A stretch of DNA of 64,000 nucleotides from Flavobacterium sp. 90 (GTDB lineage Bacteria > Bacteroidota > Bacteroidia > Flavobacteriales > Flavobacteriaceae): assembly GCF_004339525.1 (NCBI RefSeq), contig NZ_SMGE01000001.1:6386001-6450000 (forward strand). The letters run 5' to 3'. Shown here one piece after another: positions 1-64,000 of this stretch. The translations under genes and the position numbers were made by a program. The first letter of the stretch is position 1. Each line of letters starts with the position of its first letter. The notes below the pieces were generated by a model that saw nothing but the letters and a program-made list of their open reading frames with translations, ran no database searches and was not told the origin of the DNA.

Positions 1-1
1 T

Positions 2-445
2 CTGCCGTCCTGGGCAAAAGACATTGAGTTCAGAAAAAACACGCTCAATGCCCGCATAGAAACCATTGACGAGAAAGCGTCATTCAATAATATAACCCAT
101 AACCGCTGCCTGATAATCGCTTCGGCCTATTACGAATGGCACTGGAATGACGAAAAGGGAAAAAGCAAGGACAAGTACCAGATCAACTCGCAGGATGATG
201 AAATCTTCACTTTTGCAGGCTTGTATTCCACGTGGACGGATCCGGTAACCGATGAGATTAAAAACACCTACACCATGGTGACCACTAAAGCAAATAAGTT
301 AATGGACTTCGTGCACAACCACAAGCACAGGATGCCTATAATGCTTAAAAAACAGGATGAAACGGCTTGGCTGGACCAGTCGGTTAAAATAGAAGACTTT
401 GCCTTCCCCTATGAAGGGAACCTTATCGCATTTCAAACTAAATAA
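2..445 (+). CDS. SRAP (HMCES/YedK) family protein, 3' part
   Basis: The reading frame is open from the left edge to a stop at 445, so the start and the catalytic Cys2 lie outside the window. SRAP proteins attach covalently to abasic sites in single-stranded DNA through Cys2 and protect them. Seen here are the family landmarks: NARIET with Asn16 of the fragment, YYEW with Glu45, the FAGL strand, and HRMP with His109. These correspond to the active-site Asn, Glu and His of YedK. The gene runs toward a small hypothetical gene 11 bp downstream. SRAP genes often travel on mobile elements, which fits this island. The family call is firm; whether the missing N-terminus is intact cannot be seen. Confidence 0.88.
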   Translation: MPSWAKDIEFRKNTLNARIETIDEKASFNNITHNRCLIIASAYYEWHWNDEKGKSKDKYQINSQDDEIFTFAGLYSTWTDPVTDEIKNTYTMVTTKANKLMDFVHNHKHRMPIMLKKQDETAWLDQSVKIEDFAFPYEGNLIAFQTK

Positions 446-456
446 AATATCGTATT

Positions 457-903
457 ATGGGCAATAAAGTATTTTCTGCAGATCATTTTGTTAAATTCTT
501 TCTGGATGAACTCTATTCCAAAACACATTTCAAATATGAACACAACCCGGAAGTTATGGGGTTCTTTGAAGAAGATGATCCATATACAGACCATATCATG
601 TCTGCTCAGGAACATCTCAAAGAATTTATTTTATCCTCTGTCAAGGATAACTCAGAGAATTTAACACCGGAAGATATTCAAAAACTATATGAGAAAAAAA
701 TGGAACAAGTTTTTGATATTGTGCTGCCTGAAATCGAAAAATACATAAAAGACAAAGTTACTGTTGATGTAATTTGGCCAGATTCCATCAGATTAATTGA
801 CGATGGCAATGGCGGATTTAGATATTTTCAGCCGGGAATTGATGACCCCGCTCTTCTGGGCAGTTCAGATAATAGTACTGATATTGAGCATGGCCAGGAA
901 TAG
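457..903 (+). CDS. hypothetical protein, 148 aa
   Basis: I do not recognise this protein. It is acidic and mostly helical-looking, with no signal peptide or membrane segment, and no catalytic motif stands out. It begins 11 bp after the SRAP stop, so the two are probably co-transcribed. Its TAG stop directly abuts the stop of the convergent gene on the other strand, with no base between them. The start at 457 is the first ATG and has an A-rich upstream stretch typical of Bacteroidota starts. Confidence 0.6.
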   Translation: MGNKVFSADHFVKFFLDELYSKTHFKYEHNPEVMGFFEEDDPYTDHIMSAQEHLKEFILSSVKDNSENLTPEDIQKLYEKKMEQVFDIVLPEIEKYIKDKVTVDVIWPDSIRLIDDGNGGFRYFQPGIDDPALLGSSDNSTDIEHGQE

Positions 904-1266
904 TCACAGATAAATCAAAATGTCTTTCCCATCGGATTGAAGTTTAATTCCATCGGATTTTTCTATTGCTTCGAACAAAATATGATCAACCTGTTTTTCA
1001 GAAAGCATGTCATAATCTATTGGAAATTCCGTATCAAAATAAAACTCAAAATAACAGTTCTGCTCATTGACTTGCGCCATATCTTCCTCCAAATAATCTT
1101 CACAGTGGTCTATCTCAAATCCAAAATATTCTACCATTGCAGCACCTGTGTTGATCAGGGATGTAACAAAATCTATACAAACCTCATTTGGAATGGGTGC
1201 TCTGGCAGTAGATAATGTAAGTGTGTGGCTGTACATACTGCATTTTTTTACTAAATTTACAATCAT
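904..1266 (-). CDS. hypothetical protein, up to 120 aa
   Basis: This is an unrecognised small acidic protein. The C-terminal half is rich in Asp, Glu and aromatic residues and has no membrane segment. It converges with the 457-903 gene and the two stop codons touch at 903/904. A second in-frame Met at codon 11 (position 1236) is an equally plausible start. It lies downstream of the three-gene minus-strand set but is separated from it by 83 bp, so co-transcription is possible but not shown. Confidence 0.5.
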   Translation of the reverse strand: MIVNLVKKCSMYSHTLTLSTARAPIPNEVCIDFVTSLINTGAAMVEYFGFEIDHCEDYLEEDMAQVNEQNCYFEFYFDTEFPIDYDMLSEKQVDHILFEAIEKSDGIKLQSDGKDILIYL

Positions 1267-1349
1267 ATCACAAATCGCAGTAATTCAATTAATTATCAAA
1301 CTAAAGCAAAGTATTTGCAATTTAAAAGAAGTTCACATTTGACTAAACC

Positions 1350-2057
1350 TTAATTGTCAATGGAAAGTATTTGATAAATTTTTGTGCCGATACTTGTTCT
1401 GTAAATTAAAGTTTCTCCTCCCTTGACAACATATTTCTCGCTGGATTTCCAATCATCCTGATCTTCAACACTAACAGAGTTTGATTCTGCTGAACATAAT
1501 CCGGCATTTATAAGAAAATTATCTAGTTCCTCTAGACCAATTCCATTAGTTCCGTTTTGACCATACGCATTATCAGGCAGTTTCAAAAACTCTTCAAGGT
1601 CATAGAAATCAATCCTATTGATTATCATTGATGCTTTACAAAATTCCTGATAAGAAAGTTTCTCCTCAATAAAAGCAACAAAAAGTTTTGCTATTAAGGC
1701 AGAGGAAACATGATCGTGAGCATTGTTAATTATATGCAGCAATTTACTGCCAACCGATTGTCCATATTTTTTGCTTGAATTAATTCTCAAAACAGCATCT
1801 TTCCTTACTTCCATATCAACCTCTGATAATCCCTTAAGAAACGATAGCAGTTTTTTGGTAAACAAATAATTTTGAACCGAAAGTATCGTTTTTCCGGCTC
1901 CAATTATAGCTCCAATAACTGGTAGATCTTTTAAGATTCCTTCAACTCCTGAATGCTGATCCAATACCGCTTCTAAAACCTCCGTTGACACCTTACTTAA
2001 GTCAGATTCCAACAAAGTCTTTCCTAATGAATTTTCAAACTCATTCTCCTTATCCAT
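1350..2057 (-). CDS. uncharacterised soluble protein, 235 aa, of a defence-island type family
   Basis: The layout is an acidic N-terminus, a short Gly/Ile-rich segment at about residues 45-58 (PVIGAIIGAG), then helices with a pattern close to KLFVAFIEEKLSYQEF at about 125-140. The C-terminal third looks beta-rich and ends in a strand series. I have seen this general pattern in unnamed bacterial proteins but can assign no function. The Gly-rich segment is not a Walker A motif because the expected GKT/S context is incomplete. The gene follows the nuclease gene and a 76-aa gene on the same strand, with a 70-bp gap. This suggests one transcription unit. Confidence 0.65.
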   Translation of the reverse strand: MDKENEFENSLGKTLLESDLSKVSTEVLEAVLDQHSGVEGILKDLPVIGAIIGAGKTILSVQNYLFTKKLLSFLKGLSEVDMEVRKDAVLRINSSKKYGQSVGSKLLHIINNAHDHVSSALIAKLFVAFIEEKLSYQEFCKASMIINRIDFYDLEEFLKLPDNAYGQNGTNGIGLEELDNFLINAGLCSAESNSVSVEDQDDWKSSEKYVVKGGETLIYRTSIGTKIYQILSIDN

Positions 2058-2127
2058 ATTTTTACAATTGGTAAATTAATGTACTTAACAGATCCTCCTT
2101 TAAATACATAAAATATTAAACGTCAGT

Positions 2128-2358
2128 CTAATTGAGCTTCTGAACTTTTTCGAATAATTCTCTAAGTTCTTCTTCCGACTCACCCAATCCTCCATTACCC
2201 AAAATAATTGTAGGATTGGTAGGCATTATTTTTTGAATTTCCGACTCTATATAATCTAGTATAGGCTTAACGATTTTCATGTCTTCTTTAAAACGGGTAT
2301 CCATCTCATCCACAGAATTAAAATCGCAATATAGAAATTTAGCTAAATTTATTTTCAT
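2128..2358 (-). CDS. small helical protein, 76 aa
   Basis: This is an unrecognised short acidic protein predicted to be almost all helix. The chosen start (MKINLAKF) overlaps the 3' end of the nuclease gene by 20 bp and has an AGGAGG stretch about 11 bp upstream. In-frame Met codons at 2382 and 2403 would lengthen it to 84 or 91 aa and deepen the overlap to 44 or 65 bp. Overlap with the nuclease gene points to translational coupling and a joint role, for example as a regulatory or structural partner. That role is inference only. Confidence 0.55.
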   Translation of the reverse strand: MKINLAKFLYCDFNSVDEMDTRFKEDMKIVKPILDYIESEIQKIMPTNPTIILGNGGLGESEEELRELFEKVQKLN

Positions 2359-3535
2359 TTCCAACAGTTCCTCCTTCTCCATAAAAGGAAGAATAATCAC
2401 CATTTAAAACCATTTGACCAATTTTCAAAGCATCGTTTTTGTGGTCTTCAATTGATTCTTTTAAATCTGCTACTGCACCTTCGGTAAGCAGGTCTTTTAA
2501 AAAACCTAATTCACTTCTGCTGTAAATTGCTGCAAACTTATTGAACAGATATGGATTTAGTATGGATTTAGTAAATGGGGAAACATCAGTCTTTCCTGAA
2601 ATAAAGAGTAAAATGTATTTATTTATTTCTTCACCTAAATATTCTACAAAATGTTTAGAAAATTCTGACCTGATTACGGTTAACTTATTAATTAGCTCTG
2701 CATCTCTCGTAATCCTTTTATAAAAACCTAAATCATATCCGTAGACATCAAACAAACCAAAATACATTCTTTTTTCTTTTGGGATATGCTGAAGCTTAAC
2801 ACGTAACTTTTCTAAATCTTGATCATTTTTAAAACCAGTAAATTCAGCAAGTACCGTTCTAAGCATATCTTCACTCGCAACTTTTTCAACTTCGAAAAAC
2901 ATAGCTAAGATATCTTTGCTATTTTTTAGTTTCTGATCCAGATCATGCCCGGTAATTGGCTCTATTTTTATTTTACTGAGAATTGAAATAAGATCATCAA
3001 AAATATTCTCATATTTTAGATGTTTTAATGATTCATTGTCAGCTAATACTTCTTCCGTCCAAGGCTTTAACAATACCTCATCTATTGCATCTTTATTATA
3101 ATCAGTTAAAAACTTGGTCGCCGGTTCATTAAATCCTTTTAGTGCGACAAAATAATATGTGAAGTCTTCTAAGTCAGTAATTAAACTTTTATCCTTTATA
3201 GCATGAATTGCAAACTTTATAATTTCTCTACCAAGTCCCGGCTTGGTTATTAATCCTTCATATCTTTTACATTGTAATATCCCAACATTCTTTGATTTGA
3301 ATTGAAGCAATAAATCCCTTCCACGATCACTGCCTCCCTTCATAAGTAAGACCGAATCAATTTTATTCTTGTAGATCCCATTTTCGATATCTTTTTTAAA
3401 AATAAAATATGATAGCAGTTCAAATTCTCTGGCTCCTAAATATTCTAGTGGGTAATTTTTACCGCTAAATGCAGGAAATTTTCCAGCAATATTATCTAAT
3501 TCAACCTTTACTTCGACGTCACTTATAATATCCAT
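2339..3535 (-). CDS. Mrr-like PD-(D/E)xK nuclease protein, 398 aa
   Basis: Residues 30-100 look like the restriction-endonuclease fold of the Mrr type. A helix carries AREFE (Glu37/Glu39), followed by the strand pair GGSDRGRD (Asp74) and ILQCKR (Gln88, Lys90). This is the D...QxK arrangement of Mrr-like nucleases. The remaining 300 residues are helical and unrecognised and may be a sensor or partner-binding region. The gene leads a minus-strand set of three overlapping or closely spaced genes and is divergent from the HamA-like gene. Cleavage of invading DNA is a reasonable inference; the target and trigger are unknown. Confidence 0.72.
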   Translation of the reverse strand: MDIISDVEVKVELDNIAGKFPAFSGKNYPLEYLGAREFELLSYFIFKKDIENGIYKNKIDSVLLMKGGSDRGRDLLLQFKSKNVGILQCKRYEGLITKPGLGREIIKFAIHAIKDKSLITDLEDFTYYFVALKGFNEPATKFLTDYNKDAIDEVLLKPWTEEVLADNESLKHLKYENIFDDLISILSKIKIEPITGHDLDQKLKNSKDILAMFFEVEKVASEDMLRTVLAEFTGFKNDQDLEKLRVKLQHIPKEKRMYFGLFDVYGYDLGFYKRITRDAELINKLTVIRSEFSKHFVEYLGEEINKYILLFISGKTDVSPFTKSILNPYLFNKFAAIYSRSELGFLKDLLTEGAVADLKESIEDHKNDALKIGQMVLNGDYSSFYGEGGTVGNENKFS

Positions 3536-4008
3536 TTACAGAGAAAATTTGATTTCAATCAAAAATATGAATTTACATTCAAAGATAGATCTGTTATAAT
3601 GAAATAATAAAAAAACATTATTAATTCGAAAAAATATAGCCAAGATAGTGCATACAGTAAACAGTAGACATATTGTAGATTGTTCCCCTACCACAATCTG
3701 AGCAAACAATTGGCTATTACTTCTACTTTTCCTTTTTTTTCTATAGCGGAACATCTGATTTCTTATGACGAATTAAGATAAATAGTCTTGTTTGTCTGTT
3801 CTTTTAGAAACAATGTCGGGAATAGAACCAAACTCACAAGTCTTTTATCATTGACAAATGAGAATATAATTCAGAAGAAAAATGACTTCGCAAGTAAATT
3901 CCGTCTTCTATTTCAGCAAAAATCAAATAAAAATTACAGTTTGTGCAACTAATTCGTCATCAATATCTAAATAAATAATTAACTTTCTCGCAGTAAATTT
4001 CATACACT
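3536..4008. other. divergent intergenic region with 11-bp inverted repeat
   Basis: This AT-rich spacer separates the minus-strand nuclease set from the plus-strand HamA-like gene and must hold both promoters. I see a perfect 11-bp inverted repeat, ATGACGAATTA at 3765-3775 and TAATTCGTCAT at 3950-3960. The outer copy lies about 50 bp before hamA. A short open frame of 72 codons on the minus strand has low-complexity composition and is not credited as a gene. Confidence 0.4.
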
Positions 4009-4800
4009 ATGCCATACAACTATTCAAGAACTAACCATAATCCATTATTATACGAGATTGAGCTTACGGTAAATGATCGTAAACTACTTGCATCGCATGT
4101 TGGATTATTATTATTAGGAAAACATAGCCATGTCGCAACTATCCTTGCAGCTAAACATCGAAATGTATCCGCTTCTACCGATCAAATGATAAATCGCGCA
4201 CAAAGACAACTGGTTGTTAAAACAGATGTTGAAAGATGGAAACGTGACGGATGGCTTTTCCAAATGATGACTTGGATATCATTACGTGTGGAACAACACG
4301 GTCAAAAACTGATGTTACAGGCCCCTCATACTAACCCCGCACAGCACGGAATAGATGGATTGGGCTTAATATTAACTACGGCTAATACAGTTCAAAATTT
4401 AATAATTTCAGAAGATAAATATACTGAAAACCCACGCACCACATTGAAAAATGATGTTTGGCCGGAGTTTAATTTATTTGAAACAGGTGAATTCGATAGC
4501 CATTTAGTCACCCAGATAACGGTACTTCTTAGCAATTTGAGTGAAGCCGAAATTGACAGGATTATTGAAAACGATATCTATAATATTTCGAATCGAATCT
4601 ATAGAGCTGGTATAACTCCTAAATCGTCCCATTCAAATGCGAAGAAAAGAAAAAGACTTTTCAAAGGTTACGACAAATGTGTATCTGGAACAAATCACAA
4701 TAGAAGACAAGCATTAACATTCAGTCAACCTGATATAAGGACATGGATGGATGATTTTTCCGCCGAGATTTATGCATATTTAGAAACACAAAGACCATAA
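4009..4800 (+). CDS. hamA: HamA-like nuclease subunit (DUF1837 type) of a Hachiman-like system
   Basis: HamA is the effector nuclease of the two-gene Hachiman anti-phage system, held by the HamB helicase until DNA damage is sensed. The 263-aa length fits the family. The probable PD-(D/E)xK core is HGIDGL with Asp116 followed by the strand LIISEDKY with Glu135 and Lys137, an ExK signature. A lysine/arginine-rich patch lies near residues 212-220. It is followed after one base by a 1,048-aa superfamily 2 helicase, which is the Hachiman order. The name rests on this pairing and the motif spacing. A related nuclease-helicase system such as AbpAB is the main alternative. Confidence 0.65.
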   Translation: MPYNYSRTNHNPLLYEIELTVNDRKLLASHVGLLLLGKHSHVATILAAKHRNVSASTDQMINRAQRQLVVKTDVERWKRDGWLFQMMTWISLRVEQHGQKLMLQAPHTNPAQHGIDGLGLILTTANTVQNLIISEDKYTENPRTTLKNDVWPEFNLFETGEFDSHLVTQITVLLSNLSEAEIDRIIENDIYNISNRIYRAGITPKSSHSNAKKRKRLFKGYDKCVSGTNHNRRQALTFSQPDIRTWMDDFSAEIYAYLETQRP

Positions 4801-4801
4801 G

Positions 4802-7800
4802 ATGTACAATACTACAACGGAAGAAGTCATTAAAAAAGCTCCTCACATTGAGGGATTAAATACTGAAAATCTACCTCAGTATCTAACGAAAATTTACGCC
4901 CGAATTGTTTCAGTTAGAATGTCTTTGGATGGTTCTAAAAAACTTTCGCCAAAGCTAAAAAAAGATATTCACGAGTTAAGAAAACTTGCAAACAATTTAG
5001 AGTCATTTACTGTTCTTAGTAAGAAAGACAGCAATCAGGTATCAGCAGCTTTTGTAGCTGGAACTGCGCACAACTTACTTCAACTCATTAGGGATCAAAA
5101 ATATTCTTTTTCCCCACAAACATTAGAATCTCACAGTGTCCCAAATTGGATTTCCTCAATTTTATTATTTCTAATTGGTGACAGTCCTGCTGATGCCGCA
5201 GAAATCGCTGTAAGAATTGCAATTGGGACTGACGATTCCATTAAATTTCAATTATCAAATGCTATTCGTCTTTTAGCTATGGGAAATCTTGGAAGCTTAC
5301 GAGCACTTGAGCCCGCCACCAGAGATTACAATGATAATGAAATTGACATAGAAGCCGAAGATTATTTGTGGCTTCAGCTATTGTTAGGCCTTCAGCAAAT
5401 GGCATCAGTACTATTGGGTATTACATCGACCAGGGAAAGCTACTTTAAAAATGTAGTCGACTTGGCATCAATTGATATGACTTTCACGGATATAATAATT
5501 AAAAGGTGCTATTCTGCTCCATTTCACTTAGCCACACTACTTGATATTTTAGAGGATCGGCTTTTAAGCAGAGGGGTGATAAATGTAAAAGCACCAGCAG
5601 AAACAGTTCCAAAAGAATGGCATATGTTTTTACAAAAGCTTGCTGAATCTAGACCATATCTATGGGAAAATCATTTTGAAGCAGTGCACTCTGGATTCTT
5701 GGATTCTGGATGCTCTGCTGTGTTAACTTTTCCCACTGGTGCAGGTAAAACTACAGTAGCTGAGCTAAAAATCGCTTCTACAATTATGGCAGGCAAATCA
5801 GTATTGTATTTGGTACCCACACATGCCCTAGAGGATCAAATAAATCGTGATTTAAATACCCTTTTTGATTACATAGATTCAGACAAATTAGAAATTGGTG
5901 GTGAATTTACTGATTTTGAAAATGGAGTTCTTGAAACAATTAATGTCATGACACCTGAAAGGTGTCTAACACTTCTAGCAATTAATCCTGAAAGTTTTGA
6001 AGATATCGGACTAATTGTTTTTGACGAGTTTCATTTAGTACATGGCCGTGCTGAAAAACTTGATAAAAGAAGTCTCGACGCAATGTATTGCTTACTAAAA
6101 CTTTTTACTGAAGTTCCCGCAGCAGATTATTTACTAATATCTGCGATGGTTGAAAATGGAGAAGAAATTTCGTCATGGGTGGAACATGTGATTGGAAGGG
6201 AGTGTAAAACTTTTAATTCTGATTGGAAGCCAACCCGACAACTCCAAAGTTGTATAATTTATCCCAAAAATGAAATTAAAGAACTAGAAAAAATTATCTC
6301 AGATTTTCGAAAGAATTATAATGGAAAGACTGTGCCAACTAGGCTTAAAACGCAGATTAATTCAACAGCGCATCAGATTTACAGCCTTCGAAATAAATGG
6401 GAAGCAGACAAGCCAGATGATTTTTTTGTTAGAAAACTCTTTAACAAAAAATTTAACCTTGAAGTCAGTCCATATTGGAAAATTACCAGTAATAGAAATG
6501 CAGTAGCTAGCGAACTTGCAGCATTTTTTGTAAATGCTGGTATGAAAACTCTTTTATTCGTCAATAATCCTGTCGCTGCAAAAAGCACAGCCCGCAGACT
6601 TAATTCAAAACTTGATAAAAAAGATTTAGAATTAGAAACCTTTAACCAGCTAAATCAAGCTAGAATAACGAGTATTGAAATGGAGCTTGGAGATCTGCAA
6701 TATTCATTCTATAATCCTCTTTTTCAAGTTGCAGTACATCATGGTCTACTTCTACCGATTGAAAGACAATTAAACGAATCACTATTTAAATCTAAGGAAG
6801 GAATACACGCAATTGTCGCGACTGCGACTTTGGCGCAAGGTATAAATCTACCAGCCGAAGTAGTTATAATTGCTGGTGACGATCGATTTGATGAAGATAC
6901 AGATGGATCCGAAAAATTACTAGCTCATGAAATTTTAAATGCAGCTGGAAGAGCCGGAAGAGCTGGCACCGCAGCACAGGGAGTAGCAATATTGGTGCCA
7001 GGTCAAATCATAACTTTTGAAAACAAATTAACTGCTCCTACAGACTGGATTGAACTACAAAAAAGAGTTTTTGCTAAAAGTGACCAATGCCTTGTAATCA
7101 ACGATCCCATGACACAGTTTTTAGATGAAGTAACTGCATTTGATGATAATGAGCTGCTATCACAAAATGTTAACAGCCTCTTATTACGCCTTCATAGTGA
7201 CGAAACAGAAGAAGCCTCAATAAAAGCAATTTTCAGTAATTCTTTTGCATTTTTTAAAGCAAATTTGGAAGGTGATGATAAAATTTCAGCGAAAATAAAT
7301 GAACTAATTATAAAGCGGGAAAATCTTTCGCATGATCTTCTATATGACAAGTCAGTTGAAGCAATTAGTCTTAAGACTGGTATCAATCCTAATATTATTG
7401 AAAAATTAAGTAAGAGCATATCAGAATTAGACTTGGAACAGATTATCGCTTATTCAGTTTCAGATTGGATTAGTTGGTTCGTTAACTGGCTACAAAGTGA
7501 TGAAATTTACATTTATGAGATGTTTTCCAGCCCATCAAGTCGCGCACAGTTAGCAAGAGCACTGGGCTTAAAAGTCACAAACTATGACGTCAGCGCAATC
7601 AGTAAAAACCTTCATAAAATAGTGCCAATATTTGAGGCATATATTAGCGGCCAAAATTACGAAACTATAAACGAAATGATTCCAGGAAAATCTGACGAGT
7701 ATTTAAGCAAGTCTAGACATTTCATCTTGAGATTAGTACCGCATAAGAGCTTCGCTCTCGGTATAGTATCATTAACAATCAAGGAAATATTGTTCTCATA

Positions 7801-7948
7801 CGGCTACGAACCAGATGAAATACCCTATGTCATTAAAAACCTAGCTACAATGGTAAAAGAAGGTTTAGATACTGAAGAAAAATTACAATACAAAATTAAA
7901 CGAAGAACATTAATGCGTGTACAAATACACCGTATGTTTGAAATTTAA
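4802..7948 (+). CDS. hamB: HamB-like superfamily 2 helicase of a Hachiman-like system
   Basis: This is a large DNA helicase of the Ski2-like kind. Residues 1-290 are helical and have no named domain. Motif I is FPTGAGKT at about 310-317, motif II DEFH at about 408-411, motif III SAM near 447, motif V ATATLAQGINLP near 675-690, and motif VI NAAGRAGRAG near 713-722. A C-terminal region of about 300 residues follows. The gene starts one base after the HamA-like stop, so the pair is surely one operon. In Hachiman, HamB is reported to monitor DNA integrity and restrain HamA. The helicase assignment is certain; HamB identity depends on the partner. Confidence 0.75.
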   Translation: MYNTTTEEVIKKAPHIEGLNTENLPQYLTKIYARIVSVRMSLDGSKKLSPKLKKDIHELRKLANNLESFTVLSKKDSNQVSAAFVAGTAHNLLQLIRDQKYSFSPQTLESHSVPNWISSILLFLIGDSPADAAEIAVRIAIGTDDSIKFQLSNAIRLLAMGNLGSLRALEPATRDYNDNEIDIEAEDYLWLQLLLGLQQMASVLLGITSTRESYFKNVVDLASIDMTFTDIIIKRCYSAPFHLATLLDILEDRLLSRGVINVKAPAETVPKEWHMFLQKLAESRPYLWENHFEAVHSGFLDSGCSAVLTFPTGAGKTTVAELKIASTIMAGKSVLYLVPTHALEDQINRDLNTLFDYIDSDKLEIGGEFTDFENGVLETINVMTPERCLTLLAINPESFEDIGLIVFDEFHLVHGRAEKLDKRSLDAMYCLLKLFTEVPAADYLLISAMVENGEEISSWVEHVIGRECKTFNSDWKPTRQLQSCIIYPKNEIKELEKIISDFRKNYNGKTVPTRLKTQINSTAHQIYSLRNKWEADKPDDFFVRKLFNKKFNLEVSPYWKITSNRNAVASELAAFFVNAGMKTLLFVNNPVAAKSTARRLNSKLDKKDLELETFNQLNQARITSIEMELGDLQYSFYNPLFQVAVHHGLLLPIERQLNESLFKSKEGIHAIVATATLAQGINLPAEVVIIAGDDRFDEDTDGSEKLLAHEILNAAGRAGRAGTAAQGVAILVPGQIITFENKLTAPTDWIELQKRVFAKSDQCLVINDPMTQFLDEVTAFDDNELLSQNVNSLLLRLHSDETEEASIKAIFSNSFAFFKANLEGDDKISAKINELIIKRENLSHDLLYDKSVEAISLKTGINPNIIEKLSKSISELDLEQIIAYSVSDWISWFVNWLQSDEIYIYEMFSSPSSRAQLARALGLKVTNYDVSAISKNLHKIVPIFEAYISGQNYETINEMIPGKSDEYLSKSRHFILRLVPHKSFALGIVSLTIKEILFSYGYEPDEIPYVIKNLATMVKEGLDTEEKLQYKIKRRTLMRVQIHRMFEI

Positions 7949-8110
7949 CAGCTATTTATCAGATAATAAAATACAATTTATAAATAATTAAAGATCTAAT
8001 AATACTTTGGCATGAAATAGCATTAATGTGCTTTGCTAATCATTTCATTTTTAAAAGTATATTATGATTCTGATTAAGAAAACTAGAAATTATTTAAAAA
8101 AATTACAAAT

Positions 8111-8782
8111 ATGAAAAAATACTTTAAAGAAAACATTTTGTTTATAATTTCATTAATATCATTGTTACTTCTGTTATTGCCAATAATGGTCTTTTTATAT
8201 CATTTTGGCGGAAAACGATTTTCTGATGACCTTGCTCTTTGGGGAACTTTTGGCGATTTTATCGGCGGAACACTCAATACGGTTATTTCTCTCAGCAGTT
8301 TAATTATACTTGGTCTTCTTACGCATATTGTTAGTAAACAATCAAATGAAGAAAGCAAAAAAATAAATTTATTAATACGTAAGCTTGATTGTTATGACAA
8401 ACTAACTTCCTTTCTGCCAGAAATAACTGCTATAGGTAATGACTTAATTACGTCAACAGATGTTATTATGAATAAAGATCTAAAAGATGATGTAAGATTA
8501 GAACATTTAAAATCATTTCGAAAGTTAACTTTAGTCTTTAGGGAATTTTATCACTTTATACTTACATTCGACAGTAGATTTGGACATTTATTTGAATATA
8601 ACATGACTTCCGCTGATTTTCAGAATTTATTATACAATACAAATAAATTAAATAACTTTTGCGACGCGGTTGTGGCTAGAAAACTGGATACTCACATTAT
8701 TATTGAAAGTGGGGACGAATTAGCCGTCATGATTCATTATTATAATATTTTAATAGATAATTTAAAGAAAGAATTAAACTAA
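8111..8782 (+). CDS. two-helix membrane protein resembling putative AbiC phage-exclusion proteins
   Basis: Two hydrophobic segments lie at about residues 8-31 and 50-73, separated by WGTFGDFIGGTLN. A cytoplasmic helical region of about 150 residues follows. The FGDFxGG-LN segment between or entering the second helix is typical, from memory, of the putative phage abortive infection (putAbiC) family. The gene lies 162 bp after the HamB-like gene in the same direction, so it could be a third component or an independent membrane effector. The assignment is tentative, and the role of these proteins is poorly known even within the family. Confidence 0.55.
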   Translation: MKKYFKENILFIISLISLLLLLLPIMVFLYHFGGKRFSDDLALWGTFGDFIGGTLNTVISLSSLIILGLLTHIVSKQSNEESKKINLLIRKLDCYDKLTSFLPEITAIGNDLITSTDVIMNKDLKDDVRLEHLKSFRKLTLVFREFYHFILTFDSRFGHLFEYNMTSADFQNLLYNTNKLNNFCDAVVARKLDTHIIIESGDELAVMIHYYNILIDNLKKELN

Positions 8783-9531
8783 AAAACATCCCTTAATTAA
8801 GATAATTACAAATTTACATCTAAAACAATACGAATCCCGTTCAACTTTTTGTAGCAAAATTTGTTTGCCAAAAATGGAGTTACACTGCTTTTAGAAAAAT
8901 GTATAATCTCTTCATACCAAAGCCAAATGTTTATCGATTCGCATCGATACAAGTTATTTTTCCAATTTTGACAGATAATTTTAAACCTTGTCTCTAGTAT
9001 TTCGACAAAGTTACAGAAGTCAAGGGTCTATTAAATAAATTTATTTATTTGGTATTCATTCAGATTCTAGGACTTCAGCGGGGAAAATTACACTCTGCAG
9101 GTTCATGCACTTTATAAAACTCACTTCAAAACAATTACAAGAATATACTTTATTACAATACTATACTTATACTTTAATTAGCTGGCCATTTTCTTGCAAG
9201 CACGGTATTCTTTACTTTCCATTCCAATTAGAAGGTTTGCATAATGTGGGGCAAAACTGCTTAGACATATACTTGAAATTTTGCTGTAATTCACATCCCA
9301 AAATCTCAATAGATAAAGAAAAAGAGCATTAGCTTTAAACCCGACTAAATAGTACCAGTTTTTTTGCGTACAGTATCATTTGCTTTGATGCGGCCATCTG
9401 TGACGTTTTGCCACTTTTATTTTTATTAAAATAATACGAAGATCAGTCTACCAATATTCCACATACTTTACTGCTTCATTTTTCATTTCTTTATTGAAAC
9501 GCAATGTATTTGCTTCTAGTTTTTTCATTCG
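8783..9531. other. long non-coding gap with possible gene remnants
   Basis: No convincing gene is present in about 750 bp. A 75-codon plus-strand frame at 9105-9332 has unlikely composition. On the minus strand, translated pieces between 9140 and 9530 are protein-like but broken by stops, for example a 26-codon frame near 9529-9450 beginning MKKLEANTLRF. This suggests decayed mobile-element genes. No tRNA-like fold was found. Confidence 0.3.
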
Positions 9532-9631
9532 AAACGGGTGAAAAGGGCAGCCAAGATAGTGTCGCCCGGACGCTGCATGCGCATAACGGCTTCGTGCCCC
9601 TCCCCCGCCCTCCGGGACTTATAGCCCGTTT
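9532..9631. repeat. GC-rich nested inverted repeats
   Basis: This 100-bp stretch is markedly GC-richer than its surroundings. The outer arms AAACGGG (9532-9538) and CCCGTTT (9625-9631) enclose the inner arms CCCGGA (9565-9570) and TCCGGG (9611-9616), giving a long nested stem. It is followed immediately by a terminator hairpin. It could be a structured leader, a transfer origin or a recombination site of a mobile element. The sequence does not decide between these. Confidence 0.4.
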
Positions 9632-9643
9632 AATATAAAAAGA

Positions 9644-9686
9644 GATTCCGCCGTTCGCACCGCGGCGGATCGTCTTTTTTTTTTTT
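9644..9686 (+). terminator. strong rho-independent terminator
   Basis: The stem CCGCCG (9648-9653) pairs with CGGCGG (9663-9668), extended by GAT/ATC around one bulged T. It is followed within a few bases by twelve T (9675-9686). It points along the plus strand, yet no gene ends just upstream. It may terminate a non-coding transcript from the GC-rich repeat before it or insulate the next gene set. Confidence 0.7.
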
Positions 9687-9801
9687 CGTAACCATGAAAA
9701 TGTCCGCACTACTAATATGACAAAGCGTCTGCAACGCCCGGATCTGCGGCGCAGTCCTGCCGTTTAAACAGACCTACGCCGATTTAGGCGCGAAAAAATA
9801 A

Positions 9802-9828
9802 TTTGGAACAAAAATTGTTGTATATTTG
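9802..9828 (+). promoter_or_regulatory. Bacteroidota-type promoter for the 55-aa gene
   Basis: TTTG at 9802-9805 and TATATTTG at 9821-9828 match the -33/-7 form TTTG...TAnnTTTG, although the spacing of 15 is shorter than the usual 17-23. Transcription would begin at about 9833-9836. That is past the ATG at 9831, so the ATG at 9849 is the likelier translation start. Confidence 0.5.
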
Positions 9829-9848
9829 ACATGTTTAAAACTTTTAAA

Positions 9849-10016
9849 ATGAGCAAAATAGAACCTGCTAGAGAAAAAGCCGTAATCAAAGCGCACCGCA
9901 CCCCGGAAATCGGAAGCGGTCTGGTTAGGATTGCGCACAAAATCAGTTCGGTAAGCTCTGAACCTCAGGTTATCAAAATTGGCGAAAAATATTTTAGAGT
10001 TCGCGAACTGGGCTAA
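9849..10016 (+). CDS. small basic protein, 55 aa
   Basis: This is an unrecognised short, Lys/Arg-rich protein with no membrane segment. A strand-rich C-terminus (VIKIGEKYFRVRELG) resembles small modulator proteins but has no assigned family. An in-frame ATG at 9831 would add six residues, but the promoter-like site just before it would place the transcript start beyond that codon. It is separated from the next membrane-protein gene by only three bases. This indicates an operon and possibly a small partner for the membrane protein. Confidence 0.5.
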   Translation: MSKIEPAREKAVIKAHRTPEIGSGLVRIAHKISSVSSEPQVIKIGEKYFRVRELG

Positions 10017-10019
10017 AAT

Positions 10020-10817
10020 ATGAATATCGCATTTACGACAATCCTGCTGTTTGTTATACTTGCCCCCGGCTTTATTGCCCGAAATGCCTATAATTCTTCA
10101 AAATTAAGCGTTAAGGATTACAACAGGAATCTGGTCAATGACCTGACGTGGTCGATCATTCCCTCACTGGCCTTCCATACCATTTTTATTGCAGTACTGC
10201 ACAATGCCACAAGCTACTACGTCGACTTTGAACAGTTGGGCAATCTTATTCTGGCAGTGCCGGCTAAATCGGAGGACAGCTTCAGACAGCTCGGAAGCTT
10301 CAAGTATGCCATCTTTTGCTATAATTTTATCTTATTTGTACTGTCTTTTTTTGCGGGTCTTGGACTTAGGGAACTTGTAAGGAAGCGCCACATCGATAGA
10401 AAAGTCCGATACTTCAGATTCTCCAATAAATGGCATTACATCTTTACCGGAGAATGTCTTGATTTTCCCGACGTTCCCGACCAGTACGAAGAAATAACCG
10501 ATAAGATTATAAATGTCTTATGTAAAGTGAACGGCAGAAGCGTCCTGTATACAGGAGAATATTTTAATTATTACATAGACAGCAAGGGAGACCTCGAAGC
10601 GGTCCATCTGCGCAATCCGATACGCCGATATCTCGAAAACGATAACGATCCGGAGCAGCAGTATTATGTAATCTCAAGCAGATATCTGGTAATTCCAAAC
10701 TCCGATATCATCAATATCAATTTCCGCTATCTTTCCATGCAGGAAATCGACGAAACCGAAATCACCGCCTCGGAAAGACAAAACCTGATTGAACTGCCTG
10801 AAGGGGAAAACCTATAA
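10020..10817 (+). CDS. membrane protein with cytoplasmic C-terminal domain, 265 aa
   Basis: Three hydrophobic segments lie at about residues 4-20, 45-63 and 93-117, followed by a soluble region of about 140 residues rich in Tyr and beta-strand pattern (for example YYVISSRYLVIPNSDI). I do not recognise a named domain with confidence. The soluble part looks like a small beta-barrel sensor or RNA/protein-binding module. It starts three bases after the 55-aa gene and lies 148 bp before a 677-aa gene in the same direction. Base composition is GC-richer than in the HamB-like gene, so it may have a separate origin. Confidence 0.65.
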   Translation: MNIAFTTILLFVILAPGFIARNAYNSSKLSVKDYNRNLVNDLTWSIIPSLAFHTIFIAVLHNATSYYVDFEQLGNLILAVPAKSEDSFRQLGSFKYAIFCYNFILFVLSFFAGLGLRELVRKRHIDRKVRYFRFSNKWHYIFTGECLDFPDVPDQYEEITDKIINVLCKVNGRSVLYTGEYFNYYIDSKGDLEAVHLRNPIRRYLENDNDPEQQYYVISSRYLVIPNSDIININFRYLSMQEIDETEITASERQNLIELPEGENL

Positions 10818-10965
10818 AAGCGCAGAGCTTTATTAAACCAAAGCAGTATCAGATCTAACTTCTTTTTCCATTAATAAATATCTTTTCACAAGGCCGCATT
10901 GCAAAAATTGCACTAAAATAAATCGGCTTCATATGCAAAGACATAAAATTTAAAAGACTTCAAGA

Positions 10966-12999
10966 ATGTTCAATAGACCAATAGACAATAGTATCAGATC
11001 CGAGGTGGTCGGCAGTCTGAAAGCCGCCACAAAAAAAGCTGAAAAGTATTATAATGAAAATATAACATCAAAAATAGAGGGACTTGATATTTTTGAAAGT
11101 TTAAAAATTATCGATCAGGAATTTAAGCTGGTCAAACGAAAGATTAAAAAATCAAAATATCCCTTCTATACTGAAAACTGTACTTCTGCCGATTGGCTGG
11201 TTTCGCAATTCGCAAGCCGTGCATACCTTTTGAATATTGATGAAACCAAGGATTTAAAAAAAGCGGTCTTCTTGGGTATATACAGAAATAAACTGCGCGC
11301 CCAAAGAAATGAACTCCTGGCAGAAAGTCCGGCCTACACGTACGAAAAATTCGTTAATGGGGAAATTAACAGCTTCTTCCATCACTACCCGCAATACCGT
11401 AATTTAAGCGAGGAAGACTTTTACAAAATTATCAAATGGCAGTCAGAAAAAGTAATTGCCATCATAAGCTATGAGAGCTCTATGCTGATAGAAAAAATCC
11501 AGCAGCACTGTCTTGAGATTGACGACCCATTTTTTTTTATAATGATGCAAAAAACCATTATAAAAAATCTTATGGATTATACAGGAAATGATCCTAATGA
11601 TCTCAAAATTTTACTTTCTCAATTGTATATTTTTGAAGACTTTAACCTCGAAGAATTTGAAAATGATGCCTTATTGGAAAACTACAGGTCTTTTGCAAAT
11701 AATGAGTTCCACTGGAATAAAGCCGACTACAATTCCATTAAAAATCTATCGGATGTTATGCAGGGCGGGCCGAAAAAAGTTTTCACCAATGAATTTTTAG
11801 TTTTCCATACTATAGAAAAAATTGGTTTTTGGCTGGGCACACTCGTAAATGAATCACGGATACAGCAACCCTATATTCTTCCTGATTATGAAAAAGAACT
11901 AGAAAAGGTCCAGCGCGAAGCAGCTCAAGAAATAGAGAACTTAGCCGACGCAATGTATAATTATATCAACGATGAAGAGAATAGCGAAAAAGAAGTTAAA
12001 AATTATCTCTTAAAATTATATGATGCCAATCGAATCAGGTATAATAAAATAAAAGAAAAAGATATTCTTCACATGCTTGCTGATGACAGACAGCATGTGC
12101 TGATAAACTATTTTACAACCAATGCGTTCTTCAGAAACAATATAGGAGAAACTGCTGAAAATCTTAAGGAATTGATTATTGTACGCGAACTTGCTTGGGA
12201 AATACTGGTCGCACATAATAACTTTTTTGACAACAAAAATATTTTCATCACATTGGACAATGACTTCAGTGACATTAACATGCTGATAAATAAAATGGTC
12301 CTAAATAAAAAACTTTATAAGGCCGGAAAAAAAGCACAAATGGACTTTTTTTCAAATTACGACAAATACAGCGTGCCGATCGATTATCACTTTCAAAATG
12401 TACACGAAGAACTAAAAAAAGTATTTACCATTGCATTGAATAAACTTCAAAAAATATTAGATAATGCCGAGCCTAGTAAAAAAGTATTGTATCTCCAAAG
12501 CAGGATTAAAGAAATTAAACAGAGGGAACTTTTATTCAAGCAGTACCAGGATGAAAGCGATTTTAAATATGCAGTGGATAAATATTCAGTTTTATTCAAA
12601 GAATTTTTAACAATCGAAGCTGATTTTCTGAGAGAGACCTTTAACGCCCCGCCGGAAGTACTGGAGGTGAAACAGAAACACTTGCTAGAAATCAAACCGG
12701 AATTCGGGACCATCACGAATAAAAGAAATCAAAAATTCATCATGCAGCTTCTGGAAGATTTAGGCCTGACCATAGATGGTAAAGCAAATATAAGTGAAAG
12801 GAAAAAAGGTGCAGTCAGAGGAATTGTGGAGGCACTAAAACAAAACAAAATTTTACCTGATAAAAGCCTTGAAATATTATGCAAAATTATCGGCGATAAA
12901 ATTGGTCTGCCAATAAACTCGAAACTAGACGTTTCAAACATATCCGAACAATACAAAAAAGAGGCGGAAAAATACATTTCCGAAAATTATAACAGCTGA
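10966..12999 (+). CDS. large uncharacterised helical protein, 677 aa
   Basis: I recognise no known family. The protein is soluble, charged and strongly helical throughout, with FFFI at about 191-194 and many Lys-rich helices. The last 80 residues, after about 600, contain a compact helical segment (ERKKGAVRGIVEAL) that could be a winged-helix or DNA-binding tail. No ATPase, nuclease or protease motif is visible. It follows the membrane-protein gene by 148 bp in the same direction. As the largest orphan gene of the island it is a candidate for an undescribed defence or mobilisation role. Confidence 0.7.
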   Translation: MFNRPIDNSIRSEVVGSLKAATKKAEKYYNENITSKIEGLDIFESLKIIDQEFKLVKRKIKKSKYPFYTENCTSADWLVSQFASRAYLLNIDETKDLKKAVFLGIYRNKLRAQRNELLAESPAYTYEKFVNGEINSFFHHYPQYRNLSEEDFYKIIKWQSEKVIAIISYESSMLIEKIQQHCLEIDDPFFFIMMQKTIIKNLMDYTGNDPNDLKILLSQLYIFEDFNLEEFENDALLENYRSFANNEFHWNKADYNSIKNLSDVMQGGPKKVFTNEFLVFHTIEKIGFWLGTLVNESRIQQPYILPDYEKELEKVQREAAQEIENLADAMYNYINDEENSEKEVKNYLLKLYDANRIRYNKIKEKDILHMLADDRQHVLINYFTTNAFFRNNIGETAENLKELIIVRELAWEILVAHNNFFDNKNIFITLDNDFSDINMLINKMVLNKKLYKAGKKAQMDFFSNYDKYSVPIDYHFQNVHEELKKVFTIALNKLQKILDNAEPSKKVLYLQSRIKEIKQRELLFKQYQDESDFKYAVDKYSVLFKEFLTIEADFLRETFNAPPEVLEVKQKHLLEIKPEFGTITNKRNQKFIMQLLEDLGLTIDGKANISERKKGAVRGIVEALKQNKILPDKSLEILCKIIGDKIGLPINSKLDVSNISEQYKKEAEKYISENYNS

Positions 13000-13701
13000 T
13001 TTTTGCTTCGAAAAATTAAATATAAGGTTTTATAAGGTCAGCCTGATAACGTTTTGTCATGTTCTAAATATTTGCAGCATCTAACAAAGTAAATATTACA
13101 GATCATGAAAATTAAAAAGTTAAAAAACAAAAAAAGCAATCGTAAAAAAAATTACATAGCAGTCAAAAAGTCCAACATTTTTATAGTCGGGAAGGTTATC
13201 ATTATTTTAAAAAAAATATTTCAAAAATTTAATATCGAACATTCAATATCTCTTCAACAGATAAAATTTATACTTCTTGTGCTTAAAATAATTTTGGAGT
13301 TATCTAACTGACGGCTTTTTACACAAAAAAGCTGAGGAAAAAATCTTTAGTTACGAATATGAGTAAAAAATGAATGTAGATTTCATTTTTTATTTTTGTA
13401 CATTTCATTTTTCTCTCATACTTTTATGTGTGAAATCTGCAAACTCCACCACTGCCTGTTCACAAACGGGTTCTATAAGAAAAAAAACTAGCTGATGGAT
13501 ACCGGTCTTTTTTTGCAGTCGCAGACACTGATAATTCCAGCAGATCCTCTGAAAATAGACTCTTGCTAGACGTAAGGGCAGTATCTGGCTATTTTATAGA
13601 TAGCTGAAGGAGCTTGTAAAAATCATTTAATACCGTAAGCATTCGTTATCTTTAATAATTGTCAGGGCTTAAACCCTATGGCATACTTGTCTGTCAAAAT
13701 A
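13000..13701. other. non-coding gap
   Basis: About 700 bp contain no gene I can support. A 68-codon Lys/Ile-rich frame at 13105-13311 has the composition expected of random AT-rich DNA. Near 13,378-13,412 there is a short imperfect direct repeat of a TTTCATTTTT-type motif. A remnant or small RNA cannot be excluded. Confidence 0.3.
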
Positions 13702-13730
13702 TTGCTTAAAACATTTGTTGTTTTAAGCAA
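13702..13730 (-). terminator. terminator of the coiled-coil membrane protein gene
   Basis: A perfect 11-bp stem, TTGCTTAAAAC (13702-13712) with GTTTTAAGCAA (13720-13730), has a 7-base loop. On the minus strand it ends in a short T-rich stretch and begins just four bases beyond the stop of the 13735-14427 gene. Confidence 0.65.
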
Positions 13731-13734
13731 TTAT

Positions 13735-14427
13735 TCATTTAACGCCCAGTGTATCTCTGAAATCTGCCTTTAACTTAGATTTCAATTCAACTACCTTTTT
13801 GTTTAAAATATCATAATATGCATTCATTGACTTGTGCATTCTTAGAATTTCATTCTGCGCATTAGGCTGGCCAGGAGAGATTGCTGTGAATTCATTAAAT
13901 GCCTTTTCAAAATTTTCATTAATTGAATTAATAATACTGCACGTATTTTCGTTAAAAAAGATTTCATTGGAATCAAAATAGTCTGAAAAATCATTTCCGT
14001 CATTAGCCGCTATCCTTCTTTTTTCCTCTAGAGGGATATCTCCGGCAGCCTGAAAAGGCGCCATAAACGAGTTCATCGACTTTTCCATCGTTACTAATTT
14101 GGAGTATAAGTTCTTAACTATCTCGGCCCTGTCGGAGTGCAGTTTTGAAAAACGGATCTGGTTTTCCTGAGAAGCCTGAGACAGAAGGCTTTTGTGGCTT
14201 TCCAGGTTTTTATCAAGTTCAAGCTTATGGTTCTGTGCCTCAGAAGACAGGTTTTGCTTGAAGTTTTCCAGCTCTGTGTTTAACTCGGCTTTTTTTATCT
14301 CAATGGAGGCATTGAAAAAAAACTCAAAGAGCTTCTTTCCAAAAAATCCTATGGCAATAAAAACTAAAATCTGTCCTGCTGTGGTCACTCCCAGCTCTGT
14401 GAAAAATTCAATCCACTTAACATCCAT
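13735..14427 (-). CDS. membrane-anchored coiled-coil protein, 230 aa
   Basis: One hydrophobic segment at about residues 15-35 is followed by a long heptad-like region at about 38-100 rich in Glu, Lys, Leu and Gln. A helical C-terminal domain completes the protein. No enzyme motif is seen. The topology suggests a short N-terminus, one membrane pass and a cytoplasmic coiled coil. Such proteins are frequent in islands with restriction or abortive-infection genes but have no assigned function that I know. It is followed by its own hairpin terminator. The nuclease gene upstream on the same strand ends 231 bp away, so the two could be a pair. Confidence 0.65.
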   Translation of the reverse strand: MDVKWIEFFTELGVTTAGQILVFIAIGFFGKKLFEFFFNASIEIKKAELNTELENFKQNLSSEAQNHKLELDKNLESHKSLLSQASQENQIRFSKLHSDRAEIVKNLYSKLVTMEKSMNSFMAPFQAAGDIPLEEKRRIAANDGNDFSDYFDSNEIFFNENTCSIINSINENFEKAFNEFTAISPGQPNAQNEILRMHKSMNAYYDILNKKVVELKSKLKADFRDTLGVK

Positions 14428-14657
14428 ACCCTTGTTTGCTTAAAATTTGAAATTTATCGTCAAAAAAATTCCACACCCATTCTATTTTGAAAGGTAATTA
14501 ATCTTTCATTTTCTAATCCATTTCAAATATATTCTATTTTATGTTCGATAGCATTTCTTTGCTTCCTTTACCAATAAAAATGCCGCAAATTTTTAAGCTT
14601 AAAAGTTCTTCTACATCTCTTTTCTAATTATGGGGAGAAAAATCAAATTATGCACAG

Positions 14658-16472
14658 TTATTTTTTTAGAAGTGAAAAATATTTTAGGTCTAATCGATAA
14701 AGAGGATTTCTACCATTGATTTTTTCTTCTAGCATTTCAATAAGCTCCAAATCATTGAACGTTATAATCAGCTTTCCTTCTCCTAACAGCTCTTTTTGCT
14801 GGTCTTGAATAGACTGTTTACCCCCTAATCTTGAAAATATAAGAATGAAATTCCCTGTCTTTCCACTTAGATATTTTGTTGTTGAATGCATCGTATCGTA
14901 GTCAAATTCATCCTTATAGTTCTTAAATTCAACTATCAAAAGTTTAGCTTTGAAATCCACATTAATGCGACTCCAAAATGTTGAGGTTGATTGAAAACTG
15001 TTATGAACTATCAAATCTCTTCTTAAAGTGTCAGCTGAATTAGAAGCTTGCGTTTCTGCAATATAGGGAGCAAAGGAATCTGCAAAAAGAAATTTGAAAA
15101 CTTCTGCACCAATTTTTTCATAGTTTGGCCATCCCGCCTTTCCTCTAGGACAGTTACGTAGTTCTTTAATAAGTAATTTTCCTTCATTTATTTCATTTGG
15201 TTCGCCAAATGAAATAAGATTAAGTCTTGATTTAATAAAAAGATGTATTAATTCGCTATGGTCGTTTTGAAAATATAAATCTGTTAAATCTTTTATATAC
15301 TTGACTTTCACATGATTTTTTTCGAAATAATCAATAACAAGATTATCAGGTTTAGAGGTAAACATCACCTGCTTATTATACTTAGGCGAATAATTGTTTA
15401 ATTTTTCCAAAGTTGATTCAAGATCTTTCTCATTAATTTCTTTCTTGTTGAAAATCTTTAAACAGTCGTAAGTGGAATCTCCGTCAATGGTCAAAAATGT
15501 ATAGTCCTCAACATTGAACTTTACTTGTAAATTTCCATTTTTGATGAAAAATTTAACGAACTCAAACAATTCGTTTTCTCCAGCATGAGCCAAATAAATT
15601 GACAGTAATTCTCTATGTATGGTTTCCTTTGAGAAATTTTCATCAGAAATTTTCCAGTCGCTTTTCTTGATCCCAAACCAGGTCCATGAGCTAATTTGTT
15701 TATCAATTTTTTCGCAATTGTGTGGAGGTCTTGGAATAAAGTCTAAAATTTGTTCAGATAAATGAACTGAAGTATCGGTTGGATCTTCATACGACTGAAT
15801 GCGGCAAACTACCAGATCTTTTCTCTCATCGCAAAGATAGGCTTTGATACATTTTGCACTAAAGTTAAAATAGTTCGCTGCCAAGGGATAATGTTCACTT
15901 ATATAACTGCGGTAGAATGAAACTTTTTTATCTAATTGCTCTTTCAAATCTAAATAGACTGCGTGTTCTATTTTTTTGCACTTACCTTCGGTGGAATTAA
16001 TGTGTATTTTATTTTTTTCAATCAATTGTTTTATCGCCTCAGAAGGATCTTCAATATTTCGCAATCTAATTCGAAGTTGCAAACCATCATCTTTTTCACC
16101 GTCCAATCGATTTATCTCTTCTTGTATTTGTTTGGGCAGATGACACGAGGAAATAGTAAGTCTATTCAAGTGATAAAGTAGTTCGCCACCATACCAAATT
16201 TTACCAGTTAAAAGAGAACAAAGCTGGTCAGCAAGGTTTAAAACAAGTGTGCTTTGCTCTTCAACTAAGTCTTTACAATCTTCACTCTGTGCAATGTCTA
16301 GACATAATTTCGGCATTTCGATCTCCAATAGCTTATAATTACTAATTTCACTTAAAAGAGCAAATAGTTGATTCTTTAACAGAACGAATCTAATAATTTC
16401 ATCATTTTGAATCTTGCAAAGTGCATCAAAGTTTGAAACTAATTCTTCAAAATATTTTCGTGTTTCGGTCAT
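14658..16472 (-). CDS. protein with C-terminal PD-(D/E)xK nuclease domain, about 604 aa
   Basis: The N-terminal 400 residues are unrecognised and mostly helical. The C-terminal part has an endonuclease-like core: NYEKIGAEVFKFLF (Glu), then TLRRDLIVHN with Asp near residue 484, then LLIVEFKNYKDE with Glu and Lys near 512 and 514. A YLSG...FILIFSR segment follows. This RRD...E(C/F)KNY pattern is typical of nuclease domains in orphan defence proteins. The start at 16472 (MTETRKYF) was preferred because the 28 residues before it, from an ATG at 16556, look unlike protein. Degradation of phage or self DNA is inferred. Confidence 0.7.
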   Translation of the reverse strand: MTETRKYFEELVSNFDALCKIQNDEIIRFVLLKNQLFALLSEISNYKLLEIEMPKLCLDIAQSEDCKDLVEEQSTLVLNLADQLCSLLTGKIWYGGELLYHLNRLTISSCHLPKQIQEEINRLDGEKDDGLQLRIRLRNIEDPSEAIKQLIEKNKIHINSTEGKCKKIEHAVYLDLKEQLDKKVSFYRSYISEHYPLAANYFNFSAKCIKAYLCDERKDLVVCRIQSYEDPTDTSVHLSEQILDFIPRPPHNCEKIDKQISSWTWFGIKKSDWKISDENFSKETIHRELLSIYLAHAGENELFEFVKFFIKNGNLQVKFNVEDYTFLTIDGDSTYDCLKIFNKKEINEKDLESTLEKLNNYSPKYNKQVMFTSKPDNLVIDYFEKNHVKVKYIKDLTDLYFQNDHSELIHLFIKSRLNLISFGEPNEINEGKLLIKELRNCPRGKAGWPNYEKIGAEVFKFLFADSFAPYIAETQASNSADTLRRDLIVHNSFQSTSTFWSRINVDFKAKLLIVEFKNYKDEFDYDTMHSTTKYLSGKTGNFILIFSRLGGKQSIQDQQKELLGEGKLIITFNDLELIEMLEEKINGRNPLYRLDLKYFSLLKK

Positions 16473-16556
16473 ATTATTATAGAGCCTTTTCCTCTGGTAG
16501 GTAATAGATTGGCTATGTAACGAAATTAAGTCGTATTTTCGGAATTGACAAGTCAT

Positions 16557-17159
16557 TTAAGATACTAAATCAAAATACTCGGTATGCTTAAAAAAAAACT
16601 ATCTAAAAATATGGCAGGCTCTTTAAAATTACAAGTAGCTTTTGAAATAAAATTTACTTATTTTCATTTTTAATGTAGCATGGCATTTCACGTTCTGAGC
16701 TTTTGCTTTGAAATCAACATTCTGGCGGATATCGTCTGCCGAAGCGGCGAAACGTGCTATATAGACTCTCGCATCAGTCACAAAAGCCTACTGGCTCTTA
16801 TCATAAGAAGCAAGATCGTAATTGGCAAAAGTAAGTATCAATCACTGGCTTTCACCTTTACAAATTCGCAAGTTTTTTGTAAGAGCAAAGTAAAGTCTTC
16901 AGCCATTGCTTTTATTTTGTTAAGAGCCAATCCTCCTTTCCAATAAATAAAGAATGCGCAATAAAAAAAGTATTAACCGATAAACAGGTATATGTACTTA
17001 AGACATTATAGCAGCAATTTTATACTTTTGAAAGTCAGAGTAAAATTTTAAAAAGTACGGATTTACGTAAAATACATTCTAAATAAGAGATTTACTTTGT
17101 AAAAAGTATATTTCATTATTTACTGTTTTAAGGTAACAATACAAGATAAATTAAAAAAC
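16557..17159. other. non-coding gap with possible gene remnant
   Basis: No intact gene is seen in 600 bp. An 88-codon plus-strand frame at 16680-16946 is probably a shadow. The opposite strand there reads as several protein-like pieces interrupted by stops, for example WKGGLALNKIKAMAED, which suggests a decayed gene. The last 150 bp are AT-rich and presumably hold the promoter for the Shedu gene. Confidence 0.3.
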
Positions 17160-18407
17160 ATGAAAGGAATAAAACTAATAGAGAATAAAAAGTTAGCTAC
17201 TAAAAGCACTTTCATAGTAGAAATTAATGGCAATAAAACAAAATTTCTTGCAAAAGAAATTTTGTCAAACGGAACTATCAAATATTATCCCTTTTACGAA
17301 AAAGATGGGAAAATAGAACATAAATATAAATCAATAGTTTGCATAAGTACTGAATCAAAAACTATAATTAAATCCGGGATTTCAGTTAACGAAGCAAAAG
17401 GTTTTGGTTTCACAAGTCCTAAGGGCGTTTCTAATTTTTTCTACTTTTTTCAAGAAAAATTTCCGGCTATCAATGAAATATTAATTACTTCAAATCAGGA
17501 GACCAAAATTGAGAAAACTAAATTGATTCTTAATGTAAAAGATTTCAATGCAATAGAAAAAAGGACAGGAGGATTCGTGGAAAACAAAAAAAATGAAAGC
17601 CAGAATCTTTATCAATCTATTTTACATAAGCTACTTCCTTCAGAAATTGATTCGCCAACTAAGTCAAATTATGTAAGCGGTACGCTTCAATCATTTATTG
17701 ATCGATATACTAATATAAAGTTTTCAAAAGAAGAGACTGAAGAATTAACAGATATGTTAATTAATTCAGGTTTACCGCATGAAACTTTAATTGCTGCAAA
17801 AACAGAATTTGATATTGTTTATATTGAGGACATAGTTAATGAATACAAAGAAAATTTGAAGCAGACAACAGATACACCTACACTTGAAGAAAAATGGCAT
17901 CAGTTTTTTAAAAAACATACATGGATTTTTAGTCAGATTTTTTCATTTCCTGCCGTATTTCTAGGTGAAAAAGTAAATGTCGGAGGGCATAACATTACTG
18001 GAAGCAAAGATAAAATCGTAGATTTTCTGTACAGAAACAAAATAAATAATAACATCGCCTTTATCGAAATTAAAACACATTTAACCACATTAGTTGCTGC
18101 AACTGAATACCGCAATGACTTGTATCCCGTTAGCAATCAATTAACAGGTGCAATAATCCAAGTTCTAGACCAAAAAAACACGTTGCTTAAAAATTATCAC
18201 ACAATAGTAGGTAACGAAGCTGAATCTCTTAACTCAATTTGCGTCGTTATTGCTGGCGATACCTCAAAATATAAAAAGAAAGGACAAGGTTCTTCATTTG
18301 AATTGTTTAGATGGAGCAATAAAGATGTTCTAATTATTCCTTTTAATGAACTACTTGAAAAAATTGAAAATTTATTAGATTTATTTAAGAAGAAAAAAAT
18401 TGATTAA
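17160..18407 (+). CDS. sduA: Shedu anti-phage nuclease SduA (DUF4263)
   Basis: Shedu is a single-gene anti-phage system whose SduA protein carries a PD-(D/E)xK-type nuclease, the DUF4263 domain. The first 230 residues are an N-terminal region of variable type. The DUF4263 core spans about 240-410. EEKWHQFF opens it, KIVDFLY carries Asp288, FIEIKTH carries Glu303 and Lys305, and the SNQLTGAIIQV helix carries Gln327. A late strand LFRWSNKDVLIIP closes it. These are the expected residues and order. The 415-aa length is normal. It stands alone between unrelated genes, as Shedu usually does. Confidence 0.85.
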   Translation: MKGIKLIENKKLATKSTFIVEINGNKTKFLAKEILSNGTIKYYPFYEKDGKIEHKYKSIVCISTESKTIIKSGISVNEAKGFGFTSPKGVSNFFYFFQEKFPAINEILITSNQETKIEKTKLILNVKDFNAIEKRTGGFVENKKNESQNLYQSILHKLLPSEIDSPTKSNYVSGTLQSFIDRYTNIKFSKEETEELTDMLINSGLPHETLIAAKTEFDIVYIEDIVNEYKENLKQTTDTPTLEEKWHQFFKKHTWIFSQIFSFPAVFLGEKVNVGGHNITGSKDKIVDFLYRNKINNNIAFIEIKTHLTTLVAATEYRNDLYPVSNQLTGAIIQVLDQKNTLLKNYHTIVGNEAESLNSICVVIAGDTSKYKKKGQGSSFELFRWSNKDVLIIPFNELLEKIENLLDLFKKKKID

Positions 18408-18542
18408 ACTTTGATTCCGCTGCAGAGAAAAAGATTCTGCATTGAATACGCTAAAAAATCATAAAAAAAATTATTCAGGATTTATAATCACGATGCGTTG
18501 CTCTAGTCCTGATTCCTTTTCTTCTTGCCGGCTATCGTCCAT

Positions 18543-18878
18543 TTATTTATTATGGATATATTTCATTGCATCCGATTCTATTTCCTCTATTGTTTTCTTT
18601 TTCCCTCTAGAGATCCATTCCAAAAGTTCTTCTTCAAAAAAATAGAGCTTTTTACCATATTTATAGCAAGGAATTTTTCTCTGCCTCACTAGAGCATAAA
18701 TTGTAGACTTTGCTTTTCCAATTAACCGGCTTGCTTCTTTAATATCAATAGGAATACTTTTTTCTTTAGATTCATATATCTGCACATTTTGAATCAAAGA
18801 CTTAATTTCTGCAATTTCTTTCGCTACGAATGATACTGCTTTAGGCAGGTCTTCAAAGGTGATATTATTTATGTCCAT
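18543..18878 (-). CDS. helix-turn-helix DNA-binding protein, excisionase-like, 111 aa
   Basis: Residues 43-90 form a HTH_17/MerR-like domain: IDIKEASRLIGKAKSTIYALV, then RKIPCYKYGKKLYF and EELLEWI. This fold is shared by excisionases and small regulators of Bacteroidota mobile elements. An N-terminal helix of about 40 residues could dimerise. It lies downstream of the integrase operon on the same strand but beyond a strong terminator, so it probably has its own promoter. It is a candidate excision factor or regulator of the island. Confidence 0.75.
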   Translation of the reverse strand: MDINNITFEDLPKAVSFVAKEIAEIKSLIQNVQIYESKEKSIPIDIKEASRLIGKAKSTIYALVRQRKIPCYKYGKKLYFFEEELLEWISRGKKKTIEEIESDAMKYIHNK

Positions 18879-18910
18879 ACCTATCGTTTTTAATTGTTAT
18901 GGCACAAATG

Positions 18911-18954
18911 AAAAAAGTGTTTTTGCTGTGTCCCATTTCACAACAAAAACACTT
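18911..18954 (-). terminator. terminator of the integrase operon
   Basis: A perfect 11-bp stem, AAGTGTTTTTG (18915-18925) with CAAAAACACTT (18944-18954), has an 18-base loop and is followed on the minus strand by six T. It lies 33 bp beyond the stop of the membrane-protein gene and separates it from the HTH gene. Confidence 0.7.
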
Positions 18955-18986
18955 GAAAAACACAGTGCTTTTACAACTTTTACACT

Positions 18987-19724
18987 TTAAGGACTAGTAA
19001 AATTTTCAATAATCTTTATAAGTCCTTTCTGTTCATCATCTTTGAGATGCGTTTTAATGCTTTGCTCTTCAACATCTTTTAGAGCCTCAGCAAAGGTTAG
19101 TTTTAAAAATTTCGCGGCTCTGTCCTGTCTGCTTACTTTAAAATAATTCCATATATTCCAGCCAAAATGATACAAATCAAGATTGGACAGATCTACTACT
19201 TTTACTGGCTTAATATTTTCGAAATTTATGCCTTCAGCATATATGATTATATTCTTAACCAACTGCTTCAAATCATTATCCGCCGCATACAGCGCGAACT
19301 CCAGCTGCGTATAACGAATGGCAATATCAATTCTGGTCTGTTTCTGATTTTTGACTGCATTCTGCCTCTCTTCCCTTATCTGTTCAATATCCCTGGCTAA
19401 ATCTTTATTTTCAGACAATTCGGTTTTAATTAAAACATCCTTCTGCTCCTCTGGGTCTTCATTTGGAGTGAGCCTTTCAGGTGATTCATTTTTTTCTCTC
19501 TGCAAGAAACGATTCAGTAATCTCTCAGCCAATTCGTTTAGAAATAAACTTAGAATTGCAAACATTAAAACTCCAAATCCAGTGCTGATCCAAAAGAAAA
19601 CGCCGGCTGTATATTCATCCGCCCCTTTTTCCAGCAGCACCAGTCTTCCGATTGCGCCGATAAAGACACAGACTAAAAAAACAGACAGGTAAACTGCAAT
19701 ATATTCGAAATACTTTATTTTCAT
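18987..19724 (-). CDS. integrase-linked membrane protein with coiled coil, 245 aa
   Basis: Two hydrophobic segments lie at about residues 8-28 and 41-64, followed by a charged helical stretch at about 75-130 and a soluble C-terminal domain. I recognise no family. Its start codon overlaps the integrase stop by four bases (19721-19724), so it is translationally coupled to the recombinase. A link to control of island transfer or to entry exclusion is possible but is inference. Confidence 0.7.
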   Translation of the reverse strand: MKIKYFEYIAVYLSVFLVCVFIGAIGRLVLLEKGADEYTAGVFFWISTGFGVLMFAILSLFLNELAERLLNRFLQREKNESPERLTPNEDPEEQKDVLIKTELSENKDLARDIEQIREERQNAVKNQKQTRIDIAIRYTQLEFALYAADNDLKQLVKNIIIYAEGINFENIKPVKVVDLSNLDLYHFGWNIWNYFKVSRQDRAAKFLKLTFAEALKDVEEQSIKTHLKDDEQKGLIKIIENFTSP

Positions 19725-20980
19725 TGCGCTTTTTTCTTTAAAGATTCCAATTGTATTGCTTCTGATGCTATGTTTTTCTTCTCATCTATTACTTTTGCAT
19801 AGATTTGGGTAGTTTTTACGTTGGTATGCCCCAGCATTTTGCTGACTGTGTAAATGTCTGTGCCGCTCGATAGCTGAAGTGTTGCAAATGTATGGCGGAA
19901 GCAGTGGAAGGTAATATTTTTTTTAATGCCTGCTGATTCAACCCACTTTTTAAGAGGGCGTGAAATCCACGACGGGTCCGGCAAATCCTCAAAAACAAGC
20001 TGCGCGGGAAGCCGTGGTTCACCGCATAGCTGAAAGGCCTGCTGGGAAATAGGCATATATTCGACACCTTTTGTCTTTTTCTGCGTAAAATGCAGCTTAG
20101 CCATACCATCTTCCAGACTTATCTCTTTCCAGCGGAGTTTCTGAATGTCGGAGTGCCTCAGACCTGTAAGGGCTGAGAAAAGTGCGGCTCTTTTAAGGAC
20201 GTCTTTTTCGCAAGTCGTTGATGCCAGTACATTCAATTCTTTAATGGTCAGATATTCACGTCTTGACTCCTGATCCGGAATGCCCTTTATTTTTGAAGAT
20301 AAATCAACTGTTAGATATCCGTCGATAAAGGCCTGTTTTAAAGCCGCTTTAAAAATAGAGAAATACCTTGCCGCAGTGTTGCGGGACAAGGTTCCTTTTT
20401 TGCCTCCTCCGAGCGGAGCGCCCAGCAGAAACAATTTAAAATCTTCCGCCATTCTGCTGTCAACCGCGGAAAACATCAGGGTACCTTTGGAATAGCTTTT
20501 TAAAAATTCTTTGGTCCGCTTCCAATTGATCTGAATGGATTTTGAACCTTGGGCGTGTCTCTTAGCCGCCACAGCAGCTAGATATTTAATAAAATCCTCT
20601 TTTCCTTTCTCTTTCTGTTCAGCCAATAAGTTATCAGCATCACTGTACAGATCTATATTATCGTATTCCTTCTGCCGGATTTTACGCACTCCGTCAGCAT
20701 ATAGCATTATTTCACGGTCGTTTTCGCTTCTGCACATTATTATCCCGTTATCGCTGCGTCTGGGTTTGTAGGATTTAGTTCCGTCTGCATCTGTCCGGGC
20801 AGCTCTTTTCTTGTCCCACTCCACAGTTGTTACGGCTCTATTTAAATATTCACGGATTCTCTGAGGAGTTTTCTTTCCGGAAACCTCAACAGGATAGCTT
20901 TCTATGTAAACATACCATTCATTTCGTTCTTCTGCCTTTCGAAGACGAACAGTCACTTTGGTTTTTGCTAATTGTTTCAT
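19721..20980 (-). CDS. tyrosine recombinase / site-specific integrase
   Basis: This enzyme cuts and rejoins DNA at attachment sites and probably integrates and excises the island. The N-terminus (1-130) resembles the arm-binding domain of Bacteroidota integrases, the SAM-like core-binding domain spans about 130-225, and the catalytic domain follows. The catalytic residues are Arg275 (TGLR), a Lys near 304, His359 and Arg362 (HCFRHTF), His385 (LGHTN) and Tyr394. The set is complete and the 419-aa length is normal, so it appears active. Its start overlaps the upstream zinc-finger gene by four bases. Confidence 0.93.
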   Translation of the reverse strand: MKQLAKTKVTVRLRKAEERNEWYVYIESYPVEVSGKKTPQRIREYLNRAVTTVEWDKKRAARTDADGTKSYKPRRSDNGIIMCRSENDREIMLYADGVRKIRQKEYDNIDLYSDADNLLAEQKEKGKEDFIKYLAAVAAKRHAQGSKSIQINWKRTKEFLKSYSKGTLMFSAVDSRMAEDFKLFLLGAPLGGGKKGTLSRNTAARYFSIFKAALKQAFIDGYLTVDLSSKIKGIPDQESRREYLTIKELNVLASTTCEKDVLKRAALFSALTGLRHSDIQKLRWKEISLEDGMAKLHFTQKKTKGVEYMPISQQAFQLCGEPRLPAQLVFEDLPDPSWISRPLKKWVESAGIKKNITFHCFRHTFATLQLSSGTDIYTVSKMLGHTNVKTTQIYAKVIDEKKNIASEAIQLESLKKKAQ

Positions 20981-21531
20981 ATAAATTCATTTCCGTTATA
21001 CAAATTATCAATTTCCATTTTGGGGGCATACACATACTTTCCGATCTGTCTGGTAGGGATTGAATATTTTCTGATATGGCTGTAGACAGAACCTTCAGAT
21101 ATTTGAAATCTCCGAGCTATTTCGCCGATTGAATAGCAGTCCTCTTTTTCAAGGCTGTATAATTTTTTCTTCGGTCCGCTTTTTACCTGAGGCAACCTTC
21201 GTGCAGGGCCGAACATCTCTTCCATAACTGTCCGGTCTATTCTTATAAGGCGGGCTCCAAGATTAACTGAAGGAATTTTTCCCTCACTGACAAGCCGGTA
21301 AAGAGATTTATTGTGAATGCCAAAAAGCATGCCAGCTTCAGGAACAGAAAGAAATACCCTGTTCTCGGGTATTTTATCCGTAAGCGCTTTGAGTTCCTCT
21401 TCAATTTTAAGCCGTTTCATCTTCAGCTTGTATGCTTTTTTACTGCATAGATGGGAGCAGTAAACAGAAGTGACGGTTTTAGGAAGAAATTCCTCCCCGC
21501 AGTTAAGACATTGTTTATTCGTTCTTTTCAT
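20977..21531 (-). CDS. zinc-finger and double helix-turn-helix protein, 184 aa
   Basis: The N-terminus has a four-cysteine zinc site (Cys8, Cys11, Cys25, Cys29) of the C-x2-C...C-x3-C form. Two HTH_17-type domains follow, at about residues 60-110 (SVPEAGMLFGIHNKSLYRLV) and 130-180 (SIGEIARRFQISEGSVYSHI). It heads the integrase operon and overlaps the integrase by four bases. A role as recombination directionality factor or operon regulator is likely. The duplicated HTH could bridge two sites in the attachment region just upstream. Confidence 0.78.
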   Translation of the reverse strand: MKRTNKQCLNCGEEFLPKTVTSVYCSHLCSKKAYKLKMKRLKIEEELKALTDKIPENRVFLSVPEAGMLFGIHNKSLYRLVSEGKIPSVNLGARLIRIDRTVMEEMFGPARRLPQVKSGPKKKLYSLEKEDCYSIGEIARRFQISEGSVYSHIRKYSIPTRQIGKYVYAPKMEIDNLYNGNEFI

Positions 21532-21614
21532 CGTCTTTGTCTCCTCATTAAGGTATCATAAGGGTACTTAAGCCCCACTTTGTCTCCTTTTAAGAGACAG
21601 ATACAAATATGGTA

Positions 21615-21648
21615 CAAATATATGATAAAAAACGATTATAAAACAACA
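21615..21648 (-). promoter_or_regulatory. promoter of the integrase operon
   Basis: On the minus strand, TGTTG (21648-21644) and TATATTTG (21622-21615) are separated by 21 bases, a very good match to the Bacteroidota -33/-7 form. A nine-base direct repeat TACAAATAT (21602-21610 and 21613-21621) overlaps the -7 site and could be a regulator-binding site. Confidence 0.6.
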
Positions 21649-21672
21649 GAATCAAAAAAGGACCAAAAACAA

Positions 21673-21705
21673 AAAGCGCTGTAAACATAATATTTACAGC
21701 GCTTT
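21673..21705 (-). terminator. dnaK terminator
   Basis: A perfect 13-bp stem, AAAGCGCTGTAAA (21673-21685) with TTTACAGCGCTTT (21693-21705), is followed on the minus strand by T-rich DNA. It lies 33 bp after the dnaK stop and marks the last core-genome feature before the island. Confidence 0.85.
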
Positions 21706-21737
21706 AGCACTTATTGTTAACTGATGTTAATCAGTAC

Positions 21738-23621
21738 TTATTTGACTTCTTCGAATTCAACGTCTTCAACATTGTCACCTTGCGATTGCTCTTGTTGAGG
21801 AGCTGCTTGTTGACCTTCACCACCTTGAGCGTACATTGCTTCTGTAGCTACTTTCCAAGCTGCATTTACATTGTCTAATCCTTTTTGGATTGCTTCAAGA
21901 TCTTGAGATTGGTGAGCAAATCTTAATTCAGTTAAAGCAAATTCGATAGCTGTTTTTTGATCGTCTGTTAATTTACTTCCCAATTCTTTCAATTGACTTT
22001 CAGTTTGGAAAATAGTACTATCAGCTTCGTTCAATTTCTCAGCTCTTTCTTTAGCTATTTTGTCAGCGTCAGCATTAGCTTCAGCATCTTGTTTCATTTT
22101 TTCGATTTCTTCAGCTGTTAATCCAGAAGAAGCTTCGATACGGATATCGTGAGATTTTCCTGTTCCTTTATCAGTAGCAGTTACTTTGATGATACCATTA
22201 GCATCAATATCAAAAGTAACCTCGATTTGAGGAACTCCTCTTGGTGCTGGTGGAATACCATCTAAGTGGAAACGACCAATAGTTTTGTTATCAGCAGCCA
22301 TTGCTCTAGCTCCTTGCAATACGTGAAGCTCAACAGATGGTTGAGAATCAGAAGCAGTAGAGAATACTTGAGATTTTTTAGTTGGAATAGTTGTGTTAGA
22401 CTCAATTAATGTAGTCATTACACCACCCATAGTTTCGATACCTAAAGAAAGAGGAGTTACATCAAGTAACAATACATCTTTTACATCTCCAGATAAAACT
22501 CCACCTTGAATAGCTGCTCCAATAGCAACAACCTCATCAGGGTTAACACCTTTAGAAGCTTTTTTACCAAAGAATTTTTCAACTTCGTCAGCGATTCTTG
22601 GCATACGAGTAGAACCTCCAACAAGGATTACTTCGTCAATATCAGATGTAGATAAACCTGCATCTTTCAATGCTTTAGCAACTGGTTCCATAGAACGTTT
22701 TACCAAAGTATCAGATAATTGCTCAAATTTAGCTCTAGATAATTTTTTCACTAAGTGTTTTGGTCCAGAAGCAGTAGCAGTTACGTAAGGTAAGTTGATT
22801 TCTGTTTCAGCAGAAGATGACAATTCAATCTTAGCTTTCTCAGCAGCTTCTTTCAAACGTTGTAATGACATTGGATCTAAACGTAAATCAATACCTTCTT
22901 CAGTTTTGAATTCGTCAGCTAACCAGTCAATAATAACTTGGTCAAAATCATCTCCACCTAAGTGAGTATCACCATTTGTAGATAATACTTCAAATACACC
23001 GTCTCCTAATTCAAGAACAGAGATATCAAAAGTACCTCCTCCTAAATCGTAAACAGCAATTTTTTGATCAGTTCCTTTTTTATCTAATCCGTAAGCAAGT
23101 GCAGCAGCAGTTGGCTCGTTGATGATACGCATAACTTTAAGACCTGCAATTTCTCCAGCTTCTTTAGTAGCTTGACGTTGTGCATCGTTAAAGTAAGCAG
23201 GAACAGTAATAACCGCTTCAGTTACAGTTTGACCTAAATAGTCTTCAGCAGTTTTTTTCATTTTTTGAAGAGTCATTGCTGACAATTCTTGAGCAGTGTA
23301 TAAACGACCGTCAATATCCACACGTGGAGTATTGTTGTCACCTTTTACAACACTGTAAGGAACTCTTTTTGCCTCTTCTTGAGTTTCAGCAAAAGTGTGT
23401 CCCATAAAACGTTTAATAGAAGCAATCGTTTTTGTAGGATTCGTTACCGCTTGTCTTTTTGCAGGATCTCCCACTTTAATTTCTCCACCTTCAACAAAAG
23501 CGATGATAGATGGCGTTGTTCTTTTTCCTTCTGCGTTAGGAATAACAACTGCTTCGTTACCTTCCATTACGGAAACACAAGAGTTCGTCGTACCTAAGTC
23601 AATTCCGATTATTTTACCCAT
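21738..23621 (-). CDS. dnaK: chaperone protein DnaK (Hsp70)
   Basis: DnaK is an ATP-driven chaperone that binds unfolded segments and works with DnaJ and GrpE. The 627-aa product is full length. The ATPase domain opens with IDLGTTNS and includes [12 protein letters not shown] and DLGGGTFD. The peptide-binding domain follows near 390-500, then a helical lid and an acidic tail ending VEFEEVK. It is a single gene here with no dnaJ or grpE beside it. Upstream is a 10-bp inverted repeat that may be a heat-shock operator. Confidence 0.99.
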
Positions 23622-23681
23622 TTTTTATATATTTAATTTTTGATATACATTTTATAACTCAGGTGGCATAAGTCAATCTTT

Positions 23682-23729
23682 GTGCCAATATAAAAAACCA
23701 AAGTAAATTGTCAGTTTTAATATTGGCAC
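23682..23729 (-). promoter_or_regulatory. long-armed inverted repeat upstream of dnaK
   Basis: Perfect 10-bp arms, GTGCCAATAT (23682-23691) and ATATTGGCAC (23720-23729), are separated by 28 bp, about 60-110 bp before the dnaK start. On the minus strand the proximal arm contains TATATTGG, which resembles a -7 site. It is unlike CIRCE. A repressor or activator site for heat-shock control is inferred. Confidence 0.5.
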
Positions 23730-23804
23730 GACAATAATCATCTGACAACATGACATTTTTTAAGCCTGACAATCATGGCATATCAGGACTTTACGTGTCA
23801 TTAT

Positions 23805-23886
23805 CAGGAGCTATTTCCTGCTATTCACTCTATCTTTTATGTCGAACCCCGCCATAAAAGGATGCCGTTTCTATCAGGGCTAGGGC
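23805..23886. repeat. Flavobacterial structured dispersed repeat, copy A
   Basis: The ends CAGGAGCTATTTCC and ATCAGGGCTAGGGC are shared with the copy at 37975-38058. The central stem here is TCTTTTATG/CATAAAAGGA with a different loop. Pairing is kept although the stem differs between copies, which points to selection on structure. It lies between divergent dnaK and the antiporter gene. Confidence 0.7.
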
Positions 23887-23991
23887 AATTATTTCCATAA
23901 AAAAATCATCTTAATCTAGTGTTTTAATGACTTTCAATGTTTTCAATTAAAACCCGAAATACTTATATTAGCTTCTTCAAAATTTATTTTA

Positions 23992-25260
23992 ATGGAAAAC
24001 TACAGCATCATTATTTTTATTCTATTCATTGTAATTGGTCTCTCTGCCTTTGCTGATAAAGCAAAATTGCCCTATCCGATTCTCCTTGTAATTGTTGGAA
24101 TCGCAATTGGCTTTATTCCAACTATGACCGAAATAGAAATTAATCCTGAAATCATTTTCCTAATCTTTCTGCCTCCATTATTATATGATGCTTCATTTAA
24201 TATTTCACCCAAACACTTTAGAAACAATCTTGGTACAATAAGCACATTAGCAATACCACTTGTATTTCTCACCACATTTTGGATAGCCGTTGTTTCACAT
24301 TATATGATTCCCGGCATGACCTGGTCATTATCATTTACACTCGGAGCTATATTGTCAGCTACAGATGCCGTTGCTGCAGTAAGCGTAACAAAAGGCCTTG
24401 GAATACCCGAAAAAACCATTACCATACTCGAAGGCGAAAGCCTAATTAATGATGCTTCTGCATTGGTTGCTTATCGTTTTGCAGTTGCAACTGTAACAGG
24501 TTCAGCCTTTATAATATGGAAAGCAACATTACAATTTGTACTCTTATTAGGAGGCGGATTTTTAGTAGGTTTTATCATGGCTAAAATCCTAGCTTTCATT
24601 CTTACAAAAGTCCGTAAAAATATAAATGTAACTGTTAGCTTTATGTTATTAATGCCATTTGTAACCTATTTAATTGCAGAACATTTACATGTTTCCGGAG
24701 TGATTGCAGTCGTATTTTTAGGATTGTCAATTTCACGTTTCAGCAAAAAAATCTTTCCGGAAAGCTTAAAAAACAATTCAAAAAACCTTTGGGACGTTAT
24801 TATTTTTATTCTCAACGGATTAATCTTTATCCTTATTGGTCTTAATTTTAGATATATCCTAAAAGACATTGACAATGATATGATTTTCCCTTATATAGGT
24901 TATGCTGTAATTATAACGATTGTTGCATTGTTAACCCGAATGGTTAGAATATTTTTTCAAAAAACAAACTTGCAGAAAGCATTTCAAAACAATGACAAAA
25001 AAAGACGAAAAGTTAGCGAACATTCTTTACTCGATTCTAAAAACAGTCTTATCATTAGTTGGTCTGGAATGCGCGGAATCGTTTCTCTTGCGATCGCTTT
25101 AGGTTTACCCAAATTACTTCCGGACGGAACACCTTTTCCCGAACGAAATTCTATAATATTCATTTCGGTAATGGTTGTATTATTGACAATCGTCGGACAA
25201 GGATTAACGCTTCCCTGGATCGTTAAAAAAACAGGCATAAACGAGCCAAAACCCGAATAG
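23992..25260 (+). CDS. Na+/H+ antiporter, CPA1 (NhaP) family
   Basis: This inner-membrane antiporter exchanges sodium or potassium for protons. The 422-aa product has about twelve hydrophobic segments. Family landmarks are LSATDAVAAV, the ion-binding Asn-Asp pair in ESLINDAS near residues 150-156, and WSGMRGIVSLAIAL near 355-368. There is no cytoplasmic nucleotide-binding tail, so it is the short NhaP form. It is transcribed alone, divergent from dnaK. Confidence 0.92.
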   Translation: MENYSIIIFILFIVIGLSAFADKAKLPYPILLVIVGIAIGFIPTMTEIEINPEIIFLIFLPPLLYDASFNISPKHFRNNLGTISTLAIPLVFLTTFWIAVVSHYMIPGMTWSLSFTLGAILSATDAVAAVSVTKGLGIPEKTITILEGESLINDASALVAYRFAVATVTGSAFIIWKATLQFVLLLGGGFLVGFIMAKILAFILTKVRKNINVTVSFMLLMPFVTYLIAEHLHVSGVIAVVFLGLSISRFSKKIFPESLKNNSKNLWDVIIFILNGLIFILIGLNFRYILKDIDNDMIFPYIGYAVIITIVALLTRMVRIFFQKTNLQKAFQNNDKKRRKVSEHSLLDSKNSLIISWSGMRGIVSLAIALGLPKLLPDGTPFPERNSIIFISVMVVLLTIVGQGLTLPWIVKKTGINEPKPE

Positions 25261-25455
25261 CATCATTCTATTCCATTCTTTTTGATTTTATTTCTAAAAA
25301 AACATCTTCAAAGAACTCAATATTTACAAGGCTTCACAAGCTTTTCAAATAAAAAATAAAAATATTTTCAAAAAAAGATAAAAATTTTGTCCAATTCTGA
25401 AACTTCGATTGTTATTCCATTATAACAACATTTATAAACATTAAATTTAAACAAA

Positions 25456-25908
25456 ATGGAAAATCGAATTAACATTCACGTAAAAGGACAAGAAGCAATC
25501 AAAACACTTTATCCAGTTGGCGGATATCTAAAAAAATCACCTCTTGAACAATCTCTTATCGAATTAGTTCTTTTTAGAGTTTCACAAATCAACAAATGTG
25601 CTTATTGTCTGGATATGCATTATAAAGATGCGCGTCACAAAGGCGAAACTGAACAACGTTTATACGGATTAAGCGCCTGGAGAGAAACTTCATATTACAC
25701 AAACCGCGAAAGAGCAGCATTTGCATGGGCAGAAGCTTTAACAGCATGTGATGTTACAGATTCTGTTTACAATGAAACCGCAAAAGAATTTTCGGAACAA
25801 GAATTAATTGATTTAACTTTAGCAATCACAAACATCAATACCTGGAACCGTATTAACCTTGCTTTTCCTAATGAACCCGGAACTTACAAAGTAGGTTTAT
25901 TTGGTTAA
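25456..25908 (+). CDS. carboxymuconolactone decarboxylase / AhpD-like protein
   Basis: These small proteins have alkylhydroperoxidase-like folds. The 150-aa product has the redox motif CAYC with Cys48 and Cys51 and the partner His55 (CAYCLDMH), which favours a peroxidase or oxidoreductase role over a true decarboxylase. It opens a cluster with a YCII-family gene and an ECF sigma gene, but a strong hairpin lies just after its stop. The cluster resembles ECF42-linked loci. Confidence 0.85.
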   Translation: MENRINIHVKGQEAIKTLYPVGGYLKKSPLEQSLIELVLFRVSQINKCAYCLDMHYKDARHKGETEQRLYGLSAWRETSYYTNRERAAFAWAEALTACDVTDSVYNETAKEFSEQELIDLTLAITNINTWNRINLAFPNEPGTYKVGLFG

Positions 25909-25922
25909 TTAAAACTTTATCG

Positions 25923-25972
25923 ATCGCTTTTTCAGATTGATTTTAGATAAAAGATCAATCTGAAAAAGCGAT
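25923..25972 (+). terminator. long hairpin after the AhpD-like gene
   Basis: A perfect 19-bp stem (25923-25941 with 25954-25972) has a 12-base loop. The downstream T-run is weak, so it may act as an attenuator or mRNA-stabilising element within the cluster as well as a terminator. Confidence 0.6.
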
Positions 25973-26018
25973 TTAAAAACATCAAAAGAAAATTTTATAA
26001 CATTCAAAAAATAATATC

Positions 26019-26363
26019 ATGAACGAATTTTTATTAATATTTCGTAGAGATTATATCACAAAAGAAACACAGCCTTCGCCACAAGAATTACAAGATTCTC
26101 TTAAGTTATGGCAAGATTGGCTGGGCGGAATTGCAGCGCAAGACAAACTAGCGAGACCTTTACAGCGCTGGGATGGTGAAGGAAAAATAGTAACAACAAA
26201 CAAAAGCGTAATCAACGGACCTTATGCCGAAATCAAAGAAGCAATTGGCGGATTAATTATCATCAAAGCCACAGATTATGACGAAGCCGTGACAATTGCA
26301 AACGGATGTCCGATCTTAGATCAGGGCGGAAATGTAGAAATACGCATGGCAGTTACAGTATAA
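26019..26363 (+). CDS. YCII/DGPF-domain protein
   Basis: This small alpha-beta protein of 114 aa belongs to the YCII-related (DGPF) family. Landmarks are NEFLLIFR at the start, the central INGPYAEIKEAIGGLIII, which is the DG-P-F equivalent, and CPILDQGGNVEIR near the end. DGPF proteins are regular neighbours of ECF42 sigma factors, and such a sigma gene lies downstream here. The biochemical activity is unknown. The usual DGP triplet reads NGP here. Confidence 0.88.
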   Translation: MNEFLLIFRRDYITKETQPSPQELQDSLKLWQDWLGGIAAQDKLARPLQRWDGEGKIVTTNKSVINGPYAEIKEAIGGLIIIKATDYDEAVTIANGCPILDQGGNVEIRMAVTV

Positions 26364-26374
26364 AATATAGATTA

Positions 26375-26547
26375 TTTTTTTGCCACGAATTTCACTAATT
26401 TACACTAATTAGCTTTGGCAATAAAAAACTATTAAAATTTAATTAATTCTATTTTAGGTCAGTAATAATCAAAAAAAAATCCTTTTAATCTGTGGCAAAA
26501 CAACAGCAACAGAATTCGTGAAAATTCGTGAAATTCGTGGCAAAAAA
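26375..26547. repeat. dispersed GCCACGAATTTC repeat
   Basis: The segment opens with TTTGCCACGAATTTCAC and closes with GTGAAATTCGTGGCAAAA, giving inverted ends around AT-rich DNA. Similar copies lie at 31566-31681 and, in variant form, at 33911-33983. It fills the gap between the YCII and sigma genes. Confidence 0.7.
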
Positions 26548-26561
26548 TAAAACAAGTCCTC

Positions 26562-27791
26562 ATGGAAGAAAGCCAACTTTTACCCAATTTATTTAGAACA
26601 GAGTACCGAAAAATAGTTTCGGTGCTCTGTTACTTATTTGGAATCGATAATATCGAAATTGCCGAAGACATTACAAGCGATACATTCCTCGCCGCAACCG
26701 AATTATGGAGTCTAAAAGGAATTCCTGAAAATCCAACAGCCTGGCTTTATACTGTAGCCAAAAACAAAACCAAAAATTACCTCAAACGGAATACTGTTTT
26801 CGAACAAAAGCTTTCCGTAGAAATAAAACATACCGCAAATAAATCTGAAGAAATTGAAATCGACTTGTCAAACAAAAACATAAATGACAGTCAGTTAGCC
26901 ATGATATTCACGGTTTGCAATCCTGAAAATTCCGGTGAAGCACAAATCGCCTTGGCATTAAATTTATTATGCGGATTTGGGATTCAGGAAATTGCCGACG
27001 CTTTTTTGACCAATAAAGAAGTCATTTATAAAAGAATCAATCGCGCCAAAGAAAAACTCAAAGAAGCCAATATTAAAATTGAACAGCCAACCGTTTCTGA
27101 AATCAATAATAGATTAGAAAATGTTCTGACAACGTTGTATTTATTGTTTTCTGAAGGTTATTATTCGACCTCACAAAATACTATTCTACGAAAAGATCTT
27201 TGTGCAGAAGCCATGCGATTGACTTTTTTATTGATCGAAAATCCAACAACCAACTTACCTTCCGTAAATGCTCTGCTTTCTCTAATGTGTTTTCATAGTT
27301 CGAGATTTGACGCCAGAACTAACGAAGATGGAGAAACAATTTTGTATCAGGATCAGGATGAAACACTTTGGAATCAGGAATTAATCGAAAAAGGACAACA
27401 TTATTTAGTTAAAGCATCTACAGGAAACCATCTTTCAAAATACCATCTTGAAGCTGGAATTGCTTATCGGCACACCCAAAAAGAAGACACGCCCGAAAAA
27501 TGGCAAAACATATTACAACTTTACAATCGCCTTCTTATTTTAGAATATTCGCCTATTGCAGCTTTAAACAGAACCTTTGCTCTTGCCAAAACCAATGGCA
27601 AACAAGAAGCTATTATCGAAGCCGAAAAACTAAATCTGACCAACAATCCTTTTTACTTTTCTTTATTAGGCAATCTTTACACTGATATTGACAATAAAAA
27701 AGCCATACAAAACTTTGAAAAAGCACTTCAAATCACCAATTCTCCTGCAGATAAAGCAACAATAATCAAAAACATAAATTCAATTAAATAA
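26562..27791 (+). CDS. ECF RNA polymerase sigma factor, ECF42-like, with C-terminal extension
   Basis: Sigma region 2 is at about residues 10-80 (FRTEYRKIVSVLCYLFG, ending in WLYTVAKNKTKNYLKR). Region 4 is at about 115-170 (GFGIQEIADAFLTNKEVIYKRINRAKEKL). A C-terminal extension of about 230 residues follows, including a helical repeat region with FALAKTNGKQEA and FYFSLLGNLY that resembles TPR units. This long form with a DGPF/YCII neighbour is the ECF42 type, in which no anti-sigma gene is expected and the extension is needed for activity. Target promoters are unknown. Confidence 0.9.
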   Translation: MEESQLLPNLFRTEYRKIVSVLCYLFGIDNIEIAEDITSDTFLAATELWSLKGIPENPTAWLYTVAKNKTKNYLKRNTVFEQKLSVEIKHTANKSEEIEIDLSNKNINDSQLAMIFTVCNPENSGEAQIALALNLLCGFGIQEIADAFLTNKEVIYKRINRAKEKLKEANIKIEQPTVSEINNRLENVLTTLYLLFSEGYYSTSQNTILRKDLCAEAMRLTFLLIENPTTNLPSVNALLSLMCFHSSRFDARTNEDGETILYQDQDETLWNQELIEKGQHYLVKASTGNHLSKYHLEAGIAYRHTQKEDTPEKWQNILQLYNRLLILEYSPIAALNRTFALAKTNGKQEAIIEAEKLNLTNNPFYFSLLGNLYTDIDNKKAIQNFEKALQITNSPADKATIIKNINSIK

Positions 27792-27819
27792 TATTGATTT
27801 TAATCCATGATGATACCAT

Positions 27820-27848
27820 CTTTGTCAAAGTTTGAAACTTTGACAAAG
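27820..27848. repeat. CTTTGTCAAAG palindrome
   Basis: The 14-bp arms CTTTGTCAAAGTTT and AAACTTTGACAAAG are separated by one base. Close copies lie at 49152-49180 and 51310-51342. Nothing else was recognised in the 27792-28114 gap apart from AT-rich DNA before the thioesterase gene. Confidence 0.75.
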
Positions 27849-28114
27849 ATTACCAATATAATCCGTATTCATAAGCAATTACGTGTAGTCTCTATGAGAC
27901 ATTTTTGTGCGTCATCTTTATTTTTTCTACCAACATCTAACCTCTATGAGGTATATTAAGCTTTCAAAAAAAATACTATGCGCGAATAATACTTTATGCA
28001 TTTCTGTCCTCGATTTGCTTTTTTATTTGTAATTTCGGTTTTCTGAAAATGATTGTTTTCTGAAGAAATAATCAATACAAAACATTCAGAATAAAATTAA
28101 AATACAAGTATAAA

Positions 28115-28552
28115 ATGGCTTCATTTATTAAAGAAATCTCATTTCGTTGGTCAGATCTTGACCCAAATTTTCACGTTCGTCACAGTGCATATTATGATTT
28201 TGGTGCGCAACATCGTATCGAAATCCTCGAAGAACTTGGCCTGACTTTAAGAGTGATGCAAACGCAAGGTTTTGGTCCTGTTTTGTTTAGAGAAGAATGT
28301 GTTTTTAGAAAAGAATTAAAACTTTCAGATAAAATATTCCTTCATACCAAAACTTCAAAAATGAAACCTGATGCTTCGCGTTGGTCAATCATTCACGAAT
28401 TTAGAAGAGAAGATGATACACTTTGTGCAGTAATTACAGTTGATGGCGCGTGGATGGATACCAAATTACGCAAATTAGCTTCTCCAACACCAGAAATTGC
28501 TGTTGAAGCTTTGAGTATATTTCCAAAAAGCGATGATTTTGTTGGATTATAA
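28115..28552 (+). CDS. hotdog-fold acyl-CoA thioesterase-like protein
   Basis: The N-terminal signature RWSDLDPNFHVRHSAYYDF is that of 4-hydroxybenzoyl-CoA-type thioesterases. The Asp and the N-x-H-x-x-H/N pattern form the active-site region. The 145-aa length fits one hotdog domain. It probably hydrolyses acyl-CoA in the cytoplasm; the substrate is unknown. A hairpin terminator follows. Confidence 0.85.
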   Translation: MASFIKEISFRWSDLDPNFHVRHSAYYDFGAQHRIEILEELGLTLRVMQTQGFGPVLFREECVFRKELKLSDKIFLHTKTSKMKPDASRWSIIHEFRREDDTLCAVITVDGAWMDTKLRKLASPTPEIAVEALSIFPKSDDFVGL

Positions 28553-28580
28553 AAACAAACTTCATTTTTCTTAACTTTAT

Positions 28581-28625
28581 AAAATCCAAAAAACTATAAT
28601 TCAAAATATATGTTTTTTGGATTTT
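28581..28625 (+). terminator. thioesterase terminator
   Basis: A perfect 14-bp stem, AAAATCCAAAAAAC (28581-28594) with GTTTTTTGGATTTT (28612-28625), ends in T. It overlaps a possible TTG start for the next gene at 28617, which argues for the ATG at 28641 as the true start of mscS. Confidence 0.7.
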
Positions 28626-28640
28626 TTAAATTCAAAACTC

Positions 28641-29486
28641 ATGATCGATTACCTAAAAGACTTTAGAATAGTTATCATTATCGCTATAATTGGGCTTGTA
28701 ACAATTATTTTGGGCGCTGTTACAGACAAATTACTTCGCTATTTTTTGTATCGAAAACTAACCGATAAAGAATATGATGTAACAGGATTTAGATTTCTAA
28801 AGCATTTAATTATAACCATAATTTACATTTTAGGTATTGCATTTGCATTAATCCAAATTCCCGAATTCAAAGTTATCGGTCATTCCTTTTTAGCAGGTGC
28901 GGGCGTTATTTCGTTAGTAGCAGGTTTAGCTTCTCAACAAGCTTTGAGTAATATTGTAAGCGGAATTTTTCTGGTTATTTTTAAACCATTCCGAATCAAC
29001 GATAAAATTACAATCAATAATTTTGTAGGTACAGTCGAAGATATTAATTTGAGACAAGTCGTTTTGAAAGATGCCGAAAACAACCGAATCATAATTCCTA
29101 ATTCTGTAATAAGCAATCAGATTATTGTAAACACCAATATGCACGATACCAAATGCTGCAAAATCATTGAAATTGGAATTGGTTATGAATCTAATGTTGA
29201 AAAAGCATTAGAAATCATGCAGGAAGAAATTGCCAAACATCCGCTTTTTATTGATACCAGAACCGCCGAAAGTAAAAAAGAAAAAACACCTTTGGTTGTA
29301 GCAAGAGTTGTCGCACTCGCAGATTCTAGCGTAAACTTAAAAGCATGGGCTTGGGCCAAAAACTCAACAGATGGTTTTGTGATGTATTGCGATTTATTAC
29401 AAAGTATTAAAAAACGTTTTGACGAAGCTAAAATCGATATACCGTATCCGCAAAGGGTCGTAACGATTAAGAACACTGAAAACTAA
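28641..29486 (+). CDS. mechanosensitive ion channel of the MscS family
   Basis: This inner-membrane channel opens under membrane tension to release solutes. The product has hydrophobic segments at about residues 8-30 and 53-74, and a pore helix with GAGVISLVAGLASQQALSNI. The beta domain follows (INDKITINNFVGTVEDI and IIIPNSVISN). The 281-aa length matches the small MscS type. The start at 28641 was chosen because an upstream TTG lies within the terminator hairpin of the previous gene. Confidence 0.93.
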   Translation: MIDYLKDFRIVIIIAIIGLVTIILGAVTDKLLRYFLYRKLTDKEYDVTGFRFLKHLIITIIYILGIAFALIQIPEFKVIGHSFLAGAGVISLVAGLASQQALSNIVSGIFLVIFKPFRINDKITINNFVGTVEDINLRQVVLKDAENNRIIIPNSVISNQIIVNTNMHDTKCCKIIEIGIGYESNVEKALEIMQEEIAKHPLFIDTRTAESKKEKTPLVVARVVALADSSVNLKAWAWAKNSTDGFVMYCDLLQSIKKRFDEAKIDIPYPQRVVTIKNTEN

Positions 29487-29564
29487 ATCTACAAATTAAA
29501 CACAATAGACAATAATTTATAATCCGCCAAAATCAGCTTAATCAGTAAAATCCGTGGGCAATTA

Positions 29565-30257
29565 CTACTGAAATTTCAAACCAAAATTCACTTTATCAAA
29601 AGTAGTGCTGCAAGAAACCGCAAATCTGCCAATATTTAGTGTTCCAAAAATACCACCAACTCCTTGTCCGGAATAAAATCCGCCAGCCGAAAATCTATCG
29701 ACCTGATATTTTAGTGCAATATCATTGACTCTGCTGCTCAATTGCCCAAAAGCAATTATATGAGGGATAATTTCGTAACTCGCAAAAACTTTTGGAACCA
29801 GTTTTTTATAGTAATCAAAACTCTCATCAGTTTCATAATCAACACTTGTAGAATGCAAGTTCTCTAAGCTTGCGCCTACATAAGTATTTTCACCAAAGTG
29901 ATATGAAACACTAAATCCAGTAAAAGTTCCCTGATAATCGCTCCGTGAATCAACATAACCAATACCAATTGTCGCTCTGAACTTATCACAGATTTTTCCA
30001 ATATAACCTATATAAGTCCGATCGATTGCAGATTTATCAATTCCCGCTCCTAGAATAATATCTTCGTCGCACATATCAAATGCGTACTGAAAATAAGAGG
30101 AATATTCATCTTTATTGGCAGCAACAACGCTCCTGCCTTTATCAAGATCAATATTGGGAGATATTAAAGTAGAATTTATAACAGCAAAATCAAATGTATT
30201 CACTTCCTGAGCAAACATGGGCGCTGTTAGTAAGAGTAAAAGTATAGTTTTTTTCAT
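29565..30257 (-). CDS. secreted, probable outer-membrane beta-barrel protein
   Basis: The start at 30257 gives a signal peptide (MKKTILLLLLTAPMFAQ). An in-frame Met eight codons upstream would spoil it. The mature part has alternating polar and aromatic strands such as FRATIGIGYVD, TFTGFSVSYHFGENTYVG and FAVSCSTTFDKVNFGLKF, and it ends in an aromatic-rich strand. This fits a small outer-membrane barrel of about eight to ten strands. I do not recognise a specific family. Confidence 0.75.
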   Translation of the reverse strand: MKKTILLLLLTAPMFAQEVNTFDFAVINSTLISPNIDLDKGRSVVAANKDEYSSYFQYAFDMCDEDIILGAGIDKSAIDRTYIGYIGKICDKFRATIGIGYVDSRSDYQGTFTGFSVSYHFGENTYVGASLENLHSTSVDYETDESFDYYKKLVPKVFASYEIIPHIIAFGQLSSRVNDIALKYQVDRFSAGGFYSGQGVGGIFGTLNIGRFAVSCSTTFDKVNFGLKFQ

Positions 30258-30562
30258 AATACCAGTTTTAGCATACAACATTCTTACTCTAATTTACAGA
30301 CTAATTTCCTGTTAATAAAAGAAGTTCTTTGAAGTACAGCATTACTCGTTAAAAAGCAACATTTTCACAATCAGTGTCTTACGGGGTATTAAATTTACAA
30401 AATATTATGCTCCATTTCGTTAAAAATCAATAATAATTAATTGTAAACAGCTCTAAAACCCCTTCTTTTCAGATTTTCTGATAACTTTAAGACCCTATTT
30501 TTTGCATTTATAGATGCTTAACGGTAATTTTATAATCCTGTAAATCCAAAATCTGCCCGAAA
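30258..30562. other. divergent intergenic region
   Basis: About 300 bp of AT-rich DNA separate the barrel-protein gene from the hydrolase gene and must contain both promoters. I see no clear repeat or hairpin in it. Confidence 0.4.
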
Positions 30563-31555
30563 ATGAAAATTATAAAGTTAATACTCCTATTATTTCCCGT
30601 TTTCTGTTTTTCTCAAGAAGTAAAAATCAAATCATTAGATATTAATCTTAGTAATTATGAATATCCATTTCCTGTAAAGTTTTTAGAATTGAACAATCAA
30701 CGCCAATATCTAAAAATGGCTTATATGGATATTATTCCGCAGAATTACAACAATAAAAACATCGTTTTACTTCATGGCAAAAATTTCAACGGAGCTTATT
30801 GGGAAACTACTATAAAAGCTTTGAGCGCTGAAGGATTTCGTGTTATTGTTCCGGATCAGATAGGATTTGGAAAATCGTCAAAACCAGATAACTTTCAATA
30901 CACATTTCAGCAGCTTGCAGAAAACACTAAGAAATTATTAGATCATTTAGGAATTGAAAAAACAACTATTCTCGGTCATTCTATGGGCGGAATGTTAGCC
31001 ACCAGATTTGTATTAATGTATCCTGAAACTACCGAAAAATTAGTACTCGAAAACCCAATTGGACTTGAAGACTGGAAACTAGTTGTTCCCTACAAATCCG
31101 TTGATTGGTGGTATGAATCTGAATTAAAACAAAACTATCAGAACATAAAAACCTATCAGATGAACAATTATTATGATGGTAAATGGAATGCTGATTTCCA
31201 AAAATGGGCTGAACTTGGCGCAGGTTGGACAACTGCTCCTGATTATGATCGCGTTGCCTGGAACTCGGCGCTTTTGTATGATATGATTTTTACACAGCCG
31301 GTTTTATATGAATTTAAAAACATAAAAAGTCCAACGCTTTTAATCATCGGAACAAGAGATAAAACGGCTTTAGGAAAACCATTAGTTTCTGAAGAAGTTC
31401 GAAAAACAATGGGAAATTATTTAGAACTTGGTAAAAAGACACAAAAAGCGATTCCGAATTCAAAATTAGTAGAAGTTCCAAATACCGGACATTTGCCACA
31501 TATTGAATCTTTCGATCAATTTATAAAACCATTAATTGTATTTTTGAAACAGTAA
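30563..31555 (+). CDS. secreted alpha/beta hydrolase
   Basis: A signal peptide (MKIIKLILLLFPVFCFSQ) is followed by an alpha/beta-hydrolase domain. The oxyanion segment is LLHGKNFNGAYW, the nucleophile elbow is GHSMGG with the Ser near residue 142, the acid lies in IIGTRDKTA, and the catalytic His is in NTGHLPH. All parts are present, so it is probably active on a small ester or epoxide-like substrate in the periplasm. The substrate is not predictable. Confidence 0.9.
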   Translation: MKIIKLILLLFPVFCFSQEVKIKSLDINLSNYEYPFPVKFLELNNQRQYLKMAYMDIIPQNYNNKNIVLLHGKNFNGAYWETTIKALSAEGFRVIVPDQIGFGKSSKPDNFQYTFQQLAENTKKLLDHLGIEKTTILGHSMGGMLATRFVLMYPETTEKLVLENPIGLEDWKLVVPYKSVDWWYESELKQNYQNIKTYQMNNYYDGKWNADFQKWAELGAGWTTAPDYDRVAWNSALLYDMIFTQPVLYEFKNIKSPTLLIIGTRDKTALGKPLVSEEVRKTMGNYLELGKKTQKAIPNSKLVEVPNTGHLPHIESFDQFIKPLIVFLKQ

Positions 31556-31565
31556 TAACATGATC

Positions 31566-31681
31566 TTTTGCCACGAAAATAATTTATTTTTTTTCGCCAC
31601 GAATTTCACGAATCAACACGAATTTTTTATTCGTATTCATTTAAAATATCAATTCGTGCTAATTCGTGAAATTCGTGGCAA
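31566..31681. repeat. dispersed GCCACGAATTTC repeat, second copy
   Basis: The segment opens with TTTTGCCACGAAA and closes with GTGAAATTCGTGGCA. It fills most of the gap between the hydrolase and DUF1398 genes and matches the ends of the 26375-26547 copy. Confidence 0.7.
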
Positions 31682-31721
31682 CATTTTTTAATTCAATAAT
31701 CTTAATCTAAAACTAAAATAT

Positions 31722-32111
31722 ATGTTTACACTAGAACAAATCAAAGAAGCGCATTCGAAAGTACAAAGCGGTGCAGATTTCCCAAATTATATACAAGACC
31801 TAATCATTTTGGGCGTTAAAGGTTACGACACATTTGTAAATAATGGTAATGTCGAATATTATGGCGTAAATAATTACACCGTTTCTGCAGAGGAAAGATA
31901 TCCCGAAATTGAAGTTGCTCCTCTTGCCAATAAAGAACGTTTTATCGAATTTTTAGTAATGCACCAAAGCGGACAAACGGATTATCTGACCTTTTGCAAT
32001 CATGCAGCGCAATGTGGTATTGCAAAATGGAGAGTTGATATTATCGAAATGACTTGTACATATTATGACAAATCCGGAAATGAAATTTTGATCGAGAAAA
32101 TTCCTGATTAA
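31722..32111 (+). CDS. DUF1398 family protein
   Basis: The 129-aa product matches the DUF1398 (YbcV-like) pattern. It has an N-terminal FTLEQIKEAHSKVQSGADFP, the central GVKGYDTFVNNGNVEYYG, and WRVDIIEMTCTYYDKSGN near the end. It is a small cytoplasmic protein with no known activity. It lies between a dispersed repeat and the ThuA-like gene and seems to be transcribed separately. Confidence 0.85.
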   Translation: MFTLEQIKEAHSKVQSGADFPNYIQDLIILGVKGYDTFVNNGNVEYYGVNNYTVSAEERYPEIEVAPLANKERFIEFLVMHQSGQTDYLTFCNHAAQCGIAKWRVDIIEMTCTYYDKSGNEILIEKIPD

Positions 32112-32148
32112 TCATAAAAAAAATAACTAGCCAACCAAACCACATTCA

Positions 32149-33003
32149 ATGTCAATTTTTAGTCAAAAAACTTATTTTATTACTATAAAAAGCATCTTGA
32201 TAGTACTTTTTTTAAGTTGTTTTTTGGGATATTCTCAGCAGAAAAAAAGTAAATCTAAGTTTAAAGTAATTGCTTTTTATACCGCAAAAAATGACCAGGC
32301 ACATATAAGCTTTGTTCACGAAGCGAATAAATGGTTTCCTAAAATTGCCGAAGAAAATCATTTTGAATATGATTCTACCAACAATTGGGATAATCTAAAC
32401 GCTAAATTCCTGGCAAAATACCAAGTTGTTTTATTTTTGGATACAAGACCCGAAACACCTAGTCAGCAAGAAGCTTTTCAGAAATATATGGAAAATGGCG
32501 GAGGTTTTATAGGATTTCATTTTTCGGCTTTTGCCTTAAACGATTCTGATTATCCACAAAACTGGAATTGGTACCACAATACTTTTTTAGGTTCCGGTGA
32601 ATACGGAAGCAATACCTGGCGACCAACATCGGCCGTTTTGCGAGTAGAAAATCAACATCCAGTTACGAAAAATATTCCTAAAACATTTTCATCAGCACCA
32701 AACGAATGGTATAGATGGACGAACGATCTTACTAAAAATCCGGACATTAAAATTCTTTTGGCAATCGACGAAAGCAGTTTTCCACTAGGAACCGGACCAA
32801 AAGAGCATGAAATCTGGCGTAGTGGCTATTATCCTGTCGTTTGGACCAATAAAAACTATAAAATGCTCTACGTAAATATGGGACATAACGATATTGATTA
32901 CGAACATGGAACCAACAAAACACTTTCGTATACATTTGAAAACAAAGTACAAAGCCAATTAATTTTGAATGCGTTGCTTTGGTTAGGAAATTCTAAAAAA
33001 TAA
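32149..33003 (+). CDS. ThuA-like secreted protein
   Basis: A signal sequence with hydrophobic core at about residues 14-28 precedes a ThuA (trehalose-utilisation) domain with a class I glutamine-amidotransferase-like fold. Landmarks are FKVIAFYTAKNDQAHISFVHEA, the central YMENGGGFIGFHFSAF, WYRWTND and the closing VNMGHNDIDYEH. Such proteins accompany sugar catabolism in Bacteroidota, but the reaction is not settled. The sulfurtransferase gene starts 11 bp later. Confidence 0.88.
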   Translation: MSIFSQKTYFITIKSILIVLFLSCFLGYSQQKKSKSKFKVIAFYTAKNDQAHISFVHEANKWFPKIAEENHFEYDSTNNWDNLNAKFLAKYQVVLFLDTRPETPSQQEAFQKYMENGGGFIGFHFSAFALNDSDYPQNWNWYHNTFLGSGEYGSNTWRPTSAVLRVENQHPVTKNIPKTFSSAPNEWYRWTNDLTKNPDIKILLAIDESSFPLGTGPKEHEIWRSGYYPVVWTNKNYKMLYVNMGHNDIDYEHGTNKTLSYTFENKVQSQLILNALLWLGNSKK

Positions 33004-33014
33004 AATTAATAAAG

Positions 33015-33869
33015 ATGTCAAAACTTTCTCCACTTATAAATCCTGAAGAATTATTAAAACTAAAAAATACTTCTGAATTTATTTTAATTGACGCCAGAGC
33101 CGGAATCAATGCCGAAGAAAATTACAAAAACGAACATTTAAAAGGTGCCCGATATATAGATTTGAATCGGGATTTGGCAACAGTAGAAAATGATCCAGCA
33201 AACGGAGGAAGGCATCCTTTGCCTTCTTTCGAAAAATTTTCCGCAGTGCTTTCAAAACTCGGAATCTCCCCTTCTAGTCATGTTATTATTTATGACGATA
33301 AAAACGGGTCGAATTCCGCAGCCAGATTTTGGTGGATGTTACGCGCGATTGGTCATGAAAAAGTTCAGGTTTTGAATGGAGGTTTGCAAGCGGCAATAAA
33401 AGCAGACTATCCAATAAGTTCAGAAAGTGAGATTTTTGATGCAAGTGAAAATTATCCAATATCAGAATGGAAATTACTTCTAGCTGATATCGATGAAGTC
33501 GAAAAAGCACGAAATAACGATCAAAATATTGTAATTGATGTCAGAGATAAAAATCGTTTTGATGGCTTAACAGAACCGCTTGATTTAATTGCCGGACATA
33601 TTCCGGGTGCAATAAATGTTCCGTTTAGCGAAAATTTAAATGAAGATGGATTTTATAAATCAGCTGAAGTTTTAGCAGAAAAATATTCTGAGATTATAAA
33701 CGACAAAAATCCTGAAAATGTAATTGTTCATTGCGGTTCTGGCGTTACAGCTTGTCACACATTATTAGCGATGGATTATGCAGGGATTTCGATTCCAAAA
33801 CTTTATGTAGGTTCCTGGAGCGAATGGTCACGAAACGATCGCGAATTGGCAACAAAAGAAAACAAATAA
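33015..33869 (+). CDS. sseA: 3-mercaptopyruvate/thiosulfate sulfurtransferase
   Basis: Two rhodanese domains transfer sulfur from 3-mercaptopyruvate or thiosulfate to an acceptor. The first, inactive domain covers about 1-130. The second carries IDVRDKNRFDG and the active loop CGSGVTA with the Cys near residue 240. The CG-S-GVT form is that of mercaptopyruvate sulfurtransferases. The 284-aa length is typical. It starts 11 bp after the ThuA-like gene, so co-transcription is likely. Confidence 0.92.
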   Translation: MSKLSPLINPEELLKLKNTSEFILIDARAGINAEENYKNEHLKGARYIDLNRDLATVENDPANGGRHPLPSFEKFSAVLSKLGISPSSHVIIYDDKNGSNSAARFWWMLRAIGHEKVQVLNGGLQAAIKADYPISSESEIFDASENYPISEWKLLLADIDEVEKARNNDQNIVIDVRDKNRFDGLTEPLDLIAGHIPGAINVPFSENLNEDGFYKSAEVLAEKYSEIINDKNPENVIVHCGSGVTACHTLLAMDYAGISIPKLYVGSWSEWSRNDRELATKENK

Positions 33870-33910
33870 ACTTGGCAAAACATTACTAAAAGCAATGTTT
33901 GCCTAAAGCA

Positions 33911-33983
33911 TTTTTTGCCACAGATTAAAAGATTTAAAAAAGATTAATCACTATAATCTGTGAAATCAGTGGCAGAAAAAAAA
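33911..33983. repeat. dispersed TTTGCCACAGATT repeat, variant copy
   Basis: TTTTTTGCCACAGATTA opens it and TAATCTGTGAAATCAGTGG closes it, an imperfect palindrome. It contains an in-frame GTG at 33960 that could be mistaken for the start of the next ABC gene. Confidence 0.6.
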
Positions 33984-34001
33984 CAACTAAATACATTTAA
34001 A

Positions 34002-35243
34002 ATGCAGCATTGGGACATACTTTTATCGAATCAGGTAAATAAAAAAGCTTTTATTGATACTTTACTTTCAGGTCAAGCCAAAGGAGAATTGGCCGTTTTT
34101 AATAACCAGAAAGGAATTCTGTTTTCAGATATTGCCATTGAAAAATTCATCGAAAAAGAATATCAATATGACATTGTAGAAGCTTCTCCGGAATCACACA
34201 GACAATTAAGAACTTTCTCATCTGGAGAACGCAAAAAAGAATTTCTGAAATACTGCATCAATCAAAACCCTGATTTCATAATTTTTGATAATCCGTTTGA
34301 TCATTTAGATCAGGCTTCACGAGTAGTTTTAGCACAATCACTAGAGAAACTTACCGACAATATTGCGATTATTCAATTGCTTAATCGTACTGTTGATGTT
34401 TTAGAATTTGTTCCGAATAAAGCCCAAATCAAAGATAATTCCTTTGAATTACATCCGCTTTTAAAAACCGAAAACCATTTTAAAACCTTAAATACTTCAG
34501 CAATTCCAAAAGCGATTGAACCGCATTCCTTTCACGAAAGTGTATTAATCAAAATGGACAATGTTTCTGTAAGTTATGACGATCGAAAAATTATAGATCA
34601 AATTTCGTGGACGATAAAACAAGGCGAATTCTGGCAATTAATCGGTCCGAATGGTTCGGGAAAAAGCACCATTCTATCTTTAATTACTGGCGATAATCCA
34701 AAAGGATTTGGTCAGGATTTATTTTTATTCGGAAGAAAAAAAGGAACCGGAGAAAGCGTTTGGGATATCAAAAAACAAATCGGAATCTTCGCCACTTCTA
34801 TGACAGATTTATTCCAAAAAGGACATACTTTAGAACAAATGATTCTATCCGGATTTTTTGATTCTATTGGATTGTATAACGAACCAACTACTTTACAAAA
34901 GCAAAATGTAGCGCAATGGCTTGAAGTTGTTGAAATGACAAGTTTAAGAAAAAAACGTTTTATTGATCTTTCAATTGGTCAGCAAAGAGTTGCGTTGATT
35001 GTTCGTGCCGTCTTAAAACATCCGCCATTATTAATTCTCGACGAACCCGTAGAAGGTTTGGACGACGAAAATGTAGATTTGGTAATTCAGCTTATCAATA
35101 CCATTAAACAGGAAACTAATGTGAGTATTTTGTACGTTTCACATCGTATAGAATCCGGGCTTGCTCCTACTTCGGTTTTTGAACTTTTACCAAATCCAAC
35201 AGGATCTATCGGTAAAATTAAATACCATTCTGAGTTAAATTAA
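34002..35243 (+). CDS. ModF-like protein with two ABC ATPase domains
   Basis: This is a soluble tandem ATP-binding-cassette protein without membrane parts. The second domain is complete: GPNGSGKST at about residues 224-232, LSIGQQRVALI near 325, and LLILDEP near 345. The first domain keeps the signature SSGERKK and a Walker B-like FIIFDNPFDHLD but lacks a recognisable Walker A, so it is probably degenerate. ModF-type proteins are linked to molybdate handling, but no transporter or molybdenum gene lies nearby. The start at 34002 (MQHWDIL) was chosen because an earlier GTG falls in a dispersed repeat. Confidence 0.85.
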   Translation: MQHWDILLSNQVNKKAFIDTLLSGQAKGELAVFNNQKGILFSDIAIEKFIEKEYQYDIVEASPESHRQLRTFSSGERKKEFLKYCINQNPDFIIFDNPFDHLDQASRVVLAQSLEKLTDNIAIIQLLNRTVDVLEFVPNKAQIKDNSFELHPLLKTENHFKTLNTSAIPKAIEPHSFHESVLIKMDNVSVSYDDRKIIDQISWTIKQGEFWQLIGPNGSGKSTILSLITGDNPKGFGQDLFLFGRKKGTGESVWDIKKQIGIFATSMTDLFQKGHTLEQMILSGFFDSIGLYNEPTTLQKQNVAQWLEVVEMTSLRKKRFIDLSIGQQRVALIVRAVLKHPPLLILDEPVEGLDDENVDLVIQLINTIKQETNVSILYVSHRIESGLAPTSVFELLPNPTGSIGKIKYHSELN

Positions 35244-35252
35244 AACACAAAA

Positions 35253-35867
35253 ATGAAAATTAAATATATCGCATTATTAGCATTATCGCTAATAATCACT
35301 TCGTGTTCCAGCACAATTTCTACAACGAAAAAAGAATATAAAATAAGCGAAACAAATCCATTAAAAAAAGATTGGAATTTCGAATCAAAAGAATGGTTTC
35401 TTAAAAAAGATACCTTACAAGGAAATGGAGGTCCAATGCATTGGGGAGTCATAGAATCTAAAAAACAGCTTCCTAAAAACTATGAAATCGACTTTAAAGT
35501 AAACATGACCAAAGAATCTTTGTTTGAGGTTATGCTGAATATTAGTAAAAATAAATACATCAGAACTTATCTATATCAAATAGACCAAAATATTGTAATT
35601 GGCGACGGAACTTACAATAAAAATAGCGATGAATACGGAAAACGAGGCGGACCAACTGTGTCTAAAAAGACAATGAAACTAGAAAACAACAAATGGTATT
35701 CAGTCAAAATCAGAGTTTCAAACAATCAATTATACTTTTCAGTTGATAACGAAACTTTTCTGGAATGTTCTCTTGAAAAAACCAATCTAAGCCAACAAGG
35801 TAAACTAGGTTTCTTAACCAACGGAGAAGCAAAAATTATTGATTTAACGATTAAAACTCTTCAATAA
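35253..35867 (+). CDS. lipoprotein with concanavalin-like domain
   Basis: A type II signal peptide ends at the lipobox LIITSC (Cys18), so the protein is lipid-anchored. The mature part is a beta-sandwich-like domain with WNFESKEWFLKKDTLQG, YEIDFKVNM, NNKWYSVKIRVSNNQLYFSVD and GKLGFLTNGEAKI. This is the pattern of DUF1080 or LamG-like folds. A carbohydrate-binding or hydrolase role is possible, but no catalytic residues were identified. It starts 9 bp after the ABC gene. Confidence 0.8.
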   Translation: MKIKYIALLALSLIITSCSSTISTTKKEYKISETNPLKKDWNFESKEWFLKKDTLQGNGGPMHWGVIESKKQLPKNYEIDFKVNMTKESLFEVMLNISKNKYIRTYLYQIDQNIVIGDGTYNKNSDEYGKRGGPTVSKKTMKLENNKWYSVKIRVSNNQLYFSVDNETFLECSLEKTNLSQQGKLGFLTNGEAKIIDLTIKTLQ

Positions 35868-35884
35868 AAAAAGAAAATCTTGAC

Positions 35885-36049
35885 AGTTTAATCAAAACAG
35901 TAATTAGAAAAATCCGTTTTTCTCAGTGTTTTCGCTTTAGCGAATCAGTAAAATCAGTGTCCAATTTTGACGCGGATAAAACAGATTTACTTCGTAAAAA
36001 CGCAGATAAAAACGGATTTTGTTTTCTAAAAGCTTAACTTAATGACATT
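35885..36049. repeat. 165-bp dispersed repeat, copy 1
   Basis: It matches 52747-52911 over 165 bp without gaps and with about six mismatches. It contains an imperfect internal palindrome (arms near 35910-35933 and 35995-36020). Unlike copy 2, it lacks the outer inverted ends, so it may be a truncated element. Confidence 0.85.
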
Positions 36050-36101
36050 CGCTACGTTTCCCAAGGTTGAAACCTCGGGCTATGTTGAAATATGATAAAA
36101 C

Positions 36102-36128
36102 AAAAAAGCTCCTAAAAGGAGCTTTTTT
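36102..36128. terminator. bidirectional terminator
   Basis: The 12-bp arms AAAAAAGCTCCT (36102-36113) and AGGAGCTTTTTT (36117-36128) have a three-base loop. It has A- and T-runs on both sides and serves the convergent lipoprotein and rluD genes. Confidence 0.85.
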
Positions 36129-36199
36129 GTTTATACGAGAAAATCTTTTTTCTATTTTCTTTATTCTATAATCTAAAATCTAATCTCTAAAATCTAAAA

Positions 36200-37243
36200 T
36201 TAATTCTCGTCATCTTCCATATTATGCGATTTTCCGTAATTGCGCCATTTCTCGATGCAATCCTGAAAATCCTGAGGTAATTCTGTATCAAAACGCATCA
36301 TTTCACCCGTATTAGGATGTACAAAACCAAGCGTTTTAGCATGCAAAGCCTGACGCGGTAAAGCTTTAAAGCAATTCTCAATAAATTGTTTGTATTTTGT
36401 AAACGTCGTTCCCTTCAAAATCAAATGTCCTCCGTAACGTTCGTCATTAAACAACGGATGACCAATATGTTTCATGTGAGCACGAATTTGATGTGTTCTT
36501 CCGGTTTCTAATTTACAAGAAATCAAAGTTACATAACCAAAGCGTTCTAAAACTTTATAATGCGTAATCGCAGGTTTCCCAATTTCAGGATCCGCAAAAA
36601 CCGCCATTTGCATACGATCTTTTAAGTGTCTTGCTAGATTTCCTTCGATTGTTCCTTCTTCTTCGGCAACATTTCCCCAAACAAGAGCAATATACTCACG
36701 TTCAGAAGTTTTAGCTTCAAATTGTTTTGCCAAATGTGTCATTGCAGCTTCCGTTTTGGCAACCACCAAAAGTCCGGATGTATCCTTGTCAATTCGGTGA
36801 ACTAAACCTGGGCGTTCACTACTATTCATTGGCAAATTATCAAAATGATGCGCCAATGCATTTACCAAAGTCCCCGTATAATTTCCGTGTCCGGGATGTA
36901 CAACCATTCCCGGCTCTTTGTTAATCAACAACAAAGCATCATCTTCATAGACAATATTCAACGGAAGATCTTCCGGAAGAATATGATTTTCAAACGGAGG
37001 ATGTGACAACATAACTGTCACTACATCAAATGGTTTAACCTTATAATTTGACTTTACCGGAATATCATTTACGAAGATATTCCCTTCAGTTGCAGCGTTC
37101 TGAATTTTGTTACGCGTAGCATTCTGAATCAAATTCATTAAATATTTATCAATACGTAAAAGCGCTTGACCTTTAGGGACTTCAAATCTAAAATGTTCGA
37201 ATAATTCGTCTTCCAGATCTAAATTTTCAATATTATTGTTCAT
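36200..37243 (-). CDS. rluD: RluD-type 23S rRNA pseudouridine synthase
   Basis: It converts uridines in large-subunit rRNA to pseudouridine. An S4 RNA-binding domain lies at about residues 20-80 (LLRIDKYLMNLIQNATRNKIQ). The catalytic domain follows, with the active-site Asp in HRIDKDTSGLLVVAKT. RTHQIRAHMKHIGHPL is the second conserved segment. The 347-aa length fits RluD. Its start overlaps the PASTA-protein gene by 11 bp, so the two form an operon, which is usual in Flavobacteriia. Confidence 0.95.
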   Translation of the reverse strand: MNNNIENLDLEDELFEHFRFEVPKGQALLRIDKYLMNLIQNATRNKIQNAATEGNIFVNDIPVKSNYKVKPFDVVTVMLSHPPFENHILPEDLPLNIVYEDDALLLINKEPGMVVHPGHGNYTGTLVNALAHHFDNLPMNSSERPGLVHRIDKDTSGLLVVAKTEAAMTHLAKQFEAKTSEREYIALVWGNVAEEEGTIEGNLARHLKDRMQMAVFADPEIGKPAITHYKVLERFGYVTLISCKLETGRTHQIRAHMKHIGHPLFNDERYGGHLILKGTTFTKYKQFIENCFKALPRQALHAKTLGFVHPNTGEMMRFDTELPQDFQDCIEKWRNYGKSHNMEDDEN

Positions 37244-37856
37244 CTTTTGGGGTTTCCGTAGTTGGCGCAGCTAAACTATCTGTGGCCTGACTTTCATCTA
37301 CATAAGTTGCTTTTCCGTCACCTAAAACCAAGTCGATTTTAGAAGCCTTCAGCACGCGATCTCCTACTTTTAAGTTTCTACCTTTATAACGCATTTCTAA
37401 AACCATATCTTTTCCAAGATTCGGAATATAAGTAATCGTTCCCGCTTCAAGCCCTAAAGCTTTCAAAGTTGGAACTGCTTCGCGATATGTTTTTTCGATT
37501 AAATCAGGAATTTTAACAGATGAAAATCCTGATGCATTAATTTTAATATATATTTTTCTTCCTACTTTTACCATCGTTCCTGGCAACGGATCTTGCTCAA
37601 CAACACTGTATTTAGGAAATTCACTTCGGTAATCAACACTATCCAAAAGCACATAATCAAGGTCCAAATCGTCCAATTTTGCCTCAACTTGTTCCTCAGT
37701 CAATTTAGACAAATTCGGAACGGCAATTTCATGACCATGATCAGTTGTAAAAGTCAACCAATGCATAAACAAATAACCTAAAACGGCAATTATAGCAGCC
37801 GCACTTAATACTTGCACAAAAAATACTCGGCTAGTTAAATACTTACGTAAACTCAT
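37233..37856 (-). CDS. membrane-anchored PASTA-domain protein
   Basis: One membrane helix at about residues 12-34 is followed by two or three PASTA units on the periplasmic side. The first is VPNLSKLTEEQVEAKLDDL with VVEQDPLPGTMVKVGRKI. The second is IPDLIEKTYREAVPTLKAL. PASTA domains bind peptidoglycan. No kinase or transpeptidase domain is present, so it is a stand-alone anchor or sensor. The start at 37856 (MSLRKYL) puts the helix close to the N-terminus; an earlier frame start adds 24 unlikely residues. Confidence 0.9.
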   Translation of the reverse strand: MSLRKYLTSRVFFVQVLSAAAIIAVLGYLFMHWLTFTTDHGHEIAVPNLSKLTEEQVEAKLDDLDLDYVLLDSVDYRSEFPKYSVVEQDPLPGTMVKVGRKIYIKINASGFSSVKIPDLIEKTYREAVPTLKALGLEAGTITYIPNLGKDMVLEMRYKGRNLKVGDRVLKASKIDLVLGDGKATYVDESQATDSLAAPTTETPKDEQ

Positions 37857-37974
37857 AAATTTATTTTTATTAGAGGCAAAGATAAAGCTATTTCGTTTCA
37901 AAAAAAATGATAATTTTGTTTTAAACAAGAAACTGTTCCGATTGTCATCCTGAGCGAAGTCGAAGGATAATTTT

Positions 37975-38058
37975 CAGGAGCTATTTCCCGCTGTCCACTG
38001 TATCTTTTTATTTTTAAAGAAAAAATAAAAAGGATGCCGCTCCCATCAGGGCTAGGGC
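37975..38058. repeat. Flavobacterial structured dispersed repeat, copy B
   Basis: It shares both ends with copy A at 23805-23886. Its central stem is a long run, ATCTTTTTATTTTT with AAAAATAAAAAGGAT, so the middle differs but still pairs. It lies in the 441-bp gap between the divergent PASTA and ddl genes, along with the palindrome at 38100-38178. Confidence 0.7.
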
Positions 38059-38099
38059 TTTAGGTTTCATAAGAAGGTTTTTCTTTTTATAAGACCTCG

Positions 38100-38178
38100 T
38101 TTTGTCAGACTGAGCGGAGTCGAAGTCCCGCAAAGTGATTCAGCAAACGTGACTTCGACTCCACTCAGTCTGACAAAA
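38100..38178. repeat. GTCAGACTGAGCGGAGTCGA palindrome
   Basis: Nearly perfect 28-bp arms (38100-38127 and 38151-38178) are separated by 23 bp. Half copies of the same family occur at 37943-37969 and 39338-39366. It is of the REP kind and could protect mRNA ends or attract a transposase. Confidence 0.75.
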
Positions 38179-38297
38179 AAGAGAACAAGATTACAAAGAA
38201 GACCTGAAACCTGACTCGAGACTGAAAGTCAAACAGGCGAAGCAAACAAATAAACGATTAAACAAATACACAAAATAAACGATTAAACATCAAATCA

Positions 38298-39269
38298 ATG
38301 AAAAACATAGCCATCATCATGGGCGGATATTCAAGTGAATATAAAATTTCTCTTATCAGCGGAAACGTTGTTTACCAATATCTGGACAAAACAAAATACA
38401 ACGGATTCCGTATTCATATCTTTAAAGAAAAATGGGTTTATGTAGATGCAAATGATGCGGAATTTCCAATTGACAAAAATGATTTTTCCGTTACAGTAAA
38501 TGGAGAAAGAATCACTTTCGATTGTGTTTTCAATGCCATACACGGAACTCCGGGAGAAGATGGTTTAATGCAGGCTTATTTTGAATTATTAGGTATTCCG
38601 CAATCATCTTGCGATTATTACCAAGCAGCATTGACATTCAATAAACGTGATTTATTATCGGTTTTAAAACCATACGGAATCAAAACGGCAATTTCTTATT
38701 ACCTAAATAAAGGAGATGTAATCAATACTGAAGAAATCGTTAAAAAAGTAGGTTTGCCATGTTTCGTAAAACCAAACAAAGCCGGATCAAGTTTCGGAAT
38801 CTCAAAAGTAAAAACTGAGGCTGAATTGCCTATCGCAATTGAAGTTGCCTACAAAGAAGACAATGAAATTATCATTGAAAGTTTCCTTGACGGAACAGAA
38901 GTTTCAGTTGGAGTAATCAATTACAAAGGCGAAATTAAAGTTTTACCAATTACAGAAATCGTTTCAGACAATGATTTCTTTGATTATGAAGCCAAATACG
39001 AAGGAAAGTCACAAGAAATTACACCAGCAAGAATTTCAGATGAACTGACACAAAAAGTTAGCGAAACTGCAAAAAGAGCTTACGAAGTTTTAAAAATGAA
39101 AGGTTTCTCAAGAAGCGAATTCATCATCGTAAACAACGAACCGCACATGTTGGAAATGAATACAATTCCGGGATTAACAACCGAAAGTTTGATTCCGCAA
39201 CAAGCCAAAGCAGCCGGAATATCGCTGGAAGATTTATTCACCAATGCGATTGAGTTGGCTTTAGTTTAA
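38298..39269 (+). CDS. ddl: D-alanine--D-alanine ligase
   Basis: It joins two D-alanines for peptidoglycan synthesis in the cytoplasm, using ATP. The 323-aa product has the N-terminal IIMGGYSSEY, the loop HGTPGEDGLMQAYFELLGIP, the ATP-grasp core CFVKPNKAGSSFGISK, and the metal-binding end EMNTIPGLT. It precedes coaD and follows the divergent PASTA/rluD pair, a conserved cell-envelope neighbourhood in this class. Confidence 0.97.
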   Translation: MKNIAIIMGGYSSEYKISLISGNVVYQYLDKTKYNGFRIHIFKEKWVYVDANDAEFPIDKNDFSVTVNGERITFDCVFNAIHGTPGEDGLMQAYFELLGIPQSSCDYYQAALTFNKRDLLSVLKPYGIKTAISYYLNKGDVINTEEIVKKVGLPCFVKPNKAGSSFGISKVKTEAELPIAIEVAYKEDNEIIIESFLDGTEVSVGVINYKGEIKVLPITEIVSDNDFFDYEAKYEGKSQEITPARISDELTQKVSETAKRAYEVLKMKGFSRSEFIIVNNEPHMLEMNTIPGLTTESLIPQQAKAAGISLEDLFTNAIELALV

Positions 39270-39276
39270 AGCTACT

Positions 39277-39321
39277 AAGGTTCTGAGATTCTAAGTTACT
39301 AAGATCTCAGAACCTTTTTTT
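39277..39321 (+). terminator. ddl terminator
   Basis: A perfect 13-bp stem, AAGGTTCTGAGAT (39277-39289) with ATCTCAGAACCTT (39304-39316), is followed by a run of T to 39321. The arm sequence AAGGTTCTGAG recurs near 41416, 57820-57860 and 58795-58825, so the terminator itself derives from a dispersed repeat. Confidence 0.85.
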
Positions 39322-39515
39322 GAACCCAATATTGTCAGACTGAGCGAAGTCGGAGTCCCGCAACAAGATAATAGACTTAACTGACACTAAAAACGTTATT
39401 TCTCGTGTGATTTCTCCTCCGTCGAAATGACAAAAAAACTAAAAACTAAACTTTTTTAAGACGCAAAGAAACCTCAGAAACTTAGTGCCTTAGAACCTTA
39501 GAACCTCAAAAAAAG

Positions 39516-39974
39516 ATGCGAAAAGCCATATTTCCGGGATCATTTGACCCAATTACTTTAGGACACGAAGACATTATCAAAAGAGGAATTCCTTTATTTG
39601 ATGAAATTGTAATTGCTATTGGTGTCAATGCCGAAAAAAAATATATGTTTTCACTCGAAGAAAGAAAACGCTTCATTGAAGAAACTTTCAAAGACGAGCC
39701 AAAAATTTCGGTTATCACTTATGAAGGTCTAACAATTGATCTAGCCAAAAAACTAAAAGCAAACTTCATTTTAAGAGGTTTACGCAATCCCGCCGATTTC
39801 GAATTCGAAAAAGCCATTGCTCACACCAACAGAAAACTATCTAAAATAGAAACCGTATTTTTATTAACAGCCGCAAGCACATCATTTATTAGTTCAAGCA
39901 TTGTTCGTGATGTATTACGTCATGGAGGCGAATATGAAATGTTGGTTCCTGATGCGGTTAGGGTGAAGAAGTAA
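39516..39974 (+). CDS. coaD: phosphopantetheine adenylyltransferase
   Basis: It catalyses the fourth step of coenzyme A synthesis, adding AMP to 4'-phosphopantetheine. The 152-aa product has the nucleotidyltransferase motif FPGSFDPITLGHEDII and the closing SFISSSIVRDVLRHGG, both typical. It follows ddl after a terminator and repeats, so it is probably transcribed separately. Confidence 0.97.
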   Translation: MRKAIFPGSFDPITLGHEDIIKRGIPLFDEIVIAIGVNAEKKYMFSLEERKRFIEETFKDEPKISVITYEGLTIDLAKKLKANFILRGLRNPADFEFEKAIAHTNRKLSKIETVFLLTAASTSFISSSIVRDVLRHGGEYEMLVPDAVRVKK

Positions 39975-40002
39975 ACAAATTCATTTTACAATATCAATTA
40001 AC

Positions 40003-40010
40003 TACCTTTG
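40003..40010 (+). promoter_or_regulatory. -7 promoter element before the zeta-like gene
   Basis: TACCTTTG matches TAnnTTTG, with the ATG only six bases later at 40017. No good -33 site is seen. If it is used, the transcript would be almost leaderless. Confidence 0.35.
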
Positions 40011-40016
40011 TCTTAA

Positions 40017-40601
40017 ATGAATAAAAATCTTTATATAATCGCAGGTTGTAACGGAGCTGGAAAAACTACTGCTTCTTTTACAATTTTACCAGAAATTCTA
40101 AATTGTAAAGAATTTGTAAATGCTGATGAAATAGCAAAAGGTTTGTCTCCATTTCAACCCGAAAGAGTTTCATTTGAAGCAGGAAGAATAATGCTCAATA
40201 GAATAAATGAACTTTTTATTTTGAACGAAGATTTTGCTTTTGAAACTACTTTAGCAACTAAAAGTTACAAATCAAAAGTAATTACAGCACAAAAAAAAGA
40301 TTACACAGTTACTCTTCTTTTCTTTTGGTTACAAAACGTTGATTTAGCAATTGAAAGAGTCAAAACAAGAGTTTCTGAAGGTGGTCATAATATCGAAAAA
40401 GATGTTATTCGAAGAAGATACAGAAATGGAATAAAAAACTTATTTGAAATTTATCTTTCAATAGTGGATGAAGCAATGATTTTTGATAATTCGGCTGGAA
40501 AACCCGAATTGATTGCCGAAAAAACTTTGGACACTGACCTGAATATTTTAAATGATATAAAATTCAATCTACTAAAAAAATATTATCATGAAAACTCATA
40601 A
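40017..40601 (+). CDS. zeta-toxin-like P-loop kinase
   Basis: The Walker A motif GCNGAGKTT at about residues 10-18 and FVNADEIAKGLSP near 34-46 are typical of zeta-type kinases, some of which phosphorylate UDP-N-acetylglucosamine precursors. FAFETTLATKSY and RVKTRVSEGGHNIEKDVIRRRY complete the family pattern. The 194-aa length fits the short Bacteroidota form. It is followed by an overlapping 48-codon gene, which may encode its partner. The toxin role in this short form is not proven. Confidence 0.85.
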   Translation: MNKNLYIIAGCNGAGKTTASFTILPEILNCKEFVNADEIAKGLSPFQPERVSFEAGRIMLNRINELFILNEDFAFETTLATKSYKSKVITAQKKDYTVTLLFFWLQNVDLAIERVKTRVSEGGHNIEKDVIRRRYRNGIKNLFEIYLSIVDEAMIFDNSAGKPELIAEKTLDTDLNILNDIKFNLLKKYYHENS

Positions 40602-40734
40602 AAGAACAGAAAACCAAACAAAAATTCTGGAAGGAATGGACAAAGTTTATGATAAATTAATCGAATTCAAAAAGAAAATGAATAGCGAATTAGTTGTTCT
40701 TAAAGATGGTAAAATAGTCCGAATCAAGCCTTAA
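40588..40734 (+). CDS. 48-aa protein overlapping the zeta-like gene
   Basis: A short gene starts inside the last five codons of the zeta-like kinase, in another frame (overlap 14 bp), and ends TAA at 40734. The product is basic and helical, with VYDKLIEFKKKMNSELVVLK and DGKIVRIKP at the end. Such coupling is common in toxin-antitoxin pairs, although the classical epsilon antitoxin lies upstream and is unrelated. From memory similar small genes accompany this kinase type in other bacteria, which I cannot verify here. Confidence 0.7.
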   Translation: MKTHKRTENQTKILEGMDKVYDKLIEFKKKMNSELVVLKDGKIVRIKP

Positions 40735-40828
40735 TAAACATTACTTTTTTCTATTATCACCCAAAACATAAACTTGCAAGCGAAGCAAATTATAAGTAAA
40801 TTCGCATTTTTAAAATAAAAATCAAATA

Positions 40829-41407
40829 ATGAGCATCGAAAGAGAATTAAACAAACGTAGCGGATCTAAATGCGAACTTTGTGGAGCTGAGGAAAATCTA
40901 AAAGTACACCAAGTATTACCAACTCAAAAAGGCGGACTTGACGAAAGTATAATGGCGTGCAGTACATGCGTTGATCAAATTGAAAACCCGGACAATGTCG
41001 ATTTAAATCACTGGAGATGTCTTAACGACAGCATGTGGAATGAAAACGTTGCCGTACAAGTTGTAGCCTGGAGAATGTTAAGCCGTTTGCGTGCCGCAGG
41101 ATGGCCGCAGGAATTACTTGACATGATGTATTTAGACGAAGATACTCTAGCATGGGCACAAGCAACTGGCGAAGGCGAAGATGACGAAAACAAAATTATT
41201 CACCGTGACAGTAACGGAGTAATTTTAGAACACGGAGATTCTGTTGTTTTAATTAAAGATTTAAAAGTAAAAGGTTCCAGCATGGTTGCCAAACAAGGAA
41301 CTGCTGTTCGTAACATCCGTTTAGACCACGAAAACGCCGAATATATTGAAGGAAAAGTAGATGGTCAGCAAATTGTGATTATCACGCAATATGTAAAGAA
41401 AATATAG
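40829..41407 (+). CDS. PhnA/YjdM-like zinc-ribbon protein
   Basis: The 192-aa protein has an N-terminal zinc ribbon (CELCGAEENL, then CSTCVDQI) and the C-terminal PhnA domain with RDSNGVILEHGDSVVLIKDLKVKGS and QGTAVRNIRLD. Despite the name, PhnA proteins are not proven phosphonate enzymes; the function is uncertain. The gene stands alone before a bidirectional terminator. Confidence 0.88.
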   Translation: MSIERELNKRSGSKCELCGAEENLKVHQVLPTQKGGLDESIMACSTCVDQIENPDNVDLNHWRCLNDSMWNENVAVQVVAWRMLSRLRAAGWPQELLDMMYLDEDTLAWAQATGEGEDDENKIIHRDSNGVILEHGDSVVLIKDLKVKGSSMVAKQGTAVRNIRLDHENAEYIEGKVDGQQIVIITQYVKKI

Positions 41408-41514
41408 TTTTCTTTAAGGTGCTAAGGTTCTGAGATACTAAGATTCTAAGTTTTTTCTAACCTTTGTCAAAGGTCAAAAACTTGAAACAAAATTCTTCAA
41501 ACCTAAAACAAAAC

Positions 41515-41548
41515 AAAAAAGGCTATTCAAATCTGAATAGCCTTTTTT
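41515..41548. terminator. bidirectional terminator
   Basis: A perfect 15-bp stem, AAAAAAGGCTATTCA (41515-41529) with TGAATAGCCTTTTTT (41534-41548), has a four-base loop and serves the convergent phnA-like and 41569-42015 genes. Confidence 0.88.
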
Positions 41549-41568
41549 AGTTTTATATTTAAAGTAAA

Positions 41569-42015
41569 TTATTTTTGGAATAATTTATTAATCTGATCTT
41601 TTACAAATGGCTCAGAAACACTGCTTGTTGCAGAAGAAGCATCTTTAGATCCAACCATAAACTGAACTGTAGCTTTCTCAGGAATAACACTTCCTGTGTA
41701 GTGCAACCAAATATAATTATTAGGTAATTCTAATTTGATATCGTATAATGGATTTGCAGTAAAACCATTTACAATAATGCTATAAAGATTAGAATAATCA
41801 TTATTAACATTTTTAAATGTAAACTTTCTCAAAGAAGAAGATTCATCATCATTTTGAATACTTGTGTAGTATACAGTATACTCATCTCCAATTTTCTGAA
41901 TATAGTTGTTATTTACTTTTCCTAATTTTTCAACTGGTACAGTTTCAATAACTTTAATTTGTGCAAAAGACACAACACTAAACAACAAAATAGCAATCGT
42001 AATAATTCTTTTCAT
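41569..42015 (-). CDS. secreted hypothetical protein, 148 aa
   Basis: A signal peptide (MKRIITIAILLFSVVSFAQ) precedes a small domain of about 128 residues with beta-strand pattern. A Thr/Ser-rich stretch (SKDASSATSSVSEP) lies near the end. I recognise no family. It is probably periplasmic and is transcribed alone. Confidence 0.75.
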   Translation of the reverse strand: MKRIITIAILLFSVVSFAQIKVIETVPVEKLGKVNNNYIQKIGDEYTVYYTSIQNDDESSSLRKFTFKNVNNDYSNLYSIIVNGFTANPLYDIKLELPNNYIWLHYTGSVIPEKATVQFMVGSKDASSATSSVSEPFVKDQINKLFQK

Positions 42016-42361
42016 AATTAATTTGGGGTTTATTATTTACCACCACAAGAAACGTAGAATTTATGATAAATTAAAACCTTAATCATTAATTTATCAACAT
42101 TCAATTAAGATTGTTGTTCAAAATTAGCCTAAGCACAACAAAACAAGCAATCAAAATATTGAAATTCAATAAATTAAATAGAATTTAACACATCAAATTG
42201 AATACGAGAAAGACTTAAATTTACCATTGAAAAAGTGCAAAAACGTATCGAAATTAACGAAATTTTACTACAAATCTTCCTTCTAAATACTATCTAAGTT
42301 TACAATTTTAACCAAAATTCACGACAAAAACGATAAGTCAAAGAAAAACGGGAACAAAAAA
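42016..42361. other. intergenic region with no recognised feature
   Basis: About 345 bp of AT-rich DNA separate two minus-strand genes. I see no convincing hairpin or repeat. It presumably holds the promoter for the 41569-42015 gene and the end of the helicase transcript. Confidence 0.4.
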
Positions 42362-43711
42362 CTATTTTTCCTCCTCTTTCTTTACCACTTTTCTGGCAAC
42401 TTCAATTTTGAATTTCTTGCCTTTCATTTTTTCGTCTTTGACGTTTTTAAGCAAGTCTTTTACTTTATTGAATTTTACCGCTGCAAATGAAATAAAATCC
42501 TTTACTTCGATTAAACCTAAATCCCCTTTTTCTAATTTTCCTTTTTGAGAAAAGAAACCAACGATATCAATTTTATTCAATTTTGTTTTCTTTCCACCAC
42601 TTATATATATAGTTTGATATTCTGGTGGTTTTGGTAAAGTTGTAGCATTATCAACTTTCAGAACTTCCATTCCGTAGTCAATATAATCCAGTTGTTTTTC
42701 ACTTTCGTGAATGATAATATAAGCGGTTCCAGAAGCTTGCATACGCGCTGTACGACCGTTACGATGCGTAAATTCGTCTTCTTTTAAAGGTAAATGATAA
42801 TGAATAACGTGTTTCATTTCCGGAATATCCAAACCACGAGCCGCCAAATCAGTTGTGATTAAGTAACTCATACTTCCGTTTCTAAACTGAATCAAAGCAC
42901 GCTCACGTTCGTCCTGATCCATTCCGCCATGATAATAAGTTGCGTAAATACCTTTTTCGTTTAAGGTATCACTAATTCTTTCTGCAGCATCACGATGATT
43001 ACAAAAAATAATAGCCGATTGTGATTTCAACGAACAAATCAAATTGAATAAACTTTCTAATTTATCCTTGCTCGGCGAAACAACCATTTTCATCGAAAGA
43101 TTTGCTTTTTCTTCTTCTTCAGGAATAAAATCCAAAACCGTAGGATTAACAACTCTTGTATATCTTGGAATCTCGATATCTGAAGTTGCCGAAACCAAAA
43201 CACGTTTGTTCAGCTTCGTTAATTTGCCAATGATATAAGACATTTGCTCATGAAAGCCCAATTGCAATGACTTATCAAATTCATCCAAAATCAAAGTCTG
43301 GATTTTGTCTGTGCGAAAAGTATCTCTGTCAATATGATCTGCAATTCTTCCCGGAGTTCCAATTAAAACAGCAGGCGGATTACTCAGATTCTTGATTTCA
43401 GTATCAATAGAGTGACCTCCGTAGCAAATATTTACTTTGTATTGCGTTCCCATTTTTTTCCAAACCTGCTCAATTTGCAAACCTAATTCGCGTGAAGGCA
43501 CTAAAATTAAACATTGAACCGAAAGAATCTCAGGTTGTAATAATTCTAAAACAGGCAGTAAAAAAGCCAATGTTTTTCCAGATCCTGTCGGAGAAAGTAA
43601 TAAAACATTGTTATCGTTTAAAATAGCATCCTGCGCTACTTCTTGCATTTCGTTTAGGCTCTCAATTCCTAAATTCGAAAGTATATTGTTGGAATGGTGT
43701 TTTTTATTCAT
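42362..43711 (-). CDS. DEAD-box RNA helicase, DbpA-like
   Basis: An ATP-dependent RNA helicase, probably acting on rRNA or mRNA structure. Motifs in order are the Q-motif region, SPTGSGKT near residues 40-47, PSRELG, GTPGR, motif II as DEFD rather than DEAD near 143-146, SAT, and HRNGRTAR. The last 75 residues look like the DbpA RNA-binding domain (LNKIDIVGFFSQKGKLEKGDLGLIEV), which in DbpA targets 23S rRNA. DEFD is a tolerated variant but is worth noting. Confidence 0.93.
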   Translation of the reverse strand: MNKKHHSNNILSNLGIESLNEMQEVAQDAILNDNNVLLLSPTGSGKTLAFLLPVLELLQPEILSVQCLILVPSRELGLQIEQVWKKMGTQYKVNICYGGHSIDTEIKNLSNPPAVLIGTPGRIADHIDRDTFRTDKIQTLILDEFDKSLQLGFHEQMSYIIGKLTKLNKRVLVSATSDIEIPRYTRVVNPTVLDFIPEEEEKANLSMKMVVSPSKDKLESLFNLICSLKSQSAIIFCNHRDAAERISDTLNEKGIYATYYHGGMDQDERERALIQFRNGSMSYLITTDLAARGLDIPEMKHVIHYHLPLKEDEFTHRNGRTARMQASGTAYIIIHESEKQLDYIDYGMEVLKVDNATTLPKPPEYQTIYISGGKKTKLNKIDIVGFFSQKGKLEKGDLGLIEVKDFISFAAVKFNKVKDLLKNVKDEKMKGKKFKIEVARKVVKKEEEK

Positions 43712-43785
43712 TTTGCAAAAGTAGTCAAAAAAAATGTTTCACGTTTCAGGTTTCAAGTTGAAATGAGAATAGAGCAACTTTGACA

Positions 43786-43909
43786 TTTAACCGCAAAGTT
43801 GCAAAGTTTTTTTATTTTTGATTCTGTTGAAAAACGCAAAGGACACAAAGCTATGTTTTATATACTTTGCGAACTTTGCGTAAATCTTTGCCCCTTTGCG
43901 GTAAAAATC
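43786..43909. repeat. dispersed ACCGCAAAG palindrome
   Basis: TTTAACCGCAAAG opens it and CTTTGCGGTAAAAATC closes it, with inner CTTTGCGAACTTTGCG. Related copies lie at 46831-46956, 48787-48860, 51234-51300 and 57171-57237. Confidence 0.7.
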
Positions 43910-43920
43910 TCAATACATTA

Positions 43921-44802
43921 TTATCCTATCTCCTTTAAAATCAATTTAAATTCAGCTATTTCAACTTCTGTCAGCGGTTTTAACGGACTTCTTAAAAAAC
44001 CTCCTTCAATTCCCTGAATTTCCAGACCGGCTTTAATTGCTCTTGGCAAACCTTTAGTTACAATAAACTTTAAAAGATTCAATTGTTTATAAAACACCTT
44101 TTGAGCTTCATCCAAATCATTATTTTGAATTGCATTATACAAATCCAGATTCAGCTTGGGAATTAAATTTGGCGCTGCCGTACACCAACCTGAAGCTCCC
44201 GCAGAAAATGCTGCCAATGCCAGCGGATTTGAACCATTATAAAATGCAACATCATCGCCTAATTCTCTTCTTAAATAATGCATTCTTTGTACATCTCCCG
44301 TACTTTCTTTGATCATCGTGACATTCGGGATTTCCAGAAGTCGTTTCAACAAAGCCGGAGACATATCTACTCCGCCGGTTGCAGGATTATTATACGCCAT
44401 TATAGGAATCGAAATTTCTTTGGCAACAGCATTATAATGTGCTACAATTTCATCATCTGTGAGTTTCCAATAGCTCATCGGAATAATCATTACAGCGTTT
44501 GCGCCCGCTTTCTCTGCAAATTTTGCGTGATAAATTGTTTTCTCTGTTGTTAAATTTGACACACCAACCAAAACCGGAACTCTACCGTTAACTTGTTCGA
44601 TTGTTGCTTTTACAATTGCCTCTTTTTCTTCGTCTGTCAAATATGGCATTACGCCCGTACTTCCTAACGGCGCTACGGCATGAGAACCGGAAACAATCAA
44701 TCTTTCTAATAATGTTTTGTACAATTTAATATCAACTTTTTCTTCTTTATCAAATGGAGTAATTGGATAAGCAATAATGCCTTTAAATAGGTTATTTTTC
44801 AT
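43921..44802 (-). CDS. DapA-family (dihydrodipicolinate synthase/NAL) aldolase or lyase
   Basis: The product folds as a TIM barrel that forms a Schiff base with a lysine. Landmarks are the LGSTGVMPYLT substrate loop, Tyr in MAYNNPATG near residue 137, and the lysine in MIKESTGDV near 165. The 293-aa length is typical. Its operon with a cupin gene and divergent MocR regulator suggests a catabolic enzyme rather than the lysine-biosynthetic DapA. The substrate is unknown. Confidence 0.85.
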   Translation of the reverse strand: MKNNLFKGIIAYPITPFDKEEKVDIKLYKTLLERLIVSGSHAVAPLGSTGVMPYLTDEEKEAIVKATIEQVNGRVPVLVGVSNLTTEKTIYHAKFAEKAGANAVMIIPMSYWKLTDDEIVAHYNAVAKEISIPIMAYNNPATGGVDMSPALLKRLLEIPNVTMIKESTGDVQRMHYLRRELGDDVAFYNGSNPLALAAFSAGASGWCTAAPNLIPKLNLDLYNAIQNNDLDEAQKVFYKQLNLLKFIVTKGLPRAIKAGLEIQGIEGGFLRSPLKPLTEVEIAEFKLILKEIG

Positions 44803-44819
44803 TTTGTTTTCAGTTTAAA

Positions 44820-45278
44820 TTAAAGATCTCTCCCCTCTTCTTCTCTCAATGCAACGCCTAAATTTTGAAGTTGAGGCGCATTTTCACAAGCAATATATTT
44901 AGCCGATTCTGAACTGCTTAAATTCTGATGTCTGTGCCAAGCCCAACTCGGGATATAAACAGCGTCTCCTGCCTTCCACTCTACTTTTACATCTTCAACT
45001 TCCGTATATCCATGTCCTTCGATTACATAAATAACGGTTTCATAAGTATGGCGATGTCTATTCGTCAGTTGATCCGGAAGCAAACCACCAATAGTCATAC
45101 TCACATTTTTACTTGGAAGATCGACGAAGAAAACGGGATGTTTTCGCTCTGTCGAAAATTGATTGTGTACTCCGGCTTGCTCTACATTTTTGTGAATTAA
45201 TTTTTCCGGCATTACAAAAGTTGGTCTGGCAAAAGTTTCATGAAAGTCTTTTGATGAAAATTGTTTTTTAGTTTCCAT
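44820..45278 (-). CDS. cupin-domain protein
   Basis: A single cupin fold carries the metal-binding set HRHTYET near residues 78-84, the GHGYTEVEDVKVEWKAGD strand pair, and SWAWHRH near 111. The 152-aa length is right for a monocupin. It is 17 bp upstream of the DapA-family gene on the same strand and so probably acts in the same pathway, as a metal-dependent enzyme or sensor. It is divergent from the MocR gene. Confidence 0.88.
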   Translation of the reverse strand: METKKQFSSKDFHETFARPTFVMPEKLIHKNVEQAGVHNQFSTERKHPVFFVDLPSKNVSMTIGGLLPDQLTNRHRHTYETVIYVIEGHGYTEVEDVKVEWKAGDAVYIPSWAWHRHQNLSSSESAKYIACENAPQLQNLGVALREEEGRDL

Positions 45279-45327
45279 AAGTTTTAAAAATTTTAATTTT
45301 TCGCAGTATTGCTCTCCAAAATTATTT

Positions 45328-45377
45328 TAACTTTGGACTACTCAGCTAACACAGTTTTCACATAAATAAATAGTCCA
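45328..45377 (+). promoter_or_regulatory. MocR promoter and candidate operator
   Basis: TAACTTTG (45328-45335) fits the -7 form. The inverted repeat TGGACTA (45334-45340) and TAGTCCA (45371-45377) begins within the -7 site and ends two bases before the MocR start. This is a likely binding site for MocR controlling both directions. Confidence 0.5.
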
Positions 45378-45378
45378 G

Positions 45379-46791
45379 ATGTTAAGACCTTGGAAATTAG
45401 AGATTCAATTAAATACCAGTTCTGATAAAGCAATTTACCTACAAATTGCCGATGCCATTATTGACGCCATAAAAACCGGAATACTCAACAGCGGAAATGC
45501 TTTACCCGGAAGCCGTCAACTTGCCGAATTACTAAAAGTGAACCGAAATACAGTTATCGAAGCGCTCGATGTTCTAATCGCCGAAGGTTGGCTAATCACA
45601 ATGGAAAGAAAAGGAACTTTCGTTGCCGACATTTTACCAATTGCTTCCAAAAGCGCAAAGCAACAACAAAAAACAAATCATGCTAAAGAAGAACCAAAAC
45701 CTTTAATTGTTTTTGATGATGGAATTCCCGACAGCCGAATTGCTCCAATGAACGAGTTAGCCAGAGCTTACAGACAGATTTTTAATCGGAAATCACGCTG
45801 GCAAATTATGGGTTATAGTACTGAATTTGGAAATCTGGAATTCAGAAAAGCTATTGTTCAGATGCTAAATTTTAAAAGAGGAATGAATATTACTCCAGAC
45901 GAAATTTGCATTACACGCGGAAGCCAAATGGCGATGTATTTGACCGCGAGTTGTTTATTATCGAAAGGAGATTATGTAATAGTTGAAAATCCCGGATATA
46001 AACCTGCTTGGGAAACTTTTGAAAATGCAGGTGCAAAATTACTTCCGATAAATGTCGATAAAGACGGTTTACAAATAGATGAAGTTGAGGAATATTTGAA
46101 GAAATTCAACAATATAAAAGCAATTTATGTAACGCCTCATCATCAATTTCCAACAACTGTCACGCTGAGTTTAAAAAGAAGATTGAAACTTATAGAATTG
46201 TCCAATCAATATGGTTTTAAAATTATTGAAGATGATTATGATAATGAATTTCATTTTGGACAAAGACCAATTTTACCTATTTCGAGTTACAGCAACGCCA
46301 AAAACACGGTTTATATCGGAACTTTAAGCAAAATCGTTGCACCCGCATTGCGAATTGGATATTTGGTCAGTAATCCCGAAACTATTTTAAAAGTGGGCAA
46401 ACACAGGAAAATGATCGATGTACAAGGCGATAATATTATGGAAGAAGCCGTTTTGCAACTCATAAACGAAGGCGAAATAAAAAGACATCTTAAAAGAACG
46501 ACGCTTATTTATAAAACCAAACGAGATTATTTTGAAACCATTTGTACTAAATATCTAAAAGACAAAACCACTTTTATAAAACCCGAAGGAGGTTTGGCTT
46601 TTTGGATTGTTCCAAATTCAGATGTCGATATTTTTGAAATTGCTGATAAACTTATCCTAAAAGGAATCAAGATAATGACTCCTGAAAAATTCAGTTTTAA
46701 TGAACCAATATCGGGATTCAGACTTGGTTATGCTTCTCTAACCGAAAAACAAATAGAAGAAGGTATTATTGAGATTTCTAAATATTTATAA
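45379..46791 (+). CDS. MocR-type GntR/aminotransferase transcription regulator
   Basis: The N-terminal winged helix (about residues 15-80) has GNALPGSRQLAELLKVNRNT. The C-terminal class I aminotransferase-like domain binds PLP. PHHQFPTTVTL and EDDYDNEFHF are family marks, and the PLP lysine lies in TLSKIVAPALRIGYL. The 470-aa length is typical. It is divergent from the cupin/DapA-family operon and probably controls it in response to an amino compound. It could also be PdxR-like, but no pdxS/T genes are near. Confidence 0.92.
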   Translation: MLRPWKLEIQLNTSSDKAIYLQIADAIIDAIKTGILNSGNALPGSRQLAELLKVNRNTVIEALDVLIAEGWLITMERKGTFVADILPIASKSAKQQQKTNHAKEEPKPLIVFDDGIPDSRIAPMNELARAYRQIFNRKSRWQIMGYSTEFGNLEFRKAIVQMLNFKRGMNITPDEICITRGSQMAMYLTASCLLSKGDYVIVENPGYKPAWETFENAGAKLLPINVDKDGLQIDEVEEYLKKFNNIKAIYVTPHHQFPTTVTLSLKRRLKLIELSNQYGFKIIEDDYDNEFHFGQRPILPISSYSNAKNTVYIGTLSKIVAPALRIGYLVSNPETILKVGKHRKMIDVQGDNIMEEAVLQLINEGEIKRHLKRTTLIYKTKRDYFETICTKYLKDKTTFIKPEGGLAFWIVPNSDVDIFEIADKLILKGIKIMTPEKFSFNEPISGFRLGYASLTEKQIEEGIIEISKYL

Positions 46792-46830
46792 TTTGTTTCA
46801 GGTTTCAGGTTTCAGGTTTAAATACTGGAT

Positions 46831-46956
46831 GATTTTACCGCAAAGTCGCAAAGATTTACGCAAAGTTCGCAAAGCTATATTTATAAAGCTTTGCGAACTT
46901 TGCGTTTGTAAACACAATCAACTACAAAAAAACTTTGCGCCTTTGCGGTAAAAATC
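46831..46956. repeat. dispersed ACCGCAAAG palindrome, second copy
   Basis: GATTTTACCGCAAAG and CTTTGCGGTAAAAATC are the ends, with a second inner stem around AAGCTATATTTATAAAGCTT. It fills the gap between the MocR and M14 peptidase genes. Confidence 0.75.
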
Positions 46957-47046
46957 TGCACAAAGTATAATCGCATTTCAACTTGAAACTTGAAACCTGA
47001 AACAAATAAAACTTTATATTTGATTTTTCTATTAAAAACCCAAACC

Positions 47047-48774
47047 ATGAGACTTTTCACAATTGTCATTTCACTTTTCACAATCACGCTTTTCGCTCAA
47101 AACAATAAAAAATACGATACTTTTTTTGAAAAAGGAAACGGAAACCAATCCGCTTCGTATGAAGAAACAATCAAGTATTACAAGCTTTTAGCCAATGATT
47201 TTCCGACGATTCAAATCAAAGAAATGGGTTTAACAGATTCTGGTGAACCTCTGCATATGGTGGTTTATAATCCGGAAAAGGAATTTGATTTCGATAAAAT
47301 TCAGAAAAATAAAGCGGTACTTTTTATTAATAACGGAATCCATGCCGGAGAACCTGACGGAATCGACGCTACAATGCAATTCTACAGAGATCTGGCAATT
47401 GGAAAGCTAAAAGCGCCAAAAAATACGGTTTTAGTAACTATTCCGGTTTACAATATTGGAGGCGCTTTAAACCGAAATTCGACTACGAGAGCGAATCAGG
47501 ATGGTCCGGAAATTTACGGTTTTAGAGGAAACGCGAGAAACTACGATTTGAATCGCGATTTGATGAAATCAGATACTCGAAATACAAAAAGTTTTGTTGA
47601 AATTTTTCAGAAAATAAATCCTGATGTTTTTATTGATAATCACGTAAGTAACGGATCTGATTATCAATACAAACTTACCTATATTATGACACAACACAAT
47701 AAATTAGGAACTGTTTTGGGCGATTTTATGAATACCGAAATGATGCCAGCTTTGGTCAAAGATTTACAACAAAAGAAAATCGAAACTACGCCTTATGTCG
47801 ATTCTTTTAAAGATACTCCTGACAAAGGTTTTGGGCAGTTTGTAGACAGTCCGAGATATACAACAGGTTATACTTCGTTGTTTAATACCATTGGTTTTGT
47901 GGTTGAAACACATATGCTGAAAAAATATGCCGAACGCGTAAAAATGACGTATGAATACACCAAATCGACTTTGGATTTTACAGACGCTAATTACCAGAAA
48001 ATCAAAGAATTTCGAGTTAAAAATCTGGAACAATATCAGCCTAAAAAGCCTTACACTTTAAAATGGGAATTAGATAGCACAAAAGCAACTAAATTTACAT
48101 TTTTGGGATATGAAGCCGGATACAAAAAAAGTGAAGCCACAACAGGAAATCGTTTGTATTATGACCGAAGCAAACCGTATAAAAAAGACGTTCCTTATAT
48201 TAAAGAATTCAAATCGCAAAAAGATGTTGTTATTCCGTCTGCTTATATCATTCCGCGTGGTTATTGGAATATTATTGACCTTTTAAAGAATAATAACATT
48301 GCTTATTCTCAGCTTAAAAATGATACTATTATTGAAGTTGAAAGCTATAAAATTGCCGATTATAAAACAGTTCCAAATGCTTACGAAGGACATTATTTGC
48401 ATTACAACACAAGCATAAATTCTAAAATTGTAAAAATAGCTTTCGCCAAAGGTGATTATCTGGTTTCAACAAATCAAAAAGGAGTCAAATATTTAGTTGA
48501 AGCTTTTGAACCTGAAGGTGTTGATTCTTTCTTTAACTGGAATTTCTTCGATCCAATTTTACAGCAAAAAGAACATTATTCTGAATATATTTTTGAAGAT
48601 ACAGCCGCAAAACTTCTAAAGGATAATCCAGCTTTAAAAGCCGAATTAGAAGCTAAAAAACAATCTGATGCTGAATTTGCTAAAAATGCTGCAGCACAAT
48701 TAGATTGGATTTACAAACATTCGGTTTATTATGAAAAGGCGCATTTACAATATCCTGTTTATCGTGTTTTGTAA
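47047..48774 (+). CDS. secreted M14 zinc carboxypeptidase
   Basis: The start at 47047 gives a signal peptide (MRLFTIVISLFTITLFAQ). An earlier start would add 19 residues from the preceding repeat. The M14 domain has the zinc ligands in NNGIHAGEPDG (HxxE), the substrate region RGNARNYDLNRDL, a second zinc His in FIDNHVSNG, and the probable catalytic Glu in VVETHMLKKY. A C-terminal domain of about 200 residues follows. It probably acts on peptides in the periplasm or outside the cell. Confidence 0.9.
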   Translation: MRLFTIVISLFTITLFAQNNKKYDTFFEKGNGNQSASYEETIKYYKLLANDFPTIQIKEMGLTDSGEPLHMVVYNPEKEFDFDKIQKNKAVLFINNGIHAGEPDGIDATMQFYRDLAIGKLKAPKNTVLVTIPVYNIGGALNRNSTTRANQDGPEIYGFRGNARNYDLNRDLMKSDTRNTKSFVEIFQKINPDVFIDNHVSNGSDYQYKLTYIMTQHNKLGTVLGDFMNTEMMPALVKDLQQKKIETTPYVDSFKDTPDKGFGQFVDSPRYTTGYTSLFNTIGFVVETHMLKKYAERVKMTYEYTKSTLDFTDANYQKIKEFRVKNLEQYQPKKPYTLKWELDSTKATKFTFLGYEAGYKKSEATTGNRLYYDRSKPYKKDVPYIKEFKSQKDVVIPSAYIIPRGYWNIIDLLKNNNIAYSQLKNDTIIEVESYKIADYKTVPNAYEGHYLHYNTSINSKIVKIAFAKGDYLVSTNQKGVKYLVEAFEPEGVDSFFNWNFFDPILQQKEHYSEYIFEDTAAKLLKDNPALKAELEAKKQSDAEFAKNAAAQLDWIYKHSVYYEKAHLQYPVYRVL

Positions 48775-48888
48775 ATAGGACAGATTTAACCGCAAAGTTC
48801 ACAAGTTTTTTTGATTTTTGATTGTGTTGAAAAACGCTAAGATCGCAAAGCTGATCGTAGAAAATCTTTTGTCAAAGTTTTTCACAGT

Positions 48889-48990
48889 TTGTCATTTCGA
48901 CGAAAGAGAAATCACACTAGAAACTCCGCAATCAAAATCGCCAATCTTTGTCGAATTACGCGTGTGATTTCTCCTTCGTCGAAATGACAA
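48889..48990. repeat. GTCATTTCGACGAA palindrome
   Basis: Nearly perfect 28-bp arms (48889-48916 and 48962-48990) are separated by about 45 bp. The same family occurs at 52494-52595, and a half copy at 39391-39431. The 48775-49245 gap also contains an ACCGCAAAG repeat half and a CTTTGTCAAAG palindrome. Confidence 0.8.
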
Positions 48991-49151
48991 TCATTGTGTT
49001 ATTTTGGGTAAAACTAAAGTTCTTTACAGCCTTGGTTTTAAACTTTGACAAAGATTAAGTTTACTATTCCTTTACGTCTTCACGTAATATTGTGTTAGTT
49101 AAATCATTTACATTTGAAAAAGTAATTAATCACAAAGCTGTTTGCTAAAAT

Positions 49152-49180
49152 CTTTGTCAAAGTTTTGAACTTTGACAAAG
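49152..49180. repeat. CTTTGTCAAAG palindrome, second copy
   Basis: CTTTGTCAAAGTT (49152-49164) and AACTTTGACAAAG (49168-49180) have a three-base loop and belong to the family at 27820-27848. Confidence 0.75.
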
Positions 49181-49245
49181 ATCGATAACGCAACGAAATA
49201 GTTAATTACATTCAGAAAAACTATCACTAATTAAAACATACTAAA

Positions 49246-50679
49246 ATGGGGATTTTTGACTTCTTAAAGAAAAATAAAAAAACTGAAATACCAGAAATTG
49301 AAGAAAATCCAGTTTCTACAATTAAACACAGCGGAAAATCCCTGAATGAAATATATGCTGAGAAACTAAATAATGTAAGTCCTAATAATCAAGACAACGT
49401 ATTTGATTTTATCAAAATTTACAGTGAATATATCGTTCGGTTTATGGGCATGCAAATGCAGGATAATTATGCTCCAATTGCAGCTTATGAAAAAGCAAAT
49501 GGCGAAATAATAGGTTATCTATATATCGCAAAAGACATGAGCTATAATCGTTCAAGTGAAGAAGTGATTTCGGATATGGAAATTGAATTTGAAAAAAGAC
49601 TCAGCGAAAAAACAATAAAATCTTATACCATCTTTTACCATTCCAGGTTTAAAGATGATAATGACCACGGAATTGCTAAGAAAAATGGCGACTTTAATGC
49701 CATATCTATAAAATATAAAACATCAGATTTAAGTGGATTTGCAGGTTTGAGATATTCATTTGAAGATGATTATATTGGTTTTCAAGGTATTTCCGGTTTT
49801 TCGCCAGAACAAAATAATTTCATATTAAATACGCAATTAAAAGAAGATAAAGATTATTTTCAGGAGAGAGTAATCATCGAATCACCAATTATTGAAAATG
49901 AAATTGGATTAAAAATCAAAAAAGTCAATAATGGAAGCGTTGGCGATATGTGGGCAGGAATTTTTGGCTTTGACCGATTAAGTGGTGAAGACGGCAAAAA
50001 ATTCCTCATTCATAATGCTGCCTTGGTTTTTATTCAGGAAACAGTAAAATCAAACGATGCCGTTTTAATTACTGAGATGAACTTCGATAATATTATTTTT
50101 AGAGGTGTCAAAACAACTAATGACGAAACCCGTACAACTTACCCTTTACTTAAAACTGACATTTTTATTGATGTCGAAAATAAGCAAATAAACGAATGGG
50201 AAAATATAAATAATCTTGAAGCGGTTATTACAGGAAATGGAAGAGATACTTTTGGACTGACTTATTTTGCAACAGATTATGCTATAAATAGAGAAAAATA
50301 TAAGACCAATAAAAAACTAGACATTGAGTTAAGCGGGTTAATTTATCATTTAGAGATTTCTGATATTTCAGAATCAAATACTCCGGATGGTCCAAATTTT
50401 AGCGAAAATTTTACGATGTACATGCCTAGTAAGGAAATGTCTGAATTTGGCTGTTTTGATTTTATAGGTTTACTCGAAGACTTTAGAGAAATTGAGGTAA
50501 TGGACAATAAAAAATCAGAAGGTTATATTTTGAAAGTAAAACTGATAACAAACGAAGATTATCCTGATTTCTTTACAATTGAAATGTTTGTAAATAAAGA
50601 AAATATGAATTTTGAAAATCTTACAATCGGAATGCAATTAACGGGATTATTTCAATTGCAAGGACAAATTAAGGAATAA
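49246..50679 (+). CDS. uncharacterised protein, 477 aa
   Basis: I recognise no family. It begins MGIFDFLKKNK, a lead often seen in bacterial cytoplasmic proteins of unknown role. The first 100 residues are helical; the rest looks strand-rich with many acidic stretches, and there is no signal peptide or membrane segment. The related-looking 167-aa gene follows 27 bp later on the same strand, so the two may work together. Confidence 0.75.
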   Translation: MGIFDFLKKNKKTEIPEIEENPVSTIKHSGKSLNEIYAEKLNNVSPNNQDNVFDFIKIYSEYIVRFMGMQMQDNYAPIAAYEKANGEIIGYLYIAKDMSYNRSSEEVISDMEIEFEKRLSEKTIKSYTIFYHSRFKDDNDHGIAKKNGDFNAISIKYKTSDLSGFAGLRYSFEDDYIGFQGISGFSPEQNNFILNTQLKEDKDYFQERVIIESPIIENEIGLKIKKVNNGSVGDMWAGIFGFDRLSGEDGKKFLIHNAALVFIQETVKSNDAVLITEMNFDNIIFRGVKTTNDETRTTYPLLKTDIFIDVENKQINEWENINNLEAVITGNGRDTFGLTYFATDYAINREKYKTNKKLDIELSGLIYHLEISDISESNTPDGPNFSENFTMYMPSKEMSEFGCFDFIGLLEDFREIEVMDNKKSEGYILKVKLITNEDYPDFFTIEMFVNKENMNFENLTIGMQLTGLFQLQGQIKE

Positions 50680-50706
50680 AAATCAAGCTTTAATTTCTAG
50701 TTAATT

Positions 50707-51210
50707 ATGGATACTTCTTTTTATCTTGAAAATTTTCAAAAATCAGCAGATCAACTTGATCAAAAGCTTCTGCACAAAAAATCAATTGACGTTTCAGTTG
50801 GGGTTTATTTGGATTCTGTTTTTATAAAACTGTATAAAAATTCCTGGACAAGTAATTCTCAGGAACCATTAACCGCCGAATCTAGAATTTTCTTTTCGGT
50901 TTGGGTTAACGATTCGACTTTGGAAAAGCAAAAAATCATGTACAACATTCACGCTTTGAAATTGAGAAAGTTAAAAGGTTATACAATTCAAAGCCGAAAA
51001 TTTGCTGAGGTATTTAGAGCAAGTTTTAAAAATCATGAAAACAACTGGCAGAATGTTAGCGTAAATCATGGTCCTTTGACTTTGATGGAAGGCTGGATAA
51101 AATTTGATTTAAAAAATTTGCAGGAAGAGATTTTAAAACTTGCTAATAACTTTTTAGAAATAGAACATTTAATTGATGATACTCTTAATCAGTTTAAACC
51201 ATTAAAGTAA
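50707..51210 (+). CDS. uncharacterised protein, 167 aa
   Basis: I do not recognise this protein. A strand-rich middle (DVSVGVYLDSVFIKLYKNSW) is flanked by helices, with no signal or membrane segment. It starts 27 bp after the 477-aa gene and probably shares its transcript. A palindromic repeat follows it. Confidence 0.7.
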   Translation: MDTSFYLENFQKSADQLDQKLLHKKSIDVSVGVYLDSVFIKLYKNSWTSNSQEPLTAESRIFFSVWVNDSTLEKQKIMYNIHALKLRKLKGYTIQSRKFAEVFRASFKNHENNWQNVSVNHGPLTLMEGWIKFDLKNLQEEILKLANNFLEIEHLIDDTLNQFKPLK

Positions 51211-51309
51211 AAAATGGTTTATAAATACTTATTTAACCGCAAAGTTCGCAAAGTTTTATTGCTTTTGATTGAGTTGAAAAACGCAGAGATCGCAAAGCTT
51301 TACGTAGAG

Positions 51310-51342
51310 AACTTTGTCAAAGTTTAAAACTTTGACAAAGTT
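51310..51342. repeat. CTTTGTCAAAG palindrome, third copy
   Basis: A perfect 16-bp stem, AACTTTGTCAAAGTTT (51310-51325) with AAACTTTGACAAAGTT (51327-51342), has a one-base loop. It lies next to half of an ACCGCAAAG repeat (51234-51300). Confidence 0.78.
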
Positions 51343-51388
51343 GAAATATTAACAATTACCGTAATTACCGTCTAACGAAACATAAATA

Positions 51389-51733
51389 ATGAAATACAAG
51401 CTTTTTCTTGATGATATTCGAGATGTACAAATGGTTTACAAAAACCTAACTGACGATGATTTTGTTATTGTTCGGAATTTTGATGATTTTAAAAAGGTTA
51501 TAATCGAAAACGGACTTCCTGAATTGATTAGTTTTGACAATGATTTAGGATTAGATGAAAATGACAATATTGCCGAAGATGGTTACGCCGCTGCAAAATG
51601 GCTGGTTTATGAATCTGGACTTGATTTAGAAAATCTGAAATTCAATGTTCATTCCGCAAATCCAGTTGCAGCCCGACAAATTCAAAGTTTATTAGACAAT
51701 TATATTAAGCATTTGAAAAATTTAAATGATTAA
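51389..51733 (+). CDS. cyclic-phosphate-processing receiver-domain-like protein
   Basis: The 114-aa protein is a stand-alone receiver-like domain. It has KLFLDDIR with paired Asp near residues 7-8, LISFDNDLG with the Asp pair near 50-52, and a closing FNVHSANPVAARQIQ. This pattern fits the cREC/cPP-REC family proposed to process cyclic nucleotides or phosphates. No histidine kinase lies next to it. It is transcribed alone. Confidence 0.8.
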   Translation: MKYKLFLDDIRDVQMVYKNLTDDDFVIVRNFDDFKKVIIENGLPELISFDNDLGLDENDNIAEDGYAAAKWLVYESGLDLENLKFNVHSANPVAARQIQSLLDNYIKHLKNLND

Positions 51734-51811
51734 ATAAATTAAAAAACTAAAAATCAACTCGAAACCTAAATCTGTCTCACAAATAATATTAAAAACTTTA
51801 AACCGAACTTA

Positions 51812-52363
51812 ATGAAACAACTTCTAGCCATTGTAATTGCAGTGCTTTTTATTGCATGTAACTCAAAAAACAACAAAGAACCTGAAAAACTTCAGTTTCA
51901 GAAATTACCTCCAAAAGTTGCACAAACTGATACTGTGAAAATTTATCCGATGGAAAAAGCAACGGAAAAATTTGACACATTAATTACCAACAAAAACATT
52001 AAAATTTCTATTGTTCGCAGAGATTTAGACAGTTATGTTTTGCATGATTCCTGGGCTAATGACAAAAAATATACTGACAAATATAGAAATGCAGAAATTG
52101 CCTTGACGATAACGCAAAATGAAAAAGTAATATTAGATACAGTTTTTAAAAAAGAACAATTTGCCAAATCTCTTGGAAACGATTTTTTAAAAATTGCCAT
52201 TTTTCATAATTATTGGTTTAAAAAAATCGATGAAAAAGGAATTGAATTTTTCGGAGTAATAACAGAACCTGAAACTGATAATACTTTAGATTTTAATCAT
52301 TTTTATAATTTTAAAACTAAAAAATTAGAGTTTGCTATCGCTAAAGAAGAGGAAGAAGAATAG
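51812..52363 (+). CDS. DUF4738-like lipoprotein
   Basis: A type II signal peptide ends at FIAC (Cys16). The mature domain has FDTLITNKNIKISIVRRDLDSYVL, YRNAEIALTITQNEKVI and FNHFYNFKTKKLEFA, a pattern I associate with DUF4738. It is probably anchored to the inner or outer membrane. The function is unknown. Confidence 0.78.
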   Translation: MKQLLAIVIAVLFIACNSKNNKEPEKLQFQKLPPKVAQTDTVKIYPMEKATEKFDTLITNKNIKISIVRRDLDSYVLHDSWANDKKYTDKYRNAEIALTITQNEKVILDTVFKKEQFAKSLGNDFLKIAIFHNYWFKKIDEKGIEFFGVITEPETDNTLDFNHFYNFKTKKLEFAIAKEEEEE

Positions 52364-52493
52364 GTTATCTATTATCCTTTTTTGGTCTAGTAGCTACAGC
52401 GAGAATCTCGTTCTAGTCAATGTCATTTAGTAAAGGTGAAATTTAGAATATTTTAGCATAAATCTCTCGCAAAGGCGCAAAATCGCAAAGGTT

Positions 52494-52595
52494 TTGTCAT
52501 TTCGACGGAGGAGAAATCTTCGTGAGAAGCTCGACAAAGATTGGATTCTCATTGTGGAGTTACTTGCGAAGATTTCTCCTCCGTCGAAATGACAA
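52494..52595. repeat. GTCATTTCGACGGAGGAGAA palindrome
   Basis: Perfect 29-bp arms (52494-52522 and 52567-52595) are separated by 44 bp. It belongs to the 48889-48990 family. Confidence 0.85.
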
Positions 52596-52691
52596 GATTA
52601 TGTATAAGCATTTAGTCTTTTAGATATTATTTTTTATTTTCTAAAAACTATTTCGCTTACACTAGCAATAGAAAAAGGATTAAAAAACCCT

Positions 52692-52925
52692 GCTAGCGCG
52701 AGCGCAATGTCATTAAGTTAATGGAAAATCTACAAAATTACTTAATAGTTTAATCAAGAAAGTAATTAGAAAAATCCGTTTTTATCAGCGTTTTCGCTTT
52801 AGCGAATCAGTAAAATCAGTGTCTAATTTTGACGCGGATAAAACAGATTTACTTCGTAAAAACGCAGATAAAAACGGATTTTATTTTCTAAAAGCTTAAC
52901 TTAATGACATTGCGCTCACGCTAGC
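52692..52925. mobile_element. 234-bp MITE-like element with 28-bp terminal inverted repeats
   Basis: The end 52692-52719 (begins GCTAGCGCGAGCGC) matches the complement of 52898-52925 at 27 of 28 positions. The interior 52747-52911 is the 165-bp repeat also found at 35885-36049. It contains a further near-perfect inner palindrome of 24 bp (about 52770-52795 with 52858-52883). There is no coding frame, so it would need a transposase in trans. Confidence 0.75.
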
Positions 52926-52950
52926 CGCTTAGAAAAAAAACAAATAGCAA

Positions 52951-52986
52951 AAAAGCCTAATGAACATAAAAATTCATTAGGCTTTT
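52951..52986. terminator. terminator of the XRE regulator gene
   Basis: A 14-bp stem, AAAAGCCTAATGAA (52951-52964) with TTCATTAGGCTTTT (52973-52986), lies 25 bp beyond the XRE stop on the minus strand. Its stem sequence is very close to that of the terminator at 55712-55747. Confidence 0.82.
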
Positions 52987-53010
52987 CTTAAATTGTAACA
53001 AGAATAAAAA

Positions 53011-53415
53011 CTATTTATCCTTTAATATTTTTTCTAAAAACTCAACTTTGTCTTTTTCTGCTTGAACTAAACGTTCGTAAAGTTTTTTATTTTCTTCTAC
53101 TGATTCCATTAATTTATCTAGTGGATTGAAAGTACAATGATTGTTAAAAGTTCCTGCACTACTATCTGTAAAATTATTAAAATAGTTAATTGCGGCTTCG
53201 TCTGAAAAATTTTTAAGGGCTTCAACACTTACTCCCAAAGCTTTTGCTACATCAATAAGTTTTTCATCGCTTATCGTTTCGCTATTTTCAAGAGCAGAAA
53301 TTGCTTGTTGGTTTGTACCTAAAGCTTGCGCCAAAGCTTCTTGCTTCATGTCACGAAGTTCACGAATTCGGCTAATTTTTCGCCCTATATGGTTTGATTT
53401 TGTAAGTGTGCTCAT
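53011..53415 (-). CDS. XRE-family transcription regulator
   Basis: An XRE/Cro helix-turn-helix lies at about residues 10-65 (IGRKISRIRELRDMKQEALAQ, LGTNQQAISALEN). A C-terminal helical tail at about 100-134 probably dimerises. The 134-aa length is typical. Its start faces a palindrome at 53479-53502 that is a likely self-control operator. No toxin gene is adjacent. Confidence 0.9.
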   Translation of the reverse strand: MSTLTKSNHIGRKISRIRELRDMKQEALAQALGTNQQAISALENSETISDEKLIDVAKALGVSVEALKNFSDEAAINYFNNFTDSSAGTFNNHCTFNPLDKLMESVEENKKLYERLVQAEKDKVEFLEKILKDK

Positions 53416-53478
53416 AATTCAAAGATAATGTTAAGGGTAATAACAAGCAATATATAAAAAACAAATTTTGCCGTGTAC

Positions 53479-53502
53479 GATACAATCAAAATGATTTGTA
53501 TC
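53479..53502. promoter_or_regulatory. candidate operator of the XRE regulator
   Basis: GATACAA (53479-53485) and TTGTATC (53496-53502) form an inverted repeat with a ten-base centre, 64 bp before the regulator's start. The spacing suits a dimeric helix-turn-helix protein. Confidence 0.5.
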
Positions 53503-53601
53503 ATAATAATCTATTACTTATTGTGTCCTAAACAAAAGTACGATTTTTGAGACGTGAAATAGTTAAAACTAAAAAATTAAATGAACACAAAATCTCAAAG
53601 T

Positions 53602-53707
53602 GCAGCTCCGCGTGAGGGATAGAAGCTAGCTACCGAAGTAGCGTGTATAGCCCGACAGCAGTTAAGAAAAGGCCTCATGAAGGCAAAGTTTATTAGGCCT
53701 TTTTTTT
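53602..53707 (+). ncRNA. candidate structured RNA ending in a terminator
   Basis: GAGGGATAGAAGC, a GCTAC-CGAA-GTAGC tetraloop hairpin and GCGTGTATAGCCCGACAGC are followed by a terminator (AAAAGGCCT at 53667-53675 with AGGCCTTTT at 53695-53703, T-run to 53707). No gene on the plus strand precedes it. The GATAGAAGC...ATAGC pattern resembles the reverse complement of the structured repeats at 23805 and 37975. A small RNA or another member of that repeat family is inferred. Confidence 0.45.
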
Positions 53708-53757
53708 AAATGGTGGCACGCCCAAATTATTATTAAAATTGAATTTCTGAAAAGCAA

Positions 53758-53790
53758 AAAACCTCGTAATTTAGATAATTACGAGGTTTT
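53758..53790. terminator. terminator of the GLUG lipoprotein gene
   Basis: A perfect 14-bp stem, AAAACCTCGTAATT (53758-53771) with AATTACGAGGTTTT (53777-53790), lies 23 bp beyond the stop of the minus-strand 53814-55391 gene. Confidence 0.82.
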
Positions 53791-53813
53791 ATATTTATAA
53801 AGTAAAGATGGTT

Positions 53814-55391
53814 TTATTGCCCTCCAACTCCAACTAGTGTTGGGTATTTACCTGCAGTAAATGTCCAATTTGCAGCTGTCCAGGTATTGCTATATGGAGT
53901 TCCTGATGTCATTTGAGCGGTTGTTTTTCCAACTGCTTTTCCTCCATCGTCCGAAGTTGTTTGTCCTGTAGTTTGAATATCCCAAAAGCAATTTGGTGCT
54001 GAACTCCAGTTGAAGTTTAAGCCAACTAATCCGCCTCCGGTTTCTACTTTTCCTGTAGCGTAACAGTTGATTAGTTCTGAAGCATTTTTACCAATAAGTC
54101 CTCCACCATTTTTGTATGGTCCAGTTACAGAACCTGTAGCATAGCAATTTTCTACGTTACAAAGGTAGTTGTAGCCTACTAAACCACCTACAAATGAATC
54201 TTTTCCTGAAACATTAACGGTACTATAGCTGTTTAAAAGTTTACCAGGTTTTCCGTTAGCATCATTGTTGATTCCAACTAAACCTCCTACGTGTTTCTGA
54301 GCTGAAAACCCAGAAGAAGTAACAGTTCCGGTAGAATAACAATAAGAAATTGTTCCTCCAACGTTATTAGCAACCAAAGCACCAACGTTACCGCTACCTT
54401 GAATATTTACTGCCGTTAATCCTAGATTTTTCACAACTCCTTTAGCTCCTAATGTCGAAATAAAGGCAACATCGTCATGACTCGTTCTTTTGATAGTCAA
54501 GTTTTTAATTACGTGATTATTTCCGTCTATAGTTCCTCTGAAACTTTCGAAATCTCCAATTGGTGTCCAACCTGAAGTTGCATAATCAGGACTCAATATT
54601 TCGGTACCATTAACTGCAGGCATCGTAATATCATTCATAATCTTAAAGCTTTCTAAAAGATTATTATCTATTGACAGAAGGTGCGTTGGAGTATAAATTC
54701 CGTATGGATTTGTGTCTTTGTTGTAAGCTGGTATTTTGATAACATATGACTTTTTTGTCTTTCCGTCAGCGGCAGTTACTGTAAAACTAAATCCTGTTGT
54801 ATTATAGTCACTTTCTTCATTGTTTCCAGATTGTGTCACTTCCGCTCCCGGAGGCAAAATTGGAAATCCTGTAATATAATCAAGATCTGCAGGAGCATTG
54901 TTTATTGTGTTTGTTCCCTCTTTTAGTCCTGAAAGTTCCCAATATGTTTCGTTATTAGAACCTTCAAAAGTAAATCCTAATATATCTGCTGAATTTGGAG
55001 GTGTTATTGTATAATTTTGTTTGGTACCATCCTCTGCAGTAACGGTATAAGTTATGGCTTTGCTAAAATTATTTTTGGTAGTTCCGCTTACCTGAACAAC
55101 ATCGCCTATAGTAACTTTGGTTCCTGTTGTGGTAAATGTAGCAGCGAGATTAGTTAAATCTGTTCCGGAAGGAAATGTAAGCGAAATAGTATGTGCACTT
55201 TCATCAATAGTACCTTTTACTACAGGATTTACAAAAGAAAAAGCAGTAATTGCTTTGGCACTGCTTAATGGCTTTACTACGCCTTCGTCAAGACCTTCAT
55301 TTGAACATGAATAACCAACGACAAGTAATAATGCCAACATGCTTGTGTATTTGAATAATTGCTGTGCAGTAATTTTTAATTTTTTAATCAT
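53814..55391 (-). CDS. surface lipoprotein with DUF5018-like and GLUG repeats
   Basis: A lipoprotein signal ends at GYSC (Cys29). Residues 42-230 hold two Ig-like or DUF5018-like modules (AKAITAFSFVNPVVKGTID, and again from SADILGFTFEG). Residues 290-490 hold GLUG-type repeats such as VGALVANNVGGTISYCYSTG, VGGLVGYNYL and GGGLIGKNAS. The end FWDIQTTGQTTS is typical of such proteins. It is probably exposed at the cell surface and may take part in adhesion. No secretion-sorting tail is evident. Confidence 0.88.
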   Translation of the reverse strand: MIKKLKITAQQLFKYTSMLALLLVVGYSCSNEGLDEGVVKPLSSAKAITAFSFVNPVVKGTIDESAHTISLTFPSGTDLTNLAATFTTTGTKVTIGDVVQVSGTTKNNFSKAITYTVTAEDGTKQNYTITPPNSADILGFTFEGSNNETYWELSGLKEGTNTINNAPADLDYITGFPILPPGAEVTQSGNNEESDYNTTGFSFTVTAADGKTKKSYVIKIPAYNKDTNPYGIYTPTHLLSIDNNLLESFKIMNDITMPAVNGTEILSPDYATSGWTPIGDFESFRGTIDGNNHVIKNLTIKRTSHDDVAFISTLGAKGVVKNLGLTAVNIQGSGNVGALVANNVGGTISYCYSTGTVTSSGFSAQKHVGGLVGINNDANGKPGKLLNSYSTVNVSGKDSFVGGLVGYNYLCNVENCYATGSVTGPYKNGGGLIGKNASELINCYATGKVETGGGLVGLNFNWSSAPNCFWDIQTTGQTTSDDGGKAVGKTTAQMTSGTPYSNTWTAANWTFTAGKYPTLVGVGGQ

Positions 55392-55711
55392 TCTTTTATT
55401 TTTTATTTTGATAGTTTATGAAAAATGAGAGCTGTTGCGGTTGAGTTTGCTCTAAAAATTTAATTTTTAATTCTTTAAGATGAATTCATACGGTTATTTT
55501 TAAATTTAGTGGTTAGTTAATTTTATTTTTAAAGTAAAATTCTTATCAAAATAGTACTTAATTTCTTTGAGAAAAGTTTTCACAAAGAAATTAGTTAGTC
55601 GAAAAATATAAGAAATGTTACAACTAAATATGTAAAATTATACCGTAATCTATGATTTTATGAAATACCGAATTATCCGTCACAACAAAATTTAGAATTC
55701 TACAACATAAA

Positions 55712-55747
55712 AAAAAGCCTAACAAACACAAGTTCATTAGGCTTTTT
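55712..55747 (-). terminator. terminator of the NUDIX gene
   Basis: The stem AAAAAGCCTAA (55712-55722) with TTAGGCTTTTT (55737-55747) lies about 100 bp beyond the NUDIX stop. The rest of the 55392-55847 gap is AT-rich and shows nothing else; it must contain the promoter of the lipoprotein gene. Confidence 0.75.
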
Positions 55748-55847
55748 ACAATATGGTATATCTTTGAAAGGATCTAAGTCACTAAAAAACTGAGGACTAA
55801 GCTTTTTTCTTTCTTGTTGATTCTACTTAACTCTTGATTTTAATTTA

Positions 55848-56456
55848 TTACTCAACCTTAATTTCGTTCTCTTCTTCAAACAATAATTTGATGTTTTCGT
55901 AGGAGTTTTTTAATGCTTCTTTGATTTGTTCTGGATTTAACCAGGCTACTTTTTCGATTCCTTCATTTTCCTGACCTACCGGAGTTCCTTCAAAATCAGA
56001 GAACATTTCGAACCAATGTGTGATTTTTAACTTATATTTTCCGTTACGTTTAAAAACGTGATATGTTTTTTGAAGTTTATTTGTAATTCTAAGTTGGTTT
56101 ACACCGGTTTCTTCTTCTACTTCGCGCATTGCTGTGGCTTCAATCTCCTCGCCTTTCTCGATTCCTCCTTTTGGTAAGTCCCATTTTCCGTTTCTGAAGA
56201 TAAATAAAACCTCACCATTTTTATTGTACACAAAGCCTCCTCCCGCTTTCTGTACAGGAATTTTAGCTTTTAATGTCTTCATTATTTCCTTTTCATCCGG
56301 ATGATATAAGTAAGCCTTTTGAATTTTATTTTGAAATATTTTCACTATAAGCTGCTCGATATCAATACTCTCTAATAGGAATAATTGAAAATTAGTCTCT
56401 CTTGAGATTTCATTTGTCAAAAAAAGTGGTTTGTCGTTCACAAAAACTTTATACAT
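55848..56456 (-). CDS. NUDIX hydrolase
   Basis: It hydrolyses nucleoside diphosphate derivatives. The Nudix box is at about residues 98-120 (GGIEKGEEIEATAMREVEEE, followed by TG), complete. The first 65 residues are an extra N-terminal region (MYKVFVNDKPLFL...). It is divergent from pyrE, with start codons only seven bases apart, an arrangement that forces shared promoter DNA. Confidence 0.92.
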   Translation of the reverse strand: MYKVFVNDKPLFLTNEISRETNFQLFLLESIDIEQLIVKIFQNKIQKAYLYHPDEKEIMKTLKAKIPVQKAGGGFVYNKNGEVLFIFRNGKWDLPKGGIEKGEEIEATAMREVEEETGVNQLRITNKLQKTYHVFKRNGKYKLKITHWFEMFSDFEGTPVGQENEGIEKVAWLNPEQIKEALKNSYENIKLLFEEENEIKVE

Positions 56457-56459
56457 TTG
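56430..56459 (+). promoter_or_regulatory. pyrE promoter inside the NUDIX coding region
   Basis: TTTG (56430-56433) and TACATTTG (56452-56459) are 18 bases apart, a near-perfect Bacteroidota promoter. It lies across the first codons of the NUDIX gene. The start of transcription would fall at about 56463-56467, at the pyrE ATG. Confidence 0.6.
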
Positions 56460-56463
56460 TACT

Positions 56464-57108
56464 ATGATTTTTAATAAAGATACTGCCGAAAAAACAGCCG
56501 AATTGCTTTTGCAAATAAATGCAATTAAATTGAATCCCGAAAATCCTTTTACATGGGCTTCTGGTTGGAAATCTCCTATTTATTGCGATAATAGGTTAAT
56601 TCTGTCATTTCCAATCATCCGAAACTACGTTCGTGATGAGTTTGCGAAAAATATTGAAAAACAATTTGGGAAACCAGATGTCATTGCCGGTGTTGCTACA
56701 GGTGCCATTGGTATTGGAATTCTTGTTGCCGAAAGCCTTGGATTGCCATTTGTATATGTGCGTCCGGAAGCTAAAAAACACGGAAGACAGAACCAAGTTG
56801 AAGGTTTTTTACAAAAAGGTCAAAATGTTGTTGTCGTTGAAGATTTAATCAGCACAGGAAACAGTAGTTTAATGGCTGTAGAAGCTTTACGCAACGAAGG
56901 TGCCAATATAAAAGGTATGGCGGCGATTTTTACTTATGGTTTTGGCGTAGCCGAAGAAAACTTTAAAAATGCTAATATCGATTTATATACGTTAAGTAAT
57001 TACGAAAACTTATTAGAATTAGCGGTTCAAAAACAATACATTACCGAAGAACAACAATCGACTTTGTTGGAATGGAATGCAATTCCATCGACTTGGGGAC
57101 AAGATTAA
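56464..57108 (+). CDS. pyrE: orotate phosphoribosyltransferase
   Basis: It makes orotidine monophosphate from orotate and PRPP in pyrimidine synthesis. The PRPP-binding loop VVVVEDLISTGNSSL is present, as are TWASGWKSPIYCDNR and YVRPEAKKHGRQNQVEG. The start at 56464 (MIFNKDT) was chosen over an in-frame ATG at 56431 because the promoter lies between them. The product is 214 aa. The transcript may be leaderless. Confidence 0.96.
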   Translation: MIFNKDTAEKTAELLLQINAIKLNPENPFTWASGWKSPIYCDNRLILSFPIIRNYVRDEFAKNIEKQFGKPDVIAGVATGAIGIGILVAESLGLPFVYVRPEAKKHGRQNQVEGFLQKGQNVVVVEDLISTGNSSLMAVEALRNEGANIKGMAAIFTYGFGVAEENFKNANIDLYTLSNYENLLELAVQKQYITEEQQSTLLEWNAIPSTWGQD

Positions 57109-57170
57109 GAAATTTTAGATTTTAGATTGTTGATTTTAGATTAACGATTTGTGATTTACTTTTTTGATAA

Positions 57171-57237
57171 CGCTTTGCGAACTTTGCGTTTCTATAAAGT
57201 TTACAACATAAAAAAAACTTGCGCACTTTGCGGTAAA
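57171..57237. repeat. partial ACCGCAAAG repeat
   Basis: The right half of the family at 43786-43909: GCTTTGCGAACTTTGCG followed by CTTTGCGGTAAAAA. It lies between pyrE and the SRPBCC gene. Confidence 0.6.
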
Positions 57238-57258
57238 AAAATAAATAAAAAATAAAAT

Positions 57259-57651
57259 ATGAACTTAGAAAGTCCAAAAGTTACTGTTCAGAAATCAGCT
57301 CAAGATTTATTTGATTTATTGACTGATGTTAAGAATTTTGAAAAATTAATGCCGGATAATATTGCTAAATTTGAAGTAACAGGCGAAGATGCTTTTATTT
57401 TTGGATTGAAAGGTATGCCGGAAATAAAACTAAAAATGAAAGAAAAAGTTGCACCAAACAAAATTGTTCTTGGAGCAGCAAGCGATAAACTTCCATTTAC
57501 TTTGGTTTCAAATATCGATAGCATTTCAGATTCTGAAAGTGCCGTACAACTTCAATTTGAAGGAGAATTTAACGCTATGATGGCTATGATGATCAAAGGA
57601 CCAATTAGCAAATTCATCGAAACTTTGGCAACTAATATGACGAAGTTATAA
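57259..57651 (+). CDS. SRPBCC (START-like) family protein
   Basis: A single START-like fold of 130 aa: VTVQKSAQDLFDLLTDVKNF at the N-terminus, a strand-rich centre, and a C-terminal long helix GPISKFIETLATNMTKL. Such proteins bind lipids or polyketides or act in unknown roles. It follows pyrE on the same strand but after a dispersed repeat. A terminator follows it. Confidence 0.85.
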   Translation: MNLESPKVTVQKSAQDLFDLLTDVKNFEKLMPDNIAKFEVTGEDAFIFGLKGMPEIKLKMKEKVAPNKIVLGAASDKLPFTLVSNIDSISDSESAVQLQFEGEFNAMMAMMIKGPISKFIETLATNMTKL

Positions 57652-57700
57652 TTGTTAATTATTGATTGTTGATTATTAATTTCCGAATTATATAAAATTT

Positions 57701-57730
57701 AAAAGCCTGATTTTACGATCAGGCTTTTTT
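57701..57730 (+). terminator. terminator of the SRPBCC gene
   Basis: AAAAGCCTGAT (57701-57711) pairs with ATCAGGCTTTT (57718-57728) and a T-run follows. The rest of the gap to 57976 holds copies of the CTCAGAACCT-type repeat and no gene. Confidence 0.85.
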
Positions 57731-57976
57731 ATTTGCCACACCAAGACAAAAAAACTTTGCGTCTTCGCGTCTTTGCGAGATCAAAAAAAAAAAGACGCAC
57801 TGCTGTGCGCCTCTACAGAAAACCTCAGAACCTCAGAATCTCAGAACCTTTGAAAAAACCTTTGAACCTCAGAAAAAAAACACTTCATCCTCAAAAAACT
57901 ACAGTTCAGAACTATTAATTATTCCTTGACAAATTATTCCCCGAAGTTTGATCCATAAACTAACAAAAACCAAATT

Positions 57977-58633
57977 ATGGAAGCAACTATCAAGATTTTA
58001 ATTTACATTCATGCCTTCTTTGGAGGAATTGGACTTATTACAGGAATTGGAAGTATTATGGTCAAAAAAGGCGGATTACTTCACAAAAGAATGGGCAAAC
58101 TATTTTCTATCGGAATGGTTACAAGCTCTTTAATTTCCATTCCGATTTGCTGGATGCCCAAACATCAGAATATCTTTTTGTTCCTGATTGGATTGTTTAC
58201 CATTTATCTGGTTATTTCAGGAAATAGAGCGCTAAGTTTCAAACGTAAATTAAAAGCTGATTTTGTAGACAAATTAATTTCAGGCAGTATGTTGTTCTTC
58301 TCTGTAATAATGATTTCTATTGGAATATATTGCCAATTGCATGCGATTCAAAACGGGATTTTATTTACTTTCTTTGGAGGTTTCGGGTTTTATATGACCG
58401 TTAAAGACTTTATTTTCTTCAAAAACCTTTCTGTATCAAATAAAGATTGGCTTTCTAAACACATCGGAAAAATGATTGGAGCCTTAATTGCATCTGTAAC
58501 TGCTTTTATCGTTGCCGGAATTGGACTTGGAAATATAATCGCCTGGATGATGCCTTCAATATTGGGAACTTTCTACATTATTTATTGGAATAGAAAAATA
58601 GCGCCAAAGTCTGTAAAAGCAGTTGAGGTTTAG
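57977..58633 (+). CDS. DUF2306-like membrane protein
   Basis: About six hydrophobic segments fill the 218-aa protein. The early IYIHAFFGGIGLITGIGSI and KKGGLLHKRMGK, with spaced histidines, and the late WLSKHIGKMIG are typical of the DUF2306 family, which may bind haem or quinone. It probably sits in the inner membrane. The function is unknown. Confidence 0.78.
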   Translation: MEATIKILIYIHAFFGGIGLITGIGSIMVKKGGLLHKRMGKLFSIGMVTSSLISIPICWMPKHQNIFLFLIGLFTIYLVISGNRALSFKRKLKADFVDKLISGSMLFFSVIMISIGIYCQLHAIQNGILFTFFGGFGFYMTVKDFIFFKNLSVSNKDWLSKHIGKMIGALIASVTAFIVAGIGLGNIIAWMMPSILGTFYIIYWNRKIAPKSVKAVEV

Positions 58634-58682
58634 AGAATTGGCACACGGATTTGACGGATTAAAGGGAGTTATGCTGATTTTA

Positions 58683-58764
58683 GTCATTGTGAGGAACGAA
58701 GCAATCTCACTTTGTGAATCGATAAGTAATTTACTATTGTGGTTGCTTCGTTCCTCGCAATGAC
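58683..58764. repeat. GTCATTGTGAGGAACGAAGC palindrome
   Basis: The 24-bp arms (58683-58706 and 58741-58764) have two mismatches and a 34-bp spacer. This is another REP-like family, seen once here. It lies between convergent genes. Confidence 0.8.
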
Positions 58765-58825
58765 AGACATGTTATAGTTCGATAAAAAAGCCTCAGAACC
58801 TTAGCAACTCAGAACCTAAGAATCT

Positions 58826-59566
58826 TTAGTAAAGCATCTGAACTTCTTTGATATCAAATTCAGAAACAGAATCATCTTCAAGCAAAATTTGAATTTTTCC
58901 AACGGAAGAAACGCCTTGAATTATTCCCATGAAATTCTGCCCTGAGTTTTCAGAATTAAGATTTTTAAAAGGCATTGGAACACCTTTTCGGAATAAAGTA
59001 TCAAAGTAAGTTGTCCAGAAATCCTCCGAATTAGTATTCCATAATTCGATTTTTTCTTTCATTTTATCAGTAATCAAAACTGGTAAAGCATCTTTATCAA
59101 AAGAATGTCCGGCAATAACTGCCAAGGAAGAAGCATTTGGCAATTGATCAAAATTAGTCTGATTGACATTAAGTCCTAATCCGACAACTGACACGATTCT
59201 GCCATCGCTTTTTAGGGTATTTTCGATTAGTATGCCACCAATTTTTTTATTGTATGACATAATGTCGTTCGGCCATTTTATACTTAAATCAGAAATATTT
59301 AACGTTTTTAAAACCTCAATTACAGCTAATGAAACTACTATACTCAAGTTAAAAAATTGTTCATTATCATATAAAAAATCCTTGACCAAGGCACTCATAA
59401 TTAAGTTTTTACCTGATTCAGACTGCCACTTTGCTCCCATCTGCCCTTTCCCTTTTGTCTGATTTTCAGCCGTTACGACAGTGAAATTATCAAGCTCATC
59501 TTGGCTTGACAATGATTTTAAGAAATCATTTGTTGAATCTATGGCATCGAGTTTGATTAGTTTCAT
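58826..59566 (-). CDS. birA: biotin--[acetyl-CoA carboxylase] ligase
   Basis: It attaches biotin to the carrier domain of acetyl-CoA carboxylase. The catalytic loop is TKGKGQMGAKW, the active segment is SIKWPNDIMSYNKKIGGILIE, and SVVGLGLNVNQ is the biotin-binding strand. The 246-aa form has no N-terminal DNA-binding domain, so it is a class I ligase that does not act as a repressor. It is divergent from rsfS. Confidence 0.95.
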   Translation of the reverse strand: MKLIKLDAIDSTNDFLKSLSSQDELDNFTVVTAENQTKGKGQMGAKWQSESGKNLIMSALVKDFLYDNEQFFNLSIVVSLAVIEVLKTLNISDLSIKWPNDIMSYNKKIGGILIENTLKSDGRIVSVVGLGLNVNQTNFDQLPNASSLAVIAGHSFDKDALPVLITDKMKEKIELWNTNSEDFWTTYFDTLFRKGVPMPFKNLNSENSGQNFMGIIQGVSSVGKIQILLEDDSVSEFDIKEVQMLY

Positions 59567-59659
59567 TTAAGTAATTTAAATAACTTAATTTAATATTTTG
59601 TTAAGGTTCAAAAATAATCACAAAATTTGGTAACTTTACAAATTCATATAAAATAATTC

Positions 59660-60031
59660 ATGGCGAAAAAGACTATTAATAATGATGTTCTACTGGCGAA
59701 CATAATCAAAGGGATTGAAGAAGTAAAAGGAAATGATATCGATATTCTTGACTTAAGAGAAATAGACACGGCTGTTTGTGACTATTTTGTAATTTGCAAC
59801 GGAAGCTCTAATACCCAAGTTAACGCCATTGTAAACTCAATTCAAAAAACAGTATCTAAAGATTTAAAAGACAAACCTTGGCACGTAGAAGGAACCGATA
59901 ATGCAGAATGGGTTCTGATGGATTATGTGCATATCGTGGTACATGTTTTCCAGAAACACATTCGTGAATACTATAATATCGAAAGCCTTTGGGGTGACGC
60001 CAAAATAACTACAATCGAAAACAAATACTAA
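59660..60031 (+). CDS. rsfS: ribosomal silencing factor RsfS
   Basis: RsfS binds uL14 on the large ribosomal subunit and blocks subunit joining when nutrients are low. The 123-aa product has DIDILDLREIDTAVCDYFVICNG, the HVEGTDNAEWVLMDY loop and the ending HIREYYNIESLWGDA, all characteristic. It lies 15 bp before ftsH and is co-transcribed with it. Confidence 0.95.
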   Translation: MAKKTINNDVLLANIIKGIEEVKGNDIDILDLREIDTAVCDYFVICNGSSNTQVNAIVNSIQKTVSKDLKDKPWHVEGTDNAEWVLMDYVHIVVHVFQKHIREYYNIESLWGDAKITTIENKY

Positions 60032-60046
60032 AGAAAATTTTTTCTA

Positions 60047-61972
60047 ATGGCTAAAGATAATAATCCAAATCCGAGTAAATTTAAAATAAGTCCTTGGTTA
60101 ATATACACCGCAATACTTTTAGTTTTTTTATTTATAAGTTTTGCTACCGGAGGATCAAGCATGAGCGAACCTGCTCAGCTTAAATCTTCTAACATTGACA
60201 ATATGTTGGCTAAAGGAGAAATTAAAAATGTTATCATTTTTAATAATAAAGATGCTGAAATTTACCTTTCTGATGCCGGACTTAAAGATCCTGCTAACAA
60301 AAAGGTATCTAAAGATATGTTTGACAGACCAAATAAGGGACCACATTATACGACCAAGTTTGGTGATTTAAAATCTTTTCAAGAAAAACTTGACAGGGCT
60401 AAAGCCGAAAAAAAATTAATTGATTACGATTTCAAAGAGGCAAATAATTGGACTGATATTTTGATCAGCTTACTTCCTATCATCATTATTATTGGTGTAT
60501 GGATTTTCATTATGCGTAAAATGTCAGGTGGCGCAGGTGGCGGTGGCGGACAAATTTTCAACATTGGAAAATCTAAAGCTAAATTGTTTGATGAGAAAAC
60601 TGACATCAAAACTACATTTAAAGATGTTGCAGGTTTAGAAGGTGCTAAAGAAGAAATACAAGAAATTGTAGAATTCCTTAAAAACCCAGAAAAATATACT
60701 AATCTTGGAGGTAAAATTCCAAAAGGAGCTTTACTTGTAGGACCTCCGGGAACTGGTAAAACTTTGCTTGCAAAAGCTGTTGCCGGTGAGGCTCAGGTTC
60801 CTTTCTTCTCTTTGTCAGGTTCTGACTTCGTAGAAATGTTTGTAGGAGTTGGTGCTTCACGTGTTCGTGATTTATTTAAACAAGCGAAAGAAAAATCTCC
60901 TGCTATTATCTTCATCGACGAGATTGATGCTGTTGGTAGAGCAAGAGGAAAAAGCAATATGTCAGGTGGAAACGACGAAAGAGAAAATACTCTGAACCAA
61001 TTATTAACAGAAATGGATGGTTTTGGTACAAACTCAAACGTAATTGTTCTTGCTGCAACAAACAGAGCTGACGTACTTGATAAAGCCTTAATGCGTGCTG
61101 GACGTTTTGACAGACAAATTTTTGTTGACTTACCAGACATTCGCGAAAGAGCTGAAATCTTTGCAGTTCACTTAGCGCCTATCAAAAAAGTTGAAGGTCT
61201 TGATCTTGACTTCTTAGCAAAACAAACTCCTGGATTCTCTGGTGCTGATATTGCAAATGTTTGTAACGAAGCTGCATTAATCGCTGCTCGTAATAACAAA
61301 ACTGCAGTCGACAAACAAGATTTCCTTGATGCTGTAGACAGAATCATTGGTGGTCTCGAAAAGAAAAATAAAATCATTACTCCAGAAGAAAAAAGAGCAA
61401 TTGCAATTCACGAAGCTGGACACGCAACTGTGAGCTGGATGCTTGAACATGCTGCACCACTTATTAAAGTAACTATTGTTCCGCGTGGGCAAAGTTTAGG
61501 AGCAGCTTGGTACTTGCCAGAAGAAAGACAAATCGTAAGAACAGATCAAATGTTAGACGAAATGTGTGCAACAATGGGCGGAAGAGCAGCTGAAAAAGTG
61601 ACTTTTGACAGAATTTCGACTGGTGCATTAAGCGATTTAGAAAAAGTTACCCGTCAGGCTCGTGCAATGGTAACAATCTACGGTTTGAATGATAAAATTG
61701 GAAATGTTACTTATTACGATTCAACAGGACAAAGCGAATACAACTTTTCTAAACCTTATTCTGATGAAACTGCAAAAATCATTGATAAAGAAATTTCAGA
61801 ATTAATTGAAGGTCAATATCAAAGAGCAATTGAAATTTTAGAAGAAAACAAAGACAAATTAAATCAGCTTGCTGATATACTAATTGAAAAAGAAGTTATT
61901 TTTAAAGATGACTTAGAAACAATTTTCGGAAAACGTACTTTTGATAAAAATTTAGAAGAAGTGGTTTCGTAA
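60047..61972 (+). CDS. ftsH: ATP-dependent zinc metalloprotease FtsH
   Basis: This is an inner-membrane AAA protease that degrades damaged and regulatory membrane proteins. Two membrane helices lie at about residues 17-36 and 140-158, with a periplasmic domain between. Walker A GPPGTGKT is near 231, Walker B IIFIDEIDAVG near 288, then the second region of homology (DKALMRAGRFDRQ). The zinc site HEAGH is near 454. The 641-aa length is normal. A strong terminator follows. Confidence 0.98.
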   Translation: MAKDNNPNPSKFKISPWLIYTAILLVFLFISFATGGSSMSEPAQLKSSNIDNMLAKGEIKNVIIFNNKDAEIYLSDAGLKDPANKKVSKDMFDRPNKGPHYTTKFGDLKSFQEKLDRAKAEKKLIDYDFKEANNWTDILISLLPIIIIIGVWIFIMRKMSGGAGGGGGQIFNIGKSKAKLFDEKTDIKTTFKDVAGLEGAKEEIQEIVEFLKNPEKYTNLGGKIPKGALLVGPPGTGKTLLAKAVAGEAQVPFFSLSGSDFVEMFVGVGASRVRDLFKQAKEKSPAIIFIDEIDAVGRARGKSNMSGGNDERENTLNQLLTEMDGFGTNSNVIVLAATNRADVLDKALMRAGRFDRQIFVDLPDIRERAEIFAVHLAPIKKVEGLDLDFLAKQTPGFSGADIANVCNEAALIAARNNKTAVDKQDFLDAVDRIIGGLEKKNKIITPEEKRAIAIHEAGHATVSWMLEHAAPLIKVTIVPRGQSLGAAWYLPEERQIVRTDQMLDEMCATMGGRAAEKVTFDRISTGALSDLEKVTRQARAMVTIYGLNDKIGNVTYYDSTGQSEYNFSKPYSDETAKIIDKEISELIEGQYQRAIEILEENKDKLNQLADILIEKEVIFKDDLETIFGKRTFDKNLEEVVS

Positions 61973-62000
61973 ATTATTCAGAAATATGCAATATTTTTTA

Positions 62001-62040
62001 AAATCTTAATTCAAAATAGCCTTTTGAATTAAGATTTTTT
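62001..62040 (+). terminator. ftsH terminator
   Basis: A perfect 16-bp stem, AAATCTTAATTCAAAA (62001-62016) with TTTTGAATTAAGATTT (62022-62037), has a five-base loop and is followed by T. Confidence 0.88.
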
Positions 62041-62086
62041 TATCTTTGAACGTTTTCAATTAACATGTAAAGTATTTCATATAAAA

Positions 62087-62692
62087 ATGAATTTTTTCAA
62101 AAAAATATTTGGTTCAAGTGATGCCGCTTCCGACGAAGAGAATGAAAGCGAATATGCGGGCAATTCCATTCAGGATAGCCATTTGTCTATAGACGAAAGG
62201 TTCATTTTCAATTTTAAGAAAAACGGAGGAAAGTTTTTGTATTGCGAAAACAAACAAGAAGTAGCTGAACAATTTGAAAATATTTTAGAAGAAAACGATT
62301 GGTTCGAAAATGAAGTTCTTTGTTATGAACCAGGTCTTTTTCATTTATTAGATGAAAACAAATTACTTTATATTGCACCAACAAGACCAAAATTCCTTTT
62401 AGCAAGCTGCGAAAATCTAATTGCTGATGAAGGTTCTATTTTGTTTTCATCAAAACAAATCAGGCAAAACAAACCAAACGAATTACCTGCAAATATTGTA
62501 ATTATCGCGACAACAAGTCAGATCCTTTCTATAAAAAGTGATGGTTTAAGCGCCATTAAACGTAAATACGAAAGAGATTATCCTACTAACATTACCACAA
62601 TAAAATATTTCGAAAAAGCCAAAGAAGAGGATTTTACACAATACGGAAGTGTTGCCAAGAATCTTTATTTATTGCTCTTAGAAGATCTTTAA
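62087..62692 (+). CDS. LUD-domain protein (LutC/YkgG-like)
   Basis: The LUD domain spans about residues 35-195. GGKFLYCENKQEVAEQFENIL, LIADEGSILFSSKQIRQNKPNELP and VIIATTSQIL are typical of the family, which in LutC supports lactate use. This genomic position, between ftsH and cdsA, suggests a different, conserved role in Flavobacteriia. The first 30 residues are low-complexity and acidic. cdsA starts one base after its stop. Confidence 0.88.
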   Translation: MNFFKKIFGSSDAASDEENESEYAGNSIQDSHLSIDERFIFNFKKNGGKFLYCENKQEVAEQFENILEENDWFENEVLCYEPGLFHLLDENKLLYIAPTRPKFLLASCENLIADEGSILFSSKQIRQNKPNELPANIVIIATTSQILSIKSDGLSAIKRKYERDYPTNITTIKYFEKAKEEDFTQYGSVAKNLYLLLLEDL

Positions 62693-62693
62693 G

Positions 62694-63581
62694 ATGAATG
62701 AAACACTCAAGAGAACCATTTCTGGTGCTGTTTATATCGCTTTATTACTAACTTCTATTCTGTTTTCAACAGAGAGTTTTATCATTCTTTTTGGTATTTT
62801 TCTAATTATTGCAACTTATGAGTTTTGCAATTTAGTTAATATCAATAAAGTTATTTCCATTCTATTTGTTACGTTGTTTTACTCAACGGTTTCTTTAATT
62901 AGTTTTTACAGAGCCGAAACGGAGAATTACATCAATAAATTTCTAAAAGATAATATCCAAATTACAGTTGACACAGATAAATTATTTTCTGTTTTACTTA
63001 TAATCACCCTGATTGTTTTTATAAAATGTATTTTCTTTTTGTTTGATGACACTCAAACCATCGGCAAAGCTTCTAAATACATTTATTTGATCGGGTATAT
63101 TATGTTGCCTTTTCTTTTTATCACAAAAATATCTTTCGGAATCAAAGATTATAATCCAAAAATTATTATTGGATTATTTGTCTTAATCTGGACCAATGAT
63201 ACATTTGCTTATCTGGTTGGCAAATCTATGGGTAAACATAAATTATTTGAGCGCATTTCGCCTAAAAAAACTATAGAGGGTTTTCTTGGCGGAGTTGTTT
63301 TTGCTGCATTTGCCGGTTTCTTAATTTCAAAATTATACATACAGCCTAAACCTGAATTTAGCAATAAATCGATCTTAATCTGGATGATAATTGCTTTAAT
63401 TGTTAGCATCTTTGGAACTATTGGAGATTTAATCGAATCAAAATTCAAAAGAGTTGCAGGTGTAAAAGACAGTGGCTCGATAATGCCTGGCCACGGGGGT
63501 GTATTAGATCGACTAGATAGTGTTATATTTGTAGCACCAATTATATTTTTATTTTATCAAATTTTATATTATGTTTCATAA
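62694..63581 (+). CDS. cdsA: phosphatidate cytidylyltransferase
   Basis: It makes CDP-diacylglycerol, the precursor of phospholipids, in the inner membrane. About eight hydrophobic segments are present. The signature near the C-terminus is complete: GTIGDLIESKFKRVAGVKDSG, with the motif continuing SIMPGHGGVLDRLDS. The 295-aa length is typical. It overlaps psd by 11 bp, so the two steps toward phosphatidylethanolamine are coupled. Confidence 0.97.
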   Translation: MNETLKRTISGAVYIALLLTSILFSTESFIILFGIFLIIATYEFCNLVNINKVISILFVTLFYSTVSLISFYRAETENYINKFLKDNIQITVDTDKLFSVLLIITLIVFIKCIFFLFDDTQTIGKASKYIYLIGYIMLPFLFITKISFGIKDYNPKIIIGLFVLIWTNDTFAYLVGKSMGKHKLFERISPKKTIEGFLGGVVFAAFAGFLISKLYIQPKPEFSNKSILIWMIIALIVSIFGTIGDLIESKFKRVAGVKDSGSIMPGHGGVLDRLDSVIFVAPIIFLFYQILYYVS

Positions 63582-64000
63582 AGAAGGAGGTCCATCCATT
63601 TTATTAGGTACTGTATTTGCTGTTGCCGTAATTTTGCTTGCTGAGAAATTTATTAATATCAGTTGGTTAAGAATACTGGTACAACTAGCAGGTTTATTGG
63701 TTTTGATTATTATTTTACAGTTCTTTAGAAATCCTAAAAGAATTGCAATCAGAAACAGCGATCAAATTCTTGCTCCTGTTGACGGAAAAGTTGTAGTTAT
63801 AGAAGAAGTTTATGAAGGTGAATTCTTCAAAGACAAACGTTTGCAAGTTTCTATTTTCATGTCGCCAATTAACGTACACGTTACACGTTATGCTATGGAC
63901 GGTATTATAAAATTTAGTAAATATCACCCTGGTAAGTTTTTAGTTGCATGGCATCCAAAAGCAAGTGAAGAAAATGAAAGAACAACTGTTGTGATTGAAA
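63571..64000 (+). CDS. psd: phosphatidylserine decarboxylase, 5' part
   Basis: The frame opens at an ATG at 63571, inside the end of cdsA, and runs off the window. The product starts MFHKEGGPSILLG, has two hydrophobic segments at about 8-24 and 30-50, and continues ILAPVDGKVVVIEE and MSPINVHVTRYAMDG. These are typical of the short Psd type that converts phosphatidylserine to phosphatidylethanolamine. The self-cleavage site is outside the window. Confidence 0.93.
   Translation, partial: MFHKEGGPSILLGTVFAVAVILLAEKFINISWLRILVQLAGLLVLIIILQFFRNPKRIAIRNSDQILAPVDGKVVVIEEVYEGEFFKDKRLQVSIFMSPINVHVTRYAMDGIIKFSKYHPGKFLVAWHPKASEENERTTVVIE

Follow-up and report, generated by a model that had tools for sequence, protein, structure and literature searches.

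The window analyzed here is a 64,000-nt stretch of the genome of Flavobacterium sp. 90 (contig NZ_SMGE01000001.1, positions 6,386,001 to 6,450,000). Near its start lie three open reading frames (ORFs) on the minus strand, encoding 398, 91 and 235 aa, and all three were found where the original prediction had placed them (Table 1). That prediction had described the 91-aa ORF as a separate small helical protein and had read its overlap with the 398-aa ORF as the sign of a single unit. Alignment to intact homologues indicates otherwise: the 91-aa ORF is the end of the nuclease encoded by the 398-aa ORF, and the overlap marks a frame break within one gene rather than the coupling of two.

Several observations converge on a single gene. 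A search with the 398-aa ORF returned 20 proteins, the query and 19 others, each of the latter being a single protein of 454-503 aa. Residues 7-91 of the 91-aa ORF aligned to residues 391-475 of a 475-aa homologue (P0003; 61%) and its residues 6-90 aligned to residues 387-471 of a second homologue (P0007; 54%). When the profile of the nuclease family was run on the window, both pieces were matched separately. Finally, a further genome of the genus (G869) also carries the locus, and there the nuclease is encoded by one open frame of 468 aa. Residues 1-388 of the 398-aa ORF are identical to the same residues of this intact protein and the final 10 residues are unrelated and out of frame; the missing end is found in the 91-aa ORF, whose residues 7-91 correspond to residues 384-468 of the intact protein (95.3%). 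Across the nuclease gene region, the DNA of the two genomes is 99.7% identical, with three mismatches and one gap. Given the intact allele, the single-protein relatives and the C-terminal alignments, the 398-aa ORF encodes the start and the 91-aa ORF the end of a single protein of ~470 aa. In the source genome, a mutation or an error in sequencing has put the gene out of frame beyond residue 388.

Table 1. Coordinates of the features discussed, given as positions in the window
Feature	Position	Strand	Basis
Cassette	158-9625	.	97-100% identity to G869, measured in steps of 500 bases
235-aa protein from an uncharacterised family of its own; N-terminus helical, C-terminus possibly a winged helix (weak)	1350-2057	-	
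C-terminal piece of the nuclease gene (91-aa ORF, different frame)	2128-2403	-	Homology
Two-frame overlap of 65 bases, where continuity is lost	2339-2403	-	Frame comparison
N-terminal piece of the broken ~470-aa nuclease gene (398 aa)	2339-3535	-	ORF list, homology
HamA-like partner of the helicase (263 aa)	4009-4800	+	Position and eye only
HamB-like DEAD-box helicase (1048 aa)	4802-7948	+	PADLOC HamB models, best E 4.3e-37
Shedu defence gene	17160-18407	+	Pfam SduA_C E 1.1e-20, PADLOC SduA E 2.9e-61
Tyrosine integrase close to dnaK, probably marking one end of the carrier element	19721-20980	-	

The 398-aa ORF presents the residues GRD at positions 72-74 and QCK at positions 88-90, and the D...QxK nuclease core that had been proposed from them, with Asp74 and Lys90, is borne out by the relatives. 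These were sought in samples of 100 related genomes, 395 genomes of the phylum, 395 of the order and 398 of the genus, and in protein databases, one search of which scored 7995 candidates, those sharing the most words. The nuclease family comprises 139 proteins, 130 of them full-length; E39, D74 and Q88 are kept in 130/130 of the full-length members and K90 in 129/130. Such conservation indicates that the motif did not arise by chance, and the family presents the conserved D...(E/Q)xK catalytic motif of the PD-(D/E)xK/Mrr-like superfamily. The predicted model of the homologue P0003 places the PD-(D/E)xK/Mrr-like domain at approximately residues 20-220, and the C-terminal ~200 residues of the family are helical. 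With the reading frame broken beyond residue 388, the protein encoded in the source genome keeps the catalytic domain and lacks the last ~80 residues. Among the papers listed by a search of mainly open-access, published literature, we found none describing this family, judging by titles and the starts of abstracts, and the family is apparently undescribed.

Matches to the nuclease were detected in 9 of the 398 genomes of the genus. The full form is found in three of these genomes (the copy in the source genome being broken); proteins of ~873 aa in two genomes and of ~1520 aa in six match over the first ~240 residues alone, two genomes presenting both kinds. Domain scans covered three of these fusion proteins. 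The 873-aa protein (L055) carries NACHT and SNaCT5 domains, and its alignment to the nuclease module extends to residue 237; the two ~1520-aa proteins (L006 and L057) gave an AAA match, weak matches to novel-STAND models and, in both cases, matches to PADLOC PDC-M54A. The first ~240 residues are thus common to the fusions and the rest of the chain differs, which suggests that the effector is the N-terminal module and that control lies in the remainder. The family resembles antiphage proteins of the NACHT and STAND-like kinds that carry an Mrr-like effector, the same module occurring in Flavobacterium at 29% identity, but it carries no NTPase sensor in the chain and ends instead in the ~200 helical residues. 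Two fusion loci presented further genes of note: a HamB-like gene lies ~2 kb from one STAND-like fusion of the module (L061), and an ABC-type ATPase gene with two further genes lies beside another (L038 10863-15166), a set that resembles an ABC-three-component (Lamassu-like) system by eye.

The N-terminal nuclease domain is also similar to that of LmuA, the nuclease of the ABC-three-component Lamassu systems. The PADLOC LmuA model PDLC03852 matches some relatives (P0007, E 3.3e-8) and gave no match to the window piece or to the intact G869 copy. LmuA structures were among the top rows of a structure comparison, and hhalign aligned a 20-member family alignment (A1) to a true LmuA (L025) over residues 51-166 with a probability of 62% (E 7.6e-5). 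One review presents LmuA as an N-terminal effector whose C-terminal domains vary and may serve to dock it (PMC10586767). The two families differ in this respect, the C-terminal half of the present nucleases being another helical region. No LmuA-type CTD docking domain was matched in Pfam by any of the 20 A1 proteins (E <= 0.1) or by the intact P0003 and P0007 (E <= 1), and in a parallel Pfam scan an Aminobacter LmuA matched CTD6 with an E-value of 2.3e-44. No LmuB or LmuC gene adjoins the nuclease in the loci that we read, and no SMC-like LmuB was found among the 10 window ORFs scanned or in the annotation next to the genes of E. coli and Agrobacterium. A DndD-like ATPase gene was noticed by eye ~7 kb from the nuclease at one locus (L003).

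The catalytic core further resembles that of the Mrr family (PF04471), which was matched by 18 of the 20 proteins in the alignment (E <= 0.1). Scores for Mrr_cat were 13.4 bits for the window piece, 17.4 for P0003 and 24.0 for P0007, so that some members, including the window piece, fall under the curated cut-off of 21. The domain that accompanies the nuclease core in this family differs from that of classical Mrr. Finally, neither the window pieces nor the intact relatives scanned matched an SduA model of Shedu in Pfam or PADLOC.

A homologue of 488 aa (WP_000723924.1) is present in 30 of 5426 E. coli genomes. In the two E. coli chromosomes that we read, its gene lies downstream of the pinE invertase gene, in a prophage, and is followed by an integrase gene in one (D2) and by a type IV toxin-antitoxin pair in the other. 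A GIY-YIG gene (WP_000355484.1) is located about 1.2 and 2.5 kb from the nuclease in these chromosomes, and the D2 copy was identified by PADLOC as PD-T4-3 (E 2.4e-140), a system that reportedly came out of a selection by Vassallo et al. In two of the E. coli records listed (NZ_CP026202.1 and NZ_CP074047.1; ECONIH5 and PD7), the matched nuclease gene is interrupted by IS5-family and IS1 elements, which suggests that the loss of this gene may recur.

The broken nuclease gene of the window lies within a cassette that also includes the 235-aa gene and a Hachiman-like gene pair. The presence of this pair beside the ORFs, as originally described, is supported by the matches of the helicase to HamB models; its 263-aa HamA-like partner had no match in Pfam or PADLOC. 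The backbone is more divergent from G869 than the cassette, with 82-92% identity just upstream and 91% just downstream, so the cassette was exchanged recently. The carrier is probably an integrative mobilisable element. An integrase gene and an HTH gene (19721-21531, minus strand) lie beside dnaK at one end of the element, and genes resembling those of a relaxase and a coupling protein were seen by eye upstream of the window (L039 3484-6763). The element also carries the Shedu gene. In the window, a 632-aa protein encoded at 14658-16556 on the minus strand presents a nuclease-like C-terminus by eye, with no Pfam match above the cut-off and no PADLOC match.

The original prediction had joined the three ORFs into one new defence unit, and as stated this is refuted. 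Adjacency within a single cassette is all that speaks for it; two of its genes are one broken gene and the third is absent at independent loci, leaving the proposal practically no credit. A reduced version, in which the nuclease and the 235-aa protein form a two-gene unit with the latter as regulator or immunity protein, has the local arrangement in its favor. Both genes lie on one strand, 70 bases apart, in the window and in G869, no terminator-like site was found in 850-4100, and the possible winged helix would suit a regulator. The neighborhood comparison that had been suggested as a check argues against the pairing, however, since the 235-aa gene adjoins the nuclease in no independent locus examined. 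A gene of the 235-aa family was found in the flanks of the ~480-aa nuclease in 0/4 independent lineages (Flavobacterium sasangense, a Bacteroidales MAG, E. coli and Agrobacterium) and in the flanks of 0/10 fusion loci; conversely, the nuclease was found near 235-aa family genes in 0/14 loci, the copied cassette excluded. These counts refer to retrievable loci, with the metagenome contigs behind most family proteins left out, and L053 was not counted, since its contig and that of L002, each of 111,014 bases, are one record that had already been searched. Among the longest contigs behind the nuclease and 235-aa match lists, none were of equal size, and the two families meet at a single site, in one cassette that was copied recently. 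We therefore regard the two-gene unit as unlikely. The 235-aa family has a distribution of its own: the source genome holds a second, distant copy at ~3.289 Mb (L037 6857-7588), near an integrase-like gene by eye, and of two other members (L036 6150-7923 and L022 5935-7661), one lies beside a SIR2 gene and one, on a 110-kb Klebsiella plasmid, beside an FRG-domain gene (PADLOC PDC-S15). Judging from these SIR2 and FRG-domain neighbors, it is possible that the 235-aa family is a defence partner elsewhere.

The cause of the frame break bears on whether the strain has a working nuclease. It might, if the break is no more than an error in sequencing or assembly, an explanation that is otherwise compatible with our preferred reading and to which we give serious weight, if somewhat less than an even chance. 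The break is a single gap relative to an allele that is otherwise 99.7% identical, and the 9.6-kb block shared with G869 shows 3 gap openings against 72 mismatches, with one of these gaps falling in a neighboring 120-aa ORF. This ORF (904-1266, minus strand) differs by a one-base gap from its counterpart in G869, where it encodes 100 aa. Indirectly, the quality of the assembly (one contig of 6.65 Mb, rated 100% complete) and the second member in the database cluster of the nuclease protein speak against an error. The break could also be programmed, a ribosomal frameshift yielding a short and a full-length nuclease; the 65-base overlap of the frames and the conserved sequence of both pieces would be consistent with this. 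Yet the gene is in a single frame in 19 relatives and in the nearly identical G869 allele, and a +1 shift would be needed: the overlap contains a single X XXY YYZ heptamer, which would cause a -1 shift and sits past the point where homology in the first frame ends. Programmed frameshifting is, for these reasons, very improbable.

Overall, we favor, with reasonable though not strong confidence, the interpretation that the locus holds one nuclease gene, broken here, and an independent 235-aa gene, in a defence cassette on an integrative element, and that the intact protein acts alone. The split, the intact copy, the conservation of the motif, the sharing of the module and the genomic settings are observations; the cutting of DNA, its trigger, oligomerisation, action as a single protein and defence activity are inferred. 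A role in defence, the part of the original proposal of a new defence system that stands now that the three-gene unit has fallen, is indirectly supported by the module common to NACHT and STAND-like proteins, by the likeness to LmuA, by the prophage and mobile-element settings and by the exchanged Hachiman cassette. The intact ~470-aa protein most likely works on its own. Its first ~240 residues would form a DNA-cutting PD-(D/E)xK nuclease of the Mrr/LmuA type, and its helical C-terminal ~200 residues may keep this nuclease inactive. When infection is sensed, the helical region might drive assembly into an active oligomer; in relatives, a NACHT or STAND-like sensor takes the place of this control half. 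Unless the break results from a sequencing error, the copy in the source genome probably does not function.

This case shows that, in raw sequence, a broken gene can look like a multi-gene operon. More broadly, we tentatively propose, at slightly short of even confidence, that the ~475-aa proteins are antiphage nucleases of Bacteroidota and Proteobacteria that act singly and have gone unrecognised, and in which an effector of the LmuA/Mrr type, driven elsewhere by NACHT, STAND or SMC-like sensors, is placed under a new helical domain that senses infection directly. If it is indeed a defence system, it would represent a very simple version of the effector module that NACHT, STAND-like and probably Lamassu proteins share and, with a single gene, would make it easy to test how such nucleases are silenced and switched on.
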